A stretch of 64,000 nucleotides of DNA from Sphingomonas echinoides ATCC 14820 (lineage in GTDB: Bacteria > Pseudomonadota > Alphaproteobacteria > Sphingomonadales > Sphingomonadaceae): NCBI RefSeq assembly GCF_000241465.1, contig NZ_JH584235.1:1101256-1165255 (forward strand), read 5' to 3'. Each line of letters begins with the position of its first letter. The stretch's first letter is position 1. This document shows, in pieces, positions 1 through 64,000 of this stretch. Position numbers and translations under genes: made by a program. The notes under the pieces are model-generated. The model saw nothing but the letters and a program-made list of their open reading frames with translations, did no database searches and was not told where the DNA came from.

Positions 1-721
1 CACCACCGCCGTGCGGATGGTCGACCGGGTTCTTGGCGACGCCGCGCGTCAGCGGGCGGATGCCCAACCAGCGATTGCGACCCGCCTTGGCGAGGTTGGT
101 GTTGCCGTTGTCGGGGTTCGAAACCGCGCCAACCGTCGCCATGCAATTGGCGTGGATGTAACGCTGCTCGCCCGAGTTGAGGCGGACCATGACCATGCCC
201 TTGTCGCGACCGACGACCTGCACATAGGTGCCGGCCGACCGTGCGAGCTGACCGCCCTTGCCCGGCTTCATCTCGACGTTGTGGACGATCGTGCCGACCG
301 GCATCTGGCCCAGTTCCATCGCATTGCCCGGCTTCACGTCGGTCTTCTTGTCCGCGATCACCTTGTCGCCAACGGCGAGGCGCTGCGGCGCAATGATGTA
401 CGCAACGTTTTCCTTGCCATCGGCGGTCTGACCATAATTGATCAGCGCGATGAAGGCAGTGCGGTTGGGATCATATTCGATCCGCTCGACCACGCCATCG
501 ACGCCCCAGTTACGGCGCTTGAAGTCGATGATGCGGTAGCGCTGCTTGTGGCCGCCGGCGATGCCGCGCGAGGTCACATGGCCCTTGTTGTTGCGCCCGC
601 CGGTCTTGCGCTTGCCTTCGGTCAGCGCCTTGACGGGGCCGCCCTTGTGCAGGCCGGAACGGTCGACGAGGATGAGACCGCGTCGTGCCGGGCTGGTCGG
701 ATTATAATGCTTCAATGCCAT
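1..721 (-). CDS. rplB: 50S ribosomal protein L2 (3' end cut by window)
   Basis: Ribosomal protein L2, a primary 23S rRNA binder needed for subunit association and peptidyl transfer. The first 240 residues are visible, from [15 protein letters not shown] through the conserved [20 protein letters not shown] stretch to the functionally critical C-terminal motif VDHPHGGG, which ends exactly at the window edge; about 35 residues are missing. The ATG starts 4 bp after the rplW stop, as expected in the S10 operon. Identification is certain; only the C-terminus is unseen. Confidence 0.98.
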
Positions 722-725
722 CGGA

Positions 726-1037
726 TCAGATCCCCGTCGTCACGTCGATGGACTGGCCGTCCTTCAACGTCACGATCGCCTTCTTGATGTCGGAGCGGGT
801 GTAGGGCGCGCCCTTCCACTTCTTGGTCTTGCCCTTCTGGACGATCGTGTTCACGCCCAGGACGGTCACGTCGAACAGCGCCTCGACCGCAGCCTTGATC
901 TGCGGCTTGGTCGCGTCGTTGGTGACCTTGAAGACGACCGCGTTATGCTCGCTGAGCAAAGTGGCCTTTTCGGTGATGTGCGGTGCGACGATCACGTCAT
1001 AATGACGCGCGTCGATCGCGGCTTTCTGCTTAGCCAT
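726..1037 (-). CDS. rplW: 50S ribosomal protein L23
   Basis: L23 lies at the polypeptide exit tunnel and docks trigger factor and SRP. The 103-residue product contains the family core ([21 protein letters not shown] near residues 18-38, then [21 protein letters not shown]). The start is preceded by GGAGG nine bases upstream and overlaps the 3' end of rplD by 8 bp, so the two genes are probably translationally coupled. It is the fourth gene of the visible rpsJ-rplC-rplD-rplW-rplB unit. Length and order are normal. Confidence 0.97.
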
Positions 1038-1668
1038 TGAAGCGCGCCTCCAGCATTTCGACGGCAGCGCGGGTCAGGACCAGCGTGTCGTGCTTAAGGA
1101 TGTCATAGACGTTGGCACCGGCGGCCGGCATCACGTTGATCGTGTGCAGGTTGCCCGCTGCCAGCGCGAAGCTGGTCTCGACCGCTGCGCCGTCAATGAC
1201 GAGCGCGGTCTTGCCCCACCCTCCATCTGGGCCGAGCTTTGCCCAGTCCGCGATCAGCGTTTTGGTCTTGCTCTCGGCGACCGTCAGGCTGTCCATGACA
1301 ACCAGCGTGCCTGCCTGAGCGTGGCTCGACAGCGCCATCTTCAGACCGAGCGCGCGAACCTTCTTGTTCAAACCGGGGTTGAAGTCGCGGGTCCGCTGAC
1401 CATGCGCCTTACCACCGCCGACGAAGATCGGAGCGCGGCGATCGCCGTGACGTGCCGTACCACCGCCCTTCTGGCGACCGAACTTCTTACCGGTGCGAGC
1501 AACGTCAGCGCGCTCACGCGTGCCGCTTGCGGTCGCGCGACGCTTTTCGAGCTGCCAGGTGACAACGCGGTGCAGGATGTCGGCGCGCGGATCGAGGCCG
1601 AAGACCTCATCGTTGAGCTCGATGTCCGCGCCTGCGGTGTCGGCGAAGGATTGAACCTTGACCTTCAT
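1030..1668 (-). CDS. rplD: 50S ribosomal protein L4
   Basis: L4 is an early assembly protein whose extended loop lines the exit tunnel; in enterobacteria it also represses its own S10 operon. The 212-residue product shows the tunnel-loop signature ([19 protein letters not shown], about residues 68-86) and the conserved [18 protein letters not shown] that follows. GGAGGG six bases before the ATG is a strong ribosome binding site, 2 bp after the rplC stop. Whether L4 autoregulation operates here is unknown. Confidence 0.97.
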
Positions 1669-1670
1669 GT

Positions 1671-2426
1671 TCAGCCCTCCTGGCCGTCGGTCGCGTCCAC
1701 GGTCGCGACGTCAGCAGGCGTCTCGGCGGGAGCGGTGTCGTTGTTGTTGGCGACCTGCTTCAGGCCGGCGGGATACGGCGCATCGGCGTGACGCGCGACC
1801 TTCACCGAATCCTTGACGAGCAGCCAGCCACCCTTCGAGCCAGGGACCGAACCCTTGACGAAGATGAGGCCACGCTCGACGTCGGTCGAAACGATTTCGA
1901 GATTTTGCTGGGTGCGGTTCTTGTCGCCCATGTGCCCGGCCATCTTCTTGTTCTTGAAGACCTTACCCGGATCCTGACGCTGACCGGTCGAACCCAGCGA
2001 ACGGTGCGAGACCGAAACGCCGTGCGTTGCGCGCAGACCGCCGAAGCCCCAACGCTTCATACCGCCCTGGAAGCCCTTACCCTGGGTCACGCCCTGGATA
2101 TCGACGATCTGGCCAGCGACATAATGGTCGGCCGAGATGGTCGCGCCGACTTCGAGCAGAGCATCTTCGCTCACGCGGAATTCGGCGAGCTTCGCCTTGG
2201 GCTCAACTTCGGCCTTGCCGAAATGGCCACGCTGCGGCTTGGCAACGTTCTTTGCTTTTGCGGTACCCGCGCCCAGCTGGACTGCGACATACCCATCACG
2301 ATCGGCCTCGCGAACGGCCACAACTTGCAGATTTTCCAGCGCCAGAACGGTCACGGGCACATGGCGCCCATCGTCCTGGAACCAGCGGGTCATCCCCATC
2401 TTTTTCGCGATCACGCCAGTGCGCAT
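1671..2426 (-). CDS. rplC: 50S ribosomal protein L3
   Basis: L3 nucleates 50S assembly and its central loop reaches the peptidyl transferase centre. The start [14 protein letters not shown] is chosen because GGAG lies eight bases upstream; an ATG six codons earlier would put that site inside the gene. The [18 protein letters not shown] loop and the [20 protein letters not shown] segment, which carries a glutamine that PrmB methylates in enterobacteria, are present. The C-terminus carries an Ala/Thr/Asp-rich tail of about 30 residues. The gap to rpsJ is 214 bp, unusually long, and holds a stem-loop. Confidence 0.97.
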
Positions 2427-2451
2427 GATCAATGCTCCATTCAATGCAGAG

Positions 2452-2479
2452 GCACCCCTCGGACCATTCCGAAGGGTGC
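2452..2479 (-). promoter_or_regulatory. Stem-loop in the rpsJ-rplC spacer, upstream of rplC
   Basis: Arms at 2452-2463 and 2468-2479 pair over 12 bp (one G-U) around a 4-nt loop, ending 25 nt before the rplC ATG in the transcript. No U-tract follows, so it is not a typical intrinsic terminator. The rest of the spacer (2480-2640) contains an A/T-rich block around 2500-2513 with a TATAAA on the minus strand but no good -35. A role as a leader or ribosomal-protein binding site is inference. Confidence 0.5.
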
Positions 2480-2640
2480 GTACTCAGCCCAATTTTATTT
2501 TATACTGCGGCCCCGACCCGGGCTGGTGCTCCCCGCGTCGGCGGTGGAGCGTGTCGGGGGACGCAGACCCGGATAAATCCGGCGGTATCCCATCTATCGG
2601 GCGACACCGAAGTGTCACCGAATCTCTTGGAGGCGCGCTA

Positions 2641-2949
2641 TTACGCGAGCTTGATCTCAACGTCAACGCCTGCGGCGAGGTCGAGCTTCATAAGCGCGTC
2701 GACCGTCTGCGGGGTCGGCTGCACGATGTCGAGCATGCGCTTGTAGGTGCGGACTTCGAACTGCTCGCGCGACTTCTTGTCGATGTGCGGACCGCGGTTC
2801 ACGGTGAACTTCTCGATGCGCGTCGGCAACGGAATGGGACCACGGATGAGAGCGCCGGTGCGGCGCGCGGTGTCGGCGATGTCGCCGGTCGCCTGATCGA
2901 GCACGCGATGATCGAACGCCTTGAGGCGGATGCGGATATTGCTGTCCAT
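2641..2949 (-). CDS. rpsJ: 30S ribosomal protein S10 (NusE)
   Basis: S10 is a 30S head protein and, as NusE, part of antitermination complexes. The 102-residue sequence is complete and typical: [14 protein letters not shown], then [35 protein letters not shown] and the [22 protein letters not shown] end. It is the first gene of the S10 operon and starts 150 bp downstream of tuf, past a strong terminator, so it should have its own promoter; I could not point to a convincing one in 2950-3040. Confidence 0.98.
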
Positions 2950-3040
2950 AGTCCCTACCGATGCGAAAGAGCGGGCCCCGTAGCGGGGCTCTTGCTGTTC
3001 AAAACCAAAACTGGAGGCGGGCCACTACAGGGGCCTCCAC

Positions 3041-3080
3041 AAAAAAGCAACCGCCCACGCCTCGTTTGAGGCGCAGGCGG
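3041..3080 (-). terminator. Intrinsic terminator after tuf
   Basis: Arms 3051-3063 and 3068-3080 form a 13-bp G/C-rich stem (two wobble pairs) with a 4-nt loop, followed on the minus strand by TTGCTTTTTT. It lies 20 bp past the tuf stop. A second, weaker hairpin (3013-3018 with 3033-3038) followed by a T-rich run sits just downstream. Together they separate the str operon from the S10 operon. A T-rich tract on the other side (3084-3093) could also stop plus-strand transcription. Confidence 0.85.
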
Positions 3081-3099
3081 CAACTTTTCTTTTAGCAGC

Positions 3100-4290
3100 T
3101 TACTTCGAGATGCCGCTGACGATGCCCGAACCAACGGTACGGCCGCCTTCGCGGATCGTGAAGCGCTGACCAACGTCCATAGCGATCGGTGCGATCAGCT
3201 TGACGCCGAGCGCGATGTTGTCGCCAGGCATGACCATTTCGGTGCCCTCAGGCAGCTCGACGGTGCCGGTGACGTCCGTGGTGCGGAAGTAGAACTGCGG
3301 ACGATAGTTGGCGAAGAACGGCGTGTGACGGCCACCTTCGTCCTTCGACAGCACGTACACTTCCGACTGGAAGTCGGTGTGCGGCTTGATCGAGCCGGGC
3401 TTGCAGAGCACCTGGCCACGCTCAACTTCTTCACGGCCAACGCCGCGGATCAGCGCGCCGATGTTGTCGCCTGCCTGGCCCTGGTCGAGCAGCTTGCGGA
3501 ACATTTCGACGCCCGTGACGGTGGTCTTGCGGGTGTCGTTGATGCCGACGATCTCGACTTCTTCGCCAACCTTGACGATGCCGGTCTCGACGCGACCGGT
3601 GACGACCGTACCACGACCCGAGATCGAGAACACGTCTTCGATCGGCATCATGAACGGCTTGTCGAGCGGACGCTCGGGCTGCGGCAGGTACGTGTCGACA
3701 GCCTGCATCAGCTTGAGGACGGCGTCATGGCCGATCTCGGGCTGCTTGTCTTCGAGCGCGCAAACGGCCGAACCCTGGATGACGGGGATGTTGTCGCCGT
3801 CGAAATCATAGGACGAGAGCAGTTCGCGGATTTCCAGCTCGACGAGCTCGAGGATCTCGGCGTCGTCGACCAGATCGACCTTGTTCATGAACACGACCAT
3901 CGTCGGCACGCCGACCTGACGGGCGAGCAGGATGTGCTCGCGGGTCTGTGGCATCGGGCCGTCGGTCGCCGAAACGACGAGGATCGCGCCGTCCATCTGC
4001 GCCGCACCGGTGATCATGTTCTTCACATAGTCAGCGTGGCCCGGGCAATCGACGTGCGCATAGTGACGCTCGGTCGTCTCATACTCGACGTGTGCGGTCG
4101 AGATGGTGATGCCGCGCTCGCGCTCTTCAGGTGCCTTGTCGATGTTGGCATAGCTGGTGAAGGTCGCGCCGCCGGTTTCCGCGAGCACCTTGGTGATCGC
4201 AGCCGTGAGCGAGGTCTTGCCGTGATCGACGTGGCCGATCGTGCCGATGTTGAGGTGCGGCTTGGTCCGCTCGAACTTTGCTTTTGCCAT
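3100..4290 (-). CDS. tuf: Elongation factor Tu
   Basis: EF-Tu delivers aminoacyl-tRNA to the ribosomal A site as a GTP complex. The 396-residue product has the full set of G motifs: GHVDHGKT (about residues 19-26), the RGITI switch I, DCPGH, NKVD and SAL/SAV-type G5 (GSAVCAL), then domains 2 and 3. AGGTAGG lies four bases before the ATG. It is the last gene of rpsL-rpsG-fusA-tuf, ends at a strong terminator, and is 119 bp downstream of fusA. Many alphaproteobacteria carry a second tuf copy elsewhere; none is visible here. Confidence 0.98.
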
Positions 4291-4409
4291 TTTTCCTACC
4301 TTATTGATCGTTTTCGGTTCGCCACAGCGCCACGCGAAGGGGGCCCCATAGCGGGAGTTTTCAGGTTACGCCAGCCCTAGCGCCGATCACCGGCGCCAGG
4401 TTTAGCGTC

Positions 4410-6506
<2,097 letters not shown>

Positions 6507-6526
6507 GTCAGTGCTTCCTTAGCGAT

Positions 6527-6555
6527 GTGGGGAGCCGGATGGTCCGGCTCCCCAC
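6527..6555 (-). promoter_or_regulatory. Perfect 13-bp stem-loop between rpsG and fusA
   Basis: Arms 6527-6539 and 6543-6555 are perfectly complementary around a 3-nt loop. In the transcript the stem starts 31 nt after the rpsG stop and ends 20 nt before the fusA start, and no U-tract follows. It may adjust fusA expression relative to rpsG, serve as a processing or stabilising element, or bind a ribosomal protein. S7 control of the str operon is known in E. coli at the rpsL-rpsG junction, not here, so any such role is inference. Confidence 0.55.
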
Positions 6556-6586
6556 GATATAGGTTACGATTGCAGCGAGCGCCAGC

Positions 6587-7057
6587 TTACCAGCGGTAGT
6601 GCGAGAAGGCGCGGTTGGCCTCGGCCATACGGTGCGTATCTTCGCGCTTCTTGACGGCATTGCCACGGTTATTGGCGGCATCCATCAGCTCGCCCGACAG
6701 GCGTGCCGACATGGTGTTCTCCGACCGCGCACGCGCAGCGGCGATCAGCCAGCGGATTGCCAGGGCCTGGGCGCGCTCGGGGCGCACTTCGACCGGGACC
6801 TGATAGGTCGCACCGCCGACGCGGCGGCTGCGGACTTCGATGCCGGGCTTCACATTGGTGAGCGCGTCATGGAAAACCGCGACGGGATCCTTCTTCGCAC
6901 GAGCTTCGACGGTTTCCATCGCGCCGTACACGATCAGTTCCGCGACGGACTTCTTGCCGTCAAGCATCACCGAATTCATGAACTTCGAGAGGACCTCATC
7001 ACCGTACTTAGGATCGGGGAGGATGATACGCTTTTCTGGGCGACGACGACGTGCCAT
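6587..7057 (-). CDS. rpsG: 30S ribosomal protein S7
   Basis: S7 initiates assembly of the 30S head and contacts the E and P sites. The 156-residue product is full length: [45 protein letters not shown], then [28 protein letters not shown] and the ending NRAFSHYRW. It is the second gene of the str operon, 57 bp after rpsL; that gap holds only a small 6-bp stem around 7093-7109. A GGAA ribosome binding site precedes the ATG. Confidence 0.98.
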
Positions 7058-7114
7058 TTCAATTCTTCCTTCTAAACTTCAGCCATCTGGGATCGGCTAA
7101 TCGAGCCGACCGGC

Positions 7115-7486
7115 TTACTTCGGACGCTTAGCGCCGTACTTGGAACGCGACTGGCGACGATCCTTCACACCCTGTGTATCGAGCACGCCGCGCAGAACGT
7201 GGTAGCGCACGCCGGGAAGATCGCGAACGCGACCGCCGCGGATCAGCACGACCGAGTGCTCCTGCAGGTTGTGGCCCTCACCGGGGATGTAGCTGATGAC
7301 TTCGCGGCTGTTGGTCAGGCGGACCTTGGCCACCTTGCGCAGTGCGGAGTTCGGCTTCTTCGGGGTCGTCGTATAGACGCGGGTGCAAACGCCACGCTTT
7401 TGCGGGTTCTGCTCCATGGCAGGGACCTTGGACTTGGCCTTCTGCGGATCGCGGCCCTTGCGGACCAACTGGTTGATCGTCGGCAT
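7115..7486 (-). CDS. rpsL: 30S ribosomal protein S12
   Basis: S12 monitors decoding at the A site. The 123-residue protein has the universally conserved [19 protein letters not shown] segment with both lysines of the streptomycin-sensitivity region intact, and [28 protein letters not shown] including the second resistance region, also wild type. As seen here there is no sign of a streptomycin-resistance allele. It is the first gene of the str operon, with a leader of roughly 165 nt if the promoter proposed at 7658-7686 is right. Confidence 0.98.
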
Positions 7487-7557
7487 TGAATCTCTTCACC
7501 TTGACTGTTGGTTACTTTGCTGGAGCCATCACGCCCCCCCGAACAAAATGGGGAATA

Positions 7558-7596
7558 CAAAAAGGGCCATTGGGCGTGAAACCACCCCCTGGGCCC
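7558..7596 (-). promoter_or_regulatory. Attenuator-like hairpin in the rpsL leader
   Basis: On the minus strand a G/C-rich hairpin (GGGCC at 7591-7595 with GGCCC at 7564-7568, plus an inner stem closing on a GTTT loop) is followed directly by five Ts (7559-7563) and lies 72 nt before the rpsL start. This is terminator geometry inside a leader, so it may act as an attenuator or antitermination target for the str operon. The stem contains internal mismatches, so the call is tentative. Confidence 0.4.
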
Positions 7597-7657
7597 TGGA
7601 ATGCATCCAGCAATGTTCAAGCACTGGCCCGGAGCAAGCCCCGGTCAAGCGGAGGTG

Positions 7658-7686
7658 CGCATACAGCGGGTTCGCGGCGGGGTCAA
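7658..7686 (-). promoter_or_regulatory. Probable promoter of the str operon
   Basis: Reading the minus strand, TTGACC (7686-7681) is separated by exactly 17 bp from TATGCG (7663-7658). The -35 is close to consensus and the -10 is weak but of the G/C-tolerant kind common in alphaproteobacteria. Transcription would begin near 7651. No other pairing of this quality was found between rpsL and the divergent gene at 7855. Confidence 0.5.
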
Positions 7687-7802
7687 CTGAGTCGGCGCGG
7701 TGGGTGTTGCCAGTTGGAGTCGGAACGAGAATGACGACAAGAGTGGGGCACTGAACCGCCGCCCGGACTGGGAGTGGCAGCGATGGGATGGTAACGTTTC
7801 GG

Positions 7803-7841
7803 GCAGACATGCCCCTCTCTGGTGCAGAGGGGCATGTCTGC
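7803..7841. repeat. Perfect 16-bp inverted repeat upstream of orphan gene
   Basis: Arms 7803-7818 and 7826-7841 are perfectly complementary with a 7-nt spacer (7819-7825), and the structure ends 13 bp before the ATG at 7855. It overlaps two alternative in-frame start codons (GTG 7822, ATG 7834). It may be an operator, a leader hairpin shielding the start region, or a terminator guarding against read-through; no U-tract favours any one of these. Confidence 0.75.
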
Positions 7842-7854
7842 TAGTCTCTGTTTT

Positions 7855-9390
7855 ATGTCGAATCGGAACCAGATGATCGGGCGCAGCGGCGAGAAACGCT
7901 TTAGCTTGCTGTGTACGGATCACGATGTGACCTGTAACCGTTCGGAAGAGGACGACTACGGCTGGGATAAGTTCATAGAATTCCCGCCCCGCGCACGTTC
8001 GAGCATCGCATTGGACATGCAGCCGAACGCGCCGCGAGCACTGGTGCAGGTCAAGGCGACGAAAGGCGACCAGCGAACCGTCTCGTTGAAGCTGGACAAT
8101 GCCATTCGCTACGCTCGATCCGAACTACCCACATTCATCGTCCTTGCAGTGCTGGAGGGCGATCGGACCATCTGGTACGCTAAGCACGTCTGGGCCCAGC
8201 TGATCGGAGCTTGGCTGCTCGCCGGTCGCATGGCGGACGCTAACGGCACCCCTCCGCATACGACACAGATTTCGCTGACCTTCAGTGACGACGATCGTCA
8301 CGACGATCTTCTCGGCTGGATGGCCGGGGAAATCGCCACGGAGAGCTTCGACTATGTCAAGCGCAAAGGAAATATCGTCCAGACCATCGGATTTGGGGAG
8401 CGTGCGGGCGTTATCAAGGCGACCGTGGGCTCCGAACACGCGCATGACATATTCGATCTAATGCTCGGGCTGAAGGACAGCCTGAAGGTGACTCGTTTTA
8501 CCTACACATCCGAGCGCTTCGGAATACAAGCCCGCGAACCCGAAATCGACGAAATCGGCGTTCTGTTGTCCGTCAAGCCTTACGCCGATCGGGGTACGCT
8601 ACACCTCAACTTTCCGGGGATCAGGCGCTGCACGGTCGCAGCGCGCCTGTACAGCGCGAATGACGGCACCCATTGTGCTTGGCGGCTTGATGCTGGCGGG
8701 CTTGACATCGTCGTCGGCCCGCAAGACCGGACCCGAGTGCGGGCGCACCTGAAGCAGGAGACTTCCACAACGATGGATCAGTTGCTCCTGTTCGCGCTTC
8801 TGCAGCAGATGCCTCCAGAGGCGTGGATAGACCTCGAAATGCGCATCAACGATCAGGTCCTCGATCTTGGATCGATCTCGATGAGCATGGGCTCAGGCAC
8901 CGGGTGGCCCCTGCTCACGATCGCAATTGACGCGATGCGTACCGTGACCAAGTTTTCGGCGCAGACCGAGCCGGAATGTTCGATGGGTGATGTGCTCCGT
9001 GCTTCGCATGAGTTGGGGGTGCTGGGTGGCCTTATCGGCAATGTCGCATTACGGCTAAGTTGCGTTCCCAATTCCGGTGTCTCCCAAGCGTTCAAGTCTA
9101 TGCTCTCATTTAGCAGTGCCCGAGTTAGGGATCTTTCTTTTGGTGCCGTCGCTCGTCGCGACATCGTATCGAGAGAGGTAAAGGGCGGTCGTCTCGAGTT
9201 ATACTTTGCTCCTCCAACGGTCATATGGACATCGATGGATGCAGACGCGGCGCAACATCACGATCGGATTTCCGCCGCCTATCAGAACGAACTGGCGCGG
9301 ATGACGCCTCGCGGCGATATCCTGGCGATCGGCGACCTCCGCCTGATAGCAGATGGAAGTGGCAGCGATCGCCCAATTATGAACGATTAA
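7855..9390 (+). CDS. Orphan protein with PD-(D/E)XK nuclease-like (DUF4365-type) N-terminus
   Basis: A 511-residue protein of unknown function. The N-terminal 110 residues have the layout of DUF4365-type nuclease-like domains: SGEKRF (Glu13), then YGWDKFIEF (Asp38), then ALVQVKATKG (Gln65-Lys67), followed by strands resembling the usual tail (PTFIVLAVLEGDRTIWYAKHV). The remaining 400 residues match nothing I recognise; no signal peptide or membrane segment is seen. ATG 7855 is taken as the start, though no Shine-Dalgarno is evident and GTG 7822 or ATG 7834 are possible. Base use is less G/C-biased than its neighbours (TTA, AGT and ATA codons are frequent), and it sits alone between rpsL and glpD, which suggests acquisition. 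A defence-related role is inference. Confidence 0.8.
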   Translation: MSNRNQMIGRSGEKRFSLLCTDHDVTCNRSEEDDYGWDKFIEFPPRARSSIALDMQPNAPRALVQVKATKGDQRTVSLKLDNAIRYARSELPTFIVLAVLEGDRTIWYAKHVWAQLIGAWLLAGRMADANGTPPHTTQISLTFSDDDRHDDLLGWMAGEIATESFDYVKRKGNIVQTIGFGERAGVIKATVGSEHAHDIFDLMLGLKDSLKVTRFTYTSERFGIQAREPEIDEIGVLLSVKPYADRGTLHLNFPGIRRCTVAARLYSANDGTHCAWRLDAGGLDIVVGPQDRTRVRAHLKQETSTTMDQLLLFALLQQMPPEAWIDLEMRINDQVLDLGSISMSMGSGTGWPLLTIAIDAMRTVTKFSAQTEPECSMGDVLRASHELGVLGGLIGNVALRLSCVPNSGVSQAFKSMLSFSSARVRDLSFGAVARRDIVSREVKGGRLELYFAPPTVIWTSMDADAAQHHDRISAAYQNELARMTPRGDILAIGDLRLIADGSGSDRPIMND

Positions 9391-9463
9391 CCTTGCGCGC
9401 ACCTCCAATCGCCCCCCGCAAACCCCAGTCGCATCCGCCGCGCGAGTGGGATACAGGACAGCG

Positions 9464-10966
9464 GTGACATACGATCTCCTCATCGTCGGCGGCGGTATCA
9501 ACGGCTGTGCGATCGCGCGCGAGGCCAGCCTGCTTGGCCTCAAGGTCCTCCTGGTCGAGCGCGACGATCTCGCCGCGCACACCTCCTCAGCCTCGACCAA
9601 GCTGATCCATGGCGGCCTGCGCTATCTCGAATATTATGAGTTCAAGCTCGTCGCCGAGGCGCTGCGCGAGCGCGAGCGGCTGGTGAAGGCCGCGCCGCAC
9701 ATCATCCATCCGCTGCGCTTCGTTCTGCCGCACGAAAATGCGCTCCGGCCGTGGTGGATGGTACGGCTCGGCCTCTATCTCTATGATTTTCTGGGCGGCA
9801 AGATGACGCTGGCGCGCTCGCGCGGGCTACGGCGGAGCGACACCGCCTTCACCGCGCCGCTTAAAGATGCGGGCAAGGGCTTCGTCTATTCGGACGCGTT
9901 CGTCGATGATTCGCGGCTGACCGTACTCAACGCGGTCGATGCCGCCGCCAACGGGGCCGAAATTGCGGTTGGCACCGCGCTCGATTCGGCGCGGCGCGAG
10001 GGCGATGTCTGGCGTGCTACTCTGTCCGATGGCCGCACCGTCACCGCCCGCGCGCTGGTCAATGCCGCCGGGCCGTGGGTGCATCAGTTGCTCGGTCGGC
10101 TCGGCGTCAACGCCGCCTCGGGCGTGCGGCTGGTCAAGGGCAGCCACATCGTCGTGCCGCGCCTGTATGAGGGCGACCACGCTTATATCCTGCAGCAGCC
10201 CGATGGCCGCATCGTCTTCGCCATCCCTTATCAGGGGGCCTTTACCGAGATCGGCACCACCGACATTCCGGTCGATGCCCCCGAAGACGCGCAGATCGAC
10301 GCGGGCGAAATCGCTTATCTGTGCGATGCAGTGAACCGCCATTTCGTCCGGCAGATCAGCCCCACCGACGTCACCTCCACCTGGTCGGGGGTGCGCCCGC
10401 TTTATGACGATGGCGCGAGCGAAGCCAAGGCGGTGACGCGCGATTATGTGCTGGAGTTCGATACCAACGGGCCGACCTTGCTCTCCATCTTCGGCGGCAA
10501 GATCACGACGGCACGGCATCTCGCCGAAGAGGCGTTGGGCAAACTGTCTGGCCCGATGGGCTTCACCGCGCATCCGGTGACGCGGGCGCGAGTGTTTCCC
10601 GGCGGTGCAATCCCCGATTTTGCGCAGTTCCTGACCCAAGTCCGCGCGCGGTGGCCGTTTCTGGGCGACGCGCAGTCGGAGCGGATGGCGCACGCTTATG
10701 GAGCACGCCTCGCCGAAATGCTCGACGGCATCGATAGCGCAGCCGCGCTCGGAACCGATCTTGGCGGCGGTCTCACCGAAGTCGAGGCGCGCTGGCTGCA
10801 TGATCGCGAATGGGCGCGCAGCACCGACGACGTCCTGCTCCGCCGCACCAAATTGGGGCTGCATCTGAGCGAGGCCGAGCGCGCGCAGGTTGAGCGCTGG
10901 TGGACGGCAACTTTCCCGACTGCGGGCGGGAACGATGTGGATCACGGGCGAGTTACCGCGGCCTAG
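9464..10966 (+). CDS. glpD: Aerobic glycerol-3-phosphate dehydrogenase
   Basis: FAD enzyme that oxidises glycerol 3-phosphate to dihydroxyacetone phosphate and passes electrons to quinone at the inner face of the membrane. The 500-residue product begins with the FAD-binding GGGINGCAIAREASLLG and has the family signatures SASTKLIHGGLRYLEYYEF (about residues 43-61) and SIFGGKITTARHLAEEAL near residue 345, followed by the C-terminal domain. The GTG at 9464 is chosen because AGGA lies a few bases upstream; a GTG six codons earlier has no such site. No glpK or glpF is adjacent, so it stands alone. Confidence 0.93.
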   Translation: MTYDLLIVGGGINGCAIAREASLLGLKVLLVERDDLAAHTSSASTKLIHGGLRYLEYYEFKLVAEALRERERLVKAAPHIIHPLRFVLPHENALRPWWMVRLGLYLYDFLGGKMTLARSRGLRRSDTAFTAPLKDAGKGFVYSDAFVDDSRLTVLNAVDAAANGAEIAVGTALDSARREGDVWRATLSDGRTVTARALVNAAGPWVHQLLGRLGVNAASGVRLVKGSHIVVPRLYEGDHAYILQQPDGRIVFAIPYQGAFTEIGTTDIPVDAPEDAQIDAGEIAYLCDAVNRHFVRQISPTDVTSTWSGVRPLYDDGASEAKAVTRDYVLEFDTNGPTLLSIFGGKITTARHLAEEALGKLSGPMGFTAHPVTRARVFPGGAIPDFAQFLTQVRARWPFLGDAQSERMAHAYGARLAEMLDGIDSAAALGTDLGGGLTEVEARWLHDREWARSTDDVLLRRTKLGLHLSEAERAQVERWWTATFPTAGGNDVDHGRVTAA

Positions 10967-11028
10967 GCACACAACCATCCCAGTACAGCCGCCCGCGCCT
11001 GCGCGTAGCGGTGGCAAAAGGATTTCCC

Positions 11029-12093
11029 ATGACCACCACCACCCACGCCTTTGCCGCACATGCCGCCGACGCGCCGCTCGCCCCCTTCACCTTCGAGCGT
11101 CGCGATCCCCAACCCGATGACGTGGCGATCGACATCCTGTTCTGCGGCGTCTGCCATTCCGACCTGCACACCGTGCGCGGCGAATGGGGCGGCACACTGT
11201 ATCCGTGCGTGCCGGGGCATGAAATCGTCGGTCGCGTTACCGCAATCGGCAACAACGTCACCAAATTCGCGGTCGGAGACATTGCCGGCGTCGGCTGCAT
11301 GGTCGACAGCTGCGGCCACTGCCCGTCCTGCAACGACGGTGAAGAGCAATATTGCGAAACCACCGGCTTTGTCGGCACCTATAACGGACCCGATCCGGTG
11401 ATGGGCGGCCACACCATGGGCGGCTATTCCGACCATATCGTGGTGAAGCAGGATTTCGTGCTGAAGGTCACGCATGACGAGGCCGATCTCGCCGCCGTCG
11501 CGCCGTTGCTGTGCGCCGGTATCACCACCTATTCGCCGCTGCGCCATTGGAAAGTGGGACCAGGGCAGAAGGTCGGCGTCGTCGGCCTGGGCGGGCTCGG
11601 CCATATGGGCGTCAAGATCGCCGCCGCGATGGGGGCCGAGGTCTATGTGTTCAGCACCTCCCCCAGCAAGCGCGACGATGCCAAGCGGCTGGGCGCGACC
11701 GACCTGATCGTGTCCAAGGACCCGCAAGCGATGGCGGACCATGTCAACAGCTTCGACTTTATCCTCAACACCGTCGCTGCCGCGCATGATCTCAACCCGT
11801 TCCTCGCGCTGCTCAAGCGCGACGGGACGATGACGCTGGTCGGCGTGCCCGAATCGCCGCATCCCGCGCCCGACGTCGGCCATCTCGTGTTCAAGCGCCG
11901 CGCGCTGGCAGGATCGTTGATTGGCGGGATCAAGGAGACGCAGGAGATGCTCGATTTCTGCCGCGAACATGGCCTGACCGCCGATATCGAGATGATCCGC
12001 ATCCAGGATATCGATGCCGCTTATGACCGGATGGTGAAGAGCGACGTGAAGTATCGTTTCGTCATCGACATGCAGTCGCTGAAGCAGGCGTAA
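11029..12093 (+). CDS. Zinc-dependent NAD(P) alcohol dehydrogenase, CAD/YahK type
   Basis: Medium-chain dehydrogenase of 354 residues, related to cinnamyl-alcohol dehydrogenases and the NADPH-dependent aldehyde reductase YahK. Catalytic zinc ligands lie in CGVCHSDLH and GHEIVG; the structural zinc site is the four-Cys run DSCGHCPSCNDGEEQYC; the cofactor fold is GLGGLGHMGVKIAAAMGAEV. AAGGA lies seven bases before the ATG. The physiological substrate cannot be read from sequence; reduction of aliphatic or aromatic aldehydes is the usual activity. It lies 62 bp after glpD, possibly co-transcribed. Confidence 0.9.
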   Translation: MTTTTHAFAAHAADAPLAPFTFERRDPQPDDVAIDILFCGVCHSDLHTVRGEWGGTLYPCVPGHEIVGRVTAIGNNVTKFAVGDIAGVGCMVDSCGHCPSCNDGEEQYCETTGFVGTYNGPDPVMGGHTMGGYSDHIVVKQDFVLKVTHDEADLAAVAPLLCAGITTYSPLRHWKVGPGQKVGVVGLGGLGHMGVKIAAAMGAEVYVFSTSPSKRDDAKRLGATDLIVSKDPQAMADHVNSFDFILNTVAAAHDLNPFLALLKRDGTMTLVGVPESPHPAPDVGHLVFKRRALAGSLIGGIKETQEMLDFCREHGLTADIEMIRIQDIDAAYDRMVKSDVKYRFVIDMQSLKQA

Positions 12094-12106
12094 AACGTCC
12101 CCCACG

Positions 12107-12197
12107 TCCGTTCGGGCTGAGCTTGTCGAAGCCGTCCTCTCTGCTCGCGCTCAGGCGCTTGTGACGAGGGCCCTTCGACCGGCTCAGCGTGAACGGA
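12107..12197. repeat. Palindromic repeat pair, family C
   Basis: Arms 12107-12131 and 12173-12197 are inverted copies of a 25-bp unit (TCCGTTC..GCTGAGC..GTCGAAG) with about four differences, separated by 41 bp. The unit resembles a palindromic element I associate with sphingomonad intergenic regions. It fills most of the 149-bp adh-trhO gap. No protein-coding potential and no flanking duplication are evident. Confidence 0.75.
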
Positions 12198-12242
12198 GGG
12201 GCGGTTCCCCTCATTGATGAAACCTTTTAGAGGGTCGGCGTC

Positions 12243-13190
12243 ATGACAAGTGCCCCCTCCCCCATCACCGTCGCTGCGCTCTACCGCTTCGCCCGCTTCC
12301 CCGACCCCGCCGTCATCCGCACGCCGCTGCTCGCCTTGTGCGACGCAGAAGGGATCAAGGGCACGCTGCTGCTCGCGCGCGAAGGCATTAACGGCACCAT
12401 CGCCGGGTCGGAGGCAGGCATCGCCGCCGTCATTGCGCGCATCCGCACGCTGCCCGACTGTGCCGAGATCGTGGTCAAATACAGCCATGCCACGGCGATG
12501 CCGTTCCACCGCCTGAAGGTCCGCCTCAAGCGCGAGATCGTGACGATGGGCGAACCCGATATCGATCCGCTTCAGGGCGTCGGCCACTATGTGAAGCCTG
12601 CCAACTGGAATGCGTTGATCGATGATCCCGACACGATCGTGATCGACACGCGCAATGCCTATGAGGTGAAGGTCGGCACCTTCGCCCGCGCGATCGACCC
12701 GGCGACCGAGAGCTTCCGCGACTTTCCCGCCTGGGTGCGCGAACACCGCGCCGAGTTGGAGGGTAAAAAGGTCGCGATGTTCTGCACCGGCGGCATCCGC
12801 TGTGAGAAGTCGACCGCCTTTCTCAAGGCCGAAGGGCTAAGCGACGTCTTCCACCTCGAAGGCGGCATCCTGAAATATCTCGAAGAGGTGCCGCAAGCTG
12901 AAAGCCGCTGGCACGGCGAATGCTTCGTGTTCGACGAGCGTGTCGCGGTCGGCCACGGCCTGGCGCTTGGCACGCACGAGCTCTGCCGCGCCTGCCGTAT
13001 GCCGGTCAGCCCCGCCGACCGGGCCTCACCATTTTATGAGGAAGGCGTCACCTGCCCCGCTTGCCACGCCACCCGCGATGCGCAGGCCCGCGCCAGCTAT
13101 GCCGAGCGCCACCGCCAGGTAAAACTCGCCGAGGCACGCGGCGAAGCCCATGTCGGCGCGCGCTTTGCGCCCGATCTCACGAAAAGCTGA
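12243..13190 (+). CDS. trhO: tRNA uridine(34) hydroxylase
   Basis: TrhO (YceA) uses oxygen to hydroxylate U34 of tRNAs on the way to 5-methoxyuridine-type modifications. The 315-residue product has the N-terminal UPF0176 domain (KGTLLLAREGINGTIAGS), the rhodanese domain with IDTRNAYE and the active-site loop MFCTGGIRCEKST (Cys181, Cys187), and a C-terminal zinc-like region with CRACRMP and CPACHA. The ATG follows the family C repeat. The 3' end overlaps the convergent oxygenase gene by 14 bp. Confidence 0.93.
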   Translation: MTSAPSPITVAALYRFARFPDPAVIRTPLLALCDAEGIKGTLLLAREGINGTIAGSEAGIAAVIARIRTLPDCAEIVVKYSHATAMPFHRLKVRLKREIVTMGEPDIDPLQGVGHYVKPANWNALIDDPDTIVIDTRNAYEVKVGTFARAIDPATESFRDFPAWVREHRAELEGKKVAMFCTGGIRCEKSTAFLKAEGLSDVFHLEGGILKYLEEVPQAESRWHGECFVFDERVAVGHGLALGTHELCRACRMPVSPADRASPFYEEGVTCPACHATRDAQARASYAERHRQVKLAEARGEAHVGARFAPDLTKS

Positions 13191-13833
13191 AATTCACTGG
13201 CTTGGTGCTGTCGGCATTGCCGTCGAACGCAAAGCTGGCATAGGGGCCGTCGCGCTCAACCCAGTGCAGGAAGAGATGCGCCGACCAGCCATTGGCATTG
13301 GGCGTCATCCGCCCGTGCCGATGCTCGACGCCGCGATAGAGCACCGCATCGCCCGGCTCCATCGTCAGCGAGACATAGGGCTGGCCGCCAAAATCGGGTC
13401 CAACCGCCGCGCTCGGGCCATCAAGCCGGTCGGTCCCGACCTCCAGATCCCACGGAACACCGTCGCTATAATCGAGCGTCAGCGACAGGCTGTGCTCGCA
13501 CGCCTGCCGATCACTATGCACGCGCAGGATGTCGCCTTCGCGGTAGATGCGGAAATAATCATAGGTCGGCAGCACGTCGCGACCAGTCAGCGCGCGGACC
13601 GTCGGCGTGAGCCCCCACAGCATCCCCAGCATGGGCGGGTAATGATAGCCATAAACCTCGACCGCATCGCCTTTCAGCAGCGGCGACGCGCGGGTGTGGC
13701 GCTCGATCGGAGCCCCACCCTGCGCAAGATCCGCCTTCATTTGCCGCAGGAACGCCGTCGCGACGTCGCGCGGCAGCAGCCCTTTGATCAGTGCATAGCC
13801 ATCGCGCGCATAGCTGCCGTGAACGTCCATCAT
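13177..13833 (-). CDS. 2OG-Fe(II) oxygenase family protein
   Basis: A 218-residue cytosolic protein with the double-stranded beta-helix signature of Fe(II)/2-oxoglutarate dioxygenases: the iron ligands are probably His106 and Asp108 (VHSDRQ) and His171 or His173 in YRGVEHRHGRM, with SAHLFLHWV as the last strand. The start is the ATG at 13833, 8 bp after the proS stop; a TTG four codons earlier is also open. It is apparently co-transcribed with proS. The substrate is unknown; a peptide or amino-acid hydroxylase role would fit the neighbourhood but is inference. Confidence 0.8.
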   Translation of the reverse strand: MMDVHGSYARDGYALIKGLLPRDVATAFLRQMKADLAQGGAPIERHTRASPLLKGDAVEVYGYHYPPMLGMLWGLTPTVRALTGRDVLPTYDYFRIYREGDILRVHSDRQACEHSLSLTLDYSDGVPWDLEVGTDRLDGPSAAVGPDFGGQPYVSLTMEPGDAVLYRGVEHRHGRMTPNANGWSAHLFLHWVERDGPYASFAFDGNADSTKPVNFSFS

Positions 13834-13841
13834 GCCCCCGC

Positions 13842-15374
13842 TCAATAAGCGCGCCCGATCAGCACCCGTTCAACCGCAGAGGCCCCGGTGAACACGCAGA
13901 CGCCATCCGCTGCAGCCTGCGCCATCGGCGCGTTGCGAATGGTGAGCTTCAACGCCTTGAGCCGTTCCACCACACTGTCCAGCGCGGCACCCGTCGGCCG
14001 CGACCATTGCACTTCGAGCCAGCCCGGGTTCTTCACGCCTTCGGCAAAGTGCGTTTCGATCGCGGCGAAATCGGCAGCGGCGACGATATTGTCCGCGAGC
14101 CGGGCACGCGCTTCGGCATGGAGCGCTGCCTGGATTTCCTCCAGCACGCCCCCCGCATCCCGGACGAAATCGGCACGGGCGACGACGGCGCTGTCGAGCT
14201 TGCCGTCCTCGCGGTACAACCGGTCGCGCTGTATGACCGAGACGTTGCCGCCCGCAACATCGCGCCCGCCCACTTCGATCACGATCGGCGCGCCCTTCTT
14301 GACCCAGCCCCAGCGCTTGGTCGCGGCCTTGCCGAATTTGAGATCGAGCAACGCGCGCACCGGCTCGCCCAGCGCCGATTGATTGGCCAGTTCGGCCTGC
14401 AACGCCTTGCAATAATCGACGATTGCCGCATCCTCGGGCTGGTCGCGCAACATCGGCACGATCACGATCTGCCACGGCGCGATGCGCGGGGGGACGCGCA
14501 AGCCGTCGTCATCGCCGTGAACCATGATGACGCCGCCGATCATCCGCGTCGACACGCCCCAGCTCGTCGTGTTGGCGAGGACGAATTCGCCCTGGTCGTT
14601 CTGGAAACGGATGTTCTGCGCGCTCGCGAAATTGGTGCCCAGAAAGTGGCTGGTGCCGGCCTGCAACGCCTTGCCGTCCTGCATCATCGCTTCGATGCTG
14701 TACGTCGCGACCGCGCCGGGGAAACGTTCGTTCTCCGGCTTCTCGCCCGCGACCACCGGCAATGCGAGGCAATCCTCGGCGAACGAGCGATAGACCTCGA
14801 GCATCTTGAGCGTTTCGTCTCGTGCTTCCTCGGCTGAAGCGTGCGCGGTATGCCCTTCCTGCCACAGGAATTCGCTGGTCCGCAGGAACATGCGCGTGCG
14901 CATTTCCCAGCGGACGACGTTGGCCCATTGGTTGATCAGCACCGGCAAATCGCGCCACGACTGCACCCAGCGGGCGAAGGCAGCCCCAATCACCATCTCA
15001 GAGGTCGGGCGGACGACCAGCGGCTCCTCCAGCTTTGCCTCTGGATCCGGGATCAGCCCGCCTTTGCCATCGGCCTTCAGCCGGTGATGCGTGACGACCG
15101 CCATTTCCTTGGCGAAGCCTTCGACATGCTCCGCCTCTTTCTCGAAATACGAGAGCGGGATGAACAGCGGGAAATAGCAATTCTCATGCCCCGTCGCCTT
15201 GATCCGGTCATCGAGCAGGCGCTGGATCCGCTCCCAAATGCCGTACCCCCATGGCCGGATCACCATGCAGCCGCGCACGCCCGATTCCTCGGCAAGGTCG
15301 GCTTCTGCAATGACGGATTGATACCAGGCCGAGAAATCGGCCTCACGAGTGACGGGGAGTGCGCGTTTGATCAT
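13842..15374 (-). CDS. proS: Proline--tRNA ligase (type 3 ProRS)
   Basis: Charges tRNAPro with proline. The 510-residue product begins MIKRALPVTREADFSAWYQ, the usual start of type-3 ProRS, so ATG 15374 is preferred over the GTG at 15410. Class II motif 2 (LRTSEFLWQEGHTAHA) and motif 3 region (IMVHGDDDGLRVPPRIAPWQ) are present, followed by the anticodon-binding domain and the C-terminal extension ending GRAY. This eukaryote-like type lacks the inserted editing domain of the E. coli enzyme. A 2OG oxygenase gene follows at 8 bp. Confidence 0.95.
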   Translation of the reverse strand: MIKRALPVTREADFSAWYQSVIAEADLAEESGVRGCMVIRPWGYGIWERIQRLLDDRIKATGHENCYFPLFIPLSYFEKEAEHVEGFAKEMAVVTHHRLKADGKGGLIPDPEAKLEEPLVVRPTSEMVIGAAFARWVQSWRDLPVLINQWANVVRWEMRTRMFLRTSEFLWQEGHTAHASAEEARDETLKMLEVYRSFAEDCLALPVVAGEKPENERFPGAVATYSIEAMMQDGKALQAGTSHFLGTNFASAQNIRFQNDQGEFVLANTTSWGVSTRMIGGVIMVHGDDDGLRVPPRIAPWQIVIVPMLRDQPEDAAIVDYCKALQAELANQSALGEPVRALLDLKFGKAATKRWGWVKKGAPIVIEVGGRDVAGGNVSVIQRDRLYREDGKLDSAVVARADFVRDAGGVLEEIQAALHAEARARLADNIVAAADFAAIETHFAEGVKNPGWLEVQWSRPTGAALDSVVERLKALKLTIRNAPMAQAAADGVCVFTGASAVERVLIGRAY

Positions 15375-15442
15375 GCCGGTGCGGATAGCGACTGGCAACG
15401 CGCCCGTCACCCCCGCGCTTGTGTCGCGCGCCGCGCGGCGTC

Positions 15443-16408
15443 ATGGACCAACGCATACTCTGGAGACACTCGATCGAAGCCCCCGCTTTACCCTCCGTCG
15501 AAACGGCACCGCACTATACCCCCGACCGCGTCCTGCTGGGGCTGGCCTTGCGCCTGCTCGCCGTCGCTGGCCTGGCGACGATGAGCGCGCTGATCAAACT
15601 CGCGGAAAATCGTGGGGCAAACCTCGCCGAGACGATGTTCTTCCGTCAGGCCTTCGCGGCGATGCTGATTTTGGGAATCGTAGTGACCGGCCCCGGCCTT
15701 TCGTCGCTGCGGACCCAGCGATTCGGCGCGCATGTCCGGCGCACCGCCGTAGGATTGGTCGGCATGATCACGACCTTCGGCGCGGTGTTGCTGTTGCCGT
15801 TGGCGGACGCGACCACCTTGCAGTTTACCGTACCGATCTTCGGCACGCTGCTGGGGGCGCTCATCCTCGGCGAACAGGTCGGCATCCACCGCTGGGCCGC
15901 CGTCGTCGTCGGCTTTATCGGCGTGTTGATCGTCACCCAACCGGGGACAGGCGCGTTGCCACTAGGCGGCGCGGCGGTTGGCCTTGTCGCGGCCATGTTC
16001 GTGGCATTGGTCGCGATCCTGCTGCGCCAGATTGGGCGCACCGAAAGCGCGCTGACGACCGTGTTCTGGTTCTCGGCGCTCTCCATTCCGCCGCTCGGCA
16101 TCGCCTATGCGCTTAACCTTCAGCAGCATGACGCCTTGACCTGGGCGATTCTGGTGGGCGTCGGCCTGATTGGCGGACTGGCGCAACTGGCGTTGACTGC
16201 GGCGGTGCGCCACGCGCCGGTCTCGACCGTGATCCCGATGGATTATTCGAGCCTGTTCTGGGGCACGCTCTATGGCTGGCTATTGTTCGGCACGTTGCCC
16301 GGCTGGGGCACTGTCCTCGGCGCGCCGATCATCGTGGCGAGCGGGCTCTACATTGTCTGGCGGGAACAGGTGCGGCGTCGGCCCGTGACCGAAGCCGTGA
16401 GCCCCTAA
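15443..16408 (+). CDS. EamA/DMT-superfamily transporter
   Basis: Inner-membrane protein of 321 residues with about ten hydrophobic segments arranged as two EamA repeats, starting VLLGLALRLLAVAGLATMSALIK and ending PIIVASGLYIVWREQ. Conserved features include the GEQVGIHRWAAVVVGFIGV end of repeat 1 and PMDYSSLFWGTLYGWLLFGT in repeat 2. Members export or import small metabolites; the substrate is not predictable. ATG 15443 is preferred to an upstream TTG. It is divergent from proS with only 68 bp between the chosen starts, and meets the DUF938 gene tail to tail with a 4-bp overlap. Confidence 0.85.
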   Translation: MDQRILWRHSIEAPALPSVETAPHYTPDRVLLGLALRLLAVAGLATMSALIKLAENRGANLAETMFFRQAFAAMLILGIVVTGPGLSSLRTQRFGAHVRRTAVGLVGMITTFGAVLLLPLADATTLQFTVPIFGTLLGALILGEQVGIHRWAAVVVGFIGVLIVTQPGTGALPLGGAAVGLVAAMFVALVAILLRQIGRTESALTTVFWFSALSIPPLGIAYALNLQQHDALTWAILVGVGLIGGLAQLALTAAVRHAPVSTVIPMDYSSLFWGTLYGWLLFGTLPGWGTVLGAPIIVASGLYIVWREQVRRRPVTEAVSP

Positions 16409-17031
16409 TTGCGACGAAACACCAGCAGCAGGTTGTTCGCAGGCATTGCGAGGCACTGGTCGAGCGAGAAGGATGTCGCCGCAGCCGTTACCGCCTCAAC
16501 GGAACGCAACCCCCAGCGCGAATCGCGCGCGCGCAGCGATTCGTCGAACGCGAGGTTGCTCGGTGCGGTCGGGACGCCCGCTTGCAGAAACGGGCCATAT
16601 AGGATCAACGGTGCGTCGGGCGGCAGGAGCTTCGCCGCCCCCGCGAGCAAACCGAGCGTCGCGTCCCACGGGCTGATATGGACCATGTTGACGCAAAGCA
16701 CCGCGTCGGCACGGGCGATCGGCCAGGTGCCTGCGGCCGCATCGAAATCGAGCGGCGGCAGAACATTGGCGATCCCCTCGCACCACGCGCCGATCGAGCG
16801 GCGCGCATCCGGGTCCGGGTCGCTCGGTTGCCAGTCCAGCGCCGGAAATTCCTGTGCGAAATACGCGGCGTGCTCGCCAGACCCGCTGGCAACCTCCAGC
16901 ACGACGCCACTGCGTGGCAGCACTTCGCGCAGCACATCGGCAATCGCCATGCGGTTGCGCAGTGTCGCCGGGGCATGCCGCCGCGCTGCTTCTCCCGCCT
17001 CCCCCGGAATCCAGGGTGCGGGTGCCGTCAC
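16405..17031 (-). CDS. DUF938 family SAM-dependent methyltransferase
   Basis: A 208-residue protein of the DUF938 family: RRHAPATLRNRMAIADVLREV, the SAM-binding motif I VLEVASGSGEHAAYFA, then WQPSDPDPDAR, VLCVNMVHISPW and the family marker LAFDESLRARDSRWGLR. The GTG at 17031 overlaps the stop of the upstream membrane-protein gene in a GTGA arrangement, which fixes the start and implies coupling. It is the last gene of the gcv-headed minus-strand run. The methyl acceptor is unknown. Confidence 0.85.
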   Translation of the reverse strand: MTAPAPWIPGEAGEAARRHAPATLRNRMAIADVLREVLPRSGVVLEVASGSGEHAAYFAQEFPALDWQPSDPDPDARRSIGAWCEGIANVLPPLDFDAAAGTWPIARADAVLCVNMVHISPWDATLGLLAGAAKLLPPDAPLILYGPFLQAGVPTAPSNLAFDESLRARDSRWGLRSVEAVTAAATSFSLDQCLAMPANNLLLVFRRN

Positions 17032-17531
17032 GCGCGGGCTTCGGCGAGCAGGCGATTCGCGCGCAGATACATTTCCAGCCGCTGCGCCGCGAACACGCCG
17101 AGCGTGAGCGCCGCCAGCGTATCGATCAGCACCGCCACGTTGAAGTGCAACGCCGCCCCTTCGGCCTGCGCGACCGATTTGATCGCGATCAGCACCACGA
17201 TGAAGGCAAGCGCCCAGAGCGAGGCACGCTGGCGCAATTCGTGGGTTTCGGGGTCGACATGGATTTGCATGGTCTTGCCACGCTGCCAGCCGAGTGCCGC
17301 CCCAACCAGCAACGCCGCCGCCGCAATCCCCCAGCCCGCCAGCGTGGGCGGGCTGCGATAGAAGATGACGGCGACGACGGCGGTATAAAGTGCCGGCACG
17401 ATCCACAATTGCTCGACCTTGAGCGGCCTGAGCCTGGTCAACCGCCGCGCGCGCAGCGCGAACACCGCAAGGAAGATCGCGATCGGGATTGCATATTGCA
17501 AAATCCCCGGCGGCGCAGCGTGGACCGGCAT
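17028..17531 (-). CDS. CcdC/DUF1453-like integral membrane protein
   Basis: A 167-residue protein with about four hydrophobic segments (ILQYAIPIAIFLAVFAL near residues 10-26; LWIVPALYTAVVAVIFY; WGIAAAALLVGAALGW; LWALAFIVVLIAIKSV) separated by basic loops such as RARRLTRLRPLKVEQ. The layout resembles CcdC/DUF1453 proteins, whose function is undefined. AGGGGG before the ATG at 17531 supports the start, 14 bp after the gcvPB stop, so it is probably in the gcv transcript. No link to glycine cleavage is established. Confidence 0.7.
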   Translation of the reverse strand: MPVHAAPPGILQYAIPIAIFLAVFALRARRLTRLRPLKVEQLWIVPALYTAVVAVIFYRSPPTLAGWGIAAAALLVGAALGWQRGKTMQIHVDPETHELRQRASLWALAFIVVLIAIKSVAQAEGAALHFNVAVLIDTLAALTLGVFAAQRLEMYLRANRLLAEARA

Positions 17532-17545
17532 GAATTTCCCCCTTG

Positions 17546-19150
17546 TTATTCGGCCGCTTGGGCCAGAACCGGGTCCTTCCATACCAGCACTGGCTTGCGT
17601 GCCGCCAGTGTTTCATCGAGGCGGCTGCGCGGCGCGAAATGCGGCGCGCTCTTGAGGCTGATGTCGCCCGCTTTGGCGCGCTCTGCGACCGAGCGCAAAG
17701 CGGCGATGAACTGGTCGAGCGCGGCCTTCGATTCGGTCTCGGTCGGTTCGATCAGCATCGCGCCGTGGACGACGAGCGGGAAGTACATCGTCATCGGGTG
17801 GAAGCCCTCGTCGATCAGCCCCTTGGCGACGTCGATCGTCGAGAAGCCGTCGGCCAAGCCATTATCCGAGAACAGCGCCTCGTGCATGCACGGGCCCGAC
17901 CCGGCGAAGGGCGCGTCGAGCGTCTTTTCCAGGCTGCGCAGGATGTAATTGGCGTTGAGCACCGCATCCTCCGACACCTGGCGCAGGCCATCGGCCCCGT
18001 GGCTGAGGATATAGGTCAGCGCGCGGGTGAACATGCCCATCTGCCCGTGGAAGGCGGTCATGCGACCGAAGGTGTGCGGGTGTTCGTCGCCCGCCGTTTC
18101 TTCCTCGATCAGCGCGAGATGGCCATCTTCGTAGCGCGCGGTGAAGGGCAAGGGACCGAACGGCGCCAGCGCTTCCGACAGCACGACCGGACCCGAGCCG
18201 GGGCCGCCGCCGCCATGCGGGGTAGAGAAGGTCTTGTGCAAATTGATGTGCATCGCGTCGATGCCAAGGTCGCCCGGGCGCACGCGTCCGACGATCGCGT
18301 TGAAATTGGCACCGTCGCAATAGACATAGGCGCCGACCGCATGGACCGCGTCCGAGATCGCCTTCATGTCGCGCTCGAACAGGCCGCAGGTGTTGGGGTT
18401 GGTGATCATCACCGCCGCCACGTCCGGCCCGAGCCGGGCCTTGAGCGCTGCGGTATCGACGCGGCCCTCGGCGGTGGCGGGAATATCCTCGACGGTGAAG
18501 CCCGCAAAGGCTGCGGTCGCGGGGTTGGTGCCATGCGCGCTCTCGGGCACCAGCACGACCTTGCGGTGGCCCTCGCCGCGCGCTTCCAGCGCGGCCTTGA
18601 TGCACAGAATGCCGCACAATTCGCCATGCGCGCCCGCTTTGGGGCTCATCGCGACGCCGTACATGCCGGTCAGCTTGGTCAGCCACACTGCCAGCTCGTT
18701 GATGACGCCGAGCGCGCCCTGCACGGTATCGACCGGCTGGAGCGGATGGATGTCGGCGAAACCGGGCAGCCGCGCCATCTTCTCGTTAAGGCGCGGATTG
18801 TGCTTCATCGTGCACGATCCGAGCGGGAAGAAGCCGAGGTCGATGCCGTAATTCTGGCGGCTGAGGCGCGTGTAATGACGCACCGTTTCGGGTTCCGACA
18901 GGCCGGGAAGGCCGATCGGCGCGGTGCGGGCAAGGCTGCCGAGGCTGGTGCCGGACGGCCCCTCTCCCCGGCCCGCTCCCCGGAGGGGAGAGGGAGAAGA
19001 TGCGAAATCGACGCCCGTCGTCTCGCTGTCGCCGATCTCGAAGATCAGCGCTTCTTCGAGCATCAGGCCCTTATTGCCGGTGACGGTCGGGGACGCCTTG
19101 CCGCCGGCGACGGGCGCTTCCGGGCGCCATCCGCTTGCATTGATGCTCAT
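17546..19150 (-). CDS. gcvPB: Glycine dehydrogenase (decarboxylating) subunit 2, with embedded repeat
   Basis: The PLP-carrying half of the split P protein of the glycine cleavage system; with GcvPA it decarboxylates glycine and loads the aminomethyl group on GcvH. The 534-residue product has [12 protein letters not shown], the glycine-rich pocket and the PLP lysine in [15 protein letters not shown] (Lys306). The ATG overlaps the gcvPA stop as ATGA. Residues about 49-67 ([19 protein letters not shown]) are not P-protein-like: they are the translation of a palindromic repeat lying at 18957-19000, placed between the N-terminal strand [14 protein letters not shown] and the conserved [12 protein letters not shown], and they leave the frame open. 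Confidence 0.95.
18957..19000. repeat. Family A palindromic repeat inside gcvPB
   Basis: A short copy of the CCCTCTCCCC/GGGGAGAGGG palindrome, closely similar to the right half of the copy at 41153-41276 in glyS. It encodes about 15-19 residues in frame near the N-terminus of GcvPB, in a surface linker region by position. See the glyS and rplY-pth copies. Confidence 0.8.
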
Positions 19151-20505
19151 GCCAGAATCTCCTCAAGCGCGGCGGCCAGCGTTTCTACATCTTCTGCCGA
19201 GGTCGTCTCGGTCACCGCGACGACCAGGCCGTTGGCGAGGCTCGCCTCACCCGGATAGAGCCGCCCGAGCGACACGCCGGCGAGAATGCCGCGCTCGGCC
19301 AGGCTGCGCACAACGGGCCGTGCTTCCTGCGGCAGTTTCAGCGTGAATTCGTTGAAGAAGGTGGGCGTCACCAGCTCGACGCCGGGGACTTGCGACAGCC
19401 GCGCCGCCGCCGCCACCGCGCCGTGATGGTTGATCTCTGCCAGCGTGCGCAGGCCCTTCTCGCCCAGCAGCGTCATATGGATCGAGAAAGCGAGCGCGCA
19501 CAGGCCGCTATTGGTGCAGATGTTCGACGTCGCCTTTTCGCGGCGGATATGCTGCTCGCGGGTCGACAGCGTGAGCACGAAGCCGCGGCGGCCATCGGCA
19601 TCCAGCGTTTCGCCGCACAAGCGACCCGGCATCTGGCGGACGTATTTTTCCTTGCAGCCGAACAGGCCGACATAGGGGCCGCCGAATTGCAGGCCGACGC
19701 CGAGCGACTGGCCTTCGCCAACCACGATGTCGGCGTCCATCTCACCCGGAGCCTTGATCGCGCCCAAGGCAACCGGCTCAGTCACCACCGCGATCAGCAG
19801 CGCCTTGTTGGCGTGGCAGGCGTCGGCGAGCGGCGTGAGGTCGGCGATGCGGCCGAGAATGTCGGGATATTGCACGACGACGCACGACGTATCCTTGTCG
19901 ATTGCCGCGATCAGCGTTGCCAGATCGGTGTCTGCGCTCAGGCTTGGCGTCGCGGTCTCGAGCACGTCGCCGGTGAACTTCGCCATCGTCTTGGCGACCG
20001 AAACATAATGCGGGTGCAGGCCCGACGACAGGATCGCCTTGCCGCGCTTGGTGATGCGGCGCGCCATGCCGATCGCTTCCCAGCAGGCGGTCGAGCCGTC
20101 ATACATGGAGGCGTTGGCGACATCGGTGCCGAGCAGCCGCGCGACTTGCGTCTGGAACTCGAACAGCATTTGCAGCGTGCCCTGCGCGATTTCGGGCTGA
20201 TACGGCGTGTAGGCCGTCAGGAATTCGCCGCGCTGGATGAGGTGATCGACCGAGGCCGGCACATGGTGGCGATAGGCGCCGCAGCCGAGGAAAAAGGGCG
20301 CTTCCCCCGCTGTCAGATTCTTGCGCGCCAGTGCGCTCATGTGGCGCTCGACTGCCATCTCGCTGGCGTGCATCGGCAGATCGTGGATCGGGCCGTCGAG
20401 CCGGGCGGCTTCGGGCACGTCGACGAACAGATCGTCGATCGAGGCGGCACCGATCACGCCGAGCATCGCCTCGCGATCGGACTGAGTCAGGGGTAAGTAA
20501 CGCAT
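19147..20505 (-). CDS. gcvPA: Glycine dehydrogenase (decarboxylating) subunit 1
   Basis: The non-PLP half of the split P protein. The 452-residue product opens [27 protein letters not shown] and contains the conserved [37 protein letters not shown] region, [10 protein letters not shown], and [19 protein letters not shown]. The ATG at 20505 has GAGGA eight bases upstream; a TTG one codon before is discarded. It is separated from gcvH by a 125-bp repeat-filled gap and coupled to gcvPB by a 4-bp overlap. The split P protein is usual in alphaproteobacteria. Confidence 0.96.
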
Positions 20506-20513
20506 CAAACAGT

Positions 20514-20628
20514 CCTCTCCCCTCCCTGGAAGGGAGGGGTTGGGGGTGGGTTGGTATGAGGCTGGCGTGACGTTCCCATTGAGAGCGACCCACCCCTCGA
20601 TCCCCTCCCTTCCAGGAAGGGGAGGAAG
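20514..20628. repeat. Family D palindromic repeat between gcvH and gcvPA
   Basis: Two hairpin units in inverted orientation: one around 20514-20555 (CCTCCCTGGAAGGGAGGGG then a G-rich tail) and its inverted partner at 20588-20628 (CCCACCCC then CCTCCCTTCCAGG), with about 30 bp between. It fills almost the whole intercistronic gap inside the gcv operon, so in the mRNA it would fold into large stable hairpins that could affect gcvPA-gcvPB expression or mRNA stability. Confidence 0.75.
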
Positions 20629-20630
20629 AC

Positions 20631-21002
20631 TTAGAGCTTCGCGACGAACGCCTGATAGGCGACTTCATCCATCAGCTCGTTCAGCTCGTCGGCGTCGCTC
20701 AGCGTCAGCTTGAAGAACCAGCCATCGCCTTCGGGATCCTCATTGACGAGGCCGGGCGTGTCGGCGAGCGCGGCGTTGCCGTCGATCACCGTGCCGGACA
20801 CCGGCGAATAGACGTCCGACGCGGCCTTGACCGATTCGACGACGGCGGCTTCGTCGCCCTTGGCGAGTTCCTTGCCCTCTTCGGGAACGTCGACGAACAC
20901 GATGTCGCCGAGCTGGCTCTGCGCATATTCGGTAATACCGACAATGCCGACGTCACCATCGACATCAACCCATTCATGATCTTCAGTAAAATAACGGCTC
21001 AT
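20631..21002 (-). CDS. gcvH: Glycine cleavage system H protein
   Basis: Lipoyl carrier that shuttles the aminomethyl group from the P to the T protein. The 123-residue product [28 protein letters not shown] has the lipoylation site [17 protein letters not shown] (Lys59) and the usual C-terminal helix [31 protein letters not shown] lies six bases before the ATG, whose A base overlaps the gcvT stop (TGATG). LipB, needed for its modification, is encoded 41 kb away in this window. Confidence 0.97.
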
Positions 21003-22162
21003 CACTTGCCTCCTGCGCGGACGTAGCGGTGGGGAATAAAGGGCATTGTCGTCACGGTCGCTTGATGGACCTTGCCGCGCTGCGCCAATTGAATTGTCGT
21101 ACCGGGAACCGCAAGCGCGGTCGGCACATAGGCCATGGCGATCGGTGCCCCGACGCTGGGCGCAAAGCCGCCCGAGGTCACGCGGCCGACTTCGGAACCT
21201 TGCGCATCGAGCACGGCTGCACCTTCGCGCACCGGCTGGCGCCCGGCGACGAGCAAGCCGACGCGCTTGACGATCGCGCCGGTCTCGCGCTCGGCCAGAA
21301 TGCGCGCCGCGCCCATGAAATCCCCCGCCTCGCGGCGGCGCTTGGACAAAGCAAAGCCGAGATCGGCCTGGATCGGCGTGGTCTCAGGATCGAGGTCATG
21401 CCCGTACAGCGGCAGGCCAGCCTCGAGCCGCAGCGAATCGCGCGCGCCAAGGCCGATCGGCTTGACTTCGGGCTCGGCCGCAAGCGCGGTCGCGAGCGCC
21501 TCGACATTCTCGGCGGGCACCGAAATCTCGAAACCATCCTCGCCGGTATAGCCGGAGCGGCTGATCCAGAGCGGCACGCCGTTCCACTCGAACGCGCCCG
21601 CGGTCATGAACACCAGCGCCTCGACGCCCGGCACCAGCCGCGCCAGCGCATCGACCGCCTTGGGGCCCTGCAGCGCCAGCAGCGCCTGGTCTTCCATATG
21701 GTTGAGCGCAATGTCGTCGGGCAGATATTCGAGCAGATGCGCAATATCGTCGATCTTGGTCGCGCCGTTGACGACCATGTAGAAGCCCTGAATGTCGAAC
21801 GGATTGGCGTCGGGCAGGCGCGTGACCATCAGATCGTCGAGGATGCCGCCATCTTCGGCCAGCAGCAGCGAATAGCGCTGCTTGCCCTCGCCGAGGCCAG
21901 CAATGTCGGCGGGCAGCACGGCTTCGAGCGCGGCGACCAGATCGGCACCTTCGTCGGAGCGGAACAGCAACTGGCCCATATGGCTGACGTCGAACAGGCC
22001 AGCCGATTCGCGCACCCACAGATGCTCGGCCATGATGCCTTCATATTGCACCGGCATCTCATACCCGGCGAAGGGCACCATCCGCCCGCCACGGGCGCGA
22101 TGCCAGGCGTCGAGCGGCAAGGTCTCGATCGCGATTTCGTCGGGAATGTCAGCGTCGGTCAT
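21002..22162 (-). CDS. gcvT: Aminomethyltransferase, glycine cleavage T protein
   Basis: Transfers the one-carbon unit from aminomethyl-GcvH to tetrahydrofolate, releasing ammonia. The 386-residue product shows [59 protein letters not shown] with the catalytic Asp region, and [22 protein letters not shown]. The ATG at 22162 ([11 protein letters not shown]) has GGAAGG upstream; the frame is open further but that would run into the leader. It is the first gene behind the tandem glycine riboswitch. Confidence 0.96.
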
Positions 22163-22182
22163 AATGGCCTTCCGTGCGAGGT

Positions 22183-22206
22183 CTACGGCGCAGCATGACG
22201 CCGTAG
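22183..22206 (-). promoter_or_regulatory. Stem-loop between riboswitch and gcvT (probable expression platform)
   Basis: Arms 22183-22190 and 22199-22206 are a perfect 8-bp stem with an 8-nt loop, located between the second glycine aptamer and the gcvT ribosome binding site (GGAAGG near 22166-22172). There is no U-tract, so control is more likely at translation initiation or through alternative pairing than by an intrinsic terminator. The mechanism is inferred from position only. Confidence 0.5.
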
Positions 22207-22223
22207 CGTCCATGATCCGCCGC

Positions 22224-22426
22224 CCCCTCTGTCACGGATACCTGAGAGCTTTGACTTGCCGCAGATGCCGCAAGCTTACCCCTTCGGTGGCACACCGCCT
22301 GAAGCGGGTGCGCTTTCCAGAGTGTCGACAAGCCCGCGCGGTCCGGTTGCCTGAGAGATTCCGGGGCGGTTGCTCCTTCGGCGGTCCAGAATGCCGCAAA
22401 CGGCATTCGAGACGCTCTCCCGCGCG
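22224..22426 (-). ncRNA. Tandem glycine riboswitch upstream of gcvT
   Basis: Two consecutive glycine aptamers. Aptamer 1 (about 22426-22332) has GCGGGAGAG, the CGCCGAAGGAGCAA core and the CCCCGGAATCTCTCAGGCAACCGGACCG half; aptamer 2 (about 22331-22224) has ACTCTGGAAAG, CACCGAAGGGGTAAGC and AAAGCTCTCAGGTATCCGTGACAGAG. These are the conserved cores of the class. Glycine binding is known in this class to turn on gcv operons. The 5' boundary is set by the first P1 strand. The remaining sequence up to 22516 shows nothing I recognise. Confidence 0.95.
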
Positions 22427-22516
22427 TGCCTATCCCGGTTGCCCGTGATCGACGCTGTCGGTTTGACGCGGCGCAGCAAGCGAGTCAACGACCCATTGCC
22501 CCGACCGCGTCAACAA

Positions 22517-23185
22517 TCAGCGTGTCGCGTTATATTTCAGCTGGTCGTTGGTCAGCTGGAAGCCAACCAAAGCCTCGAAGGTGGCGCGCAGCACCGCCTG
22601 ACGCACTTCCGGGCGCGTCAGCGGATCGACCGCAGCGTCCTCGCCACCCGCCTTGCGCTTCTCGAGCAACTTCTTGCGGACATCGTTGGGCAGCGTGGCG
22701 GCGGCGCGCGACACCGTCGCGGTGGCCGTGCCCTGCACCGATGCGCGCGGCTGGCCCGGCTCGAAATGCAGCGTGGCATGGCCCAGGCGCTTGGCAACGA
22801 CGGCGCTGCCGCCCTGCACCACGGTGATGAAATACGGCAAGGTCACGTCGCGCGCGCCATCGGTGCGCAGCCGCCGCCCTTCGACCGAGAAGGTCACCGT
22901 GGTCAGAATGTCGTCGCCTGCATCGGTGCAGGTCGAGCGCACATTGGTCAGCACCGCCGTGAGGTCGAGCGCCGTCGCATCGTGGCTGGTTGCGGGATCG
23001 AACAGCGTGATGTCGCCAGTCCCGGCGGGGACCGCTACGCTGGGGCAGGCGGTGCGGACGGCGGTGATACCGCCCGTCTCGTCAAGGTCGCCCGTGTGCC
23101 GACATCCGCCGAGCAAGACCGCCGCGAACACGGGAAGCGAGAGAGCGGCGATGGCTGATTTCCGGAATGTCACGGGGTCACGCAC
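22517..23185 (-). CDS. Putative lipoprotein of unknown function
   Basis: A 222-residue exported protein. After a basic N-terminus there is a hydrophobic stretch (SAIAALSLPVFAAVLLGGC) ending in a lipobox LLGGC, so it is probably a lipoprotein. The mature part is beta-rich with a periodic strand pattern (DITLFDPATSHDATALDLTAVLTNVRSTC) and a C-terminal charged helix (LPNDVRKKLLEKRKAGGED). No family is recognised. The GTG at 23185 is used; a TTG at 23197 is also open and Shine-Dalgarno support is weak for both. It diverges from ispH. Confidence 0.7.
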   Translation of the reverse strand: MRDPVTFRKSAIAALSLPVFAAVLLGGCRHTGDLDETGGITAVRTACPSVAVPAGTGDITLFDPATSHDATALDLTAVLTNVRSTCTDAGDDILTTVTFSVEGRRLRTDGARDVTLPYFITVVQGGSAVVAKRLGHATLHFEPGQPRASVQGTATATVSRAAATLPNDVRKKLLEKRKAGGEDAAVDPLTRPEVRQAVLRATFEALVGFQLTNDQLKYNATR

Positions 23186-23293
23186 CTTATCATGCAAAAG
23201 GGATCGCCTGCGTTAGGATTTATCGCGCAGACGCGGCGGCACCATAGGAACCGGCTATCGCCCGCGCAAGCAATCGCGTAGGCTTCCTGCGAG

Positions 23294-24250
23294 ATGTTCA
23301 CCGCTTCAAAGCCAAAACTCGAGCTCATTATCGCCGCACCGCGCGGCTTCTGCGCGGGAGTCGACCGTGCCATCCAGATTGTGGAACTGGCGATCGCCAA
23401 ATATGGCGCACCGGTCTATGTCCGGCACGAAATCGTCCACAACCGCTTCGTTGTCGACATGCTGCGCGACAAAGGCGCGGTGTTCGTGGAGGAACTGGAT
23501 GAGGTTCCCGACGGCGTTCCCGTGGTCTTCTCCGCGCATGGCGTCCCCAAGGCGGTGCCGAACAAGGCGGCGGAACGCGGCCTCGCCTTTTTCGACGCGA
23601 CCTGCCCCTTGGTGTCCAAGGTCCACCGCCAGGCCGAACGCATGGTCCAGCTCGGGCGGCACATCGTGTTCATCGGCCATGCCGGCCATCCCGAAGTGGT
23701 CGGCACGTTCGGCCAGGTGCCCGAAGGCGCGATGTCGCTGGTCGAAACCGTAGCGGATGCCGAAAGCTATACGCCCGCCGACCCCGACAATCTCGCTTTC
23801 CTGACGCAGACGACCTTGTCGATGGATGACACCGCCGATGTGGTCGCCACGCTGCAACGGCGTTTCCCCTCCATCCAGGGGCCGCGCGGCGAGGACATTT
23901 GCTACGCCACCGCCAACCGTCAGGGCGCGGTCAAGGCGATTGCCCATGCCTGCGACGCGATGCTGGTGATTGGCGCGCCCAACTCTTCAAACTCGGTGCG
24001 CCTGGTCGAAGTCGCCGAGCGCGAAGGCACGCCTGCCCGTTTGATCCAGCGCGCGGCAGAGCTCGACTGGAGCTTCGTCGAGGGCATTACGAGACTCGGC
24101 ATTACCGCTGGAGCATCGGCACCCGAGGTGCTGGTGCGTGAACTGGTTGATCGCCTGGGCGAGCGGTTTAAGGTCACCGAGCGGGAAGTGGAAACGAAGC
24201 GCGAGACGATTTCGTTCAAGCTGCCCCGCGGGCTTGAAGCCACGGCCTGA
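23294..24250 (+). CDS. ispH: 4-hydroxy-3-methylbut-2-enyl diphosphate reductase
   Basis: Last step of the MEP isoprenoid pathway, making IPP and DMAPP with a [4Fe-4S] cluster. The three cluster cysteines are Cys20 ([11 protein letters not shown]), Cys104 ([11 protein letters not shown]) and Cys203 ([10 protein letters not shown]). Also present are the substrate-binding [10 protein letters not shown] and [11 protein letters not shown] and the TQTTLSMDD motif. At 318 residues it is full length. It is followed 3 bp later by thrB and then rnhA, an order seen in many alphaproteobacteria, suggesting an operon. Confidence 0.97.
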
Positions 24251-24253
24251 ACG

Positions 24254-25213
24254 ATGGCCGTGTACACGCCGGTATCGGCCGAAGTTCTGGCCGAATTCCT
24301 CGCGCGCTATGACGTTGGCGAGTTGGTGTCCGCCAAGGGCATCGCCGAGGGCGTCGAAAACACCAATTACCTGGTCGACACCACCACCGGTCGCTTCATC
24401 CTGACGCTGTACGAAAAGCGCGTCGATGGCGGCGACTTGCCCTATTTCATGGCGCTGCTCGATCATCTCGCCGCGCGCGGAAATCCGGTGCCGCCGGCGA
24501 TCAAGGACCGCAGCGGCACCGCGATTCAAACGCTGGAAGGTCGTCCGGCCTGCCTCATCAAATTTCTGTCCGGCGTGTCGGTATCGCACCCGACGTCCGC
24601 GCAGGCGCGCGCGGCGGGTGTGGCGATGGCGGATATGCACGCCGCCTTGGCCGACTTTCCCGAGACCCGCGCCAATTCGATGGGAGTCGAGACCTGGTCC
24701 CCCTTGTTCGAGCGCTGCGGGCGCAGTCTCGATACCATCGCGCCCGGCCTGTATGATGATCTCGGCTTCGCGATCGATCGGGTCGTCGGGGCATGGCCGC
24801 AGGCGATGCTCGACACGGTGACCATCCACGCCGATCTCTTCCCCGACAATGTGCTGATGCGGGGCGACGCCGTATCCGGGCTGATCGATTTCTATTTCGC
24901 CTGCACCGATCTGCGCGTGTACGATCTGGCGATCATGCACAGCGCCTGGGCCTTTGATGCCACGGGGGCGCACTATGATGCCGCCATCGGCGATGCGTTG
25001 ACGGCAGGGTATGAGCAGCGCTTTCCGCTATCGTCGGTCGAACAGGCCGCCTTCCCGACGCTGGCCAGCGGGGCCTGTGTCCGCTTCGCGCTGTCGCGCG
25101 CATGGGACTGGCTCAACACCCCCGCCGACGCGCTCGTCACGCGCAAGGACCCGCTCGCTTATGTCCGGCGACTCTCGCATTATGCGCCGGAGCTGGCTAA
25201 GCGGACGCGATGA
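24254..25213 (+). CDS. thrB: Homoserine kinase (APH-fold ThrB)
   Basis: Phosphorylates homoserine for threonine synthesis. This is the aminoglycoside-phosphotransferase-like type, not the GHMP type of E. coli. In 319 residues: [33 protein letters not shown], the catalytic loop [13 protein letters not shown] and the metal-binding GLIDFYFAC, ending in [15 protein letters not shown]. The start is 3 bp after ispH and the stop overlaps the rnhA start as ATGA, so all three genes are likely co-translated. Confidence 0.95.
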
Positions 25214-25674
25214 CCGCGACCGTAAAAGAGCTTACCAAAGTCGAAATCGCCACCGATGGAGCCTGCAAGGGCAATCCCGGCCCGGGTGGCTGGGGCGCGC
25301 TGATTCGCGCAGGCGGCACCGAGAAGGAATTGTCGGGCGGCGAAGCGCTGACCACCAACAACCGTATGGAATTGATGGCCGCGATTGAGGGGCTGAACGC
25401 GCTGAAACGCCCCTGCCATGTGATGCTATCGACCGACAGCCGCTATGTAATGGACGGGCTGACCAAGTGGATCAAAGGCTGGCAGAAGAACGGCTGGAAG
25501 ACCGCCGCGCGCCAGCCGGTGAAGAATGCCGATCTGTGGCAGGCACTGCTCGACGCGGCGAAACCGCACCGCGTCGAATGGACCTGGGTCAAAGGCCATG
25601 CCGGCCACCCCGACAACGAACGCGCAGACCGGCTGGCGAGCGATGCCGCGGTGGCCGCTGGAAGGCGCGCTTAA
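25210..25674 (+). CDS. rnhA: Ribonuclease HI
   Basis: Cleaves the RNA strand of RNA:DNA hybrids. The 154-residue product has the DEDD residues Asp16 ([20 protein letters not shown]), Glu54 ([10 protein letters not shown]), Asp76 (LSTDSRYV) and Asp140 (DNERADRLA), with the catalytic His130 in WVKGHAGH. The basic protrusion ([14 protein letters not shown]) is present. It overlaps thrB by 4 bp, and its stop overlaps the convergent YegP-like gene by 2 bp. Confidence 0.97.
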
Positions 25675-25844
25675 GCCTCTTCGACCGGCGCGCCCGGGCC
25701 GTTCTTCAGCACCGATTCGATCGCATTCTTGGCCCCGGCCTTGCTCGAATAGCCCTCGGTCCACCAAATCAGTTCGCTGTTATATTTGAACTTGGCGACA
25801 TACTCGCCCGCCTTGTTCTGCTCGATCACGAATTTGTGTGCCAT
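25671..25844 (-). CDS. YegP/DUF1508-like small protein
   Basis: A 57-residue protein: [20 protein letters not shown], then [20 protein letters not shown] and [17 protein letters not shown]. It matches a single DUF1508 (YegP) repeat, whose members are small alpha/beta proteins of unknown function with the K-F.....G.Y...K-N-.I...E-Y-SK..A...I pattern. GGAGG five bases before the ATG is a strong ribosome binding site, which makes a real gene likely despite its size. It converges on rnhA with the stop codons overlapping. Confidence 0.85.
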
Positions 25845-25894
25845 GCGAACCTCCCCGGTTTGTCGGTTCGGGAAGGATAGCGACGGCGATATCG

Positions 25895-26989
25895 TTACGC
25901 CAGCACCGCGAAGCGGCCCGGTGCATAGCGGGTAGGATCAATCGCAGCGACGCTGGGATCGGGCGCGCGGCCCAAAAGGAGCGCTGCGGCCAGCGCGGCC
26001 GCTGCCGGTGCCGTCTGGATGCCGAAACCGCCCTGCCCCGCACACCAGAAGAAACCGGGCGAATCGGGGGCGAAGCCATAGACCGGCAAGCGATCCGGCG
26101 CGAAGCTGCGCAGACCCGCCCAACGCCGTTCGACGCGGGTGATCTGCCAATCGACAACGTGTTCGAACCGGTCGATCGCGATGGCGACGTCGATCTCCTC
26201 GGGCTGGACATCGCCGGGCGTGGCCGGAGTCTCATCATGCGGGCTGAGCCACAGCCGCCCCCCGGCCTCGGGCTTGAAATAGAATTGCCCAGAAATGTCC
26301 GCGATATGCGGCAGCGCATCGGGGGCCGCTGGGCTGGTCGCCAATTGCACGACGGTGCGGCGATACGCGGCGATGCCGATCGGCGCGACCCCCGCCATTT
26401 CTGCAACCGCATCGGCCCAGGCACCGGCGGCGTTGACGAGGATCGTCGCCGACACCGGCCCCGCACCCGTCTCCATTTGCCAGCGGCCACCGGTGTGGAG
26501 CGCCCGCTGCAGCGGCGCGGACAGCAACAGCGTCACCCCGCCCTGTCGCGCCTGTGCCAGATAATGCGCGTGCAGCGCCGCGACATCGATATAGGTGCTG
26601 CTCGCCTCCAGCACGCCGAGCGTCCAGTCGGCGCGTAAGCCCGGAATGTAGGCGCGCGGATCCACCCGCTGCAGCGCCACGCTGCTGCCCGCAAATTCCT
26701 CCAGAAAGCCGTCGATCCGGTCCGCATCCGACGCGCGCCCGATATGGAGCGAGCCGAGATCGGCCAGGAAGCCCCCGCCCCGTAACGCAGCGCCCGATGC
26801 GGTGGTGAGCGGCTGCACATCGGGGCCGCCATAGGTTTCCGACCAGAACGCCGCCGAGCGTCCGGTCGCATGGTAACCGGGCAGATCCTCCGCCTCGAGC
26901 ATCACCACCGAAGCGTAAGGCGCAATCGCGGCGGCGAGGCTTGCGCCCGCAATCCCGGCACCAACAATGGCCACGTCATAATGCGTCAC
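25895..26989 (-). CDS. FAD-dependent oxidoreductase, DAO family
   Basis: A 364-residue flavoprotein of the glycine/D-amino-acid oxidase fold. The N-terminal Rossmann motif is HYDVAIVGAGIAGASLAAAIA with EAEDLPGYHATGRSAAFW, followed by SSTYIDVAALHAHYLAQA, the mid-protein ILVNAAGAWADAVAE and the C-terminal GFFWCAGQGGFGIQTAP. The GTG at 26989 is preferred: GAGGT lies six bases upstream and an earlier start would run far into the preceding hydrolase gene. It starts 5 bp after that gene's stop. The substrate is not determinable; similar enzymes oxidise D-amino acids or sarcosine-like amines. Confidence 0.85.
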   Translation of the reverse strand: MTHYDVAIVGAGIAGASLAAAIAPYASVVMLEAEDLPGYHATGRSAAFWSETYGGPDVQPLTTASGAALRGGGFLADLGSLHIGRASDADRIDGFLEEFAGSSVALQRVDPRAYIPGLRADWTLGVLEASSTYIDVAALHAHYLAQARQGGVTLLLSAPLQRALHTGGRWQMETGAGPVSATILVNAAGAWADAVAEMAGVAPIGIAAYRRTVVQLATSPAAPDALPHIADISGQFYFKPEAGGRLWLSPHDETPATPGDVQPEEIDVAIAIDRFEHVVDWQITRVERRWAGLRSFAPDRLPVYGFAPDSPGFFWCAGQGGFGIQTAPAAAALAAALLLGRAPDPSVAAIDPTRYAPGRFAVLA

Positions 26990-26993
26990 GGTG

Positions 26994-27947
26994 TTACCTC
27001 TGCGCCCGCGAGGACAGGAAGATGTCGATCTCGCCAATCGCGCGATTGCGCACCGGATCCGCCTCGCGCAGAATCTCATGCGCCGATTCCTTGCCGAAGC
27101 GCACCACCCGCGCATCCGGCACCTTTGCCGCGATCTTCAGCGCGGCCTTGGGATCGACCAGTTTATCGTCATCGGCAATGACGAACAGCAAAGGCACGCC
27201 GAGCGTCTTCAAACGCGGATCGACGCTCAGCCGCCGGGTCGAGGCAAACGCCTCGATCACCCAGCGCCAGCTCGGCGGCCCAAGCAGCAATTCGGGCTTG
27301 CTCGATTGCCAGAAGATTTCGTCTTCATAGCGATCGGTGTCCTTGGTCAGCAGGGCCTGGCGCGTTTCGGTGGTGGCGGGCCGCTCATTCCCGCGCCAGG
27401 CTGGCCGGGCCGTATTGCCCACACCGCCAAGCATACGGGCGAGCCGTTCACCAAGCGTCGCGCCAACCGGGCTGTGCAGCCCCAGCATCGGGGCGATCAG
27501 AACGGCGGCATCGGGCTGCGCCGCGCCCTCGGCCAGCGCGCGCAACAGCAAATGCCCGCCCATCGAATGGCCAAGCGCAACATGCGGTCCGCCGTCGCGC
27601 CCGGCATCCTCTGCGACCCAATCCGCCCAAAAGGCACGGAAATCATCGATATACTGCTGAAAATCGTCGACATGGCCAACATGCGGATCGGGCGACAGCC
27701 GCCCCGACCCACCCTGCCCGCGCCAGTCGAACGAAGTGATCGACCAACCAAGCGCATGCCAGTGCGCGAACGCCTCAAGATATTTTTCGAAGATATCGCC
27801 GCGCCCGCCCTGGAACAGCATGCGCCCGCGCGGGCGTCCCTCGACGCCCCAGTCAAAGCGCCGCAGCGCCCAGCCATCGGGAGCGGACCATTGGGTGATC
27901 CGCGCAGCCGCAGGAATCGCGCGACGATAAAGCTGAGGGGAAACCAT
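26994..27947 (-). CDS. Alpha/beta hydrolase, lysophospholipase-like (S33)
   Basis: A 317-residue alpha/beta hydrolase resembling PldB/monoglyceride lipase proteins. Features are FQGGRGDIFEKYLEAFAHWHALGWSI, the FDWRGQGGSGR loop, nucleophile elbow GHSMGG, the acid in VIADDDKLVDPKAAL and the catalytic His in GKESAHEILRE. There is no signal peptide. It forms a pair with the oxidoreductase gene (4-bp gap) and its start lies only 5 bp from the divergent cpaA start if that gene begins at 27953. Confidence 0.87.
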   Translation of the reverse strand: MVSPQLYRRAIPAAARITQWSAPDGWALRRFDWGVEGRPRGRMLFQGGRGDIFEKYLEAFAHWHALGWSITSFDWRGQGGSGRLSPDPHVGHVDDFQQYIDDFRAFWADWVAEDAGRDGGPHVALGHSMGGHLLLRALAEGAAQPDAAVLIAPMLGLHSPVGATLGERLARMLGGVGNTARPAWRGNERPATTETRQALLTKDTDRYEDEIFWQSSKPELLLGPPSWRWVIEAFASTRRLSVDPRLKTLGVPLLFVIADDDKLVDPKAALKIAAKVPDARVVRFGKESAHEILREADPVRNRAIGEIDIFLSSRAQR

Positions 27948-27952
27948 GGACG

Positions 27953-28477
27953 ATGGTTACGGTTTTGAAAGGCCCGCCGTCTACACCTTTCCTCATGGGT
28001 GGGATCAATCTGTCAACGATGTTGCTGCTGGTGCTGGCGGCGCTCCTGGTTTCGGCCGGGATTCAGGACGCGCGCACGCGCGAGATCGCCAATTGGAAAA
28101 ACGCCGCGATCGCGCTGCTCGCCCCATTATGGTGGTGGGCGAACGCCCTGGGCTGGATGGCGATTGCCGAGCAAGTGGGGGTCGCGCTGCTGGTGTTCGC
28201 GGCCTTCGTTGCCGCTTTTCATTTCGGCTGGATGGGCGGCGGCGATGTCAAGATGATCGGCGCGCTGGCGCTGTGGCTGCTCGACCCGGTCGCCTTGACC
28301 TGGATGTTGATCGTGATGTCGCTGCTCGGCGGCGCGTTGACCGTGATCCTGCTGATCGAGCGCGCGCTGCGCCATCGCACGGCGCAAATCGAGGTTCCCT
28401 ACGGCGTAGCGATCGCAATTGCGGCGCTGATTACACTGCGTGAACCGCTTTTTAACCACTTTGGTGTGAATGCTTAA
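27953..28477 (+). CDS. cpaA: Prepilin peptidase, A24 family (CpaA/TadV)
   Basis: Membrane aspartic protease that trims Flp-type prepilins. The 174-residue product has the catalytic aspartates Asp39 (GIQDARTREIANW) and Asp98 (MGGGDVKMIGALALW) within about five hydrophobic segments. The first ATG (27953) leaves just 5 bp to the divergent hydrolase start; ATG 27995 (MGGINLSTM) is equally plausible and lacks a clear Shine-Dalgarno. It heads the tad/cpa cluster, so any promoter must overlap coding sequence. Confidence 0.88.
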   Translation: MVTVLKGPPSTPFLMGGINLSTMLLLVLAALLVSAGIQDARTREIANWKNAAIALLAPLWWWANALGWMAIAEQVGVALLVFAAFVAAFHFGWMGGGDVKMIGALALWLLDPVALTWMLIVMSLLGGALTVILLIERALRHRTAQIEVPYGVAIAIAALITLREPLFNHFGVNA

Positions 28478-28498
28478 CGCGGGCTCAATTGCCCGCGT
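28477..28498 (+). promoter_or_regulatory. Stem-loop between cpaA and cpaB
   Basis: An 8-bp perfect G/C-rich stem (28477-28484 with 28491-28498, loop TCAATT) sits just after the cpaA stop and 14 bp before the cpaB start. There is no U-tract. It may set the ratio of CpaA to downstream pilus components or be a processing site; this is inferred from position alone. Confidence 0.45.
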
Positions 28499-28512
28499 CC
28501 GAAAGGTCTAAG

Positions 28513-29526
28513 ATGGATAGTCGCAAGGTCATTCTGCTGGTGGGTGCGCTGATCGTTGCCGCGATCACGGCGTTCATGGCACGATCGCTGATCATTGGCA
28601 GCCCGGCACCGCAAGCCAATGCGGTGGCGATGGCTCCGGTCGCAAACGGCCCGGAAGTGCTGGTCGCAACCAAGGCGCTCCCTGTCGGCACCATCCTCGA
28701 CGCGACCTCGCTGAAATATCAGCCATGGCCGAAGGAGCTGGTTGAGAACGCCTATTACATCAAGAAGGGCGGCTTCGATCCGCGCTCGCTGATGGGCACG
28801 GTCGTGCGCAACGCGATCACCGCCGGTCAGCCGGTGACCCAGGGCGCGCTGGTCAAGCCGGGCGATCGTGGCTTCCTCGCCGCCGCCCTCGGCCCGGGCA
28901 TGCGCGCCGTAACCGTACCGGTACAGACGCAGACCAGCGTGGCCGGTTTCGTGTTCCCCGGCGACCGTATCGACCTGATCCTGACGCAGACCGTACCCGG
29001 TGGCGGCGATGGTCCACCGCTCAAGGCGGCCGAGACGATCATGCGCAACCTGCGCGTGCTCGCCACCGACCAGCGCACCGACAACGGTGTCGGTGAAGAC
29101 GGCAAGGCCGTCGTGCGCACCTTTTCCAACGTGACGATCGAAGCGACGCCGAAGATCGCCGAGCAAATCGCGGTCGCGCAGACGCTCGGCTCGCTGTCGC
29201 TGTCGCTGCGCTCGATCGCCGACAATAGCAGCGAACTCGAACAGGCGATCGCTAGCGGCGATGTCTCCATGCCCGACGACCCCAAAGCGGAAAAAGCGAT
29301 GCTGACCCGCATCGCCAGCACCCCCGCGACCGGTGGCGGGACGATGGTGACCGGGGCCGACGTCTCGCGTTTTCAACGCAGCACGGTTCCGGGCAAGCCT
29401 GCTGATACCTCGGCACCCGGTGGCGCGCCGGGCACCGGAACGTTTCCGGGGGCTGGTACCGGCCCCGTAATCCGCGTCGCACGCGGCAATGCGGTGACCG
29501 ATGTCGCCCTTGGGGGGAAGAAATAA
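28513..29526 (+). CDS. cpaB: Flp pilus assembly protein CpaB/RcpC
   Basis: Periplasmic pilus-assembly factor anchored by an N-terminal membrane segment (KVILLVGALIVAAITAFMA, residues 5-23). A SAF domain follows (EVLVATKALPVGTILDATSL, about residues 48-67, through RNAITAGQPVTQGALVKPGDRGF), then the RcpC domain (PGMRAVTVPVQTQTSVAGFV; GDRIDLILTQ) and a Gly/Pro/Thr-rich tail. The start has AAAGG seven bases upstream. At 337 residues it is normal length, and its stop overlaps the cpaC ATG by one base (TAATG). Confidence 0.93.
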   Translation: MDSRKVILLVGALIVAAITAFMARSLIIGSPAPQANAVAMAPVANGPEVLVATKALPVGTILDATSLKYQPWPKELVENAYYIKKGGFDPRSLMGTVVRNAITAGQPVTQGALVKPGDRGFLAAALGPGMRAVTVPVQTQTSVAGFVFPGDRIDLILTQTVPGGGDGPPLKAAETIMRNLRVLATDQRTDNGVGEDGKAVVRTFSNVTIEATPKIAEQIAVAQTLGSLSLSLRSIADNSSELEQAIASGDVSMPDDPKAEKAMLTRIASTPATGGGTMVTGADVSRFQRSTVPGKPADTSAPGGAPGTGTFPGAGTGPVIRVARGNAVTDVALGGKK

Positions 29527-31226
29527 TGCGTAGCGCAACCGCTCTGCACCGCATCCTGTCGGCGACGGTCATCACCGCGCTGGTCGGCAGTGCGCCGGTC
29601 ACCGCCCTGGCGGCGGGTGCCAAACTTCAGGCGAAGCCCGCGCCTGCACGCAGCGGGCAACGTCCGGTCACCCATGTCGGTGCGGCCCCAACGGGTACGG
29701 TGCGTCCGACGACCGAGGTCGTGCTGTCGACCGGGCAAGGCGAATTGATCAACTTGCCCGCGAACGTCAGCGACGTGTGGGTTTCGAACCCTGGCGTGGC
29801 CGACGTCTATGTAAACAACCCGCATCAGATCCACCTGTTCGGTAAGGATTCCGGCGAATCGACGATCTTCGCGACCTCGGCAAGCGGCACGGTGATTTAC
29901 GCCGCCAACATCCGCGTCAGCCAGAACCTGTCCTCGATCGACCGGATGGTGAAGCTCGCCATGCCCGACAGCGACATCAAGGTGACGACCGCCGGTCAAA
30001 TCGCAGTGCTCACCGGCACGGTGTCCTCTCCCGAGGACAGCGCGGCAGCGCAGCGCCTCGTTACCGCGCTGCTCAATCCTGGCGTCGCTATCGGCCCCGA
30101 TGCGGCGCTGAAGGTCGGCGTGATCAACCGCTTGCGCGCGGCAACCCCCTTGCAGGTCAATTTGCAGGTGCGCATCGCCGAGGTCAGCCGCAGCTTCGTC
30201 AAGAATATCGGCGTAAACCTCACCAGCCGTGGCTCCGGCAGCACGCTGTTCGGCATCACCCAAGGGCGCCAGGGCACGATTGCGACGGCACCGGGAACGA
30301 TCGGCAGCGGCATCATCAACGCCGACGGTTCGCTTCCGGGACAAACCGTCTTCACCCAGCCTGCCGCGACCGGCATGGGCACGACGCTTGGCCTCGCCGG
30401 CCATGCATTGGGGATGGACCTGCTGTCCTCGCTCGATCTGGGGGAGCGCGACGGCCAGGTCTCGACGCTTGCCAATCCGAACATCACGGTCATTTCCGGC
30501 GAAACCGGTTCGTTCCTCGCGGGCGGCGAGTTCCCGATCCCGATCTCGCAGGGGCTGGGCGCGGTCTCGGTCGATTACAAGCAATATGGCGTGAGCCTGT
30601 CCTATACTCCGACGGTGCTGGCCGATGGGCGCATTTCGCTGCATGTCCGTCCCGAAGTGTCGCAGCTGTCGTCGCAGGGTTCGGTGACGCTTTCCGGCGT
30701 CAGCATTCCAGCGCTGACGACACGGCGGGCCGAGACGACCGTCGAGCTCGGCTCGGGTCAGAGCATGATGATCGCGGGCCTGCTGCAAAACAATCACAAC
30801 AACTCGATCGACAAGGCACCCGCGCTTGGCGACATGCCCATCGTCGGCGCGTTGTTCCGCTCCAACGCGTTCCAGCGCAATGAAACCGAGCTGGTGATCG
30901 TGATCACGCCGTATCTCGTGAAACCGGTCAACGCCAATGACATCGTCCTGCCAACCGACGGCTATAAGGCCCCGACCGACCTTGGTCGTGTCTTTATGGG
31001 TCAGCTTGGCGGCGGCACCACCGGCGGCGACCGCCCGAAGCCGACCATGGCTCCGGCTCCCACTGCGCAGCCTTCGCTCGGGGCGGCGGCTCCGGCACCG
31101 GTCGCGCCCGACCCCATACCGGGGTCGCCGGTCGATCGCCGTCGCGATGCGCCCGCCGCCTTCACGCCACCATCCAGCCAAACCAAAAAGGGCGCGAGTG
31201 CCGCACCCGGTTTCGACATCAATTAA
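29526..31226 (+). CDS. cpaC: Tad/Flp pilus secretin CpaC/RcpA
   Basis: Outer-membrane secretin forming the pilus exit channel. The 566-residue precursor has a signal peptide (about residues 1-31, ending ALAAG), an N-terminal pilus-secretin domain (VLSTGQGELINLPANVSDVWVSNPGVADVYVNN), a BON-like segment, and the secretin core: NPNITVISGETGSFLAGGEFPIPI, SLSYTPTVLADGRISLHVRPEVSQL and the terminal signature TRRAETTVELGSGQSMMIAGLLQNN. A Pro/Ala-rich C-terminal tail follows ITPYLVKPV. It is coupled to cpaB by a one-base overlap. Confidence 0.94.
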   Translation: MRSATALHRILSATVITALVGSAPVTALAAGAKLQAKPAPARSGQRPVTHVGAAPTGTVRPTTEVVLSTGQGELINLPANVSDVWVSNPGVADVYVNNPHQIHLFGKDSGESTIFATSASGTVIYAANIRVSQNLSSIDRMVKLAMPDSDIKVTTAGQIAVLTGTVSSPEDSAAAQRLVTALLNPGVAIGPDAALKVGVINRLRAATPLQVNLQVRIAEVSRSFVKNIGVNLTSRGSGSTLFGITQGRQGTIATAPGTIGSGIINADGSLPGQTVFTQPAATGMGTTLGLAGHALGMDLLSSLDLGERDGQVSTLANPNITVISGETGSFLAGGEFPIPISQGLGAVSVDYKQYGVSLSYTPTVLADGRISLHVRPEVSQLSSQGSVTLSGVSIPALTTRRAETTVELGSGQSMMIAGLLQNNHNNSIDKAPALGDMPIVGALFRSNAFQRNETELVIVITPYLVKPVNANDIVLPTDGYKAPTDLGRVFMGQLGGGTTGGDRPKPTMAPAPTAQPSLGAAAPAPVAPDPIPGSPVDRRRDAPAAFTPPSSQTKKGASAAPGFDIN

Positions 31227-31244
31227 GGGCCGAGGGACATGATC

Positions 31245-31886
31245 ATGAACAAATATGTGCGTGCGATCACGACCGGCCTGCTTCCGGCGTTGGCGCTGTC
31301 TGCGTGCGTCGGCACGGAAAATCGCGGACTCGAATCGGTGCATCAGCCGGTCGTCAGCCGCGCCGATTATGCCATTGACGTCGCAACGAGCGGCGACGGC
31401 CTCGCCCCGGGCGAAGCGCAGCGCCTCGCCGGGTGGATGGCATCGTTGCGGGTCGGCTATGGCGACAAGGTCGCGGTCGAGAATTCCACGCCTTCGAGCG
31501 GCGGCGTAAAGGACGATATCGCGCGCGAAGCGTCGCGTTACGGCCTGCTGGTATCCGACGAGGCACCTTTGGTCGGTGCGGCCGTTACGCCGGGCATGGC
31601 GCGCGTCATCGTCAGCCGCACAAAGGCGACGGTGCCGGGCTGCCCCGACTACAGCCGGGACACCTCGACCGAATATGAGGCCAATACCTCCTCCAACCAC
31701 GGCTGCGCGATGAACGCCAACCTCGCCGCGATGGTCGCCAATCCGGCGGACCTCGTGCGCGGCCAGGGCGGCAGCGCGGTCGCCGACCAATTGGCCTCGG
31801 CCAAGGCAATCGAAAGCTACCGCAAGGCGGCACCAACCGGTGCTGGCGGCACGACGGTCAAGACGGAAAGCACCGGAGGCAAGTAA
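31245..31886 (+). CDS. cpaD: Pilus assembly lipoprotein CpaD
   Basis: A 213-residue outer-membrane lipoprotein, likely the pilotin-like partner of the CpaC secretin. The N-terminus MNKYVRAITTGLLPALALSACVG ends in lipobox ALSAC. Family features are HQPVVSRADYAIDVAT, VGYGDKVAVEN and PGCPDYS with a following SSNHGCAMNANLAAMVANPADLVRG. ATG 31245 is preferred because the GAGGGA site is seven bases upstream; ATG 31239 would leave only one base. Its last base overlaps the cpaE start. Confidence 0.92.
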   Translation: MNKYVRAITTGLLPALALSACVGTENRGLESVHQPVVSRADYAIDVATSGDGLAPGEAQRLAGWMASLRVGYGDKVAVENSTPSSGGVKDDIAREASRYGLLVSDEAPLVGAAVTPGMARVIVSRTKATVPGCPDYSRDTSTEYEANTSSNHGCAMNANLAAMVANPADLVRGQGGSAVADQLASAKAIESYRKAAPTGAGGTTVKTESTGGK

Positions 31887-33175
31887 TGAATGCGCCCTTC
31901 AACCCAGCGCGTATCGGCTTGCGCGATCCCTTTGCCGCTTATGTCTGCGACGAAACCGCCGCCGAGACGCTGCGTCCGATCGCAGTGGAAATGGGCTGGG
32001 CACCCGAAAAGGTGAACAAAGGCGGCCTGCGCAACGCGGTACAGTCGCTGTCCGTGTCCGCGAGCCCGCAAATCCTGTTTGTCGATCTCTCCGAAAGCGG
32101 TGATCCGCTCAACGACATCAATGCGCTGGCCGAAGTGTGCGAGCCGGGCACCGTCGTCATCGCCGCAGGCCAGGTCAACGACGTCAGGCTGTACCGCGAT
32201 CTCATCGTGAGCGGCATCCAGGACTATCTGCTCAAACCGCTCAATCCCGACATGCTGCGGGATGCGTTCACCCATGCCCAGACGGTGCTGAATGCGCCGA
32301 AGGTTTCGGACACGGGCACCGAACGTCCGCACATCTCCACCGCGTTCATCGGCGCGCGCGGCGGCGTCGGCGCTTCCAGCCTCGCCACGGGTGTGGCGTG
32401 GGTGCTGAGCGAAAAGGGCGCGCGGACGACGGCGTTGCTCGATCTCGACGTGCATTTCGGCACGGGCGCATTGTCGCTTGACCTCGAGCCCGGCCGCGGC
32501 CTGACCGACGCGATCGAAAATCCCAGCCGCATCGATGGCTTGTTCATCGAACGCGCGATGGTCAAGTCGAGCGAAATGCTCTCGGTGCTGTCGGCGGAGG
32601 CACCGATCAACTCGCCGATCATGACCGATGGCGGCGCGTTCTATCAATTGCAGGAGGAAATGCGCTCCGCGTTCGAATGCACCGTGATCGATTTGCCGCG
32701 CAACATGCTGGTGCAGCATCCGCATTTGATAACCGACATTCAGGTGGCGGTGATCGTGACCGAGCTGACGCTCGCTGCGGCGCGCGACACGATCCGCATC
32801 CTGTCATGGATGAAATCCAACGCGCCGCAGACGCAAGTCGTGGTGGTCGCCAATCGCGTCCAGCCGACCGCGCAGCTCGAAATCAGCCGCAAGGATTTCG
32901 AAGGATCGATCGAACGCAAAATCGACTTCCTGGTCCCCTTCGACCAGAAACTCGCGGCGCAATCGGCAAAGCTCGGCAAGCCGATGACCGAGGCCGGCAA
33001 GGGCTCGAAGACGATCGTACCGATCGTCGATCTGGCGACGAAGTTGATGGCGGTGGGCGACTCGGCAGAACCGATCGACAGCGCAACGAAGAAGAAGGGC
33101 GCGGCCAAAGGCACGTCTTTGATGGGGAAATTCGATTTCAAATCGCTGATTTCGCGCCCCGCCAAGAAGAAGTGA
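31886..33175 (+). CDS. cpaE: Pilus assembly ATPase-like protein CpaE/TadZ
   Basis: MinD/ParA-like protein thought to position the Tad machinery at a cell site. The 429-residue product has an N-terminal receiver-like domain (ILFVDLSESGDPLNDINALAE; GIQDYLLKPLNPDMLRDAF) and a ParA-type ATPase domain with a deviant Walker A (FIGARGGVGASSLATGVAW), the Walker A' DLDVHFGTGALSLDLEP and ECTVIDLPRN. It ends in a Lys-rich tail (RPAKKK). In most Tad loci cpaF follows directly; here the next gene is tadB after 73 bp. Confidence 0.93.
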   Translation: MNAPFNPARIGLRDPFAAYVCDETAAETLRPIAVEMGWAPEKVNKGGLRNAVQSLSVSASPQILFVDLSESGDPLNDINALAEVCEPGTVVIAAGQVNDVRLYRDLIVSGIQDYLLKPLNPDMLRDAFTHAQTVLNAPKVSDTGTERPHISTAFIGARGGVGASSLATGVAWVLSEKGARTTALLDLDVHFGTGALSLDLEPGRGLTDAIENPSRIDGLFIERAMVKSSEMLSVLSAEAPINSPIMTDGGAFYQLQEEMRSAFECTVIDLPRNMLVQHPHLITDIQVAVIVTELTLAAARDTIRILSWMKSNAPQTQVVVVANRVQPTAQLEISRKDFEGSIERKIDFLVPFDQKLAAQSAKLGKPMTEAGKGSKTIVPIVDLATKLMAVGDSAEPIDSATKKKGAAKGTSLMGKFDFKSLISRPAKKK

Positions 33176-33248
33176 TCTCGCAAAAAATCATGGCAAAACC
33201 TTGCGGCGTAAACGCCGTCGTAACGAAGCGGAGCGCTTGATAGGCCTC

Positions 33249-34223
33249 ATGGAACTGATGCCGGTCCTTTCGCTGGGTGCAGGTGCGCTGGTCGTGCTCG
33301 CGCTGATGGCGTTCGCCTTTGCGGGCCCCAATGCCGAGCGCGCCCGCACGCGCCGCATGGCCGCCCTGCGCGCGCGCCACAGCGATGCCGCCAACGTGCT
33401 GGTGGATGCGCAAATGCGCCGCATCGCAACCGCACGGAACAACCGCATGGATGCAGCGGCAATGCGCTTCATCCCGCGCCCCGCGCTCCTCAAACAGCGC
33501 CTGGCGATGACGGGCAAGACCTGGACCGTTGGGCAATATGGCATCGCGACCTTGGGCATTGTCCTGGGCGTCGCGTTGGTGCTGATCGTTTTGCGCCTGC
33601 CGATCCTGCTCGCGTTGCTGCTTGGTCTGGTGGTCGGTGCCGGACTGCCGCATATGGTGGTCGGCTTTTTCATCAAGCGGCGGATCACCAAATTCACCGC
33701 CAAATTTCCCGACGCCATCGAACTGCTGGTGCGCGGTCTGCGCTCGGGCCTGCCGATTACGGAGACGATCGCAGTCGTTGCGCAGGAGGTCGATGGCCCG
33801 GTCGGCGTCGAGTTCAAGAACATCACCGACAAGATGAAAATCGGGCGCACGATGGACGCAGCGCTTCAAGATACGGCTGACCGGCTGGGCACGCCCGAAT
33901 TCCAGTTCTTCTGCATCACCATCGCGATCCAGCGCGAAACCGGCGGCAATCTGGCCGAGACGCTGTCCAACCTGGCGACGGTGCTGCGTATGCGCGGCCA
34001 GATGAAGCTGAAGATCAAGGCGATGTCGTCCGAATCCAAGGCGTCCGCTTATATCGTCGGATCGCTGCCCTTCATCGTGTTCGGCCTGATCTGGATGATC
34101 AACGCCAGCTACATGCAGAACTTCTTCGTCGACCAACGCCTGATGGTCGCTGGCGGCGGCGGATTGATCTGGATGGGAATCGGCGCGTTCATCATGAGCC
34201 GCATGGTCAATTTCGAGATCTGA
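33249..34223 (+). CDS. tadB: Tad pilus inner-membrane platform protein TadB
   Basis: Type II secretion F-domain protein of 324 residues, one of the two platform subunits of the Tad machine. Membrane segments are near the N-terminus (LSLGAGALVVLALMAFAFAG), centre (IATLGIVLGVALVLIVLRLP; LLALLLGLVVGAGLPHMVVGFF) and C-terminus. The GspF motif region is FPDAIELLVRGLRSGLPITETI and FFCITIAIQRETGGNLAETLSNLATVLR. The start MELMPVLSLG is chosen since the 16 preceding codons are merely an open extension through a basic stretch of the gap. Confidence 0.92.
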   Translation: MELMPVLSLGAGALVVLALMAFAFAGPNAERARTRRMAALRARHSDAANVLVDAQMRRIATARNNRMDAAAMRFIPRPALLKQRLAMTGKTWTVGQYGIATLGIVLGVALVLIVLRLPILLALLLGLVVGAGLPHMVVGFFIKRRITKFTAKFPDAIELLVRGLRSGLPITETIAVVAQEVDGPVGVEFKNITDKMKIGRTMDAALQDTADRLGTPEFQFFCITIAIQRETGGNLAETLSNLATVLRMRGQMKLKIKAMSSESKASAYIVGSLPFIVFGLIWMINASYMQNFFVDQRLMVAGGGGLIWMGIGAFIMSRMVNFEI

Positions 34224-34227
34224 TGCG

Positions 34228-35223
34228 ATGAATCCCGCCACCCCCGCTGGTCCCGTCATCCTTGGCGTCGACGTCTATACCGTCGCCACGCTGTTGGCCG
34301 GCGTTGCTGCCTTCATGGTGCTGCTGGCGATCTATGCGGTCACCACGTCGCGCGACCCGATGACCAAGCGCGTCAAGGCGCTCAACGACCGTCGCGAACA
34401 GTTGAAGGCGGGCATTACCGCCTCGACCAAGCGCCGCGCCAAGCTCGTCACCAAGAATGAGACGACCGACCGCATCAAGGCGCTGCTCTCCTCGCTCAAA
34501 GTGCTGCAGGATAGCCAGGTCAAGGCGGCGCAGATCAAGCTGATGCAAGCCGGCATCCGCTCCAAGGAATATGCGGTGGCGGTGATTTTCGGCCGCCTCG
34601 TCCTGCCGCTGACCTGGGGCGTGTTTGGCCTGTACGTGGTCTACGGCACCGAGATGTTCGCGAATTGGACGCCGATCAAAGCCTATGGCCTGGTCGCCGC
34701 CAACTTCATCCTGTCGTACAAAGCGCCCGACCTCTATCTGAACAACAAGATCAGCAAGCGCTCGCTGGCGATCCAGAAGGGCTTGCCCGACGCGCTCGAT
34801 CTGCTGGTGATCTGTGCCGAAGCGGGACTGACCGTCGACGCCGCGTTCAACCGCGTCGCCCGCGAATTGGGCAAAGCCTATCCCGAGCTGGGCGATGAAT
34901 TCACCCTCACCGCAATCGAGCTGGGCTTCCTCGCGGAACGCCGTCAGGCCTTCGAGAACCTGGCGCAGCGCGTGAAGCTGGATGCGGTAAAGGGCGTCGT
35001 CACGACGATGGTGCAGACCGAAAAGTACGGCACGCCGCTTGCGTCGGCGCTCCGCGTGCTCTCGGCCGAGTTCCGCAACGAACGCATGATGCGCGCCGAA
35101 GAAAAGGCCGCACGCCTGCCCGCGATCATGACGATCCCGCTGATCCTGTTCATCCTGCCGACGTTGTTCGTGGTGATTCTGGGCCCCGCTGCCTGCTCGA
35201 TCTCGGACGCGTTCAAGCACTAA
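34228..35223 (+). CDS. tadC: Tad pilus inner-membrane platform protein TadC
   Basis: Second GspF-like platform subunit, 331 residues, 4 bp after tadB. It shows an N-terminal membrane segment (VATLLAGVAAFMVLLAIYAVT), a basic cytosolic region, the F-domain motif LPDALDLLVICAEAGLTVDAAFNRVARELG and LGFLAERRQAFENLAQR, and a C-terminal anchor (PLILFILPTLFVVILGPAACSI). The segment AIYAVTTSRDPMTKRVKALNDR is typical of the family. It is the last recognisable pilus gene; no tadD or pseudopilin genes (tadE, tadF, tadG) follow. Confidence 0.93.
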   Translation: MNPATPAGPVILGVDVYTVATLLAGVAAFMVLLAIYAVTTSRDPMTKRVKALNDRREQLKAGITASTKRRAKLVTKNETTDRIKALLSSLKVLQDSQVKAAQIKLMQAGIRSKEYAVAVIFGRLVLPLTWGVFGLYVVYGTEMFANWTPIKAYGLVAANFILSYKAPDLYLNNKISKRSLAIQKGLPDALDLLVICAEAGLTVDAAFNRVARELGKAYPELGDEFTLTAIELGFLAERRQAFENLAQRVKLDAVKGVVTTMVQTEKYGTPLASALRVLSAEFRNERMMRAEEKAARLPAIMTIPLILFILPTLFVVILGPAACSISDAFKH

Positions 35224-35310
35224 GGCCCGCCGGTCAGCACGCTTGCCCCCGGGCGTGGTTAACGGCAGGATCGTTGCGGAAACGAATCTTGGGCGGGGGA
35301 TGCAAAGGTC

Positions 35311-36141
35311 ATGCTGTTCACGACACCGGAACAGTTCATCGTACTTGCGGCAGTGCTCCTCGGCGGGTGGTTGCTGGGGTATGTCAGCGCGCCGAGCCCG
35401 AAAAAGTGGAAGCGCCGGGTGCGGGAGCAATCGGAAAGCTTCACCGCTTATCATGAACAGGCGCAAGACCAGTTGCGGGCATCGCATAGCCGCGCCGCGA
35501 ACCTGACCGCCGATCTCGAAGCGCTACGCGCCGACCATGCCGAGGCGGAACGGACGATCGTCGGGCTCCGCAGCGCCGCTGCGGCGGCCACACCGCCCGC
35601 CGCCGCTCCGGTGATAACTGTCCCGCTGCCCGTGACCCCGCCCGCTGCGGCGCCGCTCCCGTCACCCGAACCAGTCACCGCGCCCGCAGTGCCGGAGGAA
35701 CCGGCAGCGGTAAGCGACCACGGCGACACGCCGCCGGTGGCAGCGCCCCCCGCCACCGTTACGGAAGCCCCTCCCCCGATCGCGGTCGAGCCGTCACCAG
35801 GTCATTTGCCCGAACTGGAGGCCGAGCCCGCTGAAATCGCGACCGCAGCCCCGAACCCCGCCTCTACCGACCGTTTCATCCCCACCCCGCGCGATGCGCT
35901 GACGAGAATCCGCGGCATTGATGACGCGCTACAGGCGCGCTTGTCTGATTTGGGAATCGTCCGCTTCGAGGATCTGGAAAAACTGTCCGCGCAGGACGAG
36001 ATGGCACTGGAGCAACGGCTCTCCTTGCCCGTTGGCTATGTCGCGCGCGAACAATGGCGGCCGCAGGCTGCCTTGCTGCGCGCCGGGCAAAATGCCGATC
36101 ACGCGGCGCATTTCGCCGCAACAGCGCCAGCGTCGCTTTAA
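35311..36141 (+). CDS. Membrane-anchored coiled-coil/Ala-Pro linker protein with helix-hairpin-helix-like C-terminus
   Basis: A 276-residue protein of unknown role. Residues 8-25 form one membrane segment (QFIVLAAVLLGGWLLGYV), 30-90 a charged, probably coiled-coil helix, 92-190 an Ala/Pro/Glu/Thr-rich disordered linker, and 195-225 a helix-hairpin-helix-like unit (RDALTRIRGIDDALQARLSDLGIVRFEDLEKL) similar to the domain after L21-type or NADH dehydrogenase-linked proteins in alphaproteobacteria. It lies 87 bp past tadC. I cannot tie it to pili. It converges with the DUF1254-like gene, overlapping by 4 bp. Confidence 0.7.
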   Translation: MLFTTPEQFIVLAAVLLGGWLLGYVSAPSPKKWKRRVREQSESFTAYHEQAQDQLRASHSRAANLTADLEALRADHAEAERTIVGLRSAAAAATPPAAAPVITVPLPVTPPAAAPLPSPEPVTAPAVPEEPAAVSDHGDTPPVAAPPATVTEAPPPIAVEPSPGHLPELEAEPAEIATAAPNPASTDRFIPTPRDALTRIRGIDDALQARLSDLGIVRFEDLEKLSAQDEMALEQRLSLPVGYVAREQWRPQAALLRAGQNADHAAHFAATAPASL

Positions 36142-36653
36142 CGCAGCTCGCACACCGTCGCGCGGCGCGCCGCATCGATCTTGGGGAAAGCGGCGCGGTC
36201 GGCGACCAGAATCCGGATCAACGCGATCCCGCGGTCCCCAGCGACATCGACGCGCTGATAGCCTGTCGGCACCGAACGCCCAGCGTGGGTGACGGCAACC
36301 GCGAACGGCTTCCCCTCCGCCTGCCCACCATTGTGCACGAACACCGCATTGGTGCGCGAATCGAAGATCGACAGCGACCAATAGGGTGCCGCCACCGGCA
36401 CTGCATGGATCAGCAAAGACCCTCGCGAGATGTCATAGGGACAGGCCGAATAGGCCAGGTCCGGGCTGGGCCGCACGATCTGGCGGCTTTTCGCCGTGGC
36501 AAGCGGGCTGTGCGCGAAGCGGTTGAAGCCGCCCGCCGCGACGCGCCGGATCGCCGCCGCCATCAGCAGATCGGGCGCATAGGCGATCGCGCCATAGCTG
36601 GTGAGCGCCGCGACGAGTGCCCCAGCGACAAGCGGTCCGGTCCAGCGCGCCAT
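36138..36653 (-). CDS. DUF1254-like membrane-anchored protein
   Basis: A 171-residue protein with an N-terminal membrane segment (GPLVAGALVAALTSYGAIAYA) and a periplasmic beta-rich part: RPSPDLAYSACPYDISRGSLLIHA and VAAPYWSLSIFDSRTNAVFVHNG resemble the N-terminal half of DUF1254/DUF1214 proteins. Its ATG overlaps the stop of the upstream DUF1214 gene by one base (TGATG), so the two are a translationally coupled pair that together approximate one larger DUF1254-DUF1214 protein. Function is unknown. Confidence 0.75.
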   Translation of the reverse strand: MARWTGPLVAGALVAALTSYGAIAYAPDLLMAAAIRRVAAGGFNRFAHSPLATAKSRQIVRPSPDLAYSACPYDISRGSLLIHAVPVAAPYWSLSIFDSRTNAVFVHNGGQAEGKPFAVAVTHAGRSVPTGYQRVDVAGDRGIALIRILVADRAAFPKIDAARRATVCELR

Positions 36654-37237
36654 CAGCACGCCTCCCGCGTGATCTTGGGCAGGATGTCGGCCCCTGGATT
36701 CCCCCGGCCCCCGTCGCTCGGCAAATAGGTGCGCAGGGTCAGTTCGACGCGCGCAATCCCGCCGCTGGGCAACCATTTCGCGGTTTCCGTCGGCGGCGGC
36801 GCGGTCGGGGCGAGCAGGATCGTCCAGCCCGCTTTGCCGCCATCGGGGAACGCCGCCCCCGCCACCGAATAGCGTCCGGCAGCATTGGGGACGAGATAGC
36901 CGTCTGGGTCATAGGCCGTCAGGCTCCACCACGCCGCTGGCAGCGCCACACCGGTGATGCGGTAGCGGCACCGCCCCTCCAGCGGCGCGCCCGCGCTATC
37001 GCGCGCGGCGGTGTAATAGCGCGCCTCCTGCGCGGGCAAAGCGAGCAGGCCCTTCAACGCGACCACCGCGCGAGTATAGGGGTCGGCGGCGACCGAGCCG
37101 AAGGTCTGCCCGGTCGCCCATGGCCCGATCACCACATTGTTACCGAGCGCGGCACTGCGCAGGACATAGACCGCACCGCCCAGCCCGAGCGCAGCCCCGG
37201 CCACCGTGCCGATGAGATACCGCGCCCAAGCCCTCAT
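36653..37237 (-). CDS. DUF1214 domain protein
   Basis: A 194-residue protein with an N-terminal membrane segment (YLIGTVAGAALGLGGAVYVL) and a DUF1214 region: DPYTRAVVALKGLLALPAQEARYYTAARDSAGAPLEGRCRY, LPAAWWSLTAYDPDGYLVPN and the end VELTLRTYLPSD. The ATG has GAGGGA six bases upstream and lies 15 bp after the ppdK stop, so it may be transcribed with ppdK. The biochemical role of the family is not established. Confidence 0.8.
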   Translation of the reverse strand: MRAWARYLIGTVAGAALGLGGAVYVLRSAALGNNVVIGPWATGQTFGSVAADPYTRAVVALKGLLALPAQEARYYTAARDSAGAPLEGRCRYRITGVALPAAWWSLTAYDPDGYLVPNAAGRYSVAGAAFPDGGKAGWTILLAPTAPPPTETAKWLPSGGIARVELTLRTYLPSDGGRGNPGADILPKITREAC

Positions 37238-37252
37238 ACGATGTCCCTCACC

Positions 37253-39937
37253 TCATGCCGCTGGCTTTGCTGCAAGCGCGGCCTGCGCCGCTGCCAGTCG
37301 TGCGATCGGCACACGATAGGGCGAGGCGCTGACATAATCGAGCCCCACCGTCTCGCAGAAGGCGATCGATGCCGGATCGCCACCATGTTCGCCGCAAATG
37401 CCGAGCTTGATGTCGGGCCGCGTCGCCCGCCCGCGCTCCGCCGCCATGCCGATCAACTGCCCGACACCCTCGACATCGAGGCTGACGAACGGATCGCGCG
37501 CATAAATGCCGCGCTCGACATAGGTGGTGAGGAACCGCGCGGCATCGTCGCGGCTGACGCCCAGCGTGGTCTGCGTCAGATCGTTGGTGCCGAAGGAGAA
37601 GAATTCGCCGACCTCGGCAATCTCGCCCGCCATCAGGCAGGCGCGCGGCAGCTCGATCATCGTGCCGACATGATAGGTGATCGTCGTGCCGGTATCGGCG
37701 AACACGGCTTGCGCCGCCTTGTCGACCACCGCCTTCATCAGCTCCAGCTCGCGGCGCGTGCCGACCAGCGGGATCATCACTTCGGGGATCGGCGCCGCGC
37801 CCGATTTCTGCGCGACCAGCACCGCCGCCTCGAAAATGGCGCGCGCCTGCATCTCGTAGATTTCGGGATAGGTCACGCCCAGGCGGCAGCCGCGATGCCC
37901 CAGCATCGGGTTGAATTCGTGCAGGTCCGCCGCGCGCCGCTTGAGCACATCGACCGCAACCCCCGCCGCCGCCGCTACATCGGCGAATTCGCTTTCTTCA
38001 TGCGGCAGGAATTCGTGCAGCGGCGGATCGAGCAGGCGGATCGTCACCGGCAGGCCCGCCATCACCTCGAACAATTGCACGAAGTCGCTGCGCTGTTCGG
38101 GCAGCAATTTGTCGAGCGCGGCGCGGCGACCCGCTTCATCCTCGGCCAGGATCATCTGGCGGACATTGGTGATCCGCTCGGCATCGAAGAACATATGTTC
38201 GGTGCGACACAGGCCGATGCCCTCGGCACCGAACTCGCGCGCGACCTTGGCGTCGAGCGGGGTCTCGGCATTGGCGCGCACGCGCAAACGGCGCACGCCA
38301 TCGGCCCACACCATCAGCGTCGCGAAATCGCCGGAAAGCTCGGGCTGCACCGTCGGCACTTCGCCCGCCATCACTTCGCCGGTGGTGCCGTCGATGGTGA
38401 TGATGTCGCCTGCGTTGACCACGCGCGCCTCGGCCCCGAGACCAACGCGCATCACGCCTGCCTTGGCATCGATCGAGATGCCGCCCGCACCCGAAACGCA
38501 CGGACGGCCCATGCCGCGCGCCACCACGGCGGCGTGGCTGGTCATGCCGCCGCGCGCGGTGAGGATGCCCTTGGCCGCGTGCATCCCGTGAATGTCTTCG
38601 GGGCTGGTTTCGGTGCGGATCAGGATCACCGCCTCGCCTGCCGCCGCGCGCGTCTCGGCGGTGTCGCTGTCGAACACGGCAAAGCCCGAGGCCGCACCGG
38701 GCGAGGCCGGCAAGCCCTTGGTCAGCACATCGCGCACCGCCTTGGGATCGAGCGTCGGGTGCAGCAACTGGTCGAGCGCCGCCGGATCGACACGGGCGAC
38801 GGCTTCCTCGCGCGTGATCAGGCCTTCCTCGGCCATATCAACCGCGATCTTCAAAGCGGCCTTGGCGGTGCGCTTGCCGCTCCGCGTCTGCAGCATCCAC
38901 AGCTTGCCCTGCTGCACGGTGAATTCGATATCCTGCATGTCGCGGTAATGCGTTTCGAGCAGGTCGAACACCTTGGCGAGTTCGGCGAACACCACCGGCA
39001 TCGCCTCTTCCATCGACAGCGGCTTGGCCCCTGCCGCTGCGCGTGCGGCGGTGGTGAGATATTGCGGGGTGCGGATGCCGGCGACGACGTCCTCGCCCTG
39101 CGCATTGATCAGGAATTCGCCATAATAAGCCTTGGTGCCGATCGCCGGATCGCGCGTGAACGCCACGCCCGTGGCCGAGGTGTCGCCCATATTGCCGAAC
39201 ACCATCGCCTGCACGTTGACGGCGGTGCCCCAGCTTGCCGGAATGTCGTTGAGGCGGCGATAGACCTTGGCGCGTTCCGACTGCCACGATCCGAACACCG
39301 CGCCGACCGCGCCCCATAATTGGTCATGCACGTCCTGCGGGAAGGGCTTGCCCCACAGTTGCTCGACCAGGCCCTTATATTCGGCGACGAGGCCGCGCAG
39401 GTCATCGGCGGTGAGATCGGTGTCGAGGAAATAGCCGCGATCTTCCTTGGCGATTTCGAGGGCCTCCTCGAATGCATCATGGTCGAGTTCGAGCACCACG
39501 TCCGAATACATCTGGATGAAGCGGCGATAGCTGTCCCACGCGAAGCGCGCGTCGCCGCTGGTGGCGGCGAGGCCCTCGACCGTCTGGTCGTTGAGGCCGA
39601 GATTGAGCACCGTGTCCATCATGCCGGGCATCGACGCGCGCGCGCCGGAGCGGACCGAGACGAGCAGCGGGTCCGCCGGGTTGCCGAAGCGCTTGCCGGT
39701 CACGCCTTCGATATGGGCGATGCCGGTGGCGACTTCGTCGCGCAGGCTCTGCGGGAATTGGCCGCCTTCATCATAATAGACCGCGCAAAATTCGGTCGAG
39801 ATGGTGAAGCCGGGTGGCACCGGCAGCCCGATCGCCGCCATCTCGGCAAGGTTCGCGCCTTTGCCGCCGAGCAGGTTGCGGTCGCCCTTGCCCCCGTCCG
39901 AAACACCGCCGCCGAACCGATACACGTATTGCGTCAT
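37253..39937 (-). CDS. ppdK: Pyruvate, phosphate dikinase
   Basis: Interconverts pyruvate + ATP + Pi and PEP + AMP + PPi. The 894-residue product contains the N-terminal nucleotide-binding domain (LLGGKGANLAEMAAIGLPVPPGFTIST; SVRSGARASMPGMMDTVLNLG), the swivelling phosphohistidine domain with GGMTSHAAVVARGMGRPCV (His468), and the PEP-binding barrel ending with MIELPRACLMAGEIAEVGEFFSFGTNDLTQTTLG and GICGEHGGDP. It is 81 bp downstream of glyS. In alphaproteobacteria it usually supports gluconeogenesis or PPi-linked glycolysis. Confidence 0.97.
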   Translation of the reverse strand: MTQYVYRFGGGVSDGGKGDRNLLGGKGANLAEMAAIGLPVPPGFTISTEFCAVYYDEGGQFPQSLRDEVATGIAHIEGVTGKRFGNPADPLLVSVRSGARASMPGMMDTVLNLGLNDQTVEGLAATSGDARFAWDSYRRFIQMYSDVVLELDHDAFEEALEIAKEDRGYFLDTDLTADDLRGLVAEYKGLVEQLWGKPFPQDVHDQLWGAVGAVFGSWQSERAKVYRRLNDIPASWGTAVNVQAMVFGNMGDTSATGVAFTRDPAIGTKAYYGEFLINAQGEDVVAGIRTPQYLTTAARAAAGAKPLSMEEAMPVVFAELAKVFDLLETHYRDMQDIEFTVQQGKLWMLQTRSGKRTAKAALKIAVDMAEEGLITREEAVARVDPAALDQLLHPTLDPKAVRDVLTKGLPASPGAASGFAVFDSDTAETRAAAGEAVILIRTETSPEDIHGMHAAKGILTARGGMTSHAAVVARGMGRPCVSGAGGISIDAKAGVMRVGLGAEARVVNAGDIITIDGTTGEVMAGEVPTVQPELSGDFATLMVWADGVRRLRVRANAETPLDAKVAREFGAEGIGLCRTEHMFFDAERITNVRQMILAEDEAGRRAALDKLLPEQRSDFVQLFEVMAGLPVTIRLLDPPLHEFLPHEESEFADVAAAAGVAVDVLKRRAADLHEFNPMLGHRGCRLGVTYPEIYEMQARAIFEAAVLVAQKSGAAPIPEVMIPLVGTRRELELMKAVVDKAAQAVFADTGTTITYHVGTMIELPRACLMAGEIAEVGEFFSFGTNDLTQTTLGVSRDDAARFLTTYVERGIYARDPFVSLDVEGVGQLIGMAAERGRATRPDIKLGICGEHGGDPASIAFCETVGLDYVSASPYRVPIARLAAAQAALAAKPAA

Positions 39938-40018
39938 GGGTCTTCCCTCTAAGTACCTGTATTCGCTGGGGAGGCGTTTGGAAGGTGAGGCTAAAGTTAG
40001 GGCAAAGTGCGCGTCCGT

Positions 40019-42396
40019 TCAGCCCTCGATCTTCGAGAAGTCTGCGACATTGTGCACCGCAGCACGGACCCGATCAAGCAAAGCGAGCCGGGCGGCGCGC
40101 TTTTCGGGATCGGAATCGTTGACGATCACGCCTTCAAAAAACGCATCGATCGGAGCGCGCAGCGTGGCGAGCGCCGCCATCGCGGCTTCGAAATCCTCGC
40201 GCGCCACCGCGGCGGCAGCGGCAGGCTCAGCCGAATCGAGCGCCAGCGCGAGCGCAGCCTCTGCCGGTTCCTTCTCCCTCTCCCCTTCAGGGGAGAGAGA
40301 GAAACGCCCTCTTTCTTCAAGATATTCGCCGCGCGCTTGTACCCGGCGAGGAGGTTCACCCCATCCTCGGTCCCGATAAACGCCTGCAACGCATGAACGC
40401 GCGCGAGCAAGCGGACGAGATCATCCTCGCCGCCAAGCGCGAACACCGCGTCGATCAGATCGTGCCGGACACCGGCTTCGCGTTGCTGGACTTTGAGGCG
40501 GTCGGCGAAGAAGTCGAGAAGACCATCGACTGATCTGTCAAACACTAGATACTTTGCAAATTCGATGAAATCAGGTTCACCGTCCCACTCGTAATAGCTG
40601 ATGAACGATCCGCCGATTTTGCGTTCGATCGCGCTTTCCGTATGATTACCTTTTGTCCAGTCGTACTCTTGGTCGAAATGAGCAAGGCGAGCTCTGGCGT
40701 GCCTCGGCTCAGCGTCATCGCCCTTATGGAACTCATTCTCCCAATATACAAACTGTGAGGCATGTATTGCAGCCGATGCCGCTACGACCGTGCTCAGCGG
40801 AAGCCGGAATTGGCCCTCAATGACCTGAGAGATTATTGCAATAGTAGCTCTACGAAGAGCGAATGGATCCTTGGAGCCAGTAGGCGGCAGCCCCGCCGCA
40901 AAGAAACCTACCAACGTATCCAGCTTATCCGCCAGCGACACCGCCACCGTTACCGGATCGGTCGGCACATCATCGCCCTGCCCGACCGGCTTGTAGTGAT
41001 CGCGGATCGCGGCGGCGACGCGGGGGTCTTGGCCTTGGGCCGCCGCGTAATAGCCGCCCATCAGGCCCTGCAATTCGGGAAACTCGCCGACCATGCCGGT
41101 GACGAGATCGGCCTTGCAGAGGAGCGCGGCGCGTTCCGCGAGCGCGGCAAGATTCTCCCTCTCCCCTTCAGGGGAGAGGGTCGGGGAGAGGGGCTGTGCT
41201 GGAATATCGAGGGCGTCGCTGGAGGCAGACTCCCCCTCTCCCCGGCCCTCTCCCCGCGAGCGGGGAGAGGGAGAAGAAACGATTCCCTCTTCCACCAGCC
41301 ACTTGGCCAGCTTCGCGACGCGCGCGACCTTGTCCGCGACGGTGCCCAATTTCTCGTGGAACACGATCCGGTCGAGCTTGGTCGCTTGCTCTTCCAGCGG
41401 CACCTTCAAATCGGTTTCGTAGAAGAATTTCGCGTCGGACAGGCGCGCCGCCAGCACCTTGCGGTTACCCTCGACGATCTTCGCGCCGCCATCGGCCGCA
41501 TCGATATTGGCGGTGCAGACGAACGCATTCGCCAAGGCCCCGTCCGCGCCACGGCACACGAAATATTTCTGGTTCACGCGCGCGGTGAGCTGGATCACTT
41601 CGGGGGGCACGCTGAGGAACGCCGCGTCGAAGCGGCCGAGCAGCGGCACCGGCCATTCGGTGAGGCCGGCATTTTCGGTCAACAGGCCCTCGTCCTGCAC
41701 CAGCTCGAGCCCCGCCTTGCGCGCCGCCATCGTCGCGCCGAGCGCGATGATCTGGCGGCGTTCGGCCTGGTCGACGATGACATGGCACGCGCGCAGTTTC
41801 TCGACATAATCGTCGGCCGAGCCAATCGTGATGACGCCGGGATGGTGGAAGCGATGGCCGACGGTGGCGGCGCCCGCCTGCACGCCGGCGATCTCGACCG
41901 GCACGACCGTATCGCCGAACAAAGCGACGATCCCTTGCAGCGGGCGCACCCAGCGCAGCGATTCCATCGTGGTCGAGCTGGCACCCCAGCGCATCGCCTT
42001 GGGCCAGGGAAACGCGCGGATGATCGCCGGGATCGCCTCGGCCAGCACCGCGCTGGTCGCGCGGCCGGGCTTGTCGACCACCGCGAACAGCACACCGTCA
42101 CGCTCGACCAATTGCTCGCGTGTGAGGCCGGTCTTGCGCAGAAACCCTTCAAGCGCTTGCGGCGGGGCGGAGGCCTTGGGCCCCTTGGTCTCTTCCGACA
42201 CCGCCGCCGTCTCGACCGGCAAGCCGCGCGCGATCAGCGTCAGGCGGCGCGGGGTGGCGTAGGTGACGATCTCGCTGGCGGTGAGGCCGCTCTTGGCGAT
42301 CTCGGCGGTGAACAGCTTGGCCAGATCCTCGCGCGCACGATCCTGCATTCGCGCAGGAATTTCCTCGGAGCGCAGCTCAAGCAAAAAGTCGGTCAT
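40019..42396 (-). CDS. glyS: Glycine--tRNA ligase beta subunit, interrupted by two palindromic repeats; frameshifted near the 3' end
   Basis: Beta subunit of the bacterial alpha2-beta2 GlyRS, carrying tRNA-binding and HD-like domains. It begins [24 protein letters not shown] and is normal through [12 protein letters not shown]. Two anomalies stand out. Residues about 374-415 are the translation of a 124-bp family A repeat (41153-41276), in frame. At a second, short copy (40272-40303) the frame shifts: the original frame runs on to a stop at 40126 with an Arg-rich tail, while the real C-terminus ([24 protein letters not shown] to VADFSKIEG, stop at 40019) lies in the -1 frame. Removing one CT unit or adding one base near 40290-40305 would restore a full protein. 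The cause could be sequencing error, slippage or a true lesion. The coordinates span both parts. Confidence 0.9.
40272..40303. repeat. Short family A palindrome in the 3' part of glyS, at the frameshift
   Basis: A 32-bp palindrome (14-bp arms with one mismatch around TTCA), a half-element of the repeat at 41153-41276. It lies between the codons for KKEG and those for [14 protein letters not shown], exactly where the glyS frame changes. One arm contains a (GA)n/(CT)n run, which is prone to slippage. Confidence 0.8.
41153..41276. repeat. Full-length family A palindromic repeat inside glyS
   Basis: About 124 bp: a left hairpin (CCCTCTCCCC-TTCA-GGGGAGAGGG), a G-rich strand TCGGGGAGAGGGGC, a 40-bp variable centre, then the complementary CCCCCTCTCCCCGGC and a right hairpin CCCTCTCCCCGCGAGCGGGGAGAGGG. 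The same architecture occurs between rplY and pth (47020-47145). It is translated in frame as a Ser/Pro/Gly/Arg/Glu-rich stretch of about 41 residues in GlyS. Confidence 0.85.
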
Positions 42397-42429
42397 GCGC
42401 GCGCCCCGTTAGCGACCAGAACGCAACGG

Positions 42430-42495
42430 CTTCGCGTCTTCGCGTCTTCGCGTGAGAAAGAAGGTTGGTTCACGCGAAGGCGCGAAGGCGCGAAG
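42430..42495. repeat. Family E inverted repeat between glyQ and glyS
   Basis: Arms 42430-42455 and 42470-42495 (built of CTTCGCG-type heptamers) pair over 26 bp with G-T wobbles around a 14-bp loop. A similar element lies at 46106-46172. Further degenerate copies of the GGCGCGGAG motif continue to about 42545. The element separates the two subunit genes of GlyRS within one transcript. Confidence 0.75.
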
Positions 42496-42574
42496 AGCGC
42501 CAGAAGAAGGGTGGTTCGCGCGGAGGCGCGGAGGGCGCGGAGGAGAAGGCGCATGGGAGTGCCTGCGGCGCTGC

Positions 42575-43468
42575 TCATGCGGCCCACCCCGGGAAGCGCG
42601 CTTCCCATTTTGCGGTGTTGTGCGCGATCCACGCGCCGCACGCGCCCTTCGCCAGATCGCGGACGCGGCCCATATAGGCCTGGCGCTCCGCCACCGAGAT
42701 GACGCCGCGCGCCTGCAACAGGTTGAAGATGTGGCTGGCCTTGATCGCCTGCTCATAGGCCGGGATCGGAAGCTGCTTGCCGAGGCAATTCTCGCATTCG
42801 GCGACATGCTTCTTGAACTGGTCGAACAGGCTGTCGGTATCGGCCACTTCGAAATTCCAGGTCGACATTTCGACCTCATTCTCGTGGAACACGTCGCCAT
42901 AGCTGACGCCAGCGTCGTTAAACGCCAGATCGTACACGCTGTCCTTGTTCTGGATATACATAGCGAGGCGTTCGAGCCCGTAGGTCAGCTCGCCCGCGAC
43001 CGGCTTCATGTCATAGCCGCCCATTTGCTGGAAATAGGTGAACTGCGTCACTTCCATCCCGTCGCACCACACTTCCCAGCCCAGCCCCCAGGCACCGAGC
43101 GTCGGGCTTTCCCAATCGTCCTCGACAAAGCGGATGTCGTGGACGAGCGGATCGATGCCGATCGCGGCGAGGCTGCCGAGATAGAGCGCCTGCAAATCGG
43201 GCGGGCTCGGCTTCAGGATCACCTGATATTGGTAATAATGCTGCAGCCGGTTGGGGTTTTCGCCATAGCGGCCATCGGTCGGGCGGCGGCACGGCTGGAC
43301 GAAGGCGGCGTTCCACGTCTCGGGGCCGAGCGCGCGCAGCGTCGTCGCCGGGTGAAAGGTGCCCGCCCCCATCTCCATGTCATAAGGCTGCAGAATCAGG
43401 CAGCCGTGCTGGCTCCAATACTCATGGAGCGTAAGGATCATGCGTTGGAAGCTGAGCGGTTGGGTCAC
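42575..43468 (-). CDS. glyQ: Glycine--tRNA ligase alpha subunit
   Basis: Catalytic subunit of the heterotetrameric GlyRS. The 297-residue product starts at GTG 43468 ([23 protein letters not shown]), matching the family start; the frame stays open upstream with ATG 43531 possible, but that would add 21 basic residues not typical of GlyQ. Characteristic segments are [49 protein letters not shown] and [21 protein letters not shown]. It precedes glyS with a 178-bp gap filled by repeats. Confidence 0.95.
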
Positions 43469-43552
43469 GCCGCGGGCTTTGGCGCAGCGCGGCGGGAAAT
43501 TCAACCAAGCGTTGCGACGCGCAAACGCCATGCCACGCTCGCGTGACTTTTT

Positions 43553-43609
43553 GTCAGGTGTTGTTGACAATCACTGTGCGCCATGCCTATAAAGTAAGGG
43601 TCACCTGAC
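43553..43609 (+). promoter_or_regulatory. Promoter and probable operator of the XRE regulator
   Basis: A near-consensus promoter: TTGACA at 43564-43569, an 18-bp spacer, TATAAA at 43588-43593. It is flanked by a perfect 8-bp inverted repeat, GTCAGGTG at 43553-43560 and CACCTGAC at 43602-43609, with centres 49 bp apart, about five helical turns. TGACTTTT is also directly repeated (43543, 43606), as is AGTAAGGG (43593, 43613). This fits autoregulation by the XRE protein encoded 50 bp downstream, possibly by looping. Confidence 0.7.
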
Positions 43610-43658
43610 TTTTAGTAAGGGGATAACGACCATGCAGAGGGCATTTGCGAAGGATATC

Positions 43659-43865
43659 ATGAAGAATCGCCTGAAAGTGCTGCGCGCCGAACGCGACTGG
43701 AGCCAGGCGGAGCTTGCCGGGCGGCTCGATGTGTCGCGCCAGGCGGTCAACGCCATCGAAACGGGCAAATATGATCCCTCGCTCCCCCTCGCATTCCGCA
43801 TCGGGCGACTGTTCAACATGGCAATCGAGGAGATTTTCGATGATGGGGAAAACAATGTCGGCTGA
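43659..43865 (+). CDS. Short XRE-family transcriptional regulator
   Basis: A 68-residue helix-turn-helix protein: MKNRLKVLRAERDWSQAELAGRLDVSRQAVNAIETGKYDPSLPLAFRIGRLFNMAIEEIFDDGE. This is the compact YozG/HipB-like Cro type that usually works with a neighbouring membrane protein. ATG 43659 has GAAGGA four bases upstream; an upstream ATG (43632) adds nine residues. Its 3' end overlaps the next gene by 11 bp. It probably controls its own pair of genes through the repeats around the promoter. Confidence 0.88.
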   Translation: MKNRLKVLRAERDWSQAELAGRLDVSRQAVNAIETGKYDPSLPLAFRIGRLFNMAIEEIFDDGENNVG

Positions 43866-44274
43866 GCCGGAAACGCCATCGGGCGAGGCCCGGCTCAAGG
43901 CGTACCACCGCCGTTATACCGGGATTATCGTCCGGCTCATGATCGCTGGCGGGCTGATTGGTGGCGTCGTCGGCGCGGTGACCGCAGCGGGGGAAGGCAC
44001 CACCTTGGCGCAGGCCGCGGCGATCATCGGCGTGGCGCTGTTCGTGATTGCGGCGGGGCTTGGCTCCTATCACTATTTTCGCGCCGTCGATGAGCTGGAG
44101 CTGGAGGCGAACAAATGGGCCGGGCTAGCCGGTATCAACGCCTATCTCCTGCTCTATGTCGGCTGGCGGTTTCTGGCTTGGTCCGGGGTCACGGCCAACG
44201 CCAATGGCGACGTGATCTTCGGGATCACGATGCTGGTGGCGTGCGCAGCATTTCTCTATCGCCGGTTTCGCTAA
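43855..44274 (+). CDS. Small membrane protein paired with XRE regulator
   Basis: A 139-residue integral membrane protein with about four hydrophobic segments: IIVRLMIAGGLIGGVVGAVTA, AAAIIGVALFVIAAGLGSYHYF, GINAYLLLYVGWRFLAW and VIFGITMLVACAAFLYR. The start ATG 43855 has GGGGA seven bases upstream and overlaps the XRE gene; earlier in-frame ATGs (43840, 43843) are possible. Such regulator-membrane pairs are common, and the membrane member is often thought to modulate the regulator, but no function is established. Confidence 0.75.
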   Translation: MSAEPETPSGEARLKAYHRRYTGIIVRLMIAGGLIGGVVGAVTAAGEGTTLAQAAAIIGVALFVIAAGLGSYHYFRAVDELELEANKWAGLAGINAYLLLYVGWRFLAWSGVTANANGDVIFGITMLVACAAFLYRRFR

Positions 44275-44295
44275 GGCGCTTGCACAAGGATATTG

Positions 44296-45207
44296 ATGAT
44301 GAAAATGCGCTATCTTCTGAGCACTGTCGCGCTGCTGCTGTCACCACCGCTGGCCGCGCAGACGACGCCCCCCGCCTCGCCCCCCGCTGCCGCCACCATC
44401 CCCGCCGACCCGGCTTTATGGGTGGTGAAGGACAAGGACACGACGATCTATCTGTTCGGCACGATCCATGCCTTGAAGCCGCAACTGAGCTGGTTCGATT
44501 CGGCGGTGCGCAAGGCGTTCGATGCGAGCGGGCAATTGGTGCTCGAAATTCCGCTGCCGACCCAGGAACAAGCCAAAGCGGTGATCGTGCCGCTGGCGAT
44601 GGACGCGACGGGCAAACCGCTGACCCAGAAACTGAGCGCGGAGGACCGCAAGGTCTATGCCGCAGCCATGGCCAAGCTCGGCATTCCTGAAACCGCCTTC
44701 GACACCTTCGAGCCGTGGTTCGCCGGGGTCACGCTGGCGCAGATCGAGTTGCAAAAGGCCGGGTTCAACGCCGCCGAGGGGGTGGAAGTCGCGCTGAATG
44801 CTGCAGCTACGGCATCGGGCAAGCCGGTCTCGGGGCTCGAGACGCTGGAGCAGCAGCTCGGCTATTTCCACACTCTGCCGCAAGCCGACCAGATCGCCTT
44901 CCTCATCTCGAGCGCGAAGGAAATCGACAAATTCGATGCGACGATCAACGCCATGCTCGATCGCTGGAAAGCGGGCGATGCCGAGGGCCTGAGCGCGCTG
45001 ATGAACGAGGATTTGAGCAGCCAGCCCAATCTCTACAAAGTGCTGCTGGCGGATCGCAACGCGCGCTGGGCCGACTGGATCGACAACCGGCTGAAGACGC
45101 CGGGCACCGTGTTCATCGCGGTCGGCGCGGGGCATTTGGCGGGCAAGGACAGCGTGCAGGCCTATCTCGCCAAGCATCATCTGGTCGCCGAGCGAGTCCG
45201 CTATTGA
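44296..45207 (+). CDS. TraB/GumN family protein (first of tandem pair)
   Basis: A 303-residue exported protein with a signal peptide ending LAAQ (about residue 23). TraB/GumN signatures are [22 protein letters not shown] (the GxxH motif), LVLEIPLPTQEQAKAV, the GVEVALNAAA region, VSGLETLEQQLGYF and the end motif LLADRNARWADWI with VFIAVGAGHLAGKDSVQ. The fold is related to metal-dependent TIKI proteases, so a periplasmic hydrolase is possible but not shown. Its stop overlaps the start of a paralogue. Confidence 0.87.
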   Translation: MMKMRYLLSTVALLLSPPLAAQTTPPASPPAAATIPADPALWVVKDKDTTIYLFGTIHALKPQLSWFDSAVRKAFDASGQLVLEIPLPTQEQAKAVIVPLAMDATGKPLTQKLSAEDRKVYAAAMAKLGIPETAFDTFEPWFAGVTLAQIELQKAGFNAAEGVEVALNAAATASGKPVSGLETLEQQLGYFHTLPQADQIAFLISSAKEIDKFDATINAMLDRWKAGDAEGLSALMNEDLSSQPNLYKVLLADRNARWADWIDNRLKTPGTVFIAVGAGHLAGKDSVQAYLAKHHLVAERVRY

Positions 45208-46067
45208 GGCGGCGATGGCTTGGTCTCGGGCTGGCGCTGGGGCTGTGCGCCTGTGCGCGAGCGCCCGAGACCAAGGCGCATCCGGCGCTATGGCGGGTGG
45301 CGGATGGGGATACCACGATCTGGCTGTTCGGGACGATCCACGCGCTGCCGCCCGGCGTCGACTGGCAAACCCCCGCCGTCGCGCGCGCGGTCGATGCGGC
45401 GGATACGCTGATCCTGGAAGTGCCGCCCGCCGACCCCGCAGCGGCGCGCGCGGAGTTCGTGGCGCTGGCCGAGCAGCCGGGCTTGCCGCCTATCGCGGCG
45501 CGGGTTCCCGTGGCCGACCGTGCGACGCTCGCACGCGGCATGGCGGTGGCGGGGCAATCGGCAGCAGATCTCGACGGACTCAAGACCTGGGCGGCGGCGC
45601 TGACGATCACGGCGGGCGCGGGACATGCCGAGCAAGCGAGCGCGACCGAAGGCGTCGAGCCCGTGCTCACGCGGCGCTTCACCGGCAAGGCGATCGGCGC
45701 GCTGGAGACGCGCGATGGGCAATTGCGGCTGTTCGATCATCTGCCGGCCGCGGCACAGCGCGTGCTGCTAGTACAGGCCGCGATCGATGCGCAGGACGCA
45801 GCGCGCGGCTATGCGCATTTGTTCAAGGCGTGGTCGGCGGGCGATGACGCCGCGCTCGCCGCGACGGTCGCTCCGCTACGGCGCGATCCGGCGATCGGCA
45901 AGGCGCTGCTCACCGACCGCAATGCGCGCTGGGCGAGCGTGATCGTGCGACGGATGGCGCGGCCGGGGCGCGTGTTCGTGGCGGTCGGTGCCGGGCATCT
46001 GGTCGGGCCGGGATCGGTGGCGGAATTGCTGCGCAAGCGCGGGCTGAAGGTCGAGCGGGTAGAATAA
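45204..46067 (+). CDS. TraB/GumN family lipoprotein (second of tandem pair)
   Basis: A 287-residue paralogue of the preceding protein. It starts at TTG 45204, overlapping the upstream TGA as TTGA, and begins [17 protein letters not shown], a short lipoprotein signal. The same motifs follow: [60 protein letters not shown] and [17 protein letters not shown] with [16 protein letters not shown]. No ATG or GTG start is available nearby, which makes the TTG the best choice. The pair looks like a tandem duplication that diverged, one soluble or signal-cleaved, one lipid-anchored. Confidence 0.83.
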
Positions 46068-46105
46068 GAGACACCGCAGCGCCGCAGGCAACGCCTTCTC
46101 CTTCT

Positions 46106-46172
46106 CTTCGTGCCTTTGTGGCTTCGTGCGATCAAAAGACTTTTTCTCGCACAAAGGCGCAAAGGCACCAAG
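46106..46172. repeat. Family E inverted repeat upstream of rplY
   Basis: Arms 46106-46131 and 46147-46172 pair over 26 bp with a few mismatches around a 15-bp loop. The layout and heptamer logic match the glyQ-glyS element at 42430-42495. It occupies the first part of the 301-bp gap between the TraB/GumN gene and rplY. Confidence 0.75.
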
Positions 46173-46267
46173 TGGTCGCGCGTGTGATCGAGTACCCCTC
46201 CCCACCGCAGCCTTTTTTATCGCTTGCGCGATGGCAGCGGCTTCCGCCGGACGTGGGACAGCGCATA

Positions 46268-46337
46268 TTGCGCTTTGCCCCGCCTTTCCCTATAGCGCCG
46301 CGCTTCGGTCAGGGTCATCCCTGGAGGCCTGGCCGAA
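46268..46337 (+). promoter_or_regulatory. Possible rplY promoter and leader hairpin
   Basis: TTGCGC at 46268-46273 is followed after 17 bp by TATAGC at 46291-46296. Just downstream, 46304-46313 pairs with 46328-46337 (10 bp, one G-U), which would form a hairpin at the very 5' end of the mRNA. The promoter is weak by consensus; the hairpin is clear. Regulation by L25 itself is speculation. Between 46173 and 46267 I see nothing recognisable. Confidence 0.4.
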
Positions 46338-46368
46338 AGACCACACACACGCATATCGGAGTAATGCA

Positions 46369-47013
46369 ATGAGCGACCAATTGGAGCTCGCAGCCGAGAC
46401 GCGCGAACAGGTTGGCAAGGGAGCCTCCCGTTTGCTTCGTCGCGAAGGCCGCGTCCCCGCCGTAATCTACGGCAACAAGCAAGATCCCCAGTCGATCCAC
46501 GTCGAGGAAAAGGCGCTGATGCGTCTCCTGATGACGGGTCACTTCATGAATTCGGTCGTGATGATCGAAGTCGATGGCCAGCAGGTTCGCACCCTGCCGA
46601 AGGACGTGTCGTTCGACGCCGTCACCGAGCGTCCGGTCCATGCCGACTTCCTGCGCATCGGCGCGCACACCACCGTCCACGTCAGCGTCCCCGTCGTGTT
46701 CACCGATGAGGAAGAAGCCCCCGGCATCAAGACCGGCAAGGGCGTGCTCAACATCATCCAGCACGAGCTGGAACTGGTGTGCGACGCAGCCGAGATCCCC
46801 GACGACATCACCATCTCGCTGGCTGGCCGCGAGATCGGCGATTCGATCCACATCTCGAACGTGACGCTGCCCAAGGGCGTGACCCCGGCGATCACCGACC
46901 GCGACTTCACCATCGCGACGATCGTCCCGCCGACGGTGCCGACGGTTGCCGACGAAGCAGCGGACGCAGCTGTTGCCGAGGCGCAGGCCGCCGAGAGCGA
47001 CACCGCCGAGTAA
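46369..47013 (+). CDS. rplY: 50S ribosomal protein L25 (long, CTC/TL5 type)
   Basis: Binds 5S rRNA in the central protuberance. The 214-residue product has the N-terminal L25 domain ([29 protein letters not shown]) and the C-terminal TL5 domain ([47 protein letters not shown]), with an Ala/Glu-rich tail. GGAG lies seven bases before the ATG at 46369. It is followed by a family A repeat and then pth, a pairing conserved across many bacteria. Confidence 0.96.
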
Positions 47014-47019
47014 AAGCAT

Positions 47020-47145
47020 CTCCCTCTCCCCTGCAGGGGAGAGGGTCGGGGAGAGGGGCAGTGAACCACGCCAACGTGCGAGTGACTGCCCCTCTCCCGC
47101 GCTTCGCTGCGCTCGCTTGCCCTCTCCCCGCGAGCGGGGAGAGGG
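47020..47145. repeat. Full-length family A palindromic repeat between rplY and pth
   Basis: Left hairpin CCCTCTCCCC-TGCA-GGGGAGAGGG, strand TCGGGGAGAGGGGCAGT, a centre of about 25 bp, complement ACTGCCCCTCTCCC, then GCGCTTCGCTGCGCTCGC and the right hairpin CCCTCTCCCCGCGAGCGGGGAGAGGG. It is the intergenic counterpart of the element inside glyS (41153-41276) and fills the whole rplY-pth gap, ending 8 bp before the pth start. Confidence 0.9.
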
Positions 47146-47153
47146 AATAAACC

Positions 47154-47729
47154 ATGCAAATCTGGGTCGGCCTGGGCAATCCCGGCGCGCAATACGCGCT
47201 CAACCGCCACAATGTCGGCTTCATGGCGGTGGATATCATCGCCGAGCTGCACGATTTCGGCCCCGTCAAAAAGGCGTTTCAGGGCTGGACGCAGGAGGGC
47301 CGGATCGGCTCCGAGAAGATCCTGCTGCTCAAACCCGCGACCTTCATGAACGAGAGCGGCCGCAGCGTCGGCGAAGCGATGCGCTTCTACAAGCTCGACG
47401 TTGGCGACGTCACCGTCTTCCATGACGAGCTCGACCTCGACCCGTTCCGCGTCAAGGTGAAGACCGGCGGCGGCACCGCCGGGCATAATGGCCTGCGCTC
47501 GACCGAAGCGCATATCGGCAACGCCTTTCGCCGCGTGCGCATCGGCATCGGCCACCCCGGCCACAAAGACAAAGTCAGCCCCTATGTGCTCGGCAATTAT
47601 GCCAAGGCCGAGATGGAGCCGCTGGCCGATCTGCTCGGCGCGATAGGGGCCGAGGCCCCATGGCTGGCCAAGGGCGATGATGGCCGTTTCATGAGCGATG
47701 TCGCACTGCGACTGGGAGAGACGAAATGA
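47154..47729 (+). CDS. pth: Peptidyl-tRNA hydrolase
   Basis: Recycles peptidyl-tRNA released from stalled ribosomes. The 191-residue product begins MQIWVGLGNPGAQYALNRHNVGFMAVD with the catalytic His20 in NRHNVGF, then LLKPATFMNESGRSV, VFHDELDLDPFRVKVKTGGGTAGHNGLRS and RIGIGHPGHKDKVSPYVLG. The gene follows rplY and overlaps the next gene's ATG (ATGA). Its own Shine-Dalgarno region is formed by the end of the upstream repeat (GGGGAGAGGG). Confidence 0.97.
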   Translation: MQIWVGLGNPGAQYALNRHNVGFMAVDIIAELHDFGPVKKAFQGWTQEGRIGSEKILLLKPATFMNESGRSVGEAMRFYKLDVGDVTVFHDELDLDPFRVKVKTGGGTAGHNGLRSTEAHIGNAFRRVRIGIGHPGHKDKVSPYVLGNYAKAEMEPLADLLGAIGAEAPWLAKGDDGRFMSDVALRLGETK

Positions 47730-48331
47730 CCGTGCGCACGCTGTTCGCGACGCCGTTCTACGAAGGCAAGTTGAAGAACGCCGCTCTGGTCGCCGATCTC
47801 GACCGCTCGTGCCAGGCGCTGGCCGAGGATGACCGCGCCGGGCGCGCCTGGTCCAAGGCGCATGGCTATCGCGGTTATACCTCCTACGCCTCACTCAACG
47901 ATTTGCCGATGCGCGACCCGGCCTTTGCCGATCTGGTCAAGCTGCTCAACAAGCATGTCGCCAAATTCGCCGAGGACTGCGCATTCGACCTGAACGACCG
48001 CAAATTGAAGCTCGACAGCCTGTGGGTGAACGTCCTGAAACCGGGCGGGATGCATTCGGGGCATGTCCACCCGCACAGCGTGATTTCGGGCACGGTCTAT
48101 ATCGTCGTGCCGGAGGGCGCAGGTGCGCTCAAGCTGGAAGACCCGCGCCTGCCGATGATGATGGCGGCCCCGACGCGGCGTGACGATGCGCCCGAAATGC
48201 TGAAACCCTTCGTCTATGTCGAGCCGCAGGCGGGCAGCGTGTTCCTGTGGGAAAGCTGGCTGCGCCACGAAGTCGCGCCCGGCACCGCCAAGAGCGAGCG
48301 GGTGAGCGTCAGCTTCAACTATCGCTGGTAG
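47726..48331 (+). CDS. 2OG-Fe(II) oxygenase, TIGR02466-like
   Basis: A 201-residue dioxygenase-fold protein. The candidate iron ligands lie in GGMHSGHVHPHSVISGTVYIVVP (His residues 110-117) and in SWLRHEVAPG (His181), with Arg192 region ERVSVSFNYRW for 2-oxoglutarate. The N-terminus TLFATPFYEGKL matches the usual start of the family. It overlaps pth by 4 bp and so is coupled to it. The substrate is unknown; the link to a translation gene is only positional. Confidence 0.85.
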   Translation: MTVRTLFATPFYEGKLKNAALVADLDRSCQALAEDDRAGRAWSKAHGYRGYTSYASLNDLPMRDPAFADLVKLLNKHVAKFAEDCAFDLNDRKLKLDSLWVNVLKPGGMHSGHVHPHSVISGTVYIVVPEGAGALKLEDPRLPMMMAAPTRRDDAPEMLKPFVYVEPQAGSVFLWESWLRHEVAPGTAKSERVSVSFNYRW

Positions 48332-48427
48332 GCCCTCCCTTCCGTCCAATACCGCGCCGTCTCTGGCATTCCGGTGCCGGAAGCCGTATCGGCGGCGCAT
48401 CACACATATCGTGCTTCAAGGATCATC

Positions 48428-49528
48428 ATGGGTTTTCGCTGTGGAATCGTCGGGCTGCCCAATGTCGGCAAGTCCACCCTGTTCAATGCGCTGACGCAGA
48501 CGGCGGCAGCGCAGGCGGCGAACTATCCGTTCTGCACGATCGAGCCGAACGTCGGCAACGTCGCGGTGCCCGATCCCCGGCTCGACAAGCTCGCCGCAGT
48601 CGCGGGATCGCAGAAGATCATTGAGACGCAATTGGGCTTTGTCGACATTGCCGGGCTGGTGCGCGGCGCGTCCAAGGGCGAGGGCCTCGGCAACCAGTTC
48701 CTCGGCAATATCCGCGAAGTCGATGCGATCGTGCATGTGCTGCGCTGCTTCGAGGATGACGACGTTACCCATGTCGAAGGCAAGGTCGATCCGATCGCCG
48801 ATGCCGAGACGGTCGAAACCGAATTGATGCTGTCCGACCTCGAAAGCCTCGAAAAGCGCGTCCCCAATTTGCTGAAGAAGGCGACGCAGGGCGACAAGGA
48901 CGCCAAGGTCGCCGCGTCGGTGCTGGGCCAGGCGCTCGACCTGCTGCGCGAAGGCAAGCCCGCGCGGCTGACCGTGCCCAAGGATGAGGACGAAGCCCGC
49001 GCCTTCAAGCAGGCGCAATTGCTGACCGCCAAGCCCGTGCTCTATGTCTGCAATGTCGAGGAAACGAGCGCTGCCAACGGCAATGCGCAATCGGCGCGCG
49101 TGTTCGAGAAGGCCAAGGCCGAGGGGGCCGAAGCCGTCGTCGTCTCCGCCGCGATCGAGGCCGAGATCGCGACGATGGAGCCCGAAGAGCGCGGAGACTT
49201 CCTCGCCGAACTGGGCCTGACCGAAACCGGCCTGTCGCGCGTGATCGTCGCGGGGTACCGGTTGCTCAAGCTGCTCACCTTCTTCACCGTCGGCCCCAAG
49301 GAAGCGCGCGCCTGGACCGTCCATGCCGGGGCCAAGGCCCCGCAGGCCGCGGGCGAGATCCACACCGATTTCGAGCGCGGCTTCATCCGCGCCGAGACGA
49401 TTGCCTATGACGATTACGTCACGCTCGGCGGCGAAACCGGTGCGCGCGATGCCGGCAAGCTGCGCCAGGAGGGCAAAGAGTATGTCGTCCATGACGGCGA
49501 CGTGCTGAATTTCCGCTTCAACGTCTGA
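48428..49528 (+). CDS. ychF: Redox-regulated ATPase YchF (Obg family)
   Basis: Ribosome-associated ATPase of the OLA1/YchF group. The 366-residue product has MGFRCGIVGLPNVGKSTLFNALT (P-loop), the G3 DIAG, the altered G4 YVCNVEE in place of NKxD that explains ATP preference, a coiled-coil domain, and the C-terminal TGS domain (LLTFFTVGPKEARAWTVHAGAKAPQAAGEIHTDFERGFIRAE). AAGGA lies five bases before the ATG at 48428; an upstream extension of 18 codons is open but not family-like. Confidence 0.96.
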   Translation: MGFRCGIVGLPNVGKSTLFNALTQTAAAQAANYPFCTIEPNVGNVAVPDPRLDKLAAVAGSQKIIETQLGFVDIAGLVRGASKGEGLGNQFLGNIREVDAIVHVLRCFEDDDVTHVEGKVDPIADAETVETELMLSDLESLEKRVPNLLKKATQGDKDAKVAASVLGQALDLLREGKPARLTVPKDEDEARAFKQAQLLTAKPVLYVCNVEETSAANGNAQSARVFEKAKAEGAEAVVVSAAIEAEIATMEPEERGDFLAELGLTETGLSRVIVAGYRLLKLLTFFTVGPKEARAWTVHAGAKAPQAAGEIHTDFERGFIRAETIAYDDYVTLGGETGARDAGKLRQEGKEYVVHDGDVLNFRFNV

Positions 49529-49566
49529 TCTTGTCGGCGGGCGACACGCGGCCTAGGCTGGTCGCG

Positions 49567-49878
49567 ATGTTCGCCCGCCTGATCCTTGCGCTGCTGCTGG
49601 CAGCCTTTGCCATCCCGGCGATGGCGCATGGGCAGTCGTGCCATGAGATGCCCATGGCTGCGCCGATGGCGCAGGGCACGCATCACATGCCGCGCCAGGA
49701 CGATCCCGCGACCGTGCCGCATATCTGCATTGGCTGCATTCCTCCCGCCAGCCTCGCCGCGCGCGGGGTGGATGCGCCGGGCGTGACGGCGGCGGTCCCG
49801 CGTCGCATCGTCGCGACTGCCTTCGCCCCGGATACCGGAACGCCGCCAGCTTTGCCTCCTCCGCGCCGGACCGCGTGA
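49567..49878 (+). CDS. Small exported Met/His/Cys-containing protein
   Basis: A 103-residue protein with a clear signal peptide (FARLILALLLAAFAIPAMA, cleavage after AMA about residue 20). The mature part is short and metal-ligand-rich: HGQSCHEMPMAAPMAQGTHHMPRQDD and VPHICIGCIPPASLAA with a CxxC. It resembles small DUF2946-type or copper-associated proteins in composition, without a certain match. It is followed 52 bp later by a Met-rich outer-membrane protein, which supports a metal-handling role by inference. Confidence 0.65.
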   Translation: MFARLILALLLAAFAIPAMAHGQSCHEMPMAAPMAQGTHHMPRQDDPATVPHICIGCIPPASLAARGVDAPGVTAAVPRRIVATAFAPDTGTPPALPPPRRTA

Positions 49879-49930
49879 TCCGGCGGGCCATCGCGCCCGA
49901 CCGCATGCTTTCCCCGTTGAGGATTTTCCG

Positions 49931-51478
49931 ATGACCCGATCGATGTTGATCGCGGGCTTCGCGCTGTCTGCGCTGCTGCCCGCGCCTGCCTTTGCGCAGA
50001 TGATGCCCGGCATGAAAATGGACATGCCGATGCCCGCCAAGCCCAAGCCCAAGGCGAAACCCAAGCCGGTGGTGAAACACGCGCACCCGGCGGTGCACCC
50101 GCCTGCCCCCGAAGCTGCCCCTTCCTCTTCCCCGGCGCAGGCCGGGGCCCAGCAGCGGGCGGAGGATGCGGACGCGCCGCCCCCGCCTATGACCACCACC
50201 TCCGCGACTGGGCCCCGGCCTGCGCCGGGGAAGGCGGACGACAGCGTTACAGCACCACCGATGGCCATGCCCCCCGCCCCGCAGCCCCAAGGCGATCACA
50301 ATCATTCCATGCCCGACATGCCCGGCATGGCCATGGGCCCAGCCGACCATGCCTATGGCGACGGCTCCGGCACCTCGCGCAACCCCGGCAATGACGGCGC
50401 GATGAAGGGTCTGCATCTCGCGACGGGCGACTGGATGGTGATGCTCCACGGCTATGCGACCAGCGTCTATACCAACCAGGGGGGCCCGCGCGGCGATCAG
50501 GAGGCGTTCGTCGAATCGATGGCGATGCTCACCGGCACGCGCGATTTCGGCGGCGTGCGGCTGCAACTACGATCGATGATGAGCCTCGAACCCGCGATGG
50601 GGGCGAAGGGCTATCCCAATTTGTTCGCCACCGGCGAAACCGCCAACGGCACCACGCAATTGACCGATCGCCAGCACCCGCACGATCTGTTCATGGAACT
50701 GGCGGCGCGGCTCGATGTCGATACCGCGCACGGCAGCCTGTTCCTCTACGGCGGCCCCGTGGCCGAGCCGGCGCTCGGACCATCGGCCTTCATGCACCGC
50801 GCCTCCGCGCACTATCAGCCGCTCAGCCCGATCACGCACCATTGGTTCGACAGCACGCATATCAGCTACGGCGTGGTGACGGCGGGCTATGGCACGGCGC
50901 GCTGGCAAATCGAGGCGTCAGGCTTTCGCGGCCGCGAGCCCGACCAATATCGCTGGAATATCGAGCAACCGGGCCTCGATTCGTGGAGCGTGCGCGCGAC
51001 CTGGACGCCCTCCCCCGCCTGGGCGGTGCAAGTCAGCCATGGCTGGCTGAAGAGCCCCGAACAGCTCGAAGCCTTTCGCAACGAAGCGCGCACCACCGCG
51101 AGCGTGCAATATGCCGCGCACGGCGTCTCCGCGCTGCTCGCTTTCTCCAACAAGCATAAGTTGCCCGGACGCGTGCTGACGGCATGGCTGGCCGAGGCCA
51201 ATTGGGACATTGACCGCCACCACACATTGTTCGCCCGCGCGGAAAATGTGGCGAATGACGAGCTGTTTCCGAACCCACTCGATCCGCTGCACGACCGCAA
51301 GGTGCGGGTGAGCAAGCTGGAGAGCGGCTATGCCTATCGCCTGCGCTTTGTGGGGCCGTTCGAGTTGGCTCTGGGCGGCGCGGTCGGCATCTATGACAAG
51401 CCCGCCCTTCTGGATGCGGCTTATGGGCGTTTCCCGCTGAGCTTCAGCCTGTTCGCCAAGGTCTCGCTCGGACATTGA
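49931..51478 (+). CDS. Met-rich predicted outer-membrane beta-barrel protein (copper-associated type), with embedded repeat
   Basis: A 515-residue exported protein. A signal peptide (about 1-22, ending APAFA) leads into a Met/His/Pro/Lys-rich segment (QMMPGMKMDMPMPAKPKPKAK; HNHSMPDMPGMAMGP) like that of CopB copper-resistance proteins, then a region of about 370 residues with repeated aromatic beta-strand patterns (LHLATGDWMVMLHGYATSVY; DRQHPHDLFMELAARLD; LFARAENVANDELF) that should form a barrel. Residues about 66-101 are encoded by a perfect 24-bp inverted repeat and its spacer (50128-50232), so the low-complexity linker has absorbed a genome repeat. Exact function is unknown. Confidence 0.75.
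   Translation: MTRSMLIAGFALSALLPAPAFAQMMPGMKMDMPMPAKPKPKAKPKPVVKHAHPAVHPPAPEAAPSSSPAQAGAQQRAEDADAPPPPMTTTSATGPRPAPGKADDSVTAPPMAMPPAPQPQGDHNHSMPDMPGMAMGPADHAYGDGSGTSRNPGNDGAMKGLHLATGDWMVMLHGYATSVYTNQGGPRGDQEAFVESMAMLTGTRDFGGVRLQLRSMMSLEPAMGAKGYPNLFATGETANGTTQLTDRQHPHDLFMELAARLDVDTAHGSLFLYGGPVAEPALGPSAFMHRASAHYQPLSPITHHWFDSTHISYGVVTAGYGTARWQIEASGFRGREPDQYRWNIEQPGLDSWSVRATWTPSPAWAVQVSHGWLKSPEQLEAFRNEARTTASVQYAAHGVSALLAFSNKHKLPGRVLTAWLAEANWDIDRHHTLFARAENVANDELFPNPLDPLHDRKVRVSKLESGYAYRLRFVGPFELALGGAVGIYDKPALLDAAYGRFPLSFSLFAKVSLGH
50128..50232. repeat. Family B inverted repeat inside the outer-membrane protein gene
   Basis: Arms 50128-50151 and 50209-50232 are perfect 24-bp inverted copies (core CCCCGGCGCAGGCCGGGG) with a 57-bp spacer. 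The same core forms the element at 55434-55528 between apt and petC. Here the element is translated in frame inside an Ala/Pro-rich linker. Confidence 0.88.
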
Positions 51479-51486
51479 ACGCGAAA

Positions 51487-51519
51487 GCGGCACCGGAGAG
51501 CCCTGCTCCCCGGTGCCGC
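51487..51519. terminator. Stem-loop between convergent genes, possible bidirectional terminator
   Basis: A perfect 10-bp stem (51487-51496 with 51510-51519) with a 13-nt loop, 8 bp past the outer-membrane protein gene and 29 bp from the end of the convergent gene. There is no long T-run on either side, so it may be a weak or factor-assisted terminator. Confidence 0.5.
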
Positions 51520-51547
51520 CCTTGCGCCTGTGCTGCAGGCAATCGGG

Positions 51548-51820
51548 TCAGTCGACCGCCTTGCTCTGGTCACGGCGGTCGGCGCTGGCGATCACCTGGA
51601 CGCAACCTTCAGCGGCGGGTGCGGGAGCCAATTGCGTCTTACCCGAGAGATGGATCGGGGCGGTGCGCTGCTCGCAGCCGCGCTTGATCGCGTGATAGGT
51701 CACCGCGGGGATTTTGCCCACGGGCGCCCAGCGCATTTCATGCGTATCGGACAGCGATTGTGCGCTCAGCGGCGCGGCAACGATGGCGAACGAAAGTGCG
51801 GCATATTTCAACAAAGACAT
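51548..51820 (-). CDS. Small secreted protein of unknown function
   Basis: A 90-residue protein with a signal peptide (MSLLKYAALSFAIVAAPLSAQ) and a 70-residue mature part containing two cysteines (IKRGCEQRT, AEGCVQVI), which could form a disulphide in the periplasm. GGAGGAG eight bases before the ATG is a strong ribosome binding site. No family is recognised. It is convergent with the Met-rich barrel gene and divergent from the gene at 51975. Confidence 0.7.
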   Translation of the reverse strand: MSLLKYAALSFAIVAAPLSAQSLSDTHEMRWAPVGKIPAVTYHAIKRGCEQRTAPIHLSGKTQLAPAPAAEGCVQVIASADRRDQSKAVD

Positions 51821-51974
51821 GGCGGGCTCCTCCTATGATCCGGCTATTGCGGACCGATATGGCGGAGCGACCTTGCGCGCCCCTCTCTCTATTGTGACAA
51901 AACATGTCCCGTTGCCGTCGCCGGGAACGCTGCGACCGTCGATAATGGAATAGCGGCCTTCGATTACGGAGCGT

Positions 51975-52538
51975 ATGCCGGCATTCATGTTCAAAATCGG
52001 ATCGCAAATCGATGGCGTGTGGTCGGAGCATTCACACCCGCCAGTGTTCAAGATTGAGGCCCGCGCCGGTGCCGCAGGAAAAGTTACGGCGACCGCGCCA
52101 GGAAGCGACTCATTGGTATTTCGTAAGCTGTCCGAGTGCTTAGAGCCGCCAGTCTTTGTGCTTTACGTTCTGCACACACCGCGAGGAGAAGCGGATCCAG
52201 GCCGATATCAAAGTCCAGGACTGACGCGCGGCGAATTGACTGGGTTTCTGGAGGAATTCGACAATTTTCTCTGCAGGGACGCTCGCTTCGACCTGTGGGT
52301 TCATTCCCCCTCCGACCAAGCGACCATCGTCTGGGATCGGCACAATCTTATTCACGCATATGGTCGGACCGATTGTGTCGTTCAGGCCTTGCGCTCGATC
52401 GGCTTTCATGAGGGCGAACCGATGATCCCCAGTTCGCACGAACATCATTACCATCAAGCGCTGGATGCCGATGCAAGCGCGGTCATCTCGCATTTCGCCT
52501 GGGTCCGATCAGCCTTGCAACCTGCTGATGTCCAGTAG
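51975..52538 (+). CDS. Orphan hypothetical protein
   Basis: A 187-residue protein with no signal peptide or membrane segment and no family I recognise. It reads as an alpha/beta cytosolic protein (PPVFKIEARAGAAGKVTATAPGSD; VFVLYVLHTPRGEADPGRYQSPGL; FDLWVHSPSDQATIVWDRHNLIHAYG; ALRSIGFHEGEPMIPSSHEHHYH). The regular strand pattern suggests a true protein. GGAG lies four bases before ATG 51975; ATG 51987 is an alternative. Codon use is more A/T-tolerant than that of its neighbours, so it may be acquired. An immunity-protein-like role is possible but unsupported. Confidence 0.6.
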   Translation: MPAFMFKIGSQIDGVWSEHSHPPVFKIEARAGAAGKVTATAPGSDSLVFRKLSECLEPPVFVLYVLHTPRGEADPGRYQSPGLTRGELTGFLEEFDNFLCRDARFDLWVHSPSDQATIVWDRHNLIHAYGRTDCVVQALRSIGFHEGEPMIPSSHEHHYHQALDADASAVISHFAWVRSALQPADVQ

Positions 52539-52598
52539 GCCGAGTGTGTGCTCCCCACTGTCATAGCCGTGCCGCATTTCCGCCGCACAGGGACGCAC

Positions 52599-53891
52599 AT
52601 GCGCTGGACAACCCGGATCTTCGCCGCCGCCTTGTGCGCCGCCCTGCAGGCATGCGTCACGGCCCCCATCTCAGGCCCCAAGCCAGCAGCCATTGCTCAG
52701 ACGGAAACGCGTGCTCCCGTCACCATTCTCATCTCGATCGACGGCTTTCGCCCCGATTACCGCACGCGCGGGGTGACGCCCACTCTCGATGCGCTGGCCG
52801 CCAGTGGCATCAGCGCGGCGATGCGGCCGTCCTTCCCGTCCAAGACCTTCCCCAACCATTGGGCGCTCGTCACCGGCCTGCGCCCCGATCGCAACGGCAT
52901 CGTTTCCAATTCGATGGAGGATGCGGGTCGGCCAGGCGTGACCTTCACGATGGAAAATTCCAGGGATCCGTTCTGGTGGAATGAGGCCGAACCCTTGTGG
53001 GTCACCGCCGAGCGCAGCGGGGTGCGCAGCGCGACGATGTTCTGGCCGGGCTCGAACGTCGCCTGGGGCGGCGCGATGAAGGGCGGGCACGGCGAGCCGA
53101 CCGGGGGTGTTCGGCCTGAAGATTGGTGGCCGTTCGACATGGCGGTGCCCGGCGAACAGCGCGTCGCAGGCGTGCTCGACTGGCTCCGTCGCCCGACGGC
53201 GATGCGCCCGCGCTTCCTCACGCTCTATTTCGATGCCGTCGACAGCGCCGGGCACACCTATGGCCCGGATGCCGCCGAAACGACGGCGGCGGTCGCGAAG
53301 GTCGATGCCCAGATCGGCACGCTGGTTGCGGGGCTGAAGGCGCTTGGCCAACCGGCCAACCTTGTCATCGTTGCGGACCACGGCATGGCCGGGACCAGCG
53401 CAAGCCGCACCATCGCCATGGATGCCGTCGCCAATCCTGCCGACTATCGCCAGTTCGAGGCCGGCCCGTTTGCGAGTTTCTATCCGGTGCCCGGCCATGA
53501 AGCCGCGCTGGAAAAGGCGTTGCTCGGCCATCACGCGCATTATGATTGCTGGCGCAAAAGCGAGATACCGGCGCGGCTGCACTACGGCACCAACCCGCGC
53601 ATCCCACCCTATTTCTGCCTCGCCGAGACTGGCTGGCTGCTCAACAAGACTGCGTCGACCAAGGATGTCCCCGATGGCGGTGCGCATGGCTATGACAATG
53701 CCGCCCCCGAAATGGCGGCGCTGTTCGTGGCGAGCGGCCCGGCGATCACAGCGCTCGGCCCGCTGCCCGCGTTCGACAATGTCGATGTCGCCCCGCTGGT
53801 GCGCGATCTGCTCGGCCTTCCAGCGGGAACGGGCCTCGACGGCGATGACGCGCCGTTTCGGGCTGCGGTGAAAGGTCCGGCCCGAAACTAG
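52599..53891 (+). CDS. Ectonucleotide pyrophosphatase/phosphodiesterase family lipoprotein
   Basis: A 430-residue exported member of the alkaline-phosphatase superfamily. A lipoprotein-type signal (FAAALCAALQAC, about residues 8-19) precedes the catalytic domain: ILISIDGFRPDY (first metal Asp), PSFPSKTFPNHWALVTGLRPDRNGI (nucleophile Thr in SKTF), YFDAVDSAGHTYGP, VIVADHGMAGT and the late His in GGAHGYDN. All NPP metal ligands appear present. It should hydrolyse nucleotide or lipid phosphodiesters in the periplasm or at the surface. AGGGA upstream supports ATG 52599. Confidence 0.9.
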   Translation: MRWTTRIFAAALCAALQACVTAPISGPKPAAIAQTETRAPVTILISIDGFRPDYRTRGVTPTLDALAASGISAAMRPSFPSKTFPNHWALVTGLRPDRNGIVSNSMEDAGRPGVTFTMENSRDPFWWNEAEPLWVTAERSGVRSATMFWPGSNVAWGGAMKGGHGEPTGGVRPEDWWPFDMAVPGEQRVAGVLDWLRRPTAMRPRFLTLYFDAVDSAGHTYGPDAAETTAAVAKVDAQIGTLVAGLKALGQPANLVIVADHGMAGTSASRTIAMDAVANPADYRQFEAGPFASFYPVPGHEAALEKALLGHHAHYDCWRKSEIPARLHYGTNPRIPPYFCLAETGWLLNKTASTKDVPDGGAHGYDNAAPEMAALFVASGPAITALGPLPAFDNVDVAPLVRDLLGLPAGTGLDGDDAPFRAAVKGPARN

Positions 53892-53929
53892 GGGTTGCCT
53901 TCATCGCTGGCGCGCGAGACACTGGCGGC

Positions 53930-54379
53930 ATGCAATATTTCGAAGACATAGTGGTCGGCACCAAGGCGTCGTTCGGCCGGTACGCGGTTACGCGGGACGA
54001 GGTGACGGCCTTTGCCAAGGCCTATGACCCACAACCTTTTCATTTGTCCGACGAGGCTGCCGCCGAAACCCATTTCGGGCGGCTGTCGGCGAGTGGGTGG
54101 CACACCTGCGCGATGACCATGGCGATGGTCGTCGAAAATTTCAAAGCCAATGATCAGGCCAGCCTCGGGTCGCCCGGCATCGACGAATTGCGCTGGCTGA
54201 AACCGGTCTATCCCGGTGACACGCTGCGCTGCGAGACCGAGATCGTTGACAAGCGCGCCTCGCAAAGCCGCCCGGAAATGGGCAGCTTTCGCAGCAAGAT
54301 GACCGTGTTCAACCAACACGACGTGGCGGTGATGACCTTTACCTCAATCGGGCTGATCCGCACGCGGCCGATCGCATAG
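53930..54379 (+). CDS. MaoC family hydratase
   Basis: A 149-residue hot-dog-fold protein: MQYFEDIVVGTKASFGRYAVTRDEVTAFAKAYDPQPFHLSDEAAAETHFGRLSASGWHT carries the (R)-hydratase-like Asp/His pair (DPQPFH), and DELRWLKPVYPGDTLRCETEIVDKRAS continues the fold. Such proteins hydrate enoyl-CoA or enoyl thioesters, but the natural substrate is not evident. It is 38 bp downstream of the phosphodiesterase gene and convergent with the next gene. Confidence 0.88.
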   Translation: MQYFEDIVVGTKASFGRYAVTRDEVTAFAKAYDPQPFHLSDEAAAETHFGRLSASGWHTCAMTMAMVVENFKANDQASLGSPGIDELRWLKPVYPGDTLRCETEIVDKRASQSRPEMGSFRSKMTVFNQHDVAVMTFTSIGLIRTRPIA

Positions 54380-54404
54380 CGCTTATCCGGCCGCGCACCT
54401 CGCG

Positions 54405-54791
54405 TCAGCGATGGCCGCGACCGCCACGTCCGCCGCCATGTCCGCCGCCGCCGGGGCGGCCGGGCACACCATAATCACGCCACATCGGGCGGATTTCGCG
54501 GTGGTCATTATGCCAGCGCTGATTGCGGCCCTGCCAATAGCCGCGCTGTTCGGCACTCCAGCGGTGGCGCACGTTCTGCCGGTCGTAGACGTAATAGCCT
54601 GACCCCGGATAATAATAGTCGCCGTTCCAGCCCCAATAGGGATCGGCGCTATACCCGCCATAATAGGGGTCCCACGCACTGGCCCCATAGCCGACCGAGA
54701 CGCCGGAATAGCCATAATCCTCGGCACAGGCGGACAGCCCGCCGACCGCGACGAGTGCGGCGGCAGCAAGCGAGAGTTTGATGACGGACAT
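54405..54791 (-). CDS. Gly/Tyr-rich putative lipoprotein
   Basis: A 128-residue precursor with lipoprotein signal MSVIKLSLAAAALVAVGGLSAC (lipobox GLSAC). The mature part is Tyr/Gly/Trp-rich (YGYSGVSVGYGASAWDPYYGG; YWGWNGDYYYPGSGYYVYDRQ), then a W-x-R-rich segment (HRWSAEQRGYWQGRNQRWH) and a Gly/His/Arg tail. The composition suggests a surface-exposed or unfolded protein; the function is unknown. Confidence 0.7.
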   Translation of the reverse strand: MSVIKLSLAAAALVAVGGLSACAEDYGYSGVSVGYGASAWDPYYGGYSADPYWGWNGDYYYPGSGYYVYDRQNVRHRWSAEQRGYWQGRNQRWHNDHREIRPMWRDYGVPGRPGGGGHGGGRGGRGHR

Positions 54792-54888
54792 AGGATTGGC
54801 CTCTGGTGCCGCTGTCCCCCGGCGGAGTGCGGGGCGCGGGCGTTACCCGATCAACCCGAGCGCTCGCTATTGGTTCCTTGGACCAGGT

Positions 54889-55425
54889 CTAGTGGCCGGG
54901 AAAGCCGATCAGCGAATCCACAGCGAGGCCATCGGCGCGCAACGCATCGGCTCCGCCCAGATCTGGCAGGTCGACCAGGAACTGGGCTTGCTCCACCAGG
55001 CCCCCCGCCTTGCGCAGCAGCCGCACCGCCGCGCGCGCGGTGCCACCCGTCGCGATCAAGTCATCGACCAGCAGCACGCGCTGCCCCGGCGCCAGCGCAT
55101 CCTCATGCACCGCAATGCGATCGGTGCCATATTCGAGCGCGTAATCCTCGGCGATGGTCGCACCGGGCAGCTTGCCGTCCTTGCGGATCAGCAGCACGCC
55201 CGCGTTGAGCGGCGCGGCAAGGGCCGCCGCAAAGATGAAACCGCGCGCTTCGATGCCGGCCACCAGGTCGACCGGTCCGCGCGTAGCTGCGGCCATCCGC
55301 GCGATCGCGCTGGCGAAACCCTGCGCATCAAGCAGCAAAGTGGTGATGTCGCGAAACTGGATGCCGGGCTTGGGGAAATCCAGGATGGTGCGGATCAGCG
55401 CCTTCAGATCGTCATTCTCGGCCAT
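54889..55425 (-). CDS. apt: Adenine phosphoribosyltransferase
   Basis: Salvages adenine with PRPP to AMP. The 178-residue product begins MAENDDLKALIRTILDFPKPGIQFRDITTLL, has GIEARGFIFAAALA, LIRKDGKLPG and the PRPP loop RVLLVDDLIATGGTARAAV. ATG 55425 with GAGGA upstream is the start; the open frame upstream is only the translation of the family B repeat. It follows petC, so it may be expressed from the pet promoter as well as locally. Confidence 0.95.
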   Translation of the reverse strand: MAENDDLKALIRTILDFPKPGIQFRDITTLLLDAQGFASAIARMAAATRGPVDLVAGIEARGFIFAAALAAPLNAGVLLIRKDGKLPGATIAEDYALEYGTDRIAVHEDALAPGQRVLLVDDLIATGGTARAAVRLLRKAGGLVEQAQFLVDLPDLGGADALRADGLAVDSLIGFPGH

Positions 55426-55433
55426 AAAATCCT

Positions 55434-55528
55434 CGTCGCCCCGGCGCAGGCCGGGGCCGGTCGGCGATAAGGGGAACCCTTCGCCTCGCGCTCGGCCAGA
55501 CGTCGCCCCGGCCTGCGCCGGGGCGACG
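55434..55528. repeat. Family B palindromic repeat between petC and apt
   Basis: Inverted copies at 55434-55457 and 55505-55528 share a 24-bp match with core CCCCGGCGCAGGCCGGGG; the second unit is itself a perfect 12-bp hairpin (55501-55512 with 55517-55528). It begins 9 nt after the petC stop on the minus strand and would fold at the 3' end of the petABC message; the lack of a U-tract argues against a standard intrinsic terminator. The same core occurs inside the coding sequence at 50128-50232. Confidence 0.88.
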
Positions 55529-55536
55529 TCCATGGC

Positions 55537-56355
55537 TCAGTGCTTGATGTCGCGCCAGATGTTTTGATACGCGCCGTAAGCCAGAATGCAGAAGAACAGC
55601 AGGAAGCCAAGCACCGCCAGGCCATAAGCGTGCCGTGTCGGCAAGTTCGGTTCCGCCGCCCAGGTCAGGAAGGCGGCCACGTCCTTGGCGTTTTGCTGCA
55701 CGGTGGACTTGGTCCCGTCGAGATAGGTGACTTGCCCATCCTGCGTCAGCGGTGGCGGCATCGCGATGTTGAGGTTGGCGAAATAGGGGTTGTAATACAG
55801 CCCGTCCGGCACCTTCGCATCGGGGAACTTCTTCAGCAACGCCGCGGGCTGGTCCCTGTAACCGGTCAGCAGCGAATAGACATAGGCTGGGCCTTCGTGC
55901 CGCGCCTTGGTGATCAGCGAGAGGTCTGGCGGGTTGCCGGTGCCGGGATAATACACAGTCGGGAAGTAATCCGACGGCGTGTTGGGCCGCTCGGTCGTGT
56001 CACCCGATTTCGGATCGAACTGCTTGGCCTTGACCGACCAGTCCGCCGCGAACTTCTTCAACTGCGCCGCGCTGTAGCCGAGTTGGGTCAGGTCGCGGAA
56101 GGCGACATGCTTGAGCGAATGGCAGTTGGAGCAGACTTCCTTATACACCTGCAGGCCGCGCTGAAGCTGGCGCTGGTCATAGGTGCCGAAGAAGCCGTTT
56201 GACGCGAGCTCGACCTCCTTGGGGTGGAGATGGAATTCGTCGACCGCCGTCGGGGCCGGGGGATCGGTGATGACCCCCTGGATCGACCAGAACAGAGCCC
56301 AGGACAGTACGGCAACGAAGCCGGCACCGATGAGAATTGCGATTGCGCGAACCAT
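55537..56355 (-). CDS. petC: Ubiquinol-cytochrome c reductase, cytochrome c1
   Basis: Haem c subunit of the bc1 complex. The 272-residue protein has an N-terminal hydrophobic signal-anchor segment (AIAILIGAGFVAVLSWALFW), the haem site VCSNCHS (Cys75, Cys78, His79), the NTPSDYFPTVYYPGTGNPPDLSLITKARHEGPAYVYSLLTGYRDQPA region, the Met ligand in LNIAMPPPL and a C-terminal anchor (YGLAVLGFLLFFCILAYGAYQNIW). It is third in petA-petB-petC, 15 bp after petB, and normal in length. Confidence 0.96.
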   Translation of the reverse strand: MVRAIAILIGAGFVAVLSWALFWSIQGVITDPPAPTAVDEFHLHPKEVELASNGFFGTYDQRQLQRGLQVYKEVCSNCHSLKHVAFRDLTQLGYSAAQLKKFAADWSVKAKQFDPKSGDTTERPNTPSDYFPTVYYPGTGNPPDLSLITKARHEGPAYVYSLLTGYRDQPAALLKKFPDAKVPDGLYYNPYFANLNIAMPPPLTQDGQVTYLDGTKSTVQQNAKDVAAFLTWAAEPNLPTRHAYGLAVLGFLLFFCILAYGAYQNIWRDIKH

Positions 56356-56370
56356 TGCTCGTAATGCCCC

Positions 56371-57678
56371 TTATTCGGCCGGGACCGCGCTACCGCTGAG
56401 TGCGGTATGCGCCGGTGACGTGCCACCCTTCTTCGCCAGCACCGCCTCGGTGATCGAGTTTGGCAGCGGCGTCGGGCGTTCTGCCCGCGAGATGATCGGG
56501 ATGATGATCAGGAAGTGCGCGAAATAATAGGCCGCGCTGATCTGGCTGATGATGACATAAAGCGGGGTCGCAGGCGAACCACCACACCAGCCGAGCACCA
56601 GCACATCGGCGACCAGCACCCAGAAGAAGATGCGATAGAGCGGACGGTAATTGGCCGAGCGCACCGGCGACGAGTCGAGCCAGGGCAGGAAGAACAACAG
56701 CAGGATCGACCCGAACATCGCCAGCACGCCGAGCAGCTTGGCCGGGATGCCGATGAAATCGACCGTGAAGGCGCGCAGGATCGCGTAGAACGGCCAGAAA
56801 TACCATTCGGGCACGATGTGCGCGGGCGTCTGCAGCGCGTTGGCCGGGATATAATTGTCCGGGTGGCCAAGGCTGTTGGGCGCGAAGAACAAGAGAGCCG
56901 CAAAGATGAACAAGAACACGCCGAGGCCGAAGCCGTCCTTGGCGGTGTAATAAGGATGGAACGGGACGGTGTCCTGTTCGCCCTTCACGTCCACGCCGGT
57001 CGGGTTGTTCGAACCCGGAATGTGCAGCGCCCAGATGTGCAGGATGATCACGCCCGCGATGACGAACGGCAGCAGATAATGCAGCGAGAAGAAGCGGTTG
57101 AGCGCGGCGTCATCAGGCGCATATCCGCCCAGCAGCCAAATCCGGATCGTATCGCCGACCACCGGGATCGCGGAGAAGAAGCCGGTGATCACCTGCGCAC
57201 CCCAGAAGCTCATTTGCCCCCAGGGGAGCACATAACCCATGAACGCCGTCGCCATCATCAGCAGGAAGATGGTGACACCCAGCAGCCAGATCATCTCGCG
57301 CGGAGCCTTGTACGATCCGTAAAAGAGGCCGCGGAAGATGTGGATATAGACCACCACGAAGAACATCGAGGCACCGTTGGCGTGCGCATAGCGCAGGAAC
57401 CAGCCGCCGTTGACGTCGCGCATAATGTGCTCGACCGAGTCGAACGCCACGCCGCCATTGGCCGCATAGTGCATCGCCAGCACGATCCCGGTGACGATCT
57501 GGATCGCCAGCGCAGCCCCTGCGAGCACGCCGAAGTTCCAGAAATAATTGAGGTTGCGCGGGACGGGATAGCCCGCGCCGACCGCGCCATAGACCAATCG
57601 CGGCAAGGGCAGCCGCTCATCGATCCATTTGGTGAAGCCCGATTTCGGCTCGTAATGCTTGGCCCAGGGGAAGCTCAT
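56371..57678 (-). CDS. petB: Ubiquinol-cytochrome c reductase, cytochrome b
   Basis: Quinol-oxidising core subunit with two b haems. The 435-residue protein starts at ATG 57678 ([20 protein letters not shown]) with GAGGA seven bases upstream. It shows [21 protein letters not shown] and [16 protein letters not shown] (haem histidines), [25 protein letters not shown] (Qo site), [24 protein letters not shown] and the [14 protein letters not shown] motif (PEWY). A long open extension upstream overlaps petA and is not real. Confidence 0.97.
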
Positions 57679-57688
57679 ATCTCTATCC

Positions 57689-58261
57689 TCAACCCACCGT
57701 AACCGTCGTTGGCGACGTGAATTTATACTCCGGCACGAACAGGTTCTTCGGTGCCGGGCCTTTGCGGATGCGCGCCGCCGTATCGTATTGCGAGCCGTGG
57801 CACGGGCAGAAATAGCCGCCAAACTGGCCGCGATCCTCCCCGCTGGTGATGCCCTGCGGAATACAGCCGAGATGCGTGCACACGCCCAGCGTGATCAGCC
57901 AGTTCTTCTGGCCGCGCGTGCGTTGTGCGAGCGTTTCGGGGTCGCGCAGTGTCTTGACGTCAACCTTGTCGGCGGCGGCGATTTCGGCCGGGGTCAGGTT
58001 GCGAACGAACAACGGCTGCTTGCGGAAGGAGGTGACGATGCCCTGCCCCGCTTCGATCTTGGACAGGTCGACGTCGGTGGTCGATTGCGCCAGCACGTCG
58101 GCCGAGGGGTTCATCTGGTTGATCAGCGGCACCACGATCGCGATCCCGCCGACACCAGCGGCAGCGACGGCCGCAATGTTCAGAAAGTCACGGCGGCGTG
58201 GTTCGCCGTCATGATGGGGTTCATCCTGCCGGGGAACTTCCAGGGTGTTTCCGCTTGCCAT
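57689..58261 (-). CDS. petA: Ubiquinol-cytochrome c reductase iron-sulfur subunit (Rieske)
   Basis: [2Fe-2S] subunit of the bc1 complex. The 190-residue protein has a Tat-type N-terminus ([24 protein letters not shown]) that stays as the membrane anchor, then the Rieske boxes GVCTHLGC (Cys128, His130) and [10 protein letters not shown] (Cys152, His155), with Cys133 and Cys154 for the stabilising disulphide. AAGGG lies seven bases before the ATG. It is first in the petABC unit, with a 189-bp divergent gap to trmL in which I see a 6-bp hairpin near 58290 but no clear promoter. Confidence 0.97.
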
Positions 58262-58450
58262 TCACTTGCCCTTGTACTTCGCACGCCGTGTTGAAACACG
58301 CCGCGACGAAAAATCCGACAACGTCACCCTCACAAGAACGACGTGTGGGTCACGCCTGAACGCCTTCCCTCTGCCGGAGAAGCTTGAGCGTTCTGTTAGA
58401 CGGCGCGACGGTGTTTTGCCAACTGCATTTTAGGAGTAGGGGCGCTGGTT

Positions 58451-58900
58451 ATGCGTATTGCTCTCTACCAACCCGAAATCGCCGGAAATGTCGGTGCCAT
58501 TCTGCGCCTTGGCGCATGCCTGGGAACGCCGGTCGACGTCATCGAGCCAACCGGCTTCACCTGGAGCGAGAAGGCCCTCGCCCGTTCGGGCATGGATTAT
58601 GCCGGGGTCGTGGACGTCCACCGCCACCTCGACTGGGCGACGTTCGAACGCCAGGTGCCCGGGCGAATCGTGCTGCTGACCACGCGCGGCAGGGTGCGCC
58701 TCGACGCAGCGACGTTTCAGCCGAACGACGTTTTGCTGATGGGGTCCGAAGGCAGCGGCGTGCCGGATGCGGTGCATGCGCGCGCTGACATGGCGGTGCG
58801 CATTCCGTTGGCCGAGGGGATGCGCTCGCTCAACATTGCGGTGGCAACCGGCATCGCGCTGGCCGAAGCCTTGCGCCAGACCAACGGCTGGCCCGCCTGA
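58451..58900 (+). CDS. trmL: tRNA (cytidine(34)-2'-O)-methyltransferase
   Basis: SPOUT-family enzyme that 2'-O-methylates C34/U34 of leucine tRNAs. The 149-residue product MRIALYQPEIAGNVGAILRLGACLGTPVDVIEPTGFTW carries the N-terminal motif, then LLMGSEGSGVPDAVH and the knot region RIPLAEGMRSLNIAVATGIALAEALRQ. AGGAG precedes the start. A short perfect hairpin follows directly after the stop. Confidence 0.94.
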   Translation: MRIALYQPEIAGNVGAILRLGACLGTPVDVIEPTGFTWSEKALARSGMDYAGVVDVHRHLDWATFERQVPGRIVLLTTRGRVRLDAATFQPNDVLLMGSEGSGVPDAVHARADMAVRIPLAEGMRSLNIAVATGIALAEALRQTNGWPA

Positions 58901-58921
58901 TCCTCCCCGCCACGGGGAGGA
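58901..58921 (+). terminator. Hairpin directly after trmL
   Basis: A perfect 9-bp stem (58901-58909 with 58913-58921) with a 3-nt loop follows immediately after the trmL stop. No T-tract follows. It could be a weak terminator, an mRNA 3'-end stabiliser, or a half-copy of the TCCTCCCC-type repeat; hemF starts 47 bp later. Confidence 0.45.
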
Positions 58922-58967
58922 TGGATCGCATCTCGACTTAGCCGCACGACCCCGGCAAAACAGCCCC

Positions 58968-59807
58968 ATGGACCTGGACCAAGAACAAACCGCCGCCCGC
59001 CACTGGTTCGAGCATCTGCGCGACCTGATCTGTGCGGAATTCGTCGCGATCGAACGGGAAGCCGGATCGGAGGCGAGCTTCGACTACACCCAGTGGGACC
59101 GCGCCGACCCCAATGGCGGCGATGGCGGCGGCGGCGTACGCGGGGTGATGAAGGGCAAGGTGTTCGAAAAGGTCGGCGTCAACGTCTCGACCGTGGGCGG
59201 CGCGTTCGAGGGCGAGTTCGCCAAATCGATCCACGGTGCCGCCGAAGACCCGAGCTTCTTTGCCACTGGCATCAGCCTGGTCGCGCACATGGCCAATCCG
59301 CATGTGCCCGCCGTCCACATGAACACGCGCTTCCTGGTCACGACCAAGCGCTGGTTTGGCGGCGGGGCCGATCTCAACCCGCCGATTCCCTATGCCGAGG
59401 ACACTGCTGAATTCCACGCGGCAATGCGCGCGGCGTGCGATGCGCATGGCGACGATTATTATGCGCGCTATTCGAAATGGGCCGAGGACTATTTCTATAT
59501 CCCGCATCGCCAGGTGCACCGCGGCGTTGGCGGCATCTTCTGCGATCATCTGGAAGGGGATTTCGCCGAGAACTTCGCCTTCATCCAGGACATTGGCCGC
59601 GCCTTTCTGGACGTGTACCCGAAAATCGTGCGGCGGCGAATGAACACGCCGTTCAACGCCGCCGACACCGCGCAGATGCTGGAATGGCGCGGGCGTTACG
59701 CCGAGTTCAACCTGGTCTATGATCGCGGCACGCTGTTCGGGCTCAAGACCGGCGGCAATATCGATGCGATCCTGATGAGCTTGCCGCCGCTGGCAACCTG
59801 GTCCTGA
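58968..59807 (+). CDS. hemF: Oxygen-dependent coproporphyrinogen-III oxidase
   Basis: Converts coproporphyrinogen III to protoporphyrinogen IX with O2 in haem synthesis. The 279-residue product starts MDLDQEQTAARHWFEHLRDLICAEF and contains the family signature NPHVPAVHMNTRFLVT, WFGGGADLNPPIPYAEDTAEFH, the glycine-rich RGVGGIFCDHLEG and RGTLFGLKTGGNIDAILMSLPP. It is preceded by a weak Shine-Dalgarno. It supplies haem for the bc1 cytochromes encoded nearby. Confidence 0.95.
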   Translation: MDLDQEQTAARHWFEHLRDLICAEFVAIEREAGSEASFDYTQWDRADPNGGDGGGGVRGVMKGKVFEKVGVNVSTVGGAFEGEFAKSIHGAAEDPSFFATGISLVAHMANPHVPAVHMNTRFLVTTKRWFGGGADLNPPIPYAEDTAEFHAAMRAACDAHGDDYYARYSKWAEDYFYIPHRQVHRGVGGIFCDHLEGDFAENFAFIQDIGRAFLDVYPKIVRRRMNTPFNAADTAQMLEWRGRYAEFNLVYDRGTLFGLKTGGNIDAILMSLPPLATWS

Positions 59808-59822
59808 TGTCGGGGCATTAAG

Positions 59823-60413
59823 ATGGGGTTGATTGCGGTTCGCGATGACGAGGTGGCGACCATCGTCACCACACTCGAAATGCGGCAGCGCCCGCCGCTG
59901 CGCCCGCTGCCCGCCTCCCCGATGCGGCTGGTCGCGTGGGAGGCACCGAGCATCGACGCCTATCGCACGTTGTTCCGCCGCGTCGGGGCACCGTGGCTGT
60001 GGTTTTCCCGGCTGGTGATGGACGAGCGCGCGCTCGGCGCGATTCTCGCCGATCCCAATGTCGCGATCCATGCCGTGGTCGACCGCGCAGGGATCGAAGT
60101 CGGGATGCTCGAACTCGATTTTCGCGAATCGGGCCAATGCGAGATTTCCTATTTCGCGCTGGTGCCCGAACTGGCGGGCAAAGGCCTTGGCCGCTGGCTG
60201 ATGGCGGAGGCGCTCGCGCGCGGCTGGCGCAAGGGGATCGAGCGGGTGTGGGTCCACACCTGCACGCTCGATCATCCGTCGGCGCTCAACTTCTACCGCG
60301 CGCAGGGGTTCGTCGCGATCAAGCGGACGATCGAGACCTTTCCCGATCCGCGCGTCACCGGGCATTTGCCGCCCGACAGCGCGCCTCAGATTCCGCTGCT
60401 CAGTCGCCGATAA
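59823..60413 (+). CDS. GNAT family N-acetyltransferase
   Basis: A 196-residue acyltransferase. The GNAT core is clear: VGMLELDFRESGQCEISYFALVPELAGKGLGRWLMAEALARGW (motif A with the Gly-rich acetyl-CoA loop), then VWVHTCTLDHPSALNFYRAQGFVAI (motif B). The N-terminal half (PSIDAYRTLFRRVGAPWLWFSRLVM) is typical of a sphingomonad subgroup. It lies 15 bp after hemF. The acceptor is unknown. It overlaps the end of the convergent membrane-protein gene by 28 bp. Confidence 0.87.
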   Translation: MGLIAVRDDEVATIVTTLEMRQRPPLRPLPASPMRLVAWEAPSIDAYRTLFRRVGAPWLWFSRLVMDERALGAILADPNVAIHAVVDRAGIEVGMLELDFRESGQCEISYFALVPELAGKGLGRWLMAEALARGWRKGIERVWVHTCTLDHPSALNFYRAQGFVAIKRTIETFPDPRVTGHLPPDSAPQIPLLSRR

Positions 60414-61123
60414 AGCGCGATCTCGATCAGCACCGCCGCGACGGTGCCGAGCGTATGCCCCCCAGCAATTCCGGCATCGAGCACCGCCGCCACCACCGGA
60501 TTGGCCATCGGCGCGCCGTCGAGCGCGGTGCCGAGCAGCTCGAACGGCAGCGCGATCAAGCGCCCGCCGAGCAAGGGGACGAACGCTAGGCCCATCAGCA
60601 CCAGGCCGTTGCCCCGCGTCAGCGCAAAGCTGCGCCGCCATGCCGCAAACACGCCGATCGGTCGCTCCGCCACGAAGACGGGCGAAACCGGCAGCAACCG
60701 GCCCTTGAGATACAGCCCTGGAAAGATCAATATCGAGCCGATGCTGACCGGCACGCCGACAACCAGCGCCAGCAGCAGATAGTGCGGCAGAAACGCCCCG
60801 GCCTGGCCAAGCGCCCCGCTCACGGTGGGACGCGCGCGGTCGGCATACACCACGAACAGCGCCAGCACCCCGAACAGCGACAGCAGACCGAGCACAATGA
60901 CCAACAGTTCGTATTGCTGGCCCCATAGGCCAATCTGCCTGAGCCAAAGATCTGCCGAGGCCTCATTCATGACCGTCGGCTGCGGGGGCATGGGCGCGAT
61001 ATAGATCGTCCCCGCCAGATCGGGCAGGAACAAGAACAATCCCGCGATACCGAGCAGCAACTCGGAATCGCGCTTTGCCATCTCCCAGGCGTCGCGAAGG
61101 ACGCCTGCTACATCCAGTTTCAT
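60386..61123 (-). CDS. Multi-pass membrane protein of unknown function
   Basis: A 245-residue protein with an amphipathic N-terminus (MKLDVAGVLRDAWEMAKRDSELLLGIAGLFLFLP) and about five further hydrophobic segments (YELLVIVLGLLSLFGVLALFVVYA; LPHYLLLALVVGVPVSIGSILIF; FVPLLGGRLIALPFELLG; TLGTVAAVLIEIALYRRL). The motif YLKGRLLPVSPVFVAERPIGVFAAWRRSFALTRGNG resembles the GPDPase-membrane/YciC type. It overlaps the upstream paralogue-like gene by 4 bp, so the pair is coupled. Confidence 0.75.
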   Translation of the reverse strand: MKLDVAGVLRDAWEMAKRDSELLLGIAGLFLFLPDLAGTIYIAPMPPQPTVMNEASADLWLRQIGLWGQQYELLVIVLGLLSLFGVLALFVVYADRARPTVSGALGQAGAFLPHYLLLALVVGVPVSIGSILIFPGLYLKGRLLPVSPVFVAERPIGVFAAWRRSFALTRGNGLVLMGLAFVPLLGGRLIALPFELLGTALDGAPMANPVVAAVLDAGIAGGHTLGTVAAVLIEIALYRRLSSGI

Positions 61124-61947
61124 GAAACCTCGACGATCGCCTCACGCGCATCGCGCGTCGCAAGATAGAGTTTGGCGACGAACGCAACCGCCAAGAGCGA
61201 GAAGATCGTCGATACGGCGGCAACGGTAATTTGGGTCAACACGGTCGCAACGCTCAACTGCCCCTCCCCGCCAATCAGCAGCCCGAACACCGTGCCGAAC
61301 ACCAGTTTGGCCGCAGCCGAGGCGACCCACGATACGCCGCCATATAGCAAGATCACCCCCGTGACCTTCCAGGTGATACCGCGCGTGAGCACAAACGCGC
61401 GCGCATAAACGCCGAGCCCGCGCCGCTCCATTACCATGATCGGCGTGGCCAGCACGACGAAGCGGGCATAGCCCCAGAACAGGACCGGGCCGAGCAACAG
61501 GGTGTAGAGCGAGCCGAAGGTCAGCGCGCCCTGATTGACCGCGCCCGAAGGCGGTTTTCCTGCTGCCAAGGCGGCCATGTCGATCCCGCTCAGCGCAAAC
61601 GCGATGAAAATCGGCGCGGCGAGCAGCAGCACGACGAGCAAGGTGACGAGACCAACCCCGATCACCGGCAACAACCGTCGATTGGCCACCTGCACCGCCA
61701 CCGCGCGCCCCGCCGCCGGATCGAAGGCGAGTGCAGTGATCGCAATCCCGGCCCAGCTCGACACCAGCGACAGCGCCAACACCACCAGGCCAAGCGCCAC
61801 ATCGGCCGGCTGCCCACCCGTCCCCATCAGCGGCATCAAGCTGCCGATCAGCGTGAGCGGCACGAAAATGCCGAACAGAACGAGCGGCATGAGCGCGGCC
61901 AGATTGTCGCTGACAAATTCGGCCGTACGATCCCACACGGTGCTCAT
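61120..61947 (-). CDS. Multi-pass membrane protein, GPDPase-membrane-domain-like
   Basis: A 275-residue protein with about six hydrophobic segments and the motif ARFVVLATPIMVMERRGLGVYARAFVLTRGITWKVTGVILLYGG, equivalent to the VFVAERPIGVFAAWRRSFALTRGNG motif of the downstream gene, so the two are distant relatives. ATG 61947 (MSTVWDRTAEFVSDNLAALMP) is preferred; an ATG ten codons earlier (61977) is possible. Neither protein has a known role; membrane-stress or lipid-related functions are only guessed for the family. It diverges from lipB. Confidence 0.75.
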   Translation of the reverse strand: MSTVWDRTAEFVSDNLAALMPLVLFGIFVPLTLIGSLMPLMGTGGQPADVALGLVVLALSLVSSWAGIAITALAFDPAAGRAVAVQVANRRLLPVIGVGLVTLLVVLLLAAPIFIAFALSGIDMAALAAGKPPSGAVNQGALTFGSLYTLLLGPVLFWGYARFVVLATPIMVMERRGLGVYARAFVLTRGITWKVTGVILLYGGVSWVASAAAKLVFGTVFGLLIGGEGQLSVATVLTQITVAAVSTIFSLLAVAFVAKLYLATRDAREAIVEVS

Positions 61948-62088
61948 CGTCGTGATCACGTATCTGTCTCCCCGCATCTAACCCAATGATAGTGCCGCGA
62001 TCAGGCGGTAGCGCAATGTCTTGCCGCCCGCCACTGTGTCGCAAACCGTCCCTTGCGCGAGGGGACCGCCTACGCCATTTCTCGGGGC

Positions 62089-62775
62089 GTGACTTGCAAG
62101 ACTGACGACATCGAATGGCGCATAGCGCCAGCCCCCGTCCCCTATGAAGCGGCGGTCGCCGAAATGGAAGCGCGCGCCGCAGCCATCGCTGCGGGCACTG
62201 CGCGCGAGATGGTGTGGCTGCTCGAACATCCCCCGATCTACACTGGCGGCACCAGCGCCGACCCGGCCGAATTGCGCGACCCGCACTTTCCCGTGGTGCA
62301 GACCGGGCGCGGCGGACGCTATACCTATCACGGGCCCGGCCAACGCATCGGCTATGTTATGCTAGACCTCAACCGGCGCGGCCGCGACGTTCGGCAGTTT
62401 GTCCACGCGCTGGAAGGATGGGTGATCGCGGCGCTCGGAGATCTGGGGGTTGCGGCTTTTCGGGCACCCGGGCGCGTTGGCATTTGGACCAACATCCCCG
62501 ATTTGGCCAAGGACGGTGGTATGGCCGAGGCCAAGATCGGTGCGATCGGCGTGCGCGTGCGGCGCTGGGTGACGCTGCACGGTTTTTCGGTCAACCTGTC
62601 GCCAAACCTTTCTCATTTCAGCGGAATTGTGCCGTGCGGCCTCGCTGATTATGCGGTGACGAGCATGGAAATGCTGGGACGCCCGACCGATTTTGCAACT
62701 TTTGACGCGGCGCTGGCGTTGCGATTCGCAGCGTTTCTGCAAACTCATTCTTCTACGGCAGAAAACTGGGCTTGA
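62089..62775 (+). CDS. lipB: Lipoyl(octanoyl) transferase
   Basis: Transfers octanoyl from ACP to lipoyl domains such as GcvH and the 2-oxoacid dehydrogenase E2 proteins. The 228-residue product starts at GTG 62089 ([23 protein letters not shown]); upstream TTG codons are open but not family-like. Signatures are [43 protein letters not shown], the catalytic Lys149 ([13 protein letters not shown]) and Cys183 ([15 protein letters not shown]). Confidence 0.95.
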
Positions 62776-62864
62776 GGGGCGCGCCGATCCGGACTAATGT
62801 CCACCACGGTTTGGGTATTAAAGGTCTCGAGGCCAACCAAATCCATTATCTAGGGAGCTTTCCA

Positions 62865-63122
62865 ATGCGTGCATTCATTTCCAAGGTCGCTGCTGGTTCG
62901 ATGATCGCTGTTGCTGCGATCGCCATTTCGGCATGCACCCCGAAGACCGAAACGACGACGACCGACAACACGATGGTCACCGATCTGAACTCGACCGACA
63001 CGATGACCACCAACGACACGATGACGTCGACCGACGGCGCGATGGCAAACGACGGTGCGATGGTTTCGAACGACACCATGACCACCAACACCACGTCGAC
63101 CACGACCACGAACAAGATGTAA
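62865..63122 (+). CDS. Small Thr/Asn/Asp/Met-rich lipoprotein
   Basis: An 85-residue precursor: MRAFISKVAAGSMIAVAAIAISAC with lipobox AISAC, then a mature part of about 62 residues made almost only of Thr, Asn, Asp, Met, Ser and Ala, with repeated NDTMTT/TDTMTT-like units. AGGGAG seven bases before the ATG supports the start, and an intrinsic terminator follows, so it is a monocistronic unit, possibly well expressed. The low-complexity tail suggests an unfolded spacer or surface layer component; the function is unknown. Confidence 0.75.
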   Translation: MRAFISKVAAGSMIAVAAIAISACTPKTETTTTDNTMVTDLNSTDTMTTNDTMTSTDGAMANDGAMVSNDTMTTNTTSTTTTNKM

Positions 63123-63149
63123 TCTTCCCTTTCGGGAAAGATTGTATCG

Positions 63150-63182
63150 AAGGCCGTCCGGGCGACCGGGCGGCCTTTTCGA
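63150..63182 (+). terminator. Intrinsic terminator after the small lipoprotein gene
   Basis: A 12-bp stem (63150-63161 with 63166-63177, one G-U) with a GCGA loop and a TTTTC tail. A smaller hairpin (63121-63143) lies directly after the stop codon. Together they give a clear transcript end. Confidence 0.8.
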
Positions 63183-63298
63183 TTCCACCGTTCGTTACAC
63201 CGCATTTGCGGGTAGCCTCGCGCTGCAGGATGCGCGATTAGGGTTGGGGCGCGCGAAAAAACGCCGTAATTGCAAAGTGTGTGAACGAGAGGCTTCGA

Positions 63299-63973
63299 AT
63301 GACTGTGTTGCGTACCCTTGCCGTGCTGGCCGCTGTCGCGAGTGCCGCACTTGCTGGCCCCGCCTCGGCCCAATTCTTCTTCCAGTCACATGACATGAGC
63401 GGCCCGCCCGCCCGCGGCGACGAGCCCGGCCTGCCATCCCTGCCCGGCGCGACCGAAGAAGAAGTCCGCGCCAATCTGGTGTGGAACCTGCGCTCGGCGC
63501 TCAACGTGGCGGCGCTGCAGTGCAAATTCGAACCGTCGCTGCTGACGCTCCAAAATTACAATATCATCCTTGAAAATCATAAGGATGAGCTGAAAAAAGC
63601 GTATGATACGATAAACAAGTATTTCGTTCGCACGAACAAGGGCGCGAAGGTCGGCATATCGGCGATGGACCGTTACGGCACGCGCACCTATTCCGCCTTT
63701 ACCACGGTCGCCGCGCAATATGGCTTTTGCCAGACCGCCAGCGGCATTGCCACGCACGCTGCCTACGCCCCGCGCGGCACGCTGTACAAAGTCGCGATTG
63801 CCGAGATGAACGCGTTGCGCAACGCGTTGGTGCCTTGGGGCGAGGAGCGCTTCTCCCGCCGCGTGCGCGTCGACACCCGCCTTGCCGTGCCGCGGCTGGA
63901 CTCGATCTGCTGGTCGAAGCGCAACGAGTGGGTGGCCAAGAAGTGTGGCCCGTTCGAGCTGACCTACCGCTGA
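63299..63973 (+). CDS. Secreted protein of unknown function
   Basis: A 224-residue precursor with a signal peptide (TVLRTLAVLAAVASAALAGPASAQ). The mature protein is mostly helical: ATEEEVRANLVWNLRSALNVAALQC, a Lys-rich stretch (ILENHKDELKKAYDTINKYFVRTNKGAK) and FTTVAAQYGFCQTASGIATHAA, with four cysteines (FEC-type spacing over the chain) and a C-terminal ICWSKRNEWVAKKCGPFELTYR. GAGAGG six bases before ATG 63299 supports the start. The general look matches sphingomonad-specific secreted hypotheticals; no function can be given. Confidence 0.75.
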   Translation: MTVLRTLAVLAAVASAALAGPASAQFFFQSHDMSGPPARGDEPGLPSLPGATEEEVRANLVWNLRSALNVAALQCKFEPSLLTLQNYNIILENHKDELKKAYDTINKYFVRTNKGAKVGISAMDRYGTRTYSAFTTVAAQYGFCQTASGIATHAAYAPRGTLYKVAIAEMNALRNALVPWGEERFSRRVRVDTRLAVPRLDSICWSKRNEWVAKKCGPFELTYR

Positions 63974-64000
63974 CGCCCGCGGCGGCGTTGGGTCAGCGCA

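Follow-up and report, generated by a model that had tools for sequence, protein, structure and literature searches.

Mitochondrial bypassed (byp) hairpins lie within genes and can be of a length not divisible by three. The Rickettsia palindromic elements (RPE) are described, in the parts of PMC2229807 that we draw on, as protein-coding palindromes of 105-146 bp, present in many copies both in intergenic regions and in frame within conserved genes. REP elements, by the definition quoted from PMC12306157, seldom overlap coding regions. Here we discuss a glyS gene with palindromic inserts in a stretch of 64,000 nucleotides from Sphingomonas echinoides ATCC 14820, referred to below as the window.

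The gene, for the beta subunit of GlyRS, is on the minus strand, and as assembled its zero frame is an ORF of 756 aa (40126-42396) that runs past a palindrome into an Arg-rich tail and stops at 40126. The C-terminal anticodon-binding part (DALR_1) is in the -1 frame at 40019-40282 of this strand, where it ends in a stop codon at 40019, as seen from both the ORF and the profile match. The Pfam tRNA_synt_2f profile matches the first ORF at E 1.3e-179 over profile positions 1-535 of 536, and glyQ, for the alpha subunit, lies intact beside it (42575-43498, minus strand, with a tRNA-synt_2e match), both of which are as expected for GlyRS beta; the DALR part is not in the same frame as assembled. 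It falls downstream in a separate ORF of 62 aa (40019-40207, minus strand, GTG start at 40207) that matches DALR_1 at E 1.7e-05, and in the search of the genome the DALR_1 match is at G000:C1:1141298-1141537, equivalent to 40043-40282 of the window, where the open frame is only 133 aa. The frame change itself is inside the palindrome at 40272-40303, which has a CT run in its left arm (gene strand). The Arg-rich end of the zero frame, the anticodon-binding sequence in the -1 frame and the change of frame within a CT-containing palindrome had all been put forward in a sequence-only reading of the locus, and the ORF list and the DALR_1 match bear them out, with all coordinates holding.

In a genome-wide search this glyS was the single match, no dimeric GlyRS was found in the genome at E 0.001 (a control for that search gave a signal in 14/14 genomes, above the cut-off in 7), and the plasmid records searched gave no match. 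Rescue of the cell by a backup glyS or by a dimeric GlyRS was thus rejected, as neither was found in the genome. Between glyQ and glyS, at 42430-42495, there is an inverted repeat of another kind, with 26-nt arms that are 92% complementary.

We refer to the position of the palindrome at 40272-40303 as site 2. The arms, 40272-40286 and 40289-40303, are of 15 nt each, 93% complementary and separated by a 2-nt spacer, and the RNA fold is at -30.3 kcal/mol (z -3.0), with 1 of 200 shuffles equally good. Across the genome there are 38 matches to the hairpin core, CTCTCCCC-N3-7-GGGGAGAG, with loops of 3, 4 or 6, and none to the reversed control pattern, so that this hairpin is not there by chance; the pattern with a loop of exactly 5 had no match in the genome. 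The 38 hairpins form 27 clusters, and as 11 of these are pairs 88-105 bp apart we take the full element to have two hairpins. This is the structure found at site 1 of glyS (41154-41272), where by inverted repeat and frame check there is a complete two-hairpin palindromic element of 119 bp, in frame. Two-hairpin elements are likewise in frame within valS, fmt and metH (L257, L264 and L265), while the dnaE copy (L254) holds an N run inside the element and for that reason its frame cannot be judged. A further two-hairpin element of the same family is present in the window at 47023-47143 and is probably intergenic, as the best coding frame on one side of it is not that on the other.

The site-2 copy belongs to this family and is the odd one in it, both of which are seen directly. 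A second hairpin or an inner arm is present in 24 of the 27 clusters, and two more are the halves of the dnaE element split by the N run. That leaves the window's site-2 copy as the one cluster that lacks a second hairpin, an inner arm and an N run alike. It has outer-type sequence on either side, as would result from joining the two outer halves of an element at one tip, and it is probably a collapsed two-hairpin element. The site-2 copy of G271 looks to be built in the same way, as does that of G074, which has NNN at the joint.

In the protein, site 2 starts directly after the 11-residue anticodon-contacting helix of GlyRS beta, with a loop of variable length beyond it. The 11-residue stretch before site 2 was aligned to residues 583-592 of E. 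coli GlyRS beta (7yse), in a weak block with an i-Evalue of 12 and with the numbering counted by hand. In PMC9908026, as far as it is drawn on here, Arg585 and Asn588 of the E. coli protein touch the anticodon, and by the same weak alignment (i-Evalue 12) the counterparts of both are retained upstream of site 2. Elsewhere in the gene, in the middle of the HD domain at 40504-40848, there is a hypervariable, AT-richer insert (GC 0.50 against 0.67 and 0.64 in the flanks), with no palindrome that accounts for it. In relatives this HD-domain region is of 81-345 nt and is in frame in 73/73 distinct sequences; it is longer than 150 nt in 44, and in 42 of those 44 its GC is below that of the flanks.

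Palindromic inserts recur, in frame, at site 2 of GlyRS in many related species. The genus was represented by 295 genomes, with the site-2 sequences drawn from part of them, and "in frame" means that the length between two anchors is divisible by three; by that definition L370 (G308, completeness 80) counts as in frame though other indels break its reading. Many different inserts occupy exactly site 2 in the 30 loci that were read. In a first count the loops of 92 distinct site-2 sequences ranged over 114-534 nt, and 89 had an in-frame length; this count left out 9 loci without the anchor pair, at contig ends or with a variant motif. The larger count, of 161 distinct sequences, has 155 of in-frame length, 4 out of frame (the window's copy among these) and 2 with N gaps. 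A palindrome is present (score at least 8, or N) in 77 of the in-frame sequences and in all 6 that are not intact (4 out of frame, 2 with N). Where there is none, 78 sequences are in frame and 0/78 are broken. At site 1, 65 of 68 distinct sequences are in frame, the exceptions being G074 (N), G083 and G088.

The family with CTCTCCC or GGGAGAG accounts for 37 site-2 sequences, of which 33 are of at least 204 nt. In the case of these long CTCTCCC copies, 31 of the 32 without N are in frame, with G083 the exception and G258, which has an N gap, as the 33rd. The short single-hairpin copies of 119-139 nt (those of the window, G271, G291 and G074, the last with NNN in the hairpin) are in frame in 0/4, and the length remainders for the window, G271 and G291 are 2, 1 and 2. 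The same loop is host to palindromes of unrelated-looking kinds, of the CTCTCCC, CCCCTCCC, ACCCCAGC and GCTCCTGC types (for example L007, L018, L005, L013 and L205), and longer non-palindromic stretches are also found in the site-2 loop of relatives. A quick tree built from 60 glyS bodies requires no fewer than 27 switches of insert family at site 2, and no fewer than 15 changes between presence and absence.

Looked at by domain, the ORF that contains the DALR part reaches 676 aa or more in 75/80 genomes of a first set, and 712 aa or more in 70 of the 76 matched genomes of a second (80 searched). Shorter DALR frames are found in 11 genomes, of which 9 were read and G340 and G318 left out. In those read there are apparently contig ends in G239, G227, G339 and G266, and an N gap at site 2 in G258 and at site 1 in G252. 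In G330 glyS is broken at the site-1 element, G308 has several breaks, and in the ninth, the one-contig genome G215, glyS (L351) changes frame at a palindrome-free point upstream of site 2. Near the end of glyS in G242 there is another DALR match, less strong than the first (65%), in a frame of 140 aa (G242:C1:1481103-1481249).

N runs and contig ends were observed directly at elements of this kind. In 704 kb of blocks from the window's own assembly there are 5 N runs, 3 of them with hairpin-arm motifs at their edges by script count and a fourth with a hairpin at its edge as judged by eye; among random 240-bp stretches 0.77% have such motifs. Additional N runs lie in or beside elements, at loci chosen on purpose. 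Among the nearest relatives, the contig of G244 (90% DNA identity over the part present) ends at the site-2 hairpin, with no other piece of glyS found in that genome, and G238 (90% over the first 383 aa) has an N run spanning site 1 to site 2. Of the other near relatives, G074 has the NNN inside its site-2 hairpin and G258 a site-2 run of 91 N. In G054, G090 and G068 the contig breaks off at the site-1 element. Masking by the operators is another possible source of the N runs.

General base error was rejected as the cause. In 617,817 coding bases of the genome, a screen that recovered 24 of 40 planted single-base deletions flagged 7 frameshift candidates, or 1.13 per 100 kb; the control G008, with 2 in 174,477, has 1.15 per 100 kb. 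For the genome a stricter version, which recovered only 3/9 planted deletions, gave 5 candidates. As base quality elsewhere is ordinary, the glyS break is tied to the repeat. The same screen gave 17 candidates in 167,742 coding bases (10.1 per 100 kb, about ninefold) for G083 (L287-L296), and gene breaks in that assembly are not trustworthy; the two glyS breaks of G083, one at each site, are probably general assembly noise.

We think it very likely that the frame break in glyS is an assembly error in which a two-hairpin element has been collapsed, because the break coincides with a double-hairpin repeat that has repeatedly defeated assemblies of the group. The gene would be an ordinary single-copy glyS with palindromic elements in two variable loops, and the site-2 element would normally be coding, in frame and with two strong hairpins. 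In the assembly the outer left and outer right halves would have been joined at one hairpin tip with the loss of about 100 bp, and because of that joint the frames would no longer match. Such a collapse most likely arose in sequencing or assembly and not in the cell, which probably has a whole glyS and makes a full-length subunit. Assembly error was one of three options in the sequence-only reading, and is well supported by the oddity of this copy in its genome, the N runs, the failure of relatives at the same palindrome, the contrast between short copies (0/4 in frame) and long ones (31/32), the absence of breaks in the 78 palindrome-free sequences, the ordinary base quality elsewhere and the lack of any other GlyRS. 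The reading had in mind a change of one or two bases; one small indel is probably too small for what seems to be about 100 bp missing. Counting against a collapse, the window's site-2 copy contains no N, its own assembly resolves 11 two-hairpin clusters, and G271 and G291 have single-hairpin, out-of-frame copies without N in an otherwise whole glyS. Past the hairpin G244 has a few more bases, which as in the window are of the outer type; a single-hairpin copy that is real and shared would give this, and so would a common route of collapse.

The similarity of G271 and G291 also makes a recurrent real deletion thinkable, in which a deletion or slippage at the palindrome took place in the lineage and the cell lives with a beta subunit that is without the last 90 or so anticodon-binding residues. 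Such a subunit need not be dead: in the portion of PMC8464048 used here E. coli GlyRS beta 1-575, shorter by 114 residues, still forms an active tetramer, with charging reduced, and truncation in the window would keep slightly more than 1-575, including, by the weak alignment, the counterparts of Arg585 and Asn588. However, a truncation that is tolerated predicts breaks at site 2 in sequences free of the palindrome, and there are 0/78, while the long copies stay in frame in 31/32, which argues that the C-terminal tail is under selection. A truncated but working subunit, as the sequence-only reading also suggested, is a possible outcome, but with no palindrome-free breaks it is less likely than an assembly error, and we consider it rather improbable.

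The third suggestion was recoding, with the ribosome shifting at the hairpin, or hopping over it, to give the full protein. In its favour, the hairpin is strong (-30.3 kcal/mol), and neither frame is interrupted by a stop between 40423 and 40128. However, a programmed -1 frameshift has a slippery heptamer a few bases before the hairpin, and the only in-frame X XXY YYZ heptamer of glyS, TTTTTTG at 40135-40141 (minus strand), lies after the hairpin, past most of the DALR part and just before the zero-frame stop; it arises from two Phe codons, both conserved, in the other frame. Nor is the two-frame arrangement conserved in relatives, as 155/161 site-2 sequences need no recoding. A slippery-site frameshift was thus rejected, and -1 slippage is not supported. 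As the remainders of the short copies differ (2, 1, 2) no single shift would serve them all, and recoding of any form is very unlikely. It is hardly more than conceivable that the single-hairpin copies of the window, G271 and G291 are real and, through hopping or shifting, are exempt from the need for a length divisible by three that holds for the two-hairpin copies. The 62-aa ORF and its GTG would allow a split gene, with the DALR part started alone at 40207 and joining the body as a separate chain, but by eye there is no Shine-Dalgarno-like stretch ahead of the GTG, the portion of the domain upstream of it would be lost, and no relative with a consistent split was seen among the loci read. 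A separate gene for the DALR part was rejected as unsupported, and we would put its likelihood as extremely low.

If real, the glyS frame break would touch an essential enzyme. If, as we think, the assembly has collapsed the element, then two-hairpin elements make sphingomonad housekeeping genes look broken in public assemblies. In either case the GlyRS loop, with in-frame palindromic inserts of several kinds, would be an instance of protein-coding palindromes, a known kind of element, in free-living bacteria. We found no report of palindromic inserts in Sphingomonas glyS in a search that covered few subscription papers (the one match concerned Vibrio), and none joining "palindromic element" with Sphingomonas among the matches listed.

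With regard to the known systems, the break differs from E. coli GlyRS beta 1-575 in that the latter is a laboratory construct, whereas the break is probably not real. As with byp there is a hairpin inside a gene with a length not bound to three, but here assembly failure explains the data. In common with REP and REPIN the hairpins are short, GC-rich, in many copies and often paired; unlike REP, as defined in the source above, copies are inside valS, fmt, metH and glyS. By description the elements resemble RPE, as characterised in the parts of the source used here, with copies of similar size (119 bp at site 1), many per genome and in frame inside genes. A palindrome of about 100-150 bp in many copies is what we find (38 hairpins in 27 clusters), the site-2 copy itself being one 32-bp hairpin, and the location in frame in conserved genes as well as between genes is also found (in frame in glyS site 1, valS, fmt and metH), though not for the site-2 copy as assembled. 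The likeness is one of description: the elements here probably differ from RPE in sequence, they differ in host group and in their two-hairpin build, and unlike RPE several kinds of palindrome share one loop of one protein.
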